IMG/VR virus record: IMGVR_UViG_3300037234_000331
Span: 1 to 25,895 of that record
Strand: one strand, 5' to 3'
From: a virus
Length of the DNA stretch: 25,895 nucleotides
Shown here: piece by piece, positions 1 through 25,895 of the stretch
Layout of the letters: every line of letters starts with the position of its first letter
How positions within the stretch are numbered: position 1 is the first letter of the stretch
Made by a program: the position numbers and the translations under genes
The notes under the pieces: generated by a model
Database searches by the model: none
What the model was told of the DNA's origin: nothing
What the model saw: only the letters and a program-made list of their open reading frames with translations

Positions 1-476
1 ATTGCCTCAGGCACAAGTGGGGGGAAGTGGTTTTAACTGGAAATGAACTGTATTCCGTAGTTGTAGAGTTTAAGGGCACACAAGAAAGTTATACGGCAGA
101 TGGAAAAATCCTCAACAGAGACGAAATACCATCTCTGTACCACGGAATACCAAAAGTTATCGCTCCGCCAGAACCTGAGCGGTTGCCACTATTTGATGTT
201 GATGATCAGGTTTTGGTTAGCAATGAAATCGACGGGGATTGGATCTGCAGACACTTTGCAAACCGAAACAATGGCAAAATGCATTGCTGGGCACACGGTA
301 AAACCAGCTTCACCACCTCGATTAGCGTCGAATGGGATTTCTGGAGGCTGCCGGAGGATGACGAAAATCATGACCGGAAGCTAAGCGACTCACTGACACC
401 AGAAGAGCTATGGGCAAAGCTAGATGTTTGCACAACCCGAGAAGATGAACTGGCCCTGCTCACTAAGTGGGTGTGA
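1..476 (+). CDS. Early phage protein, unknown function, 5' partial
   Basis: The first in-window start is a GTG at 27 preceded by a purine-rich GGGGGGAA stretch. The same frame, however, stays open to base 3 and reads CLRHKWGEVVLTG into the protein, which looks like natural coding. The gene therefore probably begins left of the window. The N-terminal part (WGEVV..., VEFKGTQESYTADGK) resembles a short beta-barrel repeat seen in small phage proteins that carry a conserved SYT.DG stretch; this is recalled and unchecked. The middle (WICRHFANRNNGKMHCWAHG) is Cys/His/Trp-rich and the C-terminus is acidic and helical. Function unknown. It ends 135 bp before the next gene, in which the first repeated promoter lies. 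The reading frame is sound; the start is uncertain. Confidence 0.75.
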   Translation, partial: CLRHKWGEVVLTGNELYSVVVEFKGTQESYTADGKILNRDEIPSLYHGIPKVIAPPEPERLPLFDVDDQVLVSNEIDGDWICRHFANRNNGKMHCWAHGKTSFTTSISVEWDFWRLPEDDENHDRKLSDSLTPEELWAKLDVCTTREDELALLTKWV

Positions 477-510
477 TGCTCCGGTTGGATGAGCAATAAT
501 GATCATTTCT

Positions 511-562
511 TTGATCCAGATCAACAAAAAGGCTTGCAAAAGGTAACTGAGTTAGCTATACT
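511..562 (+). promoter_or_regulatory. Early promoter module 1 with FNR/Anr-like palindrome
   Basis: A palindrome TTGATCCAGATCAA lies at 511-524. Ten bases further is a sigma-70-type promoter: -35 TTGCAA (534-539), 17-bp spacer, -10 TATACT (557-562). The predicted start is near 569 and the first gene begins at 612. The palindrome fits the FNR/Anr consensus TTGAT-N4-ATCAA exactly and is centred about 51.5 bp upstream of the predicted start, which is not one of the classical activating positions. It also contains two GATC sites. The same module recurs at 920 and 1453. The promoter call is firm; the regulator is an inference. Confidence 0.8.
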
Positions 563-611
563 ATAGTTAAGAGATCAGAGAAACCCCAACCAACCACCAC
601 CGGAGAACGCT

Positions 612-890
612 ATGAAAAAAGAAGCGGTCGTTTACGTCAGGGTCGAAGGACTGCCAGAGAGCAAAATACCAGCCCCTGTTTCAGCCGGCGCAGAGCTAGA
701 AAGCGGCGCGCAGTACAGCACGCGCGAAAGGGATGAAAACACCAAACGCGGCCGGGGAGTCCGCTATTTTCTCAAGAACATCCAGGGATGGATGGACGAG
801 TTCGATAAAAAGTTCCTTCCGATTCAGGAAGTGATAGACAGAGACACGGATGTCGAAGCAACCTTCATTTTCGCGAATGGTCCACGGTGA
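612..890 (+). CDS. Small early phage protein, unknown function (92 aa)
   Basis: The start is ATG at 612 with a good ribosome binding site (CCGGAGAACGCT) in front. The 92-aa product has a beta-like N-terminus (AVVYVRVEGLP), a Ser/Glu/Arg-rich middle that looks disordered, and a C-terminal part with aromatic residues (VRYFLKNIQGWMDEFDKKFLP). There are no cysteines, membrane segments or recognisable catalytic motifs. It is the only gene behind promoter module 1, and module 2 starts 29 bp after its stop, so it is probably expressed as its own early transcript. I do not recognise the family. Such promoter-gene units are typical of phage early regions with accessory or host-takeover genes, but no function can be assigned. 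Confidence 0.75.
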   Translation: MKKEAVVYVRVEGLPESKIPAPVSAGAELESGAQYSTRERDENTKRGRGVRYFLKNIQGWMDEFDKKFLPIQEVIDRDTDVEATFIFANGPR

Positions 891-919
891 GCCATGCGAG
901 ACAAATATCTCGCGCTTAG

Positions 920-971
920 TTGATCCAGATCAAAGAAAAGACTTGCAAAAGGTAACTGAGTTAACTGTACT
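920..971 (+). promoter_or_regulatory. Early promoter module 2 with FNR/Anr-like palindrome
   Basis: Second copy of the module at 511. The palindrome TTGATCCAGATCAA (920-933) is identical, then 9 bases, then -35 TTGCAA (943-948), the same 17-bp spacer apart from one base, and -10 TGTACT (966-971). The downstream bases (AAGAGATCAGG) are also shared with copy 1, so the whole transcription-initiation region has been duplicated rather than converged. It drives the 1016 and 1229 genes. The -10 is slightly weaker than in copies 1 and 3. Confidence 0.78.
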
Positions 972-1015
972 CTATTCAAGAGATCAGGAAACACCACCCA
1001 CCCAGGAGACACGAG

Positions 1016-1228
1016 ATGAAATACACGATTAAAAAAGAAACAGTGATCCACTTTTCACTATTTGCGTCCAAGCGGACGCCAGTGGTTTTCTTTTCCATCT
1101 TTCAAGATGGGAAATGGCTAGAAAACCAGCCCAGCCGCAAGGATGCGGAAGCGTCGATAAAAGAATGGGGAAGGTATGACGCTGGCCAAGCTGAGCTTCG
1201 CCAAGCGGCTATGGAGGGCAGAATCTAA
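1016..1228 (+). CDS. Small early phage protein, unknown function (70 aa)
   Basis: ATG at 1016 follows a strong ribosome binding site (CCAGGAGACACGAG), which fixes the start. The 70-aa basic product has a beta-rich first half (VIHFSLFASKRTPVVFFSIFQDGKWL) followed by a helical, charged second half (RKDAEASIKEWGRYDAGQAELRQAAMEG). No known motif, signal peptide or transmembrane helix is evident. It is the first gene behind promoter module 2, and the next ATG follows its TAA directly, so the two are probably co-transcribed and translationally coupled. Function unknown. Confidence 0.75.
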   Translation: MKYTIKKETVIHFSLFASKRTPVVFFSIFQDGKWLENQPSRKDAEASIKEWGRYDAGQAELRQAAMEGRI

Positions 1229-1435
1229 ATGAAAACAAGCACCAAGCAAGACAAAGCGGTTATCTCTGTGATGCGGCGCATATTGCACGATCCGCGCATT
1301 GCTTACCTGATCGGACCGATGAGCCAAACATATGAAGATGTGACCGATGCTTATGCCGACCTGATCAATAAAGATCCAAACGAACTGCGGGCAGAAATTG
1401 AGAAAGTTCTCGAAACCGAGGCATGGCCATCTTAG
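1229..1435 (+). CDS. Small early phage protein, unknown function (68 aa)
   Basis: ATG at 1229 directly abuts the TAA of the preceding gene, with GGAGGG about ten bases upstream inside that gene acting as ribosome binding site. The 68-aa product appears almost wholly alpha-helical and ends in an acidic amphipathic helix (NELRAEIEKVLETEAW). No motif is recognised. It shares promoter module 2 with the 70-aa gene, and promoter module 3 starts 17 bp after its stop. The frame, spacing and ribosome binding site support a real gene; there is nothing to suggest its role beyond membership of the early accessory set. Confidence 0.72.
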   Translation: MKTSTKQDKAVISVMRRILHDPRIAYLIGPMSQTYEDVTDAYADLINKDPNELRAEIEKVLETEAWPS

Positions 1436-1452
1436 CTTTAATGTGAGTTTAG

Positions 1453-1504
1453 TTGATCCAGGTCAATAAAAGGGCTTGCAAAAGGTAACTGAGTTAGCTA
1501 TACT
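1453..1504 (+). promoter_or_regulatory. Early promoter module 3 with Anr-like box
   Basis: Third copy of the module. The palindrome reads TTGATCCAGGTCAA (1453-1466), differing by one base from copies 1 and 2 and matching the Pseudomonas Anr-type variant TTGAT-N4-GTCAA. It is again followed after 9 bases by -35 TTGCAA (1476-1481), an identical 17-bp spacer and -10 TATACT (1499-1504). Sequence after the -10 has diverged. It drives the gene at 1551, with a leader of about 40 nt. Confidence 0.8.
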
Positions 1505-1550
1505 TAAACCGTAGAGAGAGAGCAAGCAACCCCACCAACAGGACGAGACA

Positions 1551-1811
1551 ATGACCATTCTAAACCCAGCAGAAATAGGGAACGTTAAAGAGTTCCTTTT
1601 CCATCATGCGCGGGACGGGAAATATGTGGCCACTGGTCACGATTATGACTATTACATGGTGGTAACCAATCTTCTCGCAGTGGCCTTCAAAAGAAGCCAA
1701 TTTTCTGACTTCGAGACCCCTCTAATAGTCTGCTGGATGACAGCAGACCATGCGAAGGAAGTTAGAGAAATGATCATTGTTGCAGCGAACGACCCTCTTG
1801 CCTCTGTTTGA
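1551..1811 (+). CDS. Small early phage protein, unknown function (86 aa)
   Basis: ATG at 1551 follows AGGACGAGACA, an acceptable ribosome binding site. The 86-aa protein has an N-terminal helix (GNVKEFLFHHARDG), a His/Asp/Tyr-rich stretch (GHDYDYYMVV), a hydrophobic middle (NLLAVAFK) and a C-terminal helix. The hydrophobic stretch is too short for a confident membrane span. No family recognised. It is the only gene clearly assigned to promoter module 3. The -35 element of a fourth, weaker promoter overlaps its last codons, so transcription into the downstream unit may come from both. Confidence 0.74.
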   Translation: MTILNPAEIGNVKEFLFHHARDGKYVATGHDYDYYMVVTNLLAVAFKRSQFSDFETPLIVCWMTADHAKEVREMIIVAANDPLASV

Positions 1812-1827
1812 GTTAGCTTACTATAGT
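1798..1827 (+). promoter_or_regulatory. Degenerate fourth early promoter
   Basis: The core GAGTTAGCT of the repeated modules is preserved at 1810-1818, followed by TACTATAGT. A plausible promoter is -35 TTGCCT (1798-1803), 18-bp spacer and -10 TATAGT (1822-1827). The upstream palindrome and the AAAGGTAACT part of the module are absent, having been replaced by the end of the 86-aa gene. It would drive the four-gene unit starting at 1868. Confidence 0.5.
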
Positions 1828-1867
1828 CAGAGGTTAGAGCCTTCCTCTAACCGCCCGGAGAAAGAAG

Positions 1868-2164
1868 ATGAAATTACTGATGAACAACATAGAATCTGCA
1901 GCAGCCGACCAGCAGCCCATCTACATCCACGGTTATAAAGTAAGCGTTTTTGATGTGAGCGCGGAAACAGCCAAGGACTACAAAGACGCAACAGGGGAAG
2001 AAGAATTTGAACCAGACTGCACGCATACCCAGTTTGATATTACTTTTGTTGACGAGGCGGGAATCAGAAGAGGCCTGGTCGAAATAGGGTTTGAAGAAAA
2101 CACTATCAATGAGCAGCCAGAAGACGAAGATCTTTTGATTGCTGCTGAGCTGGCAGAAGAATGA
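1868..2164 (+). CDS. Acidic early phage protein, unknown function (98 aa)
   Basis: ATG at 1868 is preceded by CCGGAGAAAGAAG, a strong ribosome binding site. The 98-aa product is markedly acidic (EEEFEPD, FEENTINEQPEDEDLLIAAELAEE) with a beta-rich middle (QPIYIHGYKVSVFDVS, HTQFDITFVDEAGIRRGLVEIGF). Acidic small early proteins are often inhibitors or DNA mimics, but nothing here shows that directly. Its stop overlaps the next start in ATGA (2161-2164), so it is translationally coupled to the HTH protein. It opens the four-gene unit behind the degenerate promoter near 1798. Family not recognised. Confidence 0.75.
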   Translation: MKLLMNNIESAAADQQPIYIHGYKVSVFDVSAETAKDYKDATGEEEFEPDCTHTQFDITFVDEAGIRRGLVEIGFEENTINEQPEDEDLLIAAELAEE

Positions 2165-2391
2165 CCGGCACAGGGCTCCAACAGTTCAGGCGAAAGCTTG
2201 GACTGTCTCAAGCCGCCCTGGGCAAGAAGCTAAACCTCACCAGGGAGATGATCGGACTTATGGAACGAGGCCATAAGGCCATCAGCACCAGAACCGAACT
2301 ATCCGTATGGTGCTTGCTGTACGAAGCTGACATGGCAGAGATTGGGGATAGAGCAAACCAGCAACACCAACCCACCACGGAGCAAGCATGA
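2161..2391 (+). CDS. XRE-family HTH DNA-binding protein (76 aa)
   Basis: Residues 3-55 form a classical Cro/CI-type HTH_3 domain: LQQFRRKLGLSQAALGKKLNLTREMIGLMERG, with the SQAALGKKL helix-turn and the MERGHK closing segment. No dimerisation or cleavage domain follows, so it is more like Cro or an HTH accessory protein than a full CI repressor. The start overlaps the previous stop in ATGA, and its own stop overlaps the next ATG the same way. It is a candidate regulator of the palindromic early promoters, although the FNR-like spacing is not specific to XRE proteins. Alternatively it is a DNA-recognition partner for the PLD-like and P27-like proteins encoded directly after it. Confidence 0.85.
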   Translation: MTGTGLQQFRRKLGLSQAALGKKLNLTREMIGLMERGHKAISTRTELSVWCLLYEADMAEIGDRANQQHQPTTEQA

Positions 2392-3047
2392 AAACCCACA
2401 CAAAACCCAACACACTAAAAAAAACAAGGGCAAGTAAACGCGGTTCGGCTATGCAGGCGATCGGGACACTGGAAAAGAATCAGGATACTTTCATCCTAAC
2501 CTATGGGCAGTTTTCGCTGATCGACGCTCTAATGGCCATTCTTAGACAAACTGGACCGGCACACGTATCAATTAGTACGTGGACGGCAGCACATGCGCAT
2601 TTAGACAGGGCGATGGAGTTAATGGAGGCTTCGACCTTTTTATCCTTTCGCATGATTGTTGATAGATCATTCAAGACAAGACAACCAAAGTATTATCAAC
2701 ACATGATACATTTATTTGGCGCGGACTCGATAAGAGCCATAAGAACGCACGCAAAGTTTATGATCATCCGAAACGATCACTGGGATATCGTTGTCAGAAC
2801 GTCGATGAATCTTAATGAAAACCCCAGGCTGGAAAACATCGAAATATCAGAGAACAAGGCTTTTGCAGAATTTTTCCAACTGATTGTTGATGATGTTTTT
2901 TCTGAAGTTGGCAGCGAGGTGATGTTGTCCGATATGCCGAAGCTGGAAAATACAAAGGATACAGAACAGTTTAATCTTGTCTCAGGAAACCACATTAATG
3001 CTAATGAGTTAAACGAGGTAAAATATACCCATGTGCTCAACGATTGA
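2388..3047 (+). CDS. Phage PLD-like domain protein (219 aa)
   Basis: Residues about 60-170 show the layout of a phospholipase-D-superfamily half: VSISTWTAAHAHLDRAM, then RMIVDRSF, and a HAKFMIIRNDHWDIVVRTSMNLNENPRLE segment. The latter resembles the HxK...D...(G/T)S.N..N..E signature, but with six rather than four residues between the K and the D. It therefore looks like a divergent or inactive HKD domain. The N-terminal 25 residues are Lys/Arg/Thr-rich and could bind nucleic acid. It is coupled by ATGA overlap to the HTH gene upstream and overlaps the P27-like gene by 17 bp downstream. An HTH, PLD-like and small-terminase trio is familiar to me from other phages, usually next to the large terminase; here it is not. 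Exact role unknown. Confidence 0.65.
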   Translation: MKTHTKPNTLKKTRASKRGSAMQAIGTLEKNQDTFILTYGQFSLIDALMAILRQTGPAHVSISTWTAAHAHLDRAMELMEASTFLSFRMIVDRSFKTRQPKYYQHMIHLFGADSIRAIRTHAKFMIIRNDHWDIVVRTSMNLNENPRLENIEISENKAFAEFFQLIVDDVFSEVGSEVMLSDMPKLENTKDTEQFNLVSGNHINANELNEVKYTHVLND

Positions 3048-3267
3048 TCTAGTTAAAACCCAAGTGCGCCACAGTACGCCTATAAGCATTATTACGCTTA
3101 TTGCAGACCAAATTAAACGCGCAGACGACGCGAAAAAACGAATAGAACTGGAGGGCCTTGTCGTGCGAGACATGAAGGGTTCGGTTATTCCGCATCCAGC
3201 AATAAAAATCGAGCTAGACGCTATGAAACTAATCTCAGACCTGCTTATGAAACACAAGCCTCGGTAA
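3031..3267 (+). CDS. P27-type small-terminase-like protein (78 aa)
   Basis: The second half (KRIELEGLVVRDMKGSVIPHPAIKIELDAMKLISDLL) matches the P27-family small terminase pattern: an eG.vv..kG....HPa..ie..a.k....l stretch, with the conserved His-Pro. The usual P27 protein is longer (about 100-160 aa), so this is a short version lacking most of the N-terminal helices. It overlaps the PLD-like gene by 17 bp. If it is a DNA-recognition subunit, the phage encodes a second one besides the TerS next to TerL at the right edge. Alternatively it is a relic of a replaced packaging module. Family assignment is by eye only. Confidence 0.55.
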   Translation: MCSTIDLVKTQVRHSTPISIITLIADQIKRADDAKKRIELEGLVVRDMKGSVIPHPAIKIELDAMKLISDLLMKHKPR

Positions 3268-3316
3268 ACGAACCAGGTGCTGATGTACGAGGCCCGCAAT
3301 AACGCTGTTTTAAGCT

Positions 3317-3341
3317 GCCCCGCAGTGGGGCATAACTGCGG
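3317..3341 (+). promoter_or_regulatory. Two mutually exclusive hairpins overlapping a ribosome binding site
   Basis: Hairpin A is GCCCC (3317-3321)/GGGGC (3327-3331). Hairpin B is CCGCAGT (3320-3326)/ACTGCGG (3335-3341). They share bases and cannot form together. Hairpin B would bury the GCGGAG ribosome binding site (3338-3343) of the short ORF at 3354. The upstream arm is missing in the second repeat copy at 3728, so the intact membrane-protein gene is not under this structure. Confidence 0.4.
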
Positions 3342-3394
3342 AGTAACAAAAAAATGACTATCGGTTTAATTATTGGCCTCTGGTTTGCGTGCGG
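3330..3394 (+). repeat. 65-bp direct repeat, copy A
   Basis: Bases 3330-3394 are identical to 3728-3792 (offset 398 bp). The repeat contains a GCATAAC heptamer, a ribosome binding site (GCGGAG), an ATG and the first 13 codons of the membrane-protein gene that is intact in copy B. Sequence diverges immediately on both sides. Confidence 0.92.
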
Positions 3395-3407
3395 GAGAGA
3401 GACATGA
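3354..3407 (+). pseudogene. Truncated 5' stub of the membrane-protein gene (17 codons)
   Basis: Copy A of the repeat carries the ATG and the first 13 codons (MTIGLIIGLWFAC) of the gene intact at 3752. After the repeat the frame runs four more codons (GRET) and stops in ATGA at 3404-3407, overlapping the start of the 105-aa gene. The stub may therefore act as a translated leader coupled to that gene. It is a by-product of the duplication rather than an independent protein. Confidence 0.6.
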
Positions 3408-3721
3408 AACTAAGTGAGTTTGTTGGAACTGACCATCCGGATAATAAGATTAACGTGTCCGCCGGAACCATGCGCGACATGGTGGAGCGAAAGGACGAAA
3501 TAGATACGAGCGCATTTCTGTATTGCTATAGACAGACGACGAAACACATCTTGCCGCCCATTGCAGCAGAGCGTGCTCTGGCGAGAGACTGGGGTGGGCA
3601 CCCAATGGGCGGCATCGGATCGCCAGACTGTAAAGACAAATGGGCGCGCGCCTACCAGGAAGCATCTCTGTTAAGTGATGAGATCTTCGACATTTTGCAG
3701 GAGCGGGCATTGTATCGCTAA
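3404..3721 (+). CDS. Hypothetical phage protein in a duplicated-flank insertion (105 aa)
   Basis: ATG at 3404 is preferred over the GTG at 3389: it follows GGGAGAGAGAC, and the extra residues would come from repeat sequence. The protein MKLSEFVGTDHPDNKIN... has a central Trp/Gly segment (ARDWGGHPMGGIGSPDCKDKWARAYQEASLLSDEIFDIL). That segment resembles small phage proteins with a conserved wGgHpmG stretch, a resemblance I recall but could not check. The gene lies between the two 65-bp direct repeats, and recombination between them would remove it exactly. Its stop is followed by CGCCATGCATAAC. Function unknown; the gene looks like a mobile accessory insertion into the leader of the membrane-protein gene. 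Confidence 0.72.
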   Translation: MKLSEFVGTDHPDNKINVSAGTMRDMVERKDEIDTSAFLYCYRQTTKHILPPIAAERALARDWGGHPMGGIGSPDCKDKWARAYQEASLLSDEIFDILQERALYR

Positions 3722-3727
3722 CGCCAT

Positions 3728-3792
3728 GCATAACTGCGGAGTAACAAAAAAATGACTATCGGTTTAATTATTGGCCTCTGGTTTGCGTGCGG
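3728..3792 (+). repeat. 65-bp direct repeat, copy B
   Basis: Identical to 3330-3394. Here the repeat continues into the complete membrane-protein gene, so this copy, or the pre-duplication junction, is probably the original gene start. The left flank differs from copy A and lacks the CCGCAGT hairpin arm. Confidence 0.92.
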
Positions 3793-3979
3793 AGTGGTTG
3801 CCTGGGGGCTAATGTACGGCTACTTCACAAATAAATATAAATACCCCGATCAAGATGAGTGGCGGACTAGCCACATCGTATTCGCCTTTGCTGGTCCTAT
3901 GGCATTACTGGCCGGGCTTGTTTGCCTGTGGCAGTTTAACGGCCTCAAAAACATATTTAGGTACGGGTTTAAGCTGTAG
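3752..3979 (+). CDS. Small membrane protein with two TM helices (75 aa)
   Basis: Two hydrophobic segments are clear: residues about 2-24 (TIGLIIGLWFACGVVAWGLMYGY) and 43-64 (IVFAFAGPMALLAGLVCLWQF). They are joined by a polar loop (TNKYKYPDQDEWRTS), and the tail is basic. It is therefore an inner-membrane protein. The ribosome binding site GCGGAG lies 11 bases before ATG, inside the 65-bp repeat. Small two-helix proteins of this type occur in phage accessory regions and gene cassettes. The XRE gene follows 26 bp later, so they may be co-transcribed. Function unknown; a holin role is possible but neither the location nor a partner supports it. Confidence 0.75.
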   Translation: MTIGLIIGLWFACGVVAWGLMYGYFTNKYKYPDQDEWRTSHIVFAFAGPMALLAGLVCLWQFNGLKNIFRYGFKL

Positions 3980-4005
3980 CAATAGAAGTGGCGGAGAGTT
4001 TAATA

Positions 4006-4203
4006 ATGAAATCTTTTGGGGAAAAACTAAAAACCATACGAGAAACATTAGAGATGACGCAGGGAGATGTTGCTGAGTTTTCTGGACTGAAGCCGTCTGC
4101 AATCTCTCATTTTGAGACGGGGAGGAGGAAGCCTGGGTTGAAAAACATTGTCCGTTTATGTCGGGCGTTAAATTGTGAGCCTAATGCGCTCATTGATGTA
4201 TAA
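4006..4203 (+). CDS. XRE-family HTH protein (65 aa)
   Basis: ATG at 4006 follows GGCGGAGAGTTTAATA and is a better start than the GTG at 3988. The whole 65-aa protein is one HTH_3 domain: FGEKLKTIRETLEMTQGDVAEFSGLKPSAISHFETGRRKPGLKNIVRLCRAL, with the recognition helix SAISHFETG and the typical RKPGL...LCRAL end. It is a stand-alone Cro-like DNA-binding protein, a second XRE protein distinct from the one at 2161. Its TAA stop lies inside the GTATAAC heptamer that opens an attC-like element. It could be a phage repressor or Cro relative, an antitoxin-like regulator without its toxin, or a cassette-borne regulator. Confidence 0.85.
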   Translation: MKSFGEKLKTIRETLEMTQGDVAEFSGLKPSAISHFETGRRKPGLKNIVRLCRALNCEPNALIDV

Positions 4204-4258
4204 CGCCGCAAATCAGCGGTGTGGAGCGAGGCACGAGCGGAACGTCAGCTGGTTATGT
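4198..4258 (+). repeat. attC-like intercistronic element 1 (weak)
   Basis: GTATAAC (4198-4204, overlapping the XRE stop) and GTTATGT (4252-4258) form terminal inverted heptamers 61 bp apart, the length of a typical integron attC. CCGC at 4206-4209 can pair with GCGG at 4214-4217 or 4237-4240, but the central dyad is imperfect. This is compatible with R''/R' boxes of an attC site but not proof. Confidence 0.4.
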
Positions 4259-4286
4259 GATTTTAATTTTAACGGAGAATTACAAA

Positions 4287-4538
4287 ATGAAAACTGTATA
4301 TGATAATGGCGGCGAATGTCTTGGCAATGAATTTATTGATTTGTCCGACCTTCAAGAATCTACAAAAGACGCAATATTACAGATGGTGTATCTGGATGAA
4401 ACTTTGGATGTGTTAAATAATCAGGTTAACAATAATGAACGCAAAACGCTAAAAATAGTTGATTCCTGCTTCCATGCTTACGCCTCATCTTCCCGGGCCG
4501 AAGCTGCGGACATGGCAAAAGGCTTACTGGACACATAA
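4287..4538 (+). CDS. Cassette-like hypothetical protein (83 aa)
   Basis: ATG at 4287 follows AACGGAGAATTACAAA and is preferred to the earlier ATG at 4221, whose 22 extra residues are translated attC-like sequence. The acidic 83-aa product (MKTVYDNGGECLGNEFIDLSDLQ...) appears mostly helical, with two Cys residues and an Asn-rich turn (LNNQVNNNERKTL). No family is recognised. It starts 34 bp after one attC-like element, and its stop codon is inside the next one. That single-gene-plus-short-recombination-site layout is the pattern of an integron gene cassette. Function unknown. Confidence 0.7.
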   Translation: MKTVYDNGGECLGNEFIDLSDLQESTKDAILQMVYLDETLDVLNNQVNNNERKTLKIVDSCFHAYASSSRAEAADMAKGLLDT

Positions 4539-4579
4539 CATTTGAGTTAACGAGTTTATCTCGTTGAACGACTTGTTAT
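4535..4579 (+). repeat. attC-like hairpin element 2 (best example)
   Basis: Outer arms are ATAACA (4535-4540) and TGTTAT (4574-4579). Inner arms are GTTAACGAG (4546-4554) and CTCGTT-G-AAC (4560-4569), which pair fully apart from one bulged G at 4566. The loop is TTTAT. Unpaired spacers TTTGA (4541-4545) and GACT (4570-4573) separate the two stems. Two paired boxes, an unpaired spacer and an extrahelical base are the defining layout of a folded integron attC site. At 45 bp it is shorter than most. It contains the stop of the gene at 4287 and sits just before the gene at 4600. Confidence 0.55.
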
Positions 4580-4599
4580 ATTTTTACCTGAGGATTGAT

Positions 4600-4791
4600 A
4601 TGAAAGTAATGCTAGAAGAAGGCGTTTGGTTGCTTGGTTGGCCTGCTGTTTGCGACGGAGACCCGCCTCGAACACTGAATGAAACAGATGCTCATAAGTT
4701 TGACACAATGGACCAGGCAAAACAGGCACTGGAAGAAGCCAGGGCTTATAGGCCGTTTGAAAATGCAGTGATAACTGAAGACTTTATTTGA
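4600..4791 (+). CDS. Cassette-like hypothetical protein (63 aa)
   Basis: ATG at 4600 follows TGAGGATTGAT, a clear ribosome binding site. The TTG at 4564 would translate the attC-like stem, so it was rejected. The acidic 63-aa product (MKVMLEEGVWLLGWPAVCDGDPPRTLNETDAHKFDTMDQAKQALEEARAYRPFENAVIT...) has a beta-hairpin-like N-terminus and a helix, the size and shape of many small alpha/beta cassette proteins. No family is recognised. It is flanked on both sides by attC-like elements. Function unknown. Confidence 0.7.
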   Translation: MKVMLEEGVWLLGWPAVCDGDPPRTLNETDAHKFDTMDQAKQALEEARAYRPFENAVITEDFI

Positions 4792-4793
4792 AA

Positions 4794-4851
4794 GTCTTAA
4801 TCCCCTGAATAGCGGGTCTCGTTTCTGACCGGCTGGAGCTAATTGTTATGC
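4794..4851 (+). repeat. attC-like intercistronic element 3 (weak)
   Basis: GTTATGC (4845-4851) resembles an attC R' core and overlaps the next start codon. GCGGGTC (4812-4818) pairs with GACCGGC (4827-4833) with one mismatch. The expected left heptamer is poor: only GTCTTAAT near 4794. The GTTATGC is the exact inverse complement of the GCATAAC that closes the next gene (5079-5085). Confidence 0.35.
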
Positions 4852-5084
4852 GTGATTTATCAAAATTATTTTGGGCTGATCTTGAGACTGATGAAGAGCG
4901 GGAAGCTTTTGTGCGCTCAGGAAGGGCTGTTGAAACAAGGATAATTACACCGGCGGTTGCTGCTGATGTGGCTAACGCTTACCGGGCAAAAAGGGCATTG
5001 TATGACGCTGTTGATTTGGCCGGCAGTGGGTGTATGCCGTTAGGTGTACTGGTTGACGACTGGAAAGACATACTTAATGCATAA
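4848..5084 (+). CDS. Cassette-like hypothetical protein (78 aa)
   Basis: The ATG at 4848 lies inside the GTTATGC heptamer, with GGAG nine bases upstream. The 78-aa product (MRDLSKLFWADLETDEEREAFVRSGRAVETRIITPAVAADVANAYRAKRALYDAVDLAG...VDDWKDILNA) appears helical, with a hydrophobic centre and a Trp near the C-terminus. It has no recognised motif. Its TAA stop is part of GCATAAC (5079-5085), the pattern of a cassette gene ending in an R''-type box, but no matching GTTAT box follows before the terminator at 5148. It looks like the last member of the cassette-like run. Function unknown. Confidence 0.7.
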   Translation: MRDLSKLFWADLETDEEREAFVRSGRAVETRIITPAVAADVANAYRAKRALYDAVDLAGSGCMPLGVLVDDWKDILNA

Positions 5085-5118
5085 CGGTTTGGCACTATAC
5101 TATGTATAGGATCTGACA

Positions 5119-5176
5119 TGGAGCCCGACTCCACAGTAGGACCCACCGGGCCATGGAAACGTGGCCCTTTCTTTTT
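5119..5176 (+). terminator. Rho-independent terminator with upstream hairpin
   Basis: GGGCCA (5148-5153) pairs with TGGCCC (5162-5167) around an eight-base loop and is followed at once by TTTCTTTTT (5168-5176), a standard intrinsic terminator on the plus strand. A smaller hairpin, TGGAG/CTCCA (5119-5133), lies just upstream. The minus strand lacks a T tract after the stem, so the element acts in one direction only. It would end transcription of the cassette-like run. Confidence 0.8.
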
Positions 5177-5223
5177 CACCCGATCACCCGTCCGCCGTAT
5201 TAATGACTGAGGATTTAGATGCC

Positions 5224-5517
5224 ATGACCGACACAGCAAAAAACATCGAACTGGAAGCTGACGCCGAGGCAGGCGGTCGTCTGGAAGCGGCCTTGTTAGC
5301 TGCCACCGGGTTTGAACGATGCGCCTTTGGGCGTGATGAACAAGAGGATGCGTGCGAACGCTGCGACACGCAGAATGTACAGCTCTATTTTGGCAACCAA
5401 GATTACTGGACACCGGCAGATGGGGATTACTGGTGTCTGAGCTGCCTGCGTGAAGTCAAAGAGGGTAATGACCGTTACGCAGACGAAATGGGGTACAAAG
5501 AGGCAGTGTGCAGCTAA
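5224..5517 (+). CDS. Zinc-ribbon-like phage protein (97 aa)
   Basis: The frame is open from a GTG at 5161, but that lies in the terminator. ATG at 5224, with GAGGA ten bases upstream, is the best start; ATG at 5203 has no ribosome binding site. Residues about 35-90 contain ACERCDTQNVQLYF and YWCLSCLREVKEG, two CxxC pairs in a zinc-ribbon arrangement, with aromatic and acidic residues between them. It is probably a small metal-binding nucleic-acid or protein adaptor; the specific role is unknown. It follows the terminator with no obvious promoter, and is the last rightward gene before the convergent late operon, whose last stop is 15 bp away. Confidence 0.65.
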   Translation: MTDTAKNIELEADAEAGGRLEAALLAATGFERCAFGRDEQEDACERCDTQNVQLYFGNQDYWTPADGDYWCLSCLREVKEGNDRYADEMGYKEAVCS

Positions 5518-5532
5518 CGCCCTGCATGCCAG

Positions 5533-5712
5533 CTATATTTCGCCATCGAGTACTTTAAGCGCCGAATAGCAAGCTTCATCAAAAGGGCCTAGTTGTACCT
5601 GTTTCATACCCTTTCTCGACTTGATCAGTTCGCGTAGTTTGTTCCGCACTTTCTTGATAGCTTTCGGGCGTAGTTTCTGCATCTCCACGGAGGTTACCTT
5701 CTGAGCTGGCAT
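5533..5712 (-). CDS. Small basic protein at the end of the late operon (59 aa)
   Basis: ATG at 5712 opens a 59-codon frame ending in TAG at 5533-5535: MPAQKVTSVEMQKLRPKAI..., then KKVRNKLRELIKSRKG, MKQVQLGPFDEACYSALKVLDGEI. The first 40 residues are strongly basic and appear helical, which suggests nucleic-acid or protein binding; the C-terminus is neutral. It begins 23 bp after the tip-protein stop on the same strand, consistent with being the last gene of the late transcript, and it fills an otherwise empty gap. The ribosome binding site is weak, and GTG (Val9) or ATG (Met11) are alternative starts. Family not recognised. Confidence 0.6.
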   Translation of the reverse strand: MPAQKVTSVEMQKLRPKAIKKVRNKLRELIKSRKGMKQVQLGPFDEACYSALKVLDGEI

Positions 5713-5735
5713 GGCTGACGTTGGGGATAGGGTTA

Positions 5736-8700
5736 TCAGCTAACTCCCCACTTGGCCTTAAGATAGTCGGTTATAGTGGTCCTGTCGCCTGATGATATGA
5801 TGTTGTCATAGATGATTACTTCAGCTATGTCGCCATCGAATGTAAATGTTGTTGGCGAACCACCTGTTGCAAAAAGTTTTAGATTATATGATGCCTCACT
5901 AGAAACAGGAATATGCGCGTTAGACTCAACAGTATTAACAGATACTCCGTCTTTGTAAAACTCGCAATCATCCCCAGACCGGTCATACTCATACTCCACT
6001 TGCACTATTTGTGCCGTTGAGGACGGGTATGTATCGTTGCCAGCTTTTGCCGATATGGTCCCCTGCCCAGCCACGCCACGCGTTACTTGGTAAACCATAT
6101 TGTCATTGCGCGAAGAACCACTCCTATCGTCAACGAAAAGACATGTGCCTACATTTGAGGGGGTTCCGATATTGTTGCCCAATAAATACTGATGCGAATC
6201 TGGGTTAGCAGATGCGGTTTTGAATACAATAATAATTGTTTTCTGCGTCGTATCATGCAAAAACACCCAGTTGGCTTTAGTATAATTCCCTAGACTGGCA
6301 TCGACACCATTCCCTCTAACAATGGCCAGCGAATTTAGAATACCCGTTTTATACGCCGGTCTATACGCCAATGTTGACTGAGTATAATCATAGCCGTTAC
6401 CCGATTTATCAGCCCAGCACCCAACTGGATCATCATCACTTGTAACTGGGGTGGTTTTTGCAGAATCTTGATACAAGCTATTGATATCTGCCCCGTCCAG
6501 CCACAGTACCAACCCATCAACCTGTAGTGGAACGCCCACTGCATAATTAAAGGCCCACTCTGCATCCTGCCATGACACATACCCGTCTCGCTCGGAACGC
6601 ACAATAAGAGTGTGCTCAGCATTAAAAAGTGAAGTTAAGTCAACTGTTTGACTAGTGATTGATATGCCGCTATGATCAATCTGCACCACGTCACCGTCAT
6701 CAATTACTTGCACTCGGTAAGTTGTCCCTGCCTCTGGGCCAATGTCTCCCTCTGTGTGGTCGTATAATACGCCATCGGTTTGCTGCACCCTATCCCTGTG
6801 CGCCCAAGTCACGTCAATAGATGCCGCCGAAACGTCTCCAGTTGGATAATAGGCTGCGTCTATCTGCAATTTGCCAGGTGGATAAGGCCGAATCGCCCGC
6901 CCATCAAGTATAATCGTGTCCTCATAGGCTTGTGTCTCAAGCAGTGTCCCCCCCCCTGTAGTCGGGCGTATTTTGACGTCCACCTCATCGCTATCAATAT
7001 ATTCAGTCGAGTCTGCTCCATGATATGCATCCCACCCGAATATTTCAGCATCAACCGCATGAAGGGCTGGCACTGTATCAAGTGCGCCCCTGCCCACCTC
7101 AATCTCTTCTGCACTGGTATCTATTGTATCAATGCGGACTATTTCGTCACCCAACTGCATGTGCTCACCAACAGCAATAAGATCAATATCAACACCGTTT
7201 TTGTACTCCAGCGTTGTTTCTGTCTCATCAACTGCGGTGGCCAACTCCGCATAAAAACAAAAATCCAACAAACCTACGTCCTCATATCCGGCACCTGAAT
7301 CTATGGATAGAGTAGCTTTAATAGCTGCCCCTGGGCGTGCAGCTGCCGCTACAACGTAGCCCAAATCTGCCTCGTCAGCCAAAAAATCAGTTGCATCCCG
7401 ACTGCCTATCCGTTGGATTAACTCATAATATGGCGCTTCGAGCACCAGCCTATTCTCTGGCGCAACTGGCGGCTGATTAGGGTCAACCCATGCCGGATCT
7501 GAGTCGCCCTGCTCCGTGGGAGCCGTATTTGTGTACCCAAAAACATCCTCTGCTAAATCCAGTTTCACCCGGTTGTTTCTGCCATCACCGAAAGAAATTT
7601 TGGTGACTCTCATTACCAAGTTTACTATTTCGAGATCCGGCCAGTCTATGATAACCGCATCCCCTAAGTTCAAATCAGCGGCCAGCCTGGTTGCTTCTAG
7701 GGTGCAGATCAGCAATGGTGCCGATAAAACGCGCAAATCTCGCAGCGCAACCTTGGCGGCGGTCGTTTTATTCGTGAACCCAGGGTACTGGGTTGTCGTG
7801 TTGATTTCATTGCCTTGCATGATGACAAGAGCTTGATCTGTAACTGTTACCGATGCTGTATTACCTGTGCAGGTGTCCCAGTACTGCACAGTAACGCTGT
7901 TAACCATTTCACCAAGAGACGGGCGTTTTGCAGACGCCACTTTTATAATGTCATCCTCCCCCAATGTTGTTAAAGCCCCTACGGAATAATCATCCCGTAT
8001 CAGCTTGAGTACGAATTTCCCCGTTGCTTTTGATGTGTATAGCGCTGCATTTACGTGCTTCAGAATTTCCTTAACAAAATCCTCGATTTTAGTCTGCTTG
8101 GTCCATAACAAAGACATCCCCATAGACTCGCTATAAAGCGTATCAGCCGCCGCCTCGAAGGAAGCACTATCAATATCTGCTGATGGGTAGCCCATGCCCC
8201 ATTCGGTATCTGTTAAGCACTCTCTGATAATATGCGCAGGGTTCATATCCAGACCCGCCGGGTAACCCGTAAATAAAGCAAACTTTAGCGAGTTTGTTAA
8301 CGCGGCTGGGTCAGTCCCCACAAGCACAGGCACTCCGTCTGAATCGGTGTTATCTAAATACGCTGTGTATGCGGTGCTTACAAGGTCAATATTAAACCCA
8401 TAAGCGTAAAGGTTAGCTGTGCTAAATAAAGTGCTTTGTGCTGATTCACACATTATTATCTTTTCGGATTCTGTTAGTCCATCACCCACCCAAGGCACCC
8501 CGTCTGTGACAAAAAGGAAATACCGCGCTGTCGCAGAGGCTAACCCAGCGAAGAATGAATTAACTTCAGTAACAGCTTCTTCAAAATCCGTTTGACCCGT
8601 CGTAACATACGCACTGACAACCGCTTTCAGTGCCGTGATGGCCGCAGAATCAACATCCCTAACAATGTCAGTCGAATGCGTTGTAGACCAACCAACCAAA

Positions 8701-9317
8701 CAAATATCGACGCTCTCTACCCACCCAAGCATATCGTCTATGTAGTCAAGAAACCCGTTGATAGCCACTTTTGCATTATCTAACCGCGTCGTGCTGCCGG
8801 ACACAACAGTATCCATTGAAGCCGACAAGTCTAAGGCAATATAAACAGCTAACGCCGGTACGACATTTGGGCATATATCGGGGTTGGCTATCGCTGCCTT
8901 TGCATCATACCATTGCTCTGCGCTGCCTGTTGTTGTATGTATGCGCTGTAGTCGAAATTCCCACGGCTTCATGTATGGATTCAAGCCAATATTTACCTGC
9001 TTCAGAATAGCGCTGACAACGCCGCGAAAAGCAGGCACGTCAACATCTAGCACAGATTCCAGGTAGGTATTGGGCGTTTGTGCTGGCCCACCAAAATCAA
9101 AGTCAACAGCGCCTTCTATGCCGCCCTCCCTGCTTTCCCCACCGAACAACTCAGGCGCGTTTATTGTTATCTCACCCCCATCATGATCACCCATCCAAGC
9201 TATTTTTTTATCAACTTTGATGCCGGTGATTGCGTCTACAGGGCCATGACATAAAACCATATGCATCCCCACATAGTACCAATACCCGACAGTCACGTCA
9301 TCGCTTTTACCGCCCAC
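5736..9317 (-). CDS. Tail-tip/host-specificity protein (J-like) with vWA insertion and C-terminal lectin-like domain (1193 aa)
   Basis: Start chosen at GTG 9317: it follows GGTGGAGGTGGCGC, and the N-terminus becomes MGGKSDDVTVGYWYYVGMHM, typical of this tail-hub family. Residues 1-150 and about 355-600 are hub-like and resemble phage tail J/tip proteins (VLCHGPVDAITGIKVD; DMNPAHIIRECLTDTEWGMGYP). Between them, about 156-338, lies a von Willebrand A domain with MIDAS residues visible: DLSAS (163-167), TGQTD (240-244) and FVTDGVP (about 269-275). A beta-rich and FN3-like middle follows. The last 265 residues start GLVLWLDGADINSLYQD and look like a LamG/concanavalin-type jelly roll, a probable receptor-binding head. 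The gene ends the tail module. Confidence 0.88.
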   Translation of the reverse strand: MGGKSDDVTVGYWYYVGMHMVLCHGPVDAITGIKVDKKIAWMGDHDGGEITINAPELFGGESREGGIEGAVDFDFGGPAQTPNTYLESVLDVDVPAFRGVVSAILKQVNIGLNPYMKPWEFRLQRIHTTTGSAEQWYDAKAAIANPDICPNVVPALAVYIALDLSASMDTVVSGSTTRLDNAKVAINGFLDYIDDMLGWVESVDICLVGWSTTHSTDIVRDVDSAAITALKAVVSAYVTTGQTDFEEAVTEVNSFFAGLASATARYFLFVTDGVPWVGDGLTESEKIIMCESAQSTLFSTANLYAYGFNIDLVSTAYTAYLDNTDSDGVPVLVGTDPAALTNSLKFALFTGYPAGLDMNPAHIIRECLTDTEWGMGYPSADIDSASFEAAADTLYSESMGMSLLWTKQTKIEDFVKEILKHVNAALYTSKATGKFVLKLIRDDYSVGALTTLGEDDIIKVASAKRPSLGEMVNSVTVQYWDTCTGNTASVTVTDQALVIMQGNEINTTTQYPGFTNKTTAAKVALRDLRVLSAPLLICTLEATRLAADLNLGDAVIIDWPDLEIVNLVMRVTKISFGDGRNNRVKLDLAEDVFGYTNTAPTEQGDSDPAWVDPNQPPVAPENRLVLEAPYYELIQRIGSRDATDFLADEADLGYVVAAAARPGAAIKATLSIDSGAGYEDVGLLDFCFYAELATAVDETETTLEYKNGVDIDLIAVGEHMQLGDEIVRIDTIDTSAEEIEVGRGALDTVPALHAVDAEIFGWDAYHGADSTEYIDSDEVDVKIRPTTGGGTLLETQAYEDTIILDGRAIRPYPPGKLQIDAAYYPTGDVSAASIDVTWAHRDRVQQTDGVLYDHTEGDIGPEAGTTYRVQVIDDGDVVQIDHSGISITSQTVDLTSLFNAEHTLIVRSERDGYVSWQDAEWAFNYAVGVPLQVDGLVLWLDGADINSLYQDSAKTTPVTSDDDPVGCWADKSGNGYDYTQSTLAYRPAYKTGILNSLAIVRGNGVDASLGNYTKANWVFLHDTTQKTIIIVFKTASANPDSHQYLLGNNIGTPSNVGTCLFVDDRSGSSRNDNMVYQVTRGVAGQGTISAKAGNDTYPSSTAQIVQVEYEYDRSGDDCEFYKDGVSVNTVESNAHIPVSSEASYNLKLFATGGSPTTFTFDGDIAEVIIYDNIISSGDRTTITDYLKAKWGVS

Positions 9318-9501
9318 GCGCCACCTCCACCACCCGCAAAGCCATTGCGTCACCTGTCGCTAATACTTGCTTAACGGGCAATCCAGGCGCACGCAGCGCA
9401 CGCAGGTCAAGACCATGCCTCTCGCAAAATAAACGCGCTCCTCTTGCGCACATTTTAGCCCGCCTAACATGGCGCATTGTGATCAACAATGTATCGCTCA
9501 C
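9307..9501 (-). CDS. Small tail-tip accessory protein (64 aa)
   Basis: GTG at 9501 overlaps the preceding stop as GTGA, and the stop overlaps the tip-protein start by 11 bp, so all three are coupled. The 64-aa Arg-rich product (MSDTLLITMRHVRRAKMCARGARLFCERHGLDLRALRAPGLPVKQVLATGDAMALRVVEVA) matches a small family that I know from the same place in related siphophages, with the pattern G.r.....hgld...f...Gl....l..tgDa.a..v...A. The two Cys residues are not obviously paired with a metal site. Its role is probably in tail-tip assembly; no biochemical function is known to me. Confidence 0.75.
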   Translation of the reverse strand: MSDTLLITMRHVRRAKMCARGARLFCERHGLDLRALRAPGLPVKQVLATGDAMALRVVEVARGR

Positions 9502-9719
9502 TTTTTCCCTCCGCTCTTTTTATGTGGGCGTGTTTTTATGTCCCCAAAGTAGACTACGTTGGGACCGGTAACGTCTTTAGTGCCAAATAAAACAGGTATC
9601 TCCACCCCGTCTTCAGCTGTCGGTGCTTTTATCTCGCCAACGGCTGGAGTTGGCGCTGCTTGTGCCTTTGACATCGCGACATAAGAGATAATAAAACTGA
9701 TTAATATCGCCCAAAACAT
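9498..9719 (-). CDS. Small tail-tip protein with N-terminal TM helix (73 aa)
   Basis: Residues 1-15 are hydrophobic (MFWAILISFIISYVA). A Pro/Ala linker follows, then a conserved-looking domain EIKAPTAEDGVEIPVLFGTKDVTGPNVVYFGDIKTRP and a Lys-rich end. The IPVLFGT...GPNVV.YGD pattern is that of a small protein found before the J-like gene in many siphophages. The N-terminal helix could be a membrane segment or a coiled core element. The gene starts 3 bp after the hub-gene stop and overlaps the next gene by GTGA. Probable tail-tip assembly component. Confidence 0.78.
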   Translation of the reverse strand: MFWAILISFIISYVAMSKAQAAPTPAVGEIKAPTAEDGVEIPVLFGTKDVTGPNVVYFGDIKTRPHKKSGGKK

Positions 9720-9722
9720 AAC

Positions 9723-10541
9723 TTACACCAGTGATCGTGAGCCGAAAGGGTTCACCCCTGGAATCCAGGGAAAACCGCCGAAATTATCAAGATTGTCGAA
9801 TACAGTCAAACATGTTGTGTAATTGTGTTTACACCCTGGGTAAATAATAACTGTTTGCGGCCCTCCATCAACATCATCACTCAAAGATTGTATAGCTCGT
9901 ATCAGCAACAAATCCTCGCCCTCGTGATCACTAATATATCGTGTAATCCCATCATATAGCAGCATACCTCCAATGAGCACACCATCCTCCATCGATGATG
10001 CTGCCGGCACCGTAACCTCAGAGCCCTCGGTTGCGGTACATGTCTCAGGCGAATCCCAATTATCTTTATCCAGGCCGCACGCGGATCCATATAATGCATG
10101 GCGGCACGTTTTCTGATATCTCGCGCGCAATCCTAACCTGCTCAGAGAGGTAAAAACAGGCTCGCAATTGACGGTAATCATAGCCCCCGCGCCTTGCACA
10201 CCCAATACTCGCCCTTTCCAGTACGTAATAAACTCGTTAGCGCCATCACTTAGATGTCCGCGGAAGATAGTTACAGAAGTGATTAATTCTGGCGATGCCT
10301 GCAAAAACTGTTCTGCAAAAACTTGGCCACGATTAAAGTTGATCTTTAAATCGTCTTTCGTCAGATCTCCGGACTGTGTGACTTCGCCTATCTTTATTGG
10401 CGTGGGCGACCATGTCTCGGAAGCATGTGTAACACTGGCAGCAGCACTGGTATAGCGCCACTCTGTTGCTCCCTGGGCAAATAAAAACAGCAGGACTGGA
10501 TCGCCGCCTTGTGCTGATAAGTCATGAGCTGAATATGTCAT
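9723..10541 (-). CDS. Phage_BR0599/DUF2163-type tail hub protein, Fe-S candidate (272 aa)
   Basis: The C-terminal half carries the Phage_BR0599 signature: a CRHALYGSACG segment (Cys146, Cys155) and GCKHNYTTC (Cys237, Cys244), followed by FDNLDNFGGFPWIPGVNPF. Four spaced cysteines like these hold an iron-sulfur cluster in lambda gpL and the gene-transfer-agent hub protein; that the same applies here is inferred. The N-terminal half is the DUF2163-like beta domain (TYSAHDLSAQGGDPVLLFLF...). The start overlaps the previous stop as ATGA. Role: part of the baseplate or hub that closes the tail tube and holds the tip protein. Length is normal for the family. Confidence 0.88.
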   Translation of the reverse strand: MTYSAHDLSAQGGDPVLLFLFAQGATEWRYTSAAASVTHASETWSPTPIKIGEVTQSGDLTKDDLKINFNRGQVFAEQFLQASPELITSVTIFRGHLSDGANEFITYWKGRVLGVQGAGAMITVNCEPVFTSLSRLGLRARYQKTCRHALYGSACGLDKDNWDSPETCTATEGSEVTVPAASSMEDGVLIGGMLLYDGITRYISDHEGEDLLLIRAIQSLSDDVDGGPQTVIIYPGCKHNYTTCLTVFDNLDNFGGFPWIPGVNPFGSRSLV

Positions 10542-11689
10542 AGGGTCGATGTCTCAATAACTGGCACTGATACAGCCGATTGGTTTGCAGCGCGGTGGCG
10601 TATTTCGACACGATCAGCATTGAGCCGACTGAAATTGATAAAACAGCAGTGGTCAATGTCAACCAGAGCCAGAGTAACCCCAACCGATACACTCAATGTT
10701 AAAGTTTCACTCCCTGGCGTTATCGTGTTATCAGCGCTTGTAATATGCAAATATACCCTGGCTCCTGCCGATGTTGTTATCATTGCATCACGGACACCAA
10801 CCCCCTGCTCATCATAACCAATATCATCTATAACGATTGTAGTATCGCTAGAATTGATAGCCGTGGTGATATTAAGGTCGTTGTTCCATGTAGGCACATA
10901 AAACCCTTTCCACTTTCCTCGTCTTGCATGCAACCACTCACGCACATCCCACAGAGCCGACTTATCCAGCGACAACCACGTCATGGAGCCGGATCTGATC
11001 TGATAGTTACGAGCATCACCAAACCAAATGCCCCCGGTTTCCCCGTCAAAGTCTTCTACTTCTTGCGTCGCCGTTTCTGTCTGTGATCCAGATATAAGTG
11101 CATTACAGTCTAACAGCACATCAGCAGCGACAACTGGTGTGGATGGATCTGCGGCTACAGAAGCAATGCTCTCGGTTTCAGTAGTGAGAAACCGCGCCTG
11201 TGCTCTGCTGTCTACAGACGCCCGCCTGGATACTTTGAACCGCCCCTGGAGACGGCAGGTTTTGACAGGCATAACGATAGCTGGTGAGTATGTAGCGGCG
11301 AGCCCGCCCGTCCAGGTGACCCCGGACCCGGTCACGGTATCAAGGGTGACAACCTCATAACTGTCATCTGCCGCCCAGATAATAGCCTGGCCCTCGACTA
11401 TATAATGCGCGTAGTCGGTATCAAAGGCCAGTGAGGTTGCCGCCTCTGCAGCGCTTGCAATGTGGGTTAATTCGCTCCACAGTGGCAGATACAGATCAAT
11501 GCCTGCTCTCGCTAGTATCTTGGCTCGGCTCAATTGCTGCGCATCCATCACATAATCATAATCATAGAAATGGCGTGGCGCTTCCCGTAGCGATATCCGC
11601 TGCTCTGCCCCTTTTGCGCGCAGTACATTTGTTTTCCACTCCAGGACCTCTGTATGGGTACGCTGGGGGATAAAGGGCCAAACGTACAT
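10538..11689 (-). CDS. Distal tail protein, Dit/gpM-position (383 aa)
   Basis: The 383-aa protein begins MYVWPFIPQRTHTEVLEWKTNVLRAKGAEQRISLREAPRHFYDYDY. The EQR.slR..PR...Y sequence is the hallmark of distal-tail or baseplate proteins that dock on the tube (FEQRIALR..PR). The rest is beta-rich with a W-containing segment (ALWDVREWLHARRGKWKGFYVPTW) and insert domains. It lies between the tape measure and the Fe-S hub gene, the position of lambda gpM, with TAATG and ATGA overlaps to its neighbours. Expected to form the ring linking tail tube to tip. Lambda gpM is far shorter, so this is a different subfamily. Confidence 0.78.
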   Translation of the reverse strand: MYVWPFIPQRTHTEVLEWKTNVLRAKGAEQRISLREAPRHFYDYDYVMDAQQLSRAKILARAGIDLYLPLWSELTHIASAAEAATSLAFDTDYAHYIVEGQAIIWAADDSYEVVTLDTVTGSGVTWTGGLAATYSPAIVMPVKTCRLQGRFKVSRRASVDSRAQARFLTTETESIASVAADPSTPVVAADVLLDCNALISGSQTETATQEVEDFDGETGGIWFGDARNYQIRSGSMTWLSLDKSALWDVREWLHARRGKWKGFYVPTWNNDLNITTAINSSDTTIVIDDIGYDEQGVGVRDAMITTSAGARVYLHITSADNTITPGSETLTLSVSVGVTLALVDIDHCCFINFSRLNADRVEIRHRAANQSAVSVPVIETSTL

Positions 11690-14112
11690 TAACCTATCGC
11701 CAGGCGTTGGATAGTTGATTGATTACGAGTAACCCAGTTCATTACCACCTGCTCACCGGCATCTGATCCCATATACTCTTCCGCAGATTCTGGGGTGACA
11801 TTGATGATCCTCAAATTGTTCTGTTGTGCCTCCTGTCGATTTTGCAGCCCCTCAATTGCCGTCATTAACTTTTCTATCATCTTTGCTGTATCCCCGCGCC
11901 CAGTCACTTTTGCTGGGCCTGATACCAGCTCTGGGCCGTATTCGCCTACCAGCCCATACTTACCAGCCGGGATAGTTCCGCCTTTATCGTGAGCGCCCGA
12001 GTAATTGGTGCCCATAATGGTCGACACTAGCCCAGCAGTAGCGGATACTACAGACGCCATAGCTTTCAGATTTGCCGGGTAGGGCAGCGATTTAGATGCT
12101 TTCGCGATAGCCGTCTGTATGCTGATAATAGATTCAGCAATGGCAAATGCTTTGGATGCTGCAAACATCGCACGATATATCCCGCTTTGCTCTCCAGCAG
12201 TGTCTTTTGCGATACTAGTGAGCCCCTGAGCAATCTTTTTTCCAGAGGATAGAATTATATCGATTCGCGCTGCTTCCAAATCAGCCAGTGCCTCTTTCCG
12301 GTCTCTCGTCAACTGTAATTCTAACTCAGTGCGTTCCTCTTCGGTCAACTGGGCGTTCGTCAAGATCAACTCTTTGCGTCGTTCAAAAAAGGCATTGATT
12401 GCCTCTAATTCTTCCTCAAACGTGTCTGGTTCAGCAGGGTCATATCCGAGTATTGACACTGCATACTGCTCGTTCAGCCGCTGCATCAATTCCTGCCGCT
12501 TAGCAGACCCTTCCTCGGTATTCGTTAATATAATCTGCTGCCGGCGCGCATAACTTTGCTCAATGGCCTCCTCTTCAGTTCGTAGCGACATGACCAGCGC
12601 TTCAAATTCGCGCTGTCTGCGCGCTGCTTCCCGCTCCTCCGCTTTACGCGCTCTGCGTTCTGCTACTGATTCTTTAGCTGGCCCGCCGCCAGTACCGGAC
12701 ACTGCGCCTAAACCAAACTGAGCAAGTCGGTCGGTGGTACCCTTGTCTTTTTCTGCATTAATCAGCCGCTGCAATTCAAGCTGTTTGGCCAACTTCGCGT
12801 TTTCGTCTTTCGTTAAATCAATCGCCTCTTCGCGACCATCAAGAGCAGCATTTATCCCGTCCATCCTGGCCGAATCAAAACCCGCGATCTCTCTGTCCTG
12901 GCTAACTCGCCGCGCATGGTGGGCTGCTTCTGCTTCTGCTGTGACACGCGCGACCGCACTAGCAAAGTCGGCATCTTCACCAATTGTAAATGCCTTTCCG
13001 ATCTCTTCGGCAATGGCTGAAGCATATGCCCCTAAAGCGTCAAACTCTATTTCGAACGCCCTAACAAAACTCTTTGCTGCGGACCCGGCACTATCTACGA
13101 GATAAGCAAATTCCGTAGCAAATATCTGGATGACTGCCCTAAATGTCTCCGGTAAACTATTAAGACCTTCAGCTATACGGTCTGTGGCTTCATTTCCTGA
13201 TACTTTCCAGTTTTCTGTTGCTACAGCAAATTCCGCTGAAATCAGATTAAAAGCATTGATTGCATCATCTTTAACAAATGACCATCTGCGACCTAGCTGG
13301 GTAATATTTGCGGTTAATTCGCCAGATGATATGTATTCATTTAGATCTTCCAGCGAAGCAATAGCAAGCCTAACCGAATCCTCTATGAGGCCTCCTATAC
13401 CCTCATCGCTGATATTAAGAAATAGCGTATTCCACTCGTCCCCCAGGTTTGATAGCGCGCCGCCAAGTGTTTCCATTTGGTCTGACATAGCGCCGCCAAA
13501 CTGATTTTCCCCAAGCCCCATCATGTACTCTTCAATGGCCGCCGCGTTATTTTTAACTACGGTGGTTACATTTTGAAAAGTATAAGCAATGGTGTCTCCC
13601 TGCTTCTTCGCTCCAATCGAGAATTCTTTTAACCGTTCGTTATTTCCCTGTATTCCATCTGCTACAGCCTCGATAAAATCCAAAAGGCTCTTGTTAGGAG
13701 TTGCGCTTGCTATGTTGCCGTATGCGTACAGCGCTCGTTCTGATGGCTCAAGCCCTAAATTTACCAACCGAATGAAAGCCAGGGTCACTTGCTCGATATC
13801 ATACGGAGTGTTTTTCGCAAAATCCTGCAGCGCTTCAAACGCTATTACTGCGTTTTCTACTGATCCTGTGGCTGTTTTTAGTGCGGCATGGAGTGAGCCA
13901 AACGTTCTCGTTACGTCAACCAGTTTGCGCAGTGCTGCCGTTGCGGTAGCGGTCAAGGCGATAGAGCCAGCAAGCCGCTTAAACGACCTAGAAAGCCCGT
14001 CAGTGGCTCTCTCTGTCCGTCCGCCGGTCTTGGCCAGCCTGTTCAGTCGCTTGTCAGCTGTAGCAGCTTCAAGCGAATGGATGCGGATCTCAAGTTTTGC
14101 GATATCTATCAT
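11689..14112 (-). CDS. Tail tape measure protein (807 aa)
   Basis: Residues about 60-260 form the TMP N-terminal domain: FGSLHAALKTATGSVENAVIAFEALQDFAKNTPYDIEQVTLAFIRLVNLGLEPSERAL, then ERLKEFSIGAKKQGD and ETLGGALSNLGDEWNTLF. A long charged coiled-coil region follows (about 440-600; ERRARKAEEREAARRQREFEAL). Near 650-730 are small Ala/Gly helices (AIAESIISIQTAIAKASKSLPYPANLKAMASVVSATAGLVSTIMG), probably the membrane-active segment, and then GLVGEYGPELV, a motif common near TMP C-termini. It fixes tail length: 807 residues at about 1.5 angstrom each imply a tail near 120 nm. It starts at an ATGA overlap with the frameshifted chaperone frame. Confidence 0.92.
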   Translation of the reverse strand: MIDIAKLEIRIHSLEAATADKRLNRLAKTGGRTERATDGLSRSFKRLAGSIALTATATAALRKLVDVTRTFGSLHAALKTATGSVENAVIAFEALQDFAKNTPYDIEQVTLAFIRLVNLGLEPSERALYAYGNIASATPNKSLLDFIEAVADGIQGNNERLKEFSIGAKKQGDTIAYTFQNVTTVVKNNAAAIEEYMMGLGENQFGGAMSDQMETLGGALSNLGDEWNTLFLNISDEGIGGLIEDSVRLAIASLEDLNEYISSGELTANITQLGRRWSFVKDDAINAFNLISAEFAVATENWKVSGNEATDRIAEGLNSLPETFRAVIQIFATEFAYLVDSAGSAAKSFVRAFEIEFDALGAYASAIAEEIGKAFTIGEDADFASAVARVTAEAEAAHHARRVSQDREIAGFDSARMDGINAALDGREEAIDLTKDENAKLAKQLELQRLINAEKDKGTTDRLAQFGLGAVSGTGGGPAKESVAERRARKAEEREAARRQREFEALVMSLRTEEEAIEQSYARRQQIILTNTEEGSAKRQELMQRLNEQYAVSILGYDPAEPDTFEEELEAINAFFERRKELILTNAQLTEEERTELELQLTRDRKEALADLEAARIDIILSSGKKIAQGLTSIAKDTAGEQSGIYRAMFAASKAFAIAESIISIQTAIAKASKSLPYPANLKAMASVVSATAGLVSTIMGTNYSGAHDKGGTIPAGKYGLVGEYGPELVSGPAKVTGRGDTAKMIEKLMTAIEGLQNRQEAQQNNLRIINVTPESAEEYMGSDAGEQVVMNWVTRNQSTIQRLAIG

Positions 14113-14797
14113 TTTTGGCTCTCTACCCAGTACACCCTATCAAGCGTTTTCATCAGATCCACTTCCCAGGGCAACGCCCTTGTCCCTCTTAGTTCCGCCC
14201 AGTTTGCGACCTCGGTAAATGTCAGTTGATCACCGGTCCTAACCTCCAGATACCAATCCCAGACATACCGCAGCTCTTCTGGGAATTCCGGCTGATCTAG
14301 CTCTTTTGGTTTTTCGCCCAGCGTTTTCCATACCTGATTAAGATGATCCCTTAAGCTGGTTTTGCTTCCTTTCGGCGGCTTTTCGAGCCTGGCTTCTGAT
14401 GCGGACCATCTACAGAGGGTGTCGGTTCGCCGCTGAAAAAAAAGGCGCGCCTGGCTGCATATCGGTTAACCATGTCTGCGATTTGCGGAGCCTCCTCCAA
14501 AAACCGAACCACCGCAGACTGAGTACATTTTTTCTCAAACGACCACCCGGCTATGAGCGCCGCAATAACTCGTAGTTCTGTCTCTGCAATCGCCGCGGCG
14601 CGCTTATCATCATCATCGATCTGCGCAACTTCAACGGCAGTTCGCTTCGCCTTTGTTTCGGCTGTTCGAAATGCATCGGAATCCATACCGCGGATCTGTA
14701 TCCAGTGTATAGAAGCAGACCCATCAGGATGAACCAAATCAACACGCTTGCCTTCATTTGCGATGTCCCGAGTAAAAAACTCTTCCATATCAGACAT
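14109..14797 (-). CDS. Tail assembly chaperone GT fusion by -1 frameshift (about 229 aa)
   Basis: The 148-aa G frame (14351-14797) contains a T TTT TTC heptamer at 14441-14435. Reading minus one from there stays open, past the G stop, to a TGA at 14111-14109 that overlaps the tape-measure ATG. It gives a sensible T-domain: SLRDHLNQVWKTLGEKP, LRYVWDWYLEVRTG, FTEVANWAELRG, LPWEVDLMKTLDRVYWVE. The fusion is 121 residues of G plus 108 of T. This matches the lambda gpG/gpGT arrangement, in which the two products in a fixed ratio chaperone the tape measure. The T part has no start codon of its own near its beginning, which supports frameshifting. Base 14435 is read twice. Confidence 0.82.
14351..14797 (-). 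CDS. Tail assembly chaperone G (148 aa)
   Basis: The unshifted product begins at a TAATG overlap with the tail-tube stop. Residues 1-120 form a compact alpha/beta domain (EEFFTRDIANEGKRVDLVHPDGSASIHWIQIRGMDSDAFRTAETKAKR...TELRVIAALIAGWSF, then the second helix pair QSAVVRFLEEAPQIADMVNRYAARRAFFF). The last 27 residues after the slippery Phe codons are Pro/Lys-rich (SGEPTPSVDGPHQKPGSKSRRKEAKPA) and look like a disordered tail. Gene order (tube, G, T, tape measure) supports the chaperone role. It is required for tail assembly and is not expected in the virion. Confidence 0.85.
   Translation of the reverse strand: MSDMEEFFTRDIANEGKRVDLVHPDGSASIHWIQIRGMDSDAFRTAETKAKRTAVEVAQIDDDDKRAAAIAETELRVIAALIAGWSFEKKCTQSAVVRFLEEAPQIADMVNRYAARRAFFFSGEPTPSVDGPHQKPGSKSRRKEAKPA
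14435..14441 (-). promoter_or_regulatory. Programmed -1 frameshift slippery heptamer
   Basis: On the minus strand the bases read T TTT TTC in the G frame, a perfect X XXY YYZ heptamer, inside a run of eight T's followed by C (14435-14443). The -1 frame upstream is closed by a TAA around 14468, so slippage must occur between there and the G stop at 14353, and this is the only perfect heptamer in that interval. Confidence 0.75.
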
Positions 14798-15744
14798 TAG
14801 ACTGGGTTCCTTTCAATCACATAGTTCGTGTCGGCCGTGCTATCCCGCAAAGCTTGAAATGGCATCGCTTGCGTTATCGGTCCTTCACCTGCGACATCCG
14901 CTTGACCACCGGTGTATACGAGACGCGGCACGATATGTTTTTGACTGTTGCCCGCGCTGTCCAACAAATCCAGCTCAATGGATGATTCCGTCTCATTGGC
15001 GAATTTTTCCAGCAACGTGGAATTGCTGAATTTGGCGGTAACAGTTCCGGTAAGATTTGAGCGCCCAACAGAAACATCGCTCATATTTGAGCTGCCAATG
15101 CAGAAGAAAGGAGCTAACCCGTTACTCAAACTCAATGACAGCTCAGTAATGCATGCGGTAGATGCTCCACCCTCTTCAATTGTGCCCGTGAATGAATCCA
15201 TCGGCTCAGTAGTGGTCGCTGCTGGATATGTTGGCGTTCCAAGCCCGGTAAGATCTTCAGCATATTCGACCGTCTTACCAAAAACAGAAAACTCCCCGGT
15301 GACCATCGCGTTGGCAGCAACGGCAAGATTCAGGGAGTCAATCTCACAGCCACGGTAAATATGATACGGCTTATCGCCGCTTTCCTGATCCGCGTGAAAC
15401 CGGATAATGGTAAAGCTTTGGCGGGTAGCTTCCGCTTTTATTTGGTCAATGCCGGCTGATGGTGTATCGGTAGCCCATCCACTAGACATTAAAGCAGCAA
15501 CAAGCAAGATGTCAAATGTGGTATAGGAGTCTTCGAAGGACACTGACCCTTCAATGCGATTTGACCCGAGCCGGAAATCCTCAATCTGTCTATCTGATCT
15601 GATCTCCTCCGATTGCAGCGCGTCTTTTTGAGCCCCTAATGTGGTGCCAGTGATGCGCAGCGTGGATAGTGCCGGGTCAGTTGGCGTTGTACCACTTGTA
15701 ACCTCAGCAACGTAAAATAATGATACTTGTGAGCCGTCTGACAT
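14797..15744 (-). CDS. Major tail tube protein (315 aa)
   Basis: The N-terminus MSDGSQVSLFYVAEVTSGTTPTDPALSTLRITGTTLGAQKDALQSEEIRSDRQI is the standard opening of phage tail-tube proteins of the TTP_13/IPR044000 kind. It is followed by beta-barrel strands (EGSVSFEDSYTTFDILLVAAL) and a conserved-looking VSVGRSNLTGTVTAKF segment. Residues about 175-200 (PTYPAATTTEPMDSFTGTIEEGG) look like an exposed loop. A GAGAGG ribosome binding site lies seven bases before ATG, a strong site suitable for an abundant protein. It lies between the tail terminator and the chaperone genes, as expected. It polymerises to form the tail tube. Confidence 0.9.
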   Translation of the reverse strand: MSDGSQVSLFYVAEVTSGTTPTDPALSTLRITGTTLGAQKDALQSEEIRSDRQIEDFRLGSNRIEGSVSFEDSYTTFDILLVAALMSSGWATDTPSAGIDQIKAEATRQSFTIIRFHADQESGDKPYHIYRGCEIDSLNLAVAANAMVTGEFSVFGKTVEYAEDLTGLGTPTYPAATTTEPMDSFTGTIEEGGASTACITELSLSLSNGLAPFFCIGSSNMSDVSVGRSNLTGTVTAKFSNSTLLEKFANETESSIELDLLDSAGNSQKHIVPRLVYTGGQADVAGEGPITQAMPFQALRDSTADTNYVIERNPV

Positions 15745-15747
15745 AAC

Positions 15748-16170
15748 TTAGCCTCTCGATGTGCGTGCGTAATAATAAATGTCTAAATTAACCCTGTAAT
15801 AACCGCCGACTACACGCCCTGGACCAAGGCTCGTCCTCGTGACATGGACATATTGACCATTACTCAGTAACGGTCGGCCTGCTGGAAATGCCGCAGCCAA
15901 TGCGTCAGCTTTTGCATAAAGCGCCCCAGTCCCTTTATTGACTGGGTAATTGAAATCCACCTGCATAAACCCAGGATGATCGTCCTCTCCGGATGCCCCG
16001 ATAGTTACCGGTGAGGATGACGCTCTAATATTGTGTAACTGGACCCACAGACCATCCGGCTTATCCTCGTCGGCCAGCGGCGCGTTTGGGTAGCCACAGG
16101 GCGTTGTTGAGTCAAACGTGCGATATGCGGCAATCAGCGCTTTTTCTATGTCTGTATAATTATCTGCCAC
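15748..16170 (-). CDS. Tail terminator protein (DUF4128-like, 140 aa)
   Basis: GTG at 16170 is chosen: GAGGAAGCAC is directly upstream, and the protein then starts MADNYTDIEKALIAAYRT. The fold pattern (N-terminal helix, WVQLHNIRASSSPVTIG, GFMQVDFNYPVNKGTGALYAKADALAAAFPAGRPL, VHVTRTSLGPGRVVGGYYRVNLDIYYYA) is that of the gpU/DUF4128 tail-terminator group. These form a hexameric ring at the top of the tail and stop tube growth. The start overlaps the end of the neck gene by 11 bp, and the tube gene follows 3 bp after its stop. Confidence 0.85.
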   Translation of the reverse strand: MADNYTDIEKALIAAYRTFDSTTPCGYPNAPLADEDKPDGLWVQLHNIRASSSPVTIGASGEDDHPGFMQVDFNYPVNKGTGALYAKADALAAAFPAGRPLLSNGQYVHVTRTSLGPGRVVGGYYRVNLDIYYYARTSRG

Positions 16171-16576
16171 GTGCTTCCTCAATAGCTGATGCTGAAACTA
16201 TTTTACTCCATCGCGCGGTATTGACTCTTACCATGCCCTGGGGAACCCGCCAGGAGTACCCGTCGAACTCTATTCGTGATGCATAGTCCAGATTATTGGT
16301 TAGGAATGTATCCTTTTCTGCTTCAGTTGAGCCCAGCACTGTTTCTATATTCCCCACTGTTACTTGCTGCGTTTGAGATGCATTACCTTTTTTAGTTATT
16401 TCATTGCTGCCCGTCCCTATTGACGCAAACCAGTTGTTTCTCAACACCCCTTTAGCGACTGGAGTGCTTATTACGATGCTTGAAAACAGATCAAACGCAG
16501 CCATTCGCTTTACTTTCACATGCCGGTCCATGGCTTTTTTGCCAAACTTTTTGAGGCTCCTTTCAAATGGGTTCAT
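16160..16576 (-). CDS. HK97 gp10-like neck/tail completion protein (138 aa)
   Basis: The segment TPVAKGVLRNNWFASIGTGSNEI followed by LDYASRIEFDGYSWRVPQGMVRVNTARW matches HK97-gp10-type proteins (tPvdtG.lr.nW..s.g ... n.y...iE.G.s..aP.gmvr). A basic amphipathic N-terminus (FERSLKKFGKKAMDRHVKVKR) is also typical. These proteins sit at the head-tail junction and join the tail completion ring. TAATG overlap with the upstream gene and overlap with the tail terminator indicate coupled expression. Length is normal. Confidence 0.85.
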   Translation of the reverse strand: MNPFERSLKKFGKKAMDRHVKVKRMAAFDLFSSIVISTPVAKGVLRNNWFASIGTGSNEITKKGNASQTQQVTVGNIETVLGSTEAEKDTFLTNNLDYASRIEFDGYSWRVPQGMVRVNTARWSKIVSASAIEEARGR

Positions 16577-16926
16577 TACCGTGACACGTCCAGCATGTAT
16601 GCTATCGTTATATCCGCAGGCTTTATTTTCTCTATCGCACTCAGAGGGTATCGATTCCCATCCACAAGCACCTCTTCTAGTTCGTTTGGTGCTGAAGATG
16701 CCTTCAGTATCAATGTTTTTGTTGCTGTCCAGTCTGCTGGCGCAGCGAAAACTATTGGCTGACCAGTTACTACTCCATCGACCGACCTGCTTGTTTCCTC
16801 CCCTGTTGATAACAAATCAGGGTCATAATCACCAGGCGTATAAACCGTATACGCAGTACCAAGCTCGTCTATCAGATCATTAACATCTGACAGTAAATCA
16901 TTATAAAGTTGATCAGAATCAGCCAT
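16576..16926 (-). CDS. Head closure/head-tail connector-like protein (116 aa)
   Basis: ATG at 16926 gives MADSDQLYNDLLSDVNDLIDELGTAYTVYTPGDYDPDLLSTGEE...; the frame extends to 16965, but only into the preceding gene. The middle and end (DGVVTGQPIVFAAPADWTATKTLILKASSAPNELEEVLVDGNRYPLSAIEKIKPADITIAYMLDV) form an all-beta small barrel with the i..i..i.Pad....Y.l.v ending seen in phage head-closure and stopper proteins. It lies between the coiled-coil membrane protein and the gp10-like neck gene, with overlaps on both sides. Assigned by fold pattern and position. Confidence 0.68.
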   Translation of the reverse strand: MADSDQLYNDLLSDVNDLIDELGTAYTVYTPGDYDPDLLSTGEETSRSVDGVVTGQPIVFAAPADWTATKTLILKASSAPNELEEVLVDGNRYPLSAIEKIKPADITIAYMLDVSR

Positions 16927-17239
16927 GGCCGCCAAACCTACCCGTAAATGCAATAACCCCCGCAATTACAGTGCCTGATATGCCCGCCGCCCATGCCATT
17001 ACTCTGCGCACAAACCGCCACGTATCGAGCTCCTTCTCGGCTTTTTCAAGACGGATGAATACTCGCGACATGTCCCGCCGATGCTCATCAACATGCTCTT
17101 CCAGTCGAATCATTCTGTCCATTAACCGAACCATTTGCTTCATATGGTCCTCAAGATGAGTCAGGCTTGTTTCTATTCGTGCCAATCTCTCGCGCATTTC
17201 ATCCTGTTCCTGGTCTGTGGCTTCATTTGTCACTTTCAT
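16919..17239 (-). CDS. XhlA-like coiled-coil membrane protein, lysis candidate (106 aa)
   Basis: Residues 5-72 form a continuous charged coiled coil (EMRERLARIETSLTHLEDHMKQMVRLMDRMIRLEEHVDEHRRDM). A single C-terminal transmembrane helix at about 80-100 (VMAWAAGISGTVIAGVIAF) and a short tail GRFGGHG follow. This is the architecture of XhlA/haemolysin-type holin partners. It overlaps the M23 endolysin gene by 17 bp, supporting a lysis function at the inner membrane. Alternatives are a spanin-like or unrelated anchored coil. No second holin is evident nearby. Confidence 0.68.
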   Translation of the reverse strand: MKVTNEATDQEQDEMRERLARIETSLTHLEDHMKQMVRLMDRMIRLEEHVDEHRRDMSRVFIRLEKAEKELDTWRFVRRVMAWAAGISGTVIAGVIAFTGRFGGHG

Positions 17240-17666
17240 GTCGCCCCTTTATTGCGTCCAGATACTCCAAGGGGTTTGCGTAGCCATTGGCGGTCTTTAC
17301 CTCAAAATGCACATGGTCGGTAATGCCAGGGTAGATATTCTGCAGTGTTTGCGATACTCCCAACACATCACCCTGTTTAATTGGTTGTCCCATTACTACC
17401 CGCGGATCAACATAAAAATACCGCGCCATGCGTCCCTGCCTATCCGTCACTTCGACGTAACGTAAATCGCCTTTTTTGTCATCACTGGGCGCATACGGAT
17501 AACCGAGCTTGGAAACATGCCCGACAGTCAAACTGATGATTTCTGACCCTGGATAACAGGCAAAATCCACACCCTTATGCTTGCGGAAACCCCGCGGAGC
17601 CATATAGTCTCCTCGTCCCCACTTGTCTGTACCACGCTCGGGTGCGTTGATTGTCATGGTTTTCAC
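17223..17666 (-). CDS. M23-family peptidoglycan endopeptidase (endolysin, 147 aa)
   Basis: GTG at 17666 overlaps the preceding TGA as GTGA and has AGGA ten bases upstream; GTG 17675 and ATG 17657 are alternatives. The zinc-binding signature is present: His30 and Asp34 in HKGVDFACYPGS, and His118 and His120 in GITDHVHFEV. The strand where most M23 enzymes have a catalytic His (Y.HL) reads ARYFYVDP here. I recall this YV..P variant from other phage M23 endolysins, so it may be normal for the subtype. No signal peptide is present, so export would need a holin; the coiled-coil membrane gene overlaps it downstream. Cleaves peptide crosslinks of peptidoglycan, or could be virion-associated. Confidence 0.88.
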   Translation of the reverse strand: MKTMTINAPERGTDKWGRGDYMAPRGFRKHKGVDFACYPGSEIISLTVGHVSKLGYPYAPSDDKKGDLRYVEVTDRQGRMARYFYVDPRVVMGQPIKQGDVLGVSQTLQNIYPGITDHVHFEVKTANGYANPLEYLDAIKGRHESDK

Positions 17667-17758
17667 AATACCCACATCCTGTTTTCTACAACCACTTTTT
17701 TGTCGTATCGCATGCTGGTGTATGTGAGCTTGTACGGCAGTTTAAAGAGTCTCTTCAT
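17663..17758 (-). CDS. Very small basic ORF between jelly-roll and endolysin genes (31 aa)
   Basis: ATG at 17758 gives MKRLFKLPYKLTYTSMRYDK, then KVVVENRMWVL and TGA, with TAAGGTCAAT in front. The stop overlaps the endolysin GTG as GTGA, and the start lies 7 bp after the preceding gene. It fits the packed style of this operon and fills an otherwise non-coding 90-bp gap. It could be a genuine small protein or a translational leader for the endolysin. No homology is claimed. Confidence 0.42.
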   Translation of the reverse strand: MKRLFKLPYKLTYTSMRYDKKVVVENRMWVL

Positions 17759-17765
17759 ATTGACC

Positions 17766-18209
17766 TTATGACAACCTCTCCACCACCAATTGCCCGTCAG
17801 TTACTGTCAAGCTCGTCCCTCCATCAGTGGACCATTGATATAGCGATAGAGTATCGTCTACTTCGCATGTAACTTGTCCTGTGATTACCGCAACACCAAC
17901 ATCGCCGCCAGCTCCCATTTTACGTTTTAGCTGAAAACCGGTGTTTGTAGTGTTTTTATATATGGCTACAATAAAGGTTTTATTTGCTGTCCCACTAAAT
18001 GATATGCCGAAGTTAATACCGTAATCGCCTGCTTTTGTAATAACAAATTGACTGTTTTCAGCATCCGCTGTCATCCCAGTCGCATCCCCTCCAGCCGGAG
18101 GACCGACCATTTTCCGGGGAGTGCCATCCACCGTTGGCTCAGCAGTAGAGTTGTCCTGCACATACATATACCCTCTATGCCGCCATGTCCCTATATACTC
18201 TGTCGTCAT
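17766..18209 (-). CDS. Jelly-roll virion protein, head fibre/decoration candidate (147 aa)
   Basis: ATG at 18209 (MTTEYIGTWRHRGYMYVQDNS) follows AGGTAGAGAT; the frame extends to 18359 but only through other coding sequence. Residues 45-147 are a TNF/C1q-like beta sandwich (NSQFVITKAGDYGINFGISFSG..NKTFIVAIYKN...VAVITGQVTCEVDDTLSLYQW...LTVTDGQLVVERL). This domain type is common in phage virion fibres and baseplate appendages. The N-terminal 40 residues could anchor it to the head or neck. It lies among connector genes, so a neck or head whisker is plausible; a carbohydrate-binding role is possible. Confidence 0.6.
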   Translation of the reverse strand: MTTEYIGTWRHRGYMYVQDNSTAEPTVDGTPRKMVGPPAGGDATGMTADAENSQFVITKAGDYGINFGISFSGTANKTFIVAIYKNTTNTGFQLKRKMGAGGDVGVAVITGQVTCEVDDTLSLYQWSTDGGTSLTVTDGQLVVERLS

Positions 18210-18217
18210 ATCTCTAC

Positions 18218-18385
18218 CTACCCTGTTAAATAGGCACCTGTCTCGGTTACCAGAAAGACATTTGCGTTTTCTGTCGTCAAATACAGATTTGCTGCATCCC
18301 GTTTTCTTTTGCGTGCATAATAAAGCGCCGCCGCCATCTTGTCGGGATGGCGTCCCCAATCTGGCTTGAATGGCAACACGGTCAA
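18218..18385 (-). CDS. Small hypothetical head-region protein (55 aa)
   Basis: The frame is best started at TTG 18385, which overlaps the previous TGA as TTGA and gives MTVLPFKPDWGRHPDKMAAALYYARKRKRDAANLYL...; GTG 18379 is an alternative. The upstream ATG would lie deep in the preceding gene. The basic N-terminal half contains W and KRKRD, and the C-terminal half (TTENANVFLVTETGAYLTG) is beta-like. It is located between the connector and the jelly-roll gene. Function unknown. Confidence 0.55.
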   Translation of the reverse strand: MTVLPFKPDWGRHPDKMAAALYYARKRKRDAANLYLTTENANVFLVTETGAYLTG

Positions 18386-18897
18386 TTTCTGATCACTCCT
18401 AATCCCGGAGTTAGATATTGTTTGACCAATCTGTCCGCGAGTACATCGGCAGCACATGCCGACTGTAGCGCTGACTCAGCCCCTGCAAAGTACTCTATAT
18501 CAGATTCTATTGAGCCGGCTTTAACCCTTTTGCGCTTAACTACGCCAGCGTCAGCCGCGCTTGATGTTGATGTGCTGCACAAGTCGTCATCTGCGGCTAG
18601 TTGAGCATAACGGCAGACAGCTTTTTTCAAATCATCCGGTACGCCTTCAATGATTTGGCCATAGCGGTTATATAACGCAGTGCGCGGGAATTCTAGCGCC
18701 TGGTCGGTCTCTAATGGATAGCCCTTTATGCGCGGCCCATTGATAACGTCCACATACTCTGTGGCTACCATTAGCGCTGCCTGTTTTGCCGCTTCATCAC
18801 CTGCCCATGACGCTCCTAGATAATCCTCAGAATATTCCACCGTCACGTAGGACGTGGCAGTGTCCAGTCCTGTGTCATCCTCGACAACAAAAGCCAC
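18382..18897 (-). CDS. Head-tail adaptor of the so-called DnaT-like family (171 aa)
   Basis: GTG at 18897 shares one base with the previous TAG. The sequence MAFVVEDDTGLDTATSYVTVEYSEDYL, SWAGDEAAKQAALMVATEYVD, then QALEFPRTALYNRYGQIIEGVPDDLKKAVCRYAQLA is the pattern of phage proteins often labelled DnaT-like ssDNA-binding. Its position right after the capsid genes, and the helical gp6-like layout (aL..AT.yiD... ALefPR....d.....P..lk.A...ya), point instead to a connector ring between portal and tail. The C-terminal basic stretch (VVKRKRVKAGSIESDIEYF) is typical of gp6-type adaptors. I regard the replication label as misleading. Confidence 0.78.
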   Translation of the reverse strand: MAFVVEDDTGLDTATSYVTVEYSEDYLGASWAGDEAAKQAALMVATEYVDVINGPRIKGYPLETDQALEFPRTALYNRYGQIIEGVPDDLKKAVCRYAQLAADDDLCSTSTSSAADAGVVKRKRVKAGSIESDIEYFAGAESALQSACAADVLADRLVKQYLTPGLGVIRN

Positions 18898-19151
18898 TAC
18901 ATCGCCTCAGCCAGCAGTTTCGCTATTTCCTGTTTTTTCGCAAAACCTTCTTTTCTGATTTTGAGCTGTGACCGTTGAAAAGCCCGAACAGCATACGCGA
19001 GACCTTCGGGCTTGGCTTGTGCTTCCACTACTTTGTCCCGTTCAGACTCCGCCGATCTCAGCACTTTTTCCGCTACCACAACCCCGGAGGCAGCCTCATC
19101 AACTTTCTTTTGAGCCGCCTTTAACTTCGCTGGTTTATCCATCTCAATCAT
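18897..19151 (-). CDS. Small helical head-region protein (84 aa)
   Basis: The start is ambiguous: ATG 19151 overlaps the previous gene's end, ATG 19142 gives MDKPAKLKAAQ, and TTG 19163 is less likely. The product is almost wholly helical and Ala/Lys/Glu-rich (AKLKAAQKKVDEAASGVVVAEKVLRSAESERDKVVEAQ), then basic (RAFQRSQLKIRKEGFAKKQEIAKLL), indicating a short coiled coil. It lies between the putative decoration gene and the adaptor, overlapping both. Function unknown; a structural or assembly accessory is likely from context. Confidence 0.6.
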   Translation of the reverse strand: MIEMDKPAKLKAAQKKVDEAASGVVVAEKVLRSAESERDKVVEAQAKPEGLAYAVRAFQRSQLKIRKEGFAKKQEIAKLLAEAM

Positions 19152-19671
19152 CACCCAGCACAATGAAGGCTAGATCAATGGTGCCTGATATGGCAAAAGT
19201 GCCATCTTCTGTGTCAGTGATTACATTATCATCGATCAACAGATTGAGATTAATCTCCATTGCTCCAGCGGTATTGTCGATGATTACCTGCTCTGTAGCA
19301 GTTGACACACCCCTGGTTAATGGCGCGTCTTTGTCATCAGATGCGGAAGCCAAGGCGGTCGAAGGAATAATGTTGTCATCCTCAGCGTCCCCCAGGTCTA
19401 CATCAGCATTTGGTGCTGTGCCTACACCATAGTCGCCGTCCCAGTCGTCAATAATGTGCGCATCCGCGCCCCCGGCCACCGCCGCATAAGCAACCGCTCC
19501 GAGCAGAAGAATATTACCCTCAGGTAGTCCGCCTATTACAATGGATCCAGCGTCAACCGTATCGGCCACGCCAGTAACATCGATTGATTCAGAGAAAGTG
19601 TGTTTTACTTTTACGATGTTTCTTAGTGCTGGGTCGCCGGATTTCAGCGACCGTGGTAAACCTTTGGTCAT
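19144..19671 (-). CDS. Putative head decoration/stabilisation protein (175 aa)
   Basis: ATG at 19671 follows AGGAGCCCATC. The 175-aa acidic protein has a beta-rich fold with Ala/Gly/Asp-rich loops: IDVTGVADTVDAGSIVIGGLPEGNILLLGAVAYAAVAGGADAHIIDDWDGDYGVGTAPNADVDLGDAEDD..., ending AMEINLNLLIDDNVITDTEDGTFAISGTIDLAFIVLGDD. It directly follows the capsid gene, the usual place for a decoration or head-stabilising protein, and is separated from it by a stem-loop rather than by overlap. Related proteins are usually annotated only as hypothetical, so the role rests on position and composition. Confidence 0.62.
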   Translation of the reverse strand: MTKGLPRSLKSGDPALRNIVKVKHTFSESIDVTGVADTVDAGSIVIGGLPEGNILLLGAVAYAAVAGGADAHIIDDWDGDYGVGTAPNADVDLGDAEDDNIIPSTALASASDDKDAPLTRGVSTATEQVIIDNTAGAMEINLNLLIDDNVITDTEDGTFAISGTIDLAFIVLGDD

Positions 19672-19689
19672 GATGGGCTCCTGGTAACA

Positions 19690-19708
19690 GGGAGGCGCTG
19701 GGCCTCCC
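19690..19708 (-). promoter_or_regulatory. Intercistronic stem-loop downstream of the capsid gene
   Basis: On the minus strand a perfect 7-bp stem GGGAGGC/GCCTCCC with a CCAGC loop lies in the 49-bp gap after the major capsid stop. No T tract follows, so it is not a standard terminator. It could be a 3' stabiliser, an RNase processing site or a partial terminator that lowers expression after the capsid gene. Confidence 0.6.
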
Positions 19709-19720
19709 TTGTCAGTTGTT

Positions 19721-20773
19721 TTATGCGTGCTCGGTAGTGATGAGACGAGCTATTTTGATTTGTTTGCGCTCACCATATACGCGCTCCCAACTACCAGCGG
19801 CTGCCAGGTTGTTAGAAGTTGCGGCATTGGATGGCCCGCCATTGGCTGCGGTACCTGCATATTTGCAACCTACCGGATGGATAGCCCACTCGTGACGGTT
19901 AGAAAGCACCTCTGAACCACCACCATTTCCGGACAGTGAATGTCTTGCTACTTCAGTCGGCACTTTTGGAGACCCCGCGCCTAACTGCACAGCACCCACC
20001 CCAAACACCCATGTTTCATATGTGCCGGAAGAATGGGGTACGGCGTCAGCCTCAACTACCAGAAGACCTTGATATGTTGGGATTTTCATATTCCCTTCGC
20101 TGTCGGGAATAAAGTCGATCAGATCGTTTTTTCTCATCTTTGCCTTGACAATGCTGTGCACCATGAGCAGGGAAAGGGCATCGCCAGAATCGCCCATGGT
20201 AACAACGGCATCAATAAACGCCTCTGTTGAAAAGTCGGTTGTGCCTGCGGAATAGGTACCACTGATATCGTTTGTCATGTCGCCTTGGACATGCTCAGAT
20301 CCCGATGGCGCAGCTGCGTTATCGGCAAACATGCCTGTAACTGTGGCGACAAAAGCGGCCTGCAGCCTACGAGCCCAATACGTGCCGACACGATTAGCAA
20401 TGGCATTCATGGGATCTGGCCCAGCGAGATCTCCCGCCAAATCCGCGCTCGACCAGTGCTGATTCCGGGATAGACGCACGGCTACTTCTTGCCCTGTGCC
20501 TATTTTCATCGGGTTCGCGTCATCAGACCCACCGGTGATTGCGTCTGCAGCTACATCAGTGCTGATGTTGTCAGCATCGTTATCCAGATCCTTGAATGAA
20601 GGAATGTTGAAGGTGAGACCGCCGCCAGCCAGAAGGGCGTCAAGCAATGGATTGCGCGCCAGAGCGCCGGACTGAATAAGCCGGCTCTTTTCTTCGGTGA
20701 TTTGTTGGATATAGGAGGTAAATATTTCTGGTGTGACGATATCACTAACCAGAGTGATTGGGCCTGAAGCCAT
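19721..20773 (-). CDS. Major capsid protein (350 aa)
   Basis: ATG at 20773 follows CGGAGCACCGTA. The sequence SDIVTPEIFTSYIQQITEEKSRLIQSGALARNPLLDALLAGGGLTFNIPSFKDLDNDADNISTD, then RVGTYWARRLQAAFVATVTGMFADN and ALSLLMVHSIVKAKMRKNDLIDFIPDSEGNMKIPTYQGLLVVEADAVP, is typical of the phage coat protein group with an HK97-like fold (P22/Bpp-like lineages). It is preceded by a scaffold gene and has no obvious N-terminal delta domain, consistent with separate scaffolding. A dedicated promoter and 5' stem-loop lie upstream, and a stem-loop follows the stop, fitting an abundant product. Confidence 0.92.
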   Translation of the reverse strand: MASGPITLVSDIVTPEIFTSYIQQITEEKSRLIQSGALARNPLLDALLAGGGLTFNIPSFKDLDNDADNISTDVAADAITGGSDDANPMKIGTGQEVAVRLSRNQHWSSADLAGDLAGPDPMNAIANRVGTYWARRLQAAFVATVTGMFADNAAAPSGSEHVQGDMTNDISGTYSAGTTDFSTEAFIDAVVTMGDSGDALSLLMVHSIVKAKMRKNDLIDFIPDSEGNMKIPTYQGLLVVEADAVPHSSGTYETWVFGVGAVQLGAGSPKVPTEVARHSLSGNGGGSEVLSNRHEWAIHPVGCKYAGTAANGGPSNAATSNNLAAAGSWERVYGERKQIKIARLITTEHA

Positions 20774-20837
20774 TACGGTGCTCCGTGATTAAGGCTGATA
20801 ATAAGCCGCTAATCCCATGACCGCGTGGCGAGTTAGG

Positions 20838-20859
20838 AGCGCTCAACCATGTGAGCGCT
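20838..20859 (-). promoter_or_regulatory. Perfect stem-loop at the 5' end of the capsid transcript
   Basis: AGCGCTCA (20838-20845) and TGAGCGCT (20852-20859) are perfect inverted repeats around a six-base loop. The dyad begins at or next to the start predicted from the promoter at 20867-20894, so the mRNA would open with an 8-bp hairpin. It could be a 5' stabiliser or an operator overlapping the start site. There is no T tract on either strand, so it is not a terminator. Confidence 0.65.
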
Positions 20860-20866
20860 ATGTTTA

Positions 20867-20894
20867 AGTATATGCCTATTGTTTAATTTGTCAA
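20867..20894 (-). promoter_or_regulatory. Strong sigma-70-type promoter for the major capsid gene
   Basis: On the minus strand, -35 TTGACA (20894-20889, full consensus) is separated by an AT-rich 16-bp spacer from -10 TATACT (20872-20867). It starts 6 bp beyond the scaffold stop and lies about 95 bp before the capsid ATG. This is the longest non-coding gap in the late operon (127 bp). It is the best consensus match that I see on the minus strand. Confidence 0.78.
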
Positions 20895-20900
20895 ATCACA

Positions 20901-21680
20901 CTATTTTGGTGGATGAATCGATCCCACTTGAGACCCTGCTGATTTTGCCAATTGACTCGCTTTATCAGGGTTTTCCCGATAAACAGCTGATTGTGCCGTC
21001 ATGTTCCATCTTTCTTTCGACCACGGATTATCCACTCCACCGCCAAATTGCCCGCCTGTGGCTCCGGCTCCTTGTGACTGCGGCCACCAGTGCGTTTTTG
21101 TGCTCTTTGACTCGATTAACCAAACGTCAGGGGCTATCCCTGGAGTAATGCCGACAGAATCCCTAGCCACTACCTGGCCGGATTCGTTAACATCGAACAG
21201 TAGTTTGCCGATAATCATAATATCGTCAACAGCGGTGGGGGTTACGTTTGCTTTTGTTGCTGCAGCTCGAAGGCTATCAGTAATAACCCTATCTGTGTTT
21301 TTCTTCTCATCTATCTCTATGCGGGTTTTGTATTCATCAATTTCCGCGTTTTTCAGGCTCAGCTCCCGCTCCAGCGGCCCTGTATGCTGCTTTAGCCGGA
21401 TATTGACCATATCCTCGATCTTGCTTGTATCTATTCCACCAGCCGCAGCTTCCAGCTCTTCGATGCGATCAAGTTTGGTGAATATCTCGTCCGCATTGAG
21501 CCCGTTGAACTTTGCCAGTTTCTCACGAGCCCCCTTGTGGTCATTTCGCTCCTTTCGGAGGGATTCAAAAACTCTGTCGAACTCATCCTGGGGCTTAAGC
21601 CCTTCCATTTCCTTTGTGATAATAGCTGTCGCATCAGCGCCATCAGCTTTTAATGCGGAAACAATCTCTTCAATAGTCAT
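20901..21680 (-). CDS. Scaffolding protein (259 aa)
   Basis: The N-terminal 120 residues are highly charged and helical (EFDRVFESLRKERNDHKGAREKLAKFNGLNADEIFTKLDRIEELEAAAGGID), with a coiled coil at about 95-125 (LERELSLKNAEIDEYKTRIEIDEKKNTDRVI). The C-terminal end NPWSKERWNMTAQSAVYRENPDKASQLAKSAGSQ matches a segment common in phage scaffold/minor structural proteins (NP.skE.wN.T.Q..i.r.np..A..La..ag). It lies between the minor head and major capsid genes, the canonical scaffold position. It is thought to direct procapsid assembly and be removed at packaging. AGAGG precedes the ATG. Confidence 0.85.
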   Translation of the reverse strand: MTIEEIVSALKADGADATAIITKEMEGLKPQDEFDRVFESLRKERNDHKGAREKLAKFNGLNADEIFTKLDRIEELEAAAGGIDTSKIEDMVNIRLKQHTGPLERELSLKNAEIDEYKTRIEIDEKKNTDRVITDSLRAAATKANVTPTAVDDIMIIGKLLFDVNESGQVVARDSVGITPGIAPDVWLIESKSTKTHWWPQSQGAGATGGQFGGGVDNPWSKERWNMTAQSAVYRENPDKASQLAKSAGSQVGSIHPPK

Positions 21681-21696
21681 TTTTGCCTCTTTGTGG

Positions 21697-22845
21697 TTAA
21701 CCTATGCCTTTCTTTTTCAATTCGTCTAGCGTCAACATGTCGCCGCTCCTTGCAGTAAACCTATCCAGCGATACGCCGCCTTTGCGGAAGATCTTTGCGC
21801 GCGATGGCCCCAACACATCATCCTGGAAGTCTTTCGTTTGTCTCTTTAGCCATGTGTTATAGCTCGTTGTTGCTGGTACTGTGCCTACATATTTCGGCAT
21901 TTCTGCCCGAGCGAAACGCAAATATCTTTTTTCATGTTCCATTGGCAGGTCTGCAACTCTGGTTATTTTTCCCAGGTTATTTTGTTCAGCATAGTCCGTA
22001 ACCAGTTGCTTTTCGGTTGCTGAATTATATGGTCGATCTCCGAGGTTTTTGGCATTTATCACCGGCACGCGTAGCGACCTACAACGAAAATGCAGAGGAG
22101 GTATTGGACCATCGCCTCGCTTGAATGTTTTGCCATCATTGCCCATGCATACCATGGTTGTCCTGGAATCCAAAGTAGCCACAAAAAGCTCTGTTTTAAT
22201 GATGTCCTGATTTGCCTGATATAGCGCTTGCTTGGCCTCCTGCTGTATTCCGTTGGTCAAGGTCAGCAAAACACTCTCTATGTCTCGATACGCTTTTGTC
22301 CCTATCTTTTTTTCTCCCACAATATCAGCAGCTATCTGAGTAGGTGTTTGCCCTTGAACAATGCCGATCTTTGCTCGAGTCAAGATCCTCTGCACGTCGT
22401 CCATCTTATTTTTCTCCAGCCACTTTTTGAGTGTTCGTCCTTCAAACGGTTGGCTGTTTACTATTCCTACCAGTTGTGCTACCGGAGGCAACGACAAGTT
22501 AAGTATTACTGGCACTGCTCCTTCTATCACTGCAGCACCAGCCGCCGCCTCATTAACTGCAAAAGCCCTCATCTCGTCAATAATGTTTTGTGATACCTGG
22601 CCCCATGCCGGATCTCGCAAACTATGTAGCGCCTTTTCAAATTCAGTCTGCCACTTACGGCCTTTTACGCCGGTTAATATCCGGTTTTCTCCAGCCTTGC
22701 CAATATACGCCAGAATGATTTCTTCCAGCCTCGCATCTGTGATATGCAGAAATGGAACCACCTCGTTACGCAAGCCACCAGCATACCGCAAGATGTATAT
22801 TTGATGCCTGATGTAAGCGTCAAGGATCTGTTCGTTTGTCGTCAC
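21697..22845 (-). CDS. SPP1 gp7/Mu F-like minor head protein (382 aa)
   Basis: The diagnostic C-terminal motif is present: TELFVATLDSRTTMVCMGNDGKTFKRGDGPIPPLHFRCRS (about residues 215-260), with the two Cys residues, the G..f..g.gP.PP.H..CRS pattern and an Arg pair. The N-terminal 200 residues are helical (a long linker with an AKIGIVQGQTPTQIAADIVG segment). Proteins of this family bind the portal inside the procapsid and help head morphogenesis or DNA ejection. ATGA overlap with the portal gene indicates coupled translation. Length is in the usual range (about 300-400). Confidence 0.88.
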   Translation of the reverse strand: MTTNEQILDAYIRHQIYILRYAGGLRNEVVPFLHITDARLEEIILAYIGKAGENRILTGVKGRKWQTEFEKALHSLRDPAWGQVSQNIIDEMRAFAVNEAAAGAAVIEGAVPVILNLSLPPVAQLVGIVNSQPFEGRTLKKWLEKNKMDDVQRILTRAKIGIVQGQTPTQIAADIVGEKKIGTKAYRDIESVLLTLTNGIQQEAKQALYQANQDIIKTELFVATLDSRTTMVCMGNDGKTFKRGDGPIPPLHFRCRSLRVPVINAKNLGDRPYNSATEKQLVTDYAEQNNLGKITRVADLPMEHEKRYLRFARAEMPKYVGTVPATTSYNTWLKRQTKDFQDDVLGPSRAKIFRKGGVSLDRFTARSGDMLTLDELKKKGIG

Positions 22846-24245
22846 GCGGATGGCGCTTCCATCTCAATTTTAGCTATTTCTGCTTCATAAGCATCCTGAG
22901 TTAAACCCTGTTCTTGCATCCAGGTATGGATAGACTCTTCAGATATTGGCGCGCCCAATCCTTTTGCCTGCATAATCTGGACTAGTGTTTGCCCATTAAG
23001 CTCATCGTCGGTAAAGTCAAGATTAGGCTGTATCGACACATCATCTGGATTAGCCCCGTGCCATTCGGCCAGTGTTTTCAACACCTTTTCGAGCCCTGCT
23101 GCCCCGGCTTGAGCTACTGCGGGCAATGTGGCCGATTGTGCAGCAACCCGGATTCGTAGCGCATCGCCCGATTCTTTGGCCCGACTGGTTGAGTCTGACA
23201 GTTGTCCGGATTTCTGCATCGCTCGCTGATAGTCGTTCTCCAGCGCCATGCGCTGCTCGGGCAGTCCATTTGATGACACCCCGGCGTATTTAACATCTCC
23301 GCCCTGTGGAACATCTATCCTGGCCCCGGCACCGGTTCTAACCACCTCATCATCTCCCGGCATGGCCCCGATACGAACCAGCGTGTCCTGCCCCTGCATA
23401 AATAGATTTTGCCGGTAATCTGCCTCCCCTCGATAAATTGCCATGCAGTGATTAGCTAAGCCGTCCAACGGCGGATAATCAGGGGTTGGCGACAAATCTT
23501 TAGAGTTAACAAACGAAAATGGTATTGACTCTAATTTTTCCCCCATCATGTTGGGCTCATCCCATTCAAGCCCGGCCAGGTTGTTTATTTCATCGTCCAC
23601 TGTGACGGTTTTGTATTGCCCATCAGCATCAAGATTGCCCTCATCGTCTACCAACGCGAGAACACGGTACCGGTTTTTTAACTGCCACTCCATTGATGCA
23701 TCCATCACATATCCCGACTCATCCAGGACCACCAATCTGACATCAACATCATCTTGGTCAATGGCCGTATCATCCCAATTCAGTATCGATATTTCGTTAT
23801 AGGTAACAATCACCGGTCTTGTTGTTGATCCATCAATACGAATATCACCGAGTAGTCCGACCCGCCCTGTAATCAACTGCCTGGCATTGATGCGCCTAAG
23901 CAACATATCCAGGGACTCTCCCAGAAGAGTTGCGTTTTCGCGCATTGGCTCCAGTACTGCAGGCAGATCGATGATTGCCTCCTCCCTGTGCATTATCCCG
24001 ATAGCCGCTTCAACGGCTTCTTTGTAGGTATCAGGATAAACGGCACGCAACTTATACGCATCATAGGCTTTCTGCCCGTCTGTCAGCACGCCTATGCCCT
24101 GGCCATCCGCCACCTGGCCAGATGTTGCTGGCAAGTAATCTGTTCCTTTGCTTTTTACAACCGCTTCACCAGCATAACTATCATTTCCTAGATGCCAGTA
24201 CCATAATTTGGCCGTATATTCTGGATGCGCTGCTGCATTTGCCAT
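22842..24245 (-). CDS. Portal protein (DUF4055 type, 467 aa)
   Basis: Position between TerL and the gp7-like gene, length 467, and sequence all fit the DUF4055 portal group: YDAYKLRAVYPDTYKEAVEAAIGIMHREEAIIDLPAVLEPMRENATLLGESLDMLLRRINARQLITGRVGLLGDI, VTYNEISILNWDD, and LDGLANHCMAIYRGEADYRQNLFMQGQDTLV. A later ARIDVPQGGDVKYAGVSSNGLPEQRMALENDYQRAMQKSG segment gives the long alpha wing, and an acidic helical C-terminus follows. The protein forms the dodecameric vertex through which DNA enters and leaves. TAATG overlap with TerL and ATGA overlap with the minor head gene. Confidence 0.9.
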   Translation of the reverse strand: MANAAAHPEYTAKLWYWHLGNDSYAGEAVVKSKGTDYLPATSGQVADGQGIGVLTDGQKAYDAYKLRAVYPDTYKEAVEAAIGIMHREEAIIDLPAVLEPMRENATLLGESLDMLLRRINARQLITGRVGLLGDIRIDGSTTRPVIVTYNEISILNWDDTAIDQDDVDVRLVVLDESGYVMDASMEWQLKNRYRVLALVDDEGNLDADGQYKTVTVDDEINNLAGLEWDEPNMMGEKLESIPFSFVNSKDLSPTPDYPPLDGLANHCMAIYRGEADYRQNLFMQGQDTLVRIGAMPGDDEVVRTGAGARIDVPQGGDVKYAGVSSNGLPEQRMALENDYQRAMQKSGQLSDSTSRAKESGDALRIRVAAQSATLPAVAQAGAAGLEKVLKTLAEWHGANPDDVSIQPNLDFTDDELNGQTLVQIMQAKGLGAPISEESIHTWMQEQGLTQDAYEAEIAKIEMEAPSA

Positions 24246-25570
24246 TAATAATGTCCTGTTGTTGTGCCTGTTTTAAACTGTTGCCCATTTGTTGGGTATT
24301 TGTAGTAAATATAATACCCCACTGCTGTCGTTACATGCTGATAATCCGAGTCTTCTTCAAGAAATGACGAGCCTTTTTTGAGCTGCACAGTGGCTAGCCC
24401 CCTGTGGGAATGGGGGGCTAATATCGGGTTAACGAAGAGCGACACTTCACCTGCTGCATTCTTAATCTTGGCCCTGACTGCGTTCTGTCTGTCCTTTATT
24501 GCAGGGGCAGCGGGCGTCACTCTCCGCTGATACGTCCATCCGTTATCCCCTAACACCCGTTCCATTTCCGTGTAATCCGAAGCATGCCCGTGCTTTTCAC
24601 CAGCACGCCCAGCGGGATCTCCATAAATTATCACTTTTCTGTTCTTGTGGTTTTTGTATTTCTCACAGAATTCAAGCGCTGATTGCCTGGCAACGGCTGA
24701 AGTTAAAATTATCTCGTCAAGGATATATATTCCCGTTCCGCGCTCAACAGCAATGCATGACGACATTGGCGTATAATTGAAGTCGTGACACCAGTTTAAC
24801 TGCTCGTGTGGCTGTATTGTCTCACCGGTAATATTTCGCTTGTTACTGTAATCTTCGTAGATCCGCCCGTACGCGCCCTCAAAACTGGCCTCGAACTCTT
24901 GACGAAATTGTTTGGCCGACATTTGGCGCTTAGCTGACTCGATGACATCTGACGGCAGTATGTCGGCGCTTTTCCAGTGAAACAGCGCCCAATCTGGATC
25001 TTCCCTGGTTTCTGCGTATTGCGCCATGTCATAATATTGACCCAACCCTTCCGGCACGCCGATCAACCAACACCAGGCTCGATAGTCTGGACGTGAAGGT
25101 AGCACTGTATTAAGCGCCGGAAGTATATTTGTCTCCCATGCACCATCTTTGATGTTTGCAATCTCGTCGATCACGCCGCCGGTCCATGGAATGCCTTCGA
25201 ATCGCTCAGGACGATCCAGCCCTATGAGATGTGTTTCTGTCCCGTTTGGCATATATATAATCAGATCAGACTCGCTTGGCCGCCGAGGGTGAATAGACGA
25301 ATACGATAACAGCTTCACATCATCCCAAAATATCTTCTTCACCTGGTCCCGTGTTGGTGCGGCCAAGAAATACATCTCTTCTGGATTAGCAATTGCCTGG
25401 CCAATTACAAACCGCTTTGCATGCTCTGTTTTTCCCGACCTCCTTCCGGCTGGTACAACGGGGAACCGAATGCCATTCTTAACGGCTGCCACAAGCGCGT
25501 CCTGCACTGGATGCGGTTTCAGCTTATACCATCTCGCCTCAGTCCGATCTATGAGTCTATTAATATTCAC
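24245..25570 (-). CDS. terL: Terminase large subunit, TerL (441 aa)
   Basis: ATPase half: Walker A GRRSGKT at about 42-48, AAPTRDQVKKIFWDDV at about 70-85, and Walker B GGVIDE at about 131-136. Nuclease half (RNase H-like): the acidic residue in CHDFNYTP (about 263), GDPAGRAGEKHG.ASDY (about 318 and 332) and a C-terminal EDSDYQHVTTAVGYY acidic cluster. It drives ATP-dependent DNA translocation into the procapsid and cuts the concatemer. The ATGA overlap with TerS couples the two. Length 441 is normal for short TerL proteins. The packaging mode (cos or pac) cannot be decided from the window. Confidence 0.95.
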   Translation of the reverse strand: MNINRLIDRTEARWYKLKPHPVQDALVAAVKNGIRFPVVPAGRRSGKTEHAKRFVIGQAIANPEEMYFLAAPTRDQVKKIFWDDVKLLSYSSIHPRRPSESDLIIYMPNGTETHLIGLDRPERFEGIPWTGGVIDEIANIKDGAWETNILPALNTVLPSRPDYRAWCWLIGVPEGLGQYYDMAQYAETREDPDWALFHWKSADILPSDVIESAKRQMSAKQFRQEFEASFEGAYGRIYEDYSNKRNITGETIQPHEQLNWCHDFNYTPMSSCIAVERGTGIYILDEIILTSAVARQSALEFCEKYKNHKNRKVIIYGDPAGRAGEKHGHASDYTEMERVLGDNGWTYQRRVTPAAPAIKDRQNAVRAKIKNAAGEVSLFVNPILAPHSHRGLATVQLKKGSSFLEEDSDYQHVTTAVGYYIYYKYPTNGQQFKTGTTTGHY

Positions 25571-25895
25571 AAGGGCAAATCAGCCCCTCGTTGCTTTAGT
25601 GCTTCAGCGATAATCTGTGCTGCGGCTGTGGTATCTTTTTTGTCTGCTAATAATCCATGCAATTTTGCTATCAATGTAAGGGCGGCCACCATGGCGGAAG
25701 GCTTGCCCATCTCTTTTGCAAACACGATTGCTTCTTTTGCATCTGCCGTTAGACTCCCCACAGTCACATTGTGTTTCTTTCTGTGCTCTGCCTGCAATTC
25801 TTCTATTCTTGAGGTCACCTTGAGGTTCTCCAAGAGAGCAAATGCCATACGATTAATAGACTTCGGCTTCATCTTGGCAACACTGTAAGCTCTTC
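25567..25895 (-). CDS. terS: Terminase small subunit, TerS, 5' partial
   Basis: An ATG at 25872 exists, but the frame remains open to the window edge, reading RAYSVAKMKPKSINRMAFALLENLKVTSRIEELQAEH. That is the usual TerS HTH pattern (AY..A......S....A..LL.N.kV..RI.EL), so the true start lies beyond base 25895 and the ATG is internal. The rest (LTADAKEAIVFAKEMGKPSAMVAALTLIAKLHGLLADKK) matches the oligomerisation part of Terminase_2-type small subunits. It recognises the packaging site and regulates TerL. Its stop overlaps the TerL start as ATGA. Confidence 0.85.
   Translation of the reverse strand, partial: RAYSVAKMKPKSINRMAFALLENLKVTSRIEELQAEHRKKHNVTVGSLTADAKEAIVFAKEMGKPSAMVAALTLIAKLHGLLADKKDTTAAAQIIAEALKQRGADLPL

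Follow-up and report, generated by a model that had tools for sequence, protein, structure and literature searches.

An attC-type site set against the genes of a siphophage early region, and the same layout in other viral contigs

Results

Gene content of the early region

The window analysed here, the whole stretch of 25,895 bp, is an IMG/VR virus record in which early genes occupy the plus strand up to 5.5 kb and a structural module follows on the minus strand. The large terminase gene (24245–25570) matches a terminase PHROG (E = 1.1e-29) and Pfam Terminase_6N, and the tail proteins share 34–39% identity with those of Pseudomonas, Xanthomonas and Variovorax phages. A large tail protein (5736–9353, minus strand) carries a Phage-tail_3 domain and, in its N-terminal half, a weak von Willebrand A domain (E = 1.9e-4), and an ORF of only 78 aa (3031–3267), far from the large subunit gene, aligns with the middle of terminase small subunit families (phrog_34561, E = 4.8e-11). 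We found no close DNA relative of the record in the phage collection. A scan with the tail protein for relatives returned nothing, and the TerL relatives are without this tail protein, a distant relative of the endonuclease being present in only one of them.

Four small plus-strand ORFs, numbered ORF0 to ORF3, lie between 4006 and 5084. ORF0 (4006–4203) encodes a 65-aa HTH_3 regulator (Pfam, E = 5.5e-14), the only one of the four with a named family in Pfam or PHROG. ORF1 (4287–4538, 83 aa, SD CGGAG) has no Pfam or PHROG match at 0.001, and its C-terminal 27 residues are 59% identical to a match in a large viral contig. ORF2 (4600–4791, 63 aa, SD GAGG) is weakly similar to a hypothetical protein of Cellulophaga phage phi18:3 (41% over 44 aa, E = 0.007); apart from this, neither ORF2 nor ORF3 (4848–5084, 78 aa) has a relative in the viral and bacterial collections, nor ORF2 in plasmids. 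None of the four was found as a cassette elsewhere. Each has an SD-like site, in agreement with an earlier note on this DNA, which gave every gene its own ribosome binding site.

Upstream lies a perfect 65-bp direct repeat (3330–3394 and 3728–3792) that begins with GCATAAC. The gene between its copies (3404–3721, ending in TAACGCC) looks like the insertion of a 398-bp unit, and the start of a small membrane gene (3752–3979) falls inside the repeat. Past ORF3, a GC-rich hairpin at 5149–5176 is followed by a T-rich tract and is probably an intrinsic terminator that closes the cassette-bearing operon.

A site with attC architecture

At the end of ORF1, positions 4533–4581 read on the minus strand as an R'' box (ATATAAC), AAGTC, an L'' arm (GTT-C-AACGAG), ATAAA, the L' arm (CTCGTTAAC), TCAAAT and an R' box (GTTATGT). 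The R boxes pair over 5–6 bp and hold the AAC...GTT core pair with its G|TT cleavage core, and the L arms pair with zero mismatches around unpaired central spacers and an extrahelical base of the kind that gives an attC its polarity. The earlier note had described 4535–4579 as paired boxes with unpaired spacers and one bulged G; this description was borne out, with a full extent of 4533–4581, R boxes ATAACA/TGTTAT, an inner L stem and the extrahelical G on the plus strand. That note had also proposed folding the bottom strand, which does form a stem with an extrahelical base; against shuffled sequences the fold has a z of −2.9 on the plus strand and −2.4 on the minus strand.

Two scores place the site among known attCs. 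A structural scanner that seeks R''/R' pairs with L''/L' stems, and that recovers the attCs of reference integrons at 12–18.5, gives it 14 on the plus strand and 16.5 on the minus strand, the latter equal to an aadA1 attC, and finds no other match of at least 14 in the window. Among 150 dinucleotide-shuffled versions of the window one reached 16.5, and no position in 620 kb of other viral loci did. A covariance model (R1), a kind of check that the earlier note had likewise proposed, was built from an alignment of 23 reference attCs drawn from class 1 integrons, a Vibrio anguillarum phage, a Shewanella phage and phage TJE1. The P12002L attC at 30005, which R1 does not recognise at E ≤ 10, was left aside. 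With R1 the minus strand of the site scores 42.4 bits (E = 2.7e-8) and its plus strand 10.6 bits; most reference attCs score 22–57 bits, a range that includes this site although it lies outside the training set. Judged by its sequence and predicted fold, this phage element (4533–4581) is a true attC-type site.

The site runs against the genes

The extrahelical C in the L'' arm on the minus strand corresponds to a G on the plus strand. In aadA-type attCs the extrahelical C lies in the L'' of the top strand, so that the bottom strand carries the G, and the site read on the minus strand has the same spacing as aadA1. Since the strand with the bulged G, here the plus strand, is the bottom strand of an attC, the attC itself reads on the minus strand. 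Its predicted recombinogenic strand is therefore the coding strand of the neighbouring genes, and the attC is, on this assignment, antiparallel to ORF0–ORF3. A standard gene cassette holds an ORF parallel to its attC; here the attC lies on the other strand, and between this site and the element at 4198 the longest ORF has 93 codons in the antiparallel direction (ORF1 from an upstream start) compared to 36 in the parallel one. The standard layout implied by the earlier note, a gene followed by a co-oriented attC, was wrong: R1 gives 42.4 bits on the minus strand against 10.6 on the plus strand.

The element at 4198–4258 (minus strand) is probably a decayed attC of the same polarity that retains R boxes ACATAAC/GTTATAC and the GCGGCGTTAT end, the inner L stem being gone. 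It is as weak as the earlier note had stated (15.4 bits, E = 0.12), yet it is the second-best R1 match of the window, adjoins the strong site and lies on the same strand. With R' cores at 4198–4204 and 4533–4539, the two G|TT crossover points delimit a putative cassette of 335 bp (4204–4538, minus strand) composed of the decayed attC and antiparallel ORF1. The stops of ORF1 (TAA, 4536–4538) and ORF0 (TAA, 4201–4203) end exactly where the G|TT crossovers are predicted, the latter in the R' of the decayed attC. Such overlap is the expected look of a cassette with a reversed ORF, which in attC polarity would open with TTA, a stop codon in reverse.

The stretch between ORF2 and ORF3 (4794–4851), which the earlier note had counted as a weaker element, contains a GTTATGC box and a 7-bp stem but scores 4.4 bits at best and was rejected as an attC. 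An Rfam scan gave no match at the gathering score; a sub-threshold CRISPR repeat match at 4794 (E = 1.6) was judged to be chance. The ORF3 stop lies inside GCATAAC (5079–5085), an R'-like box on the minus strand; GTTATGC and GCATAAC do bracket one gene, as had been noted, but the window contains 8 copies of this heptamer where 4.3 are expected. Two TAACGCC motifs, at the ends of the genes at 3404–3721 (3719–3725, plus strand; GGCGTTA on the minus strand) and 5224–5517 (5515–5521, plus strand), are possible, weak remnants of inverted R' ends. Across the whole window GCATAAC and TAACGCC occur at near-chance counts, so that box counts alone are not evidence. The association of gene stops with TAAC boxes that the earlier note had pointed out does hold: 5 of the 8 genes ending within 3267–5517 have a stop touching such a box, and of the 31 genes that end outside this range only 1 does (post hoc hypergeometric p of about 5e-4).

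A complete integron includes an IntI gene, and no TIGR02249 match is present in these 25.9 kb, which are a fragment of a genome. Clusters of attCs lacking integron integrase (CALINs) require at least two attCs above a model cut-off within a few kb and no IntI; here the sites score 42.4 and only 15.4 bits, the second below the 20-bit cut-off used by Qi et al. 2023 (PMC9892861). The array has no more than two sites, one good and one weak, and IntI was not seen.

The same layout in other viral contigs

We scanned IMG/VR with two mutually exclusive attC-consensus patterns that carry zero ORF information. They returned 105 and 76 stretches (more than 170 loci, L072–L246), compared to roughly 2 each expected by our own estimate, with 224 and 248 attCs confirmed by R1. 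The earlier note had called gene cassettes in phage genomes rare; with more than 100 attC-bearing IMG/VR stretches, and phage attC clusters reported in 2023 (PMC9892861), they are less so than claimed.

Between adjacent same-strand attCs we took the best ORF per strand by length, SD site and start codon, a heuristic that called 76 ORFs antiparallel, 29 parallel and 17 ambiguous in the first set, and 83, 30 and 29 in the second. The same procedure gave 2 antiparallel, 27 parallel and 2 ambiguous in reference arrays (class 1, Vibrio, Shewanella and TJE1). The pooled ratio of antiparallel to parallel ORFs, 159:59 in IMG/VR, where some contigs may derive from the edges of prophages or from bacterial arrays binned wrongly, thus differs from the 2:27 of the references, a small and class-1-heavy set (Fisher p = 4e-12); counted by locus it is 33:11 and 37:11 in the two sets. 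Composition-shuffled cassettes lean parallel (96 versus 70 antiparallel), so the ORF-calling procedure does not create the antiparallel excess. An SD site with an ATG start precedes 118 of 174 antiparallel ORFs and 18 of 92 parallel ones (references included), and in 82 of 159 antiparallel ORFs the stop lies at most 4 nt from the core or cassette boundary, as in the window. In 48 loci, against 23 with the opposite arrangement, the long flanking ORFs share the direction of the cassette ORFs: the genes are aligned with the operon, and the attCs oppose it. Clear antiparallel arrays are found in L137, L138 and L145, and other phage contigs hold longer arrays with the same layout.

We tested 48 longer records: a terminase model matches 14 of them and a portal model 5, the two sets overlapping in part, and 5 contain a true IntI. 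Among records that have a terminase or portal but lack IntI, those with one or more scored cassettes split into 6 antiparallel, 0 parallel and 1 tie, and the terminase record that does carry IntI (L150) has 10 parallel and 0 antiparallel ORFs. Published phages show both arrangements. In the isolated Pseudoalteromonas phage PH101 (L250:25919–27987) four attCs lie on the plus strand and the genes on the minus strand, by a polarity call made with R1 and not from the published figure; phage MW202573 has attCs on the minus strand and genes on the plus strand, and in TJE1 the attCs are parallel to the genes. Together these counts suggest that a reversed gene/attC layout is the rule for phage-borne integron-type cassettes, those that serve to evade bacterial defences among them.

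We searched 113 proteins, from antiparallel cassettes and the window ORFs, against Pfam and PHROGs. Pfam identified several DNA methyltransferases, Mom, NinX, phage gp49/66 and a dATP/dGTP diphosphohydrolase domain, and PHROGs concurred. One antiparallel cassette of a viral contig (L244:1854–2132) encodes an Acb2/Tad1-like hairpin protein, a putative counter-defence sponge (Pfam, E = 1.6e-13). Most of the functions that could be named are phage early and counter-defence ones. Some antiparallel cassettes have homologues on other contigs, such as a methyltransferase cassette shared by L108, L111 and L246.

Discussion

We consider it fairly likely that this siphophage carries, among its early genes, a small and partly decayed group of integron-type cassettes in a phage layout, in which the genes follow the operon with their own ribosome binding sites and the attC is reversed. 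The earlier description of the region as integron-cassette-like and captured by a phage gains support, as one site scores like bona fide attCs and a probable decayed one adjoins it. The window would then be a minor, degraded member of an apparently phage-specific and seemingly common variant of cassette array.

The locus resembles the phage CALINs of PMC9892861 in combining a phage genome, attC-type sites amid small ORFs and no IntI, and differs in having one strong and one weak site. That study reports that 5 of 6 tested phage attCs recombine with attI1, recombining attCs of the isolated phage PH101 among them, and calls the PH101 layout typical since all genes point one way. In the sections consulted we found no discussion of attC polarity relative to genes, though PH101 and MW202573 show the antiparallel arrangement when scored with R1, and our literature search found no report of reversed gene/attC polarity in phage cassettes. 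The TJE1 attCs, recombined experimentally in the same study, are very similar in sequence to the one described here (ATAACAA..TTCAAC..GTTAA..CAAATGTTA) but parallel to their genes, whereas the window attC is antiparallel. Class 1 and sedentary chromosomal arrays share with the window the attC architecture, the G|TT core in R' and one small gene per site; their genes, however, run parallel to the attC (27:2) and beside intI, attI and Pc, and not antiparallel in a phage early operon.

It is rather unlikely, in our estimate, that the locus is a fossil, that is, an array fragment gained by illegitimate or homologous recombination in which one attC looks intact and nothing moves now. Decayed or absent neighbouring sites, an IntI not seen in the incomplete 25.9-kb record and the lack of a relative found with the same cassettes would all fit such a history, against which stand the pairing, spacers, extrahelical base and R cores that the strong site retains with zero mismatches, and the longer arrays of the same layout on other phage contigs. 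A conventional array, with every plus-strand gene followed by its own co-oriented attC, is largely refuted and very improbable: the order of gene, stop, R box, hairpin, R box and gene resembles ordinary cassettes, and the R boxes are symmetric, but the bulge lies in the wrong arm for a plus-strand attC and the score that way is 10.6 bits instead of 42.4. Just as little weight falls on a hairpin with no integron link that arose between phage genes by chance or serves there as a weak transcription terminator or operator, as the E of 2.7e-8 under the full attC model, part of which scores specific sequence beyond the stem, the absence of R1 matches (E ≤ 10) from 486 kb of related phage loci, the rarity of the scanner score in shuffles (1/150) and an AT-rich stem outweigh the commonness of inverted repeats between phage genes, the five-T run after the hairpin on the plus strand and the near-chance counts of other GTTAT/ATAAC boxes. 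The site may still act as a weak terminator alongside its role as an attC.

If the region is a cassette set of phage layout, its plus strand, single-stranded during phage replication or transcription, would fold into an attC hairpin with the extrahelical G. A host-supplied integron integrase, a source of movement that we infer from general integron biology and from PMC9892861, would cut the G|TT core and excise the cassette from, or insert it into, a phage or host array. The TTA at the cassette start in attC polarity would be the reversed TAA stop of the gene, which, ending exactly at the crossover, would therefore survive shuffling intact and be expressed in the phage by read-through transcription. 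We hypothesize that phage transcription also exposes the recombinogenic strand as the non-template strand. Since the choice of the bottom strand sets the direction of insertion (PMC8946536), an ORF antiparallel to its attC would be turned towards Pc in a bacterial array and stay mostly silent there; its expression would be limited to places where the attC lies opposite to a phage operon, to the presumed benefit of the phage. Such cassettes would suit phages, probably as a shared pool of early and counter-defence genes. More tentatively, and with somewhat more doubt than belief, we propose that phages share a mobile pool rich in these genes, each inverted relative to its attC and with its stop codon formed by core bases, which is moved by host integrons and expressed only from phage operons.

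Integrons are bacterial stores of useful genes, antiphage defences included. If the proposal is true, a phage pool of counter-defence cassettes, wired orthogonally and moved by the host integrase, would tie two mobile systems together in an arms race, and would explain part of the mosaicism of phage early regions. The polarity rule is simple and testable, and short anti-defence genes could be mined between inverted attCs in the viral contigs of metagenomes.
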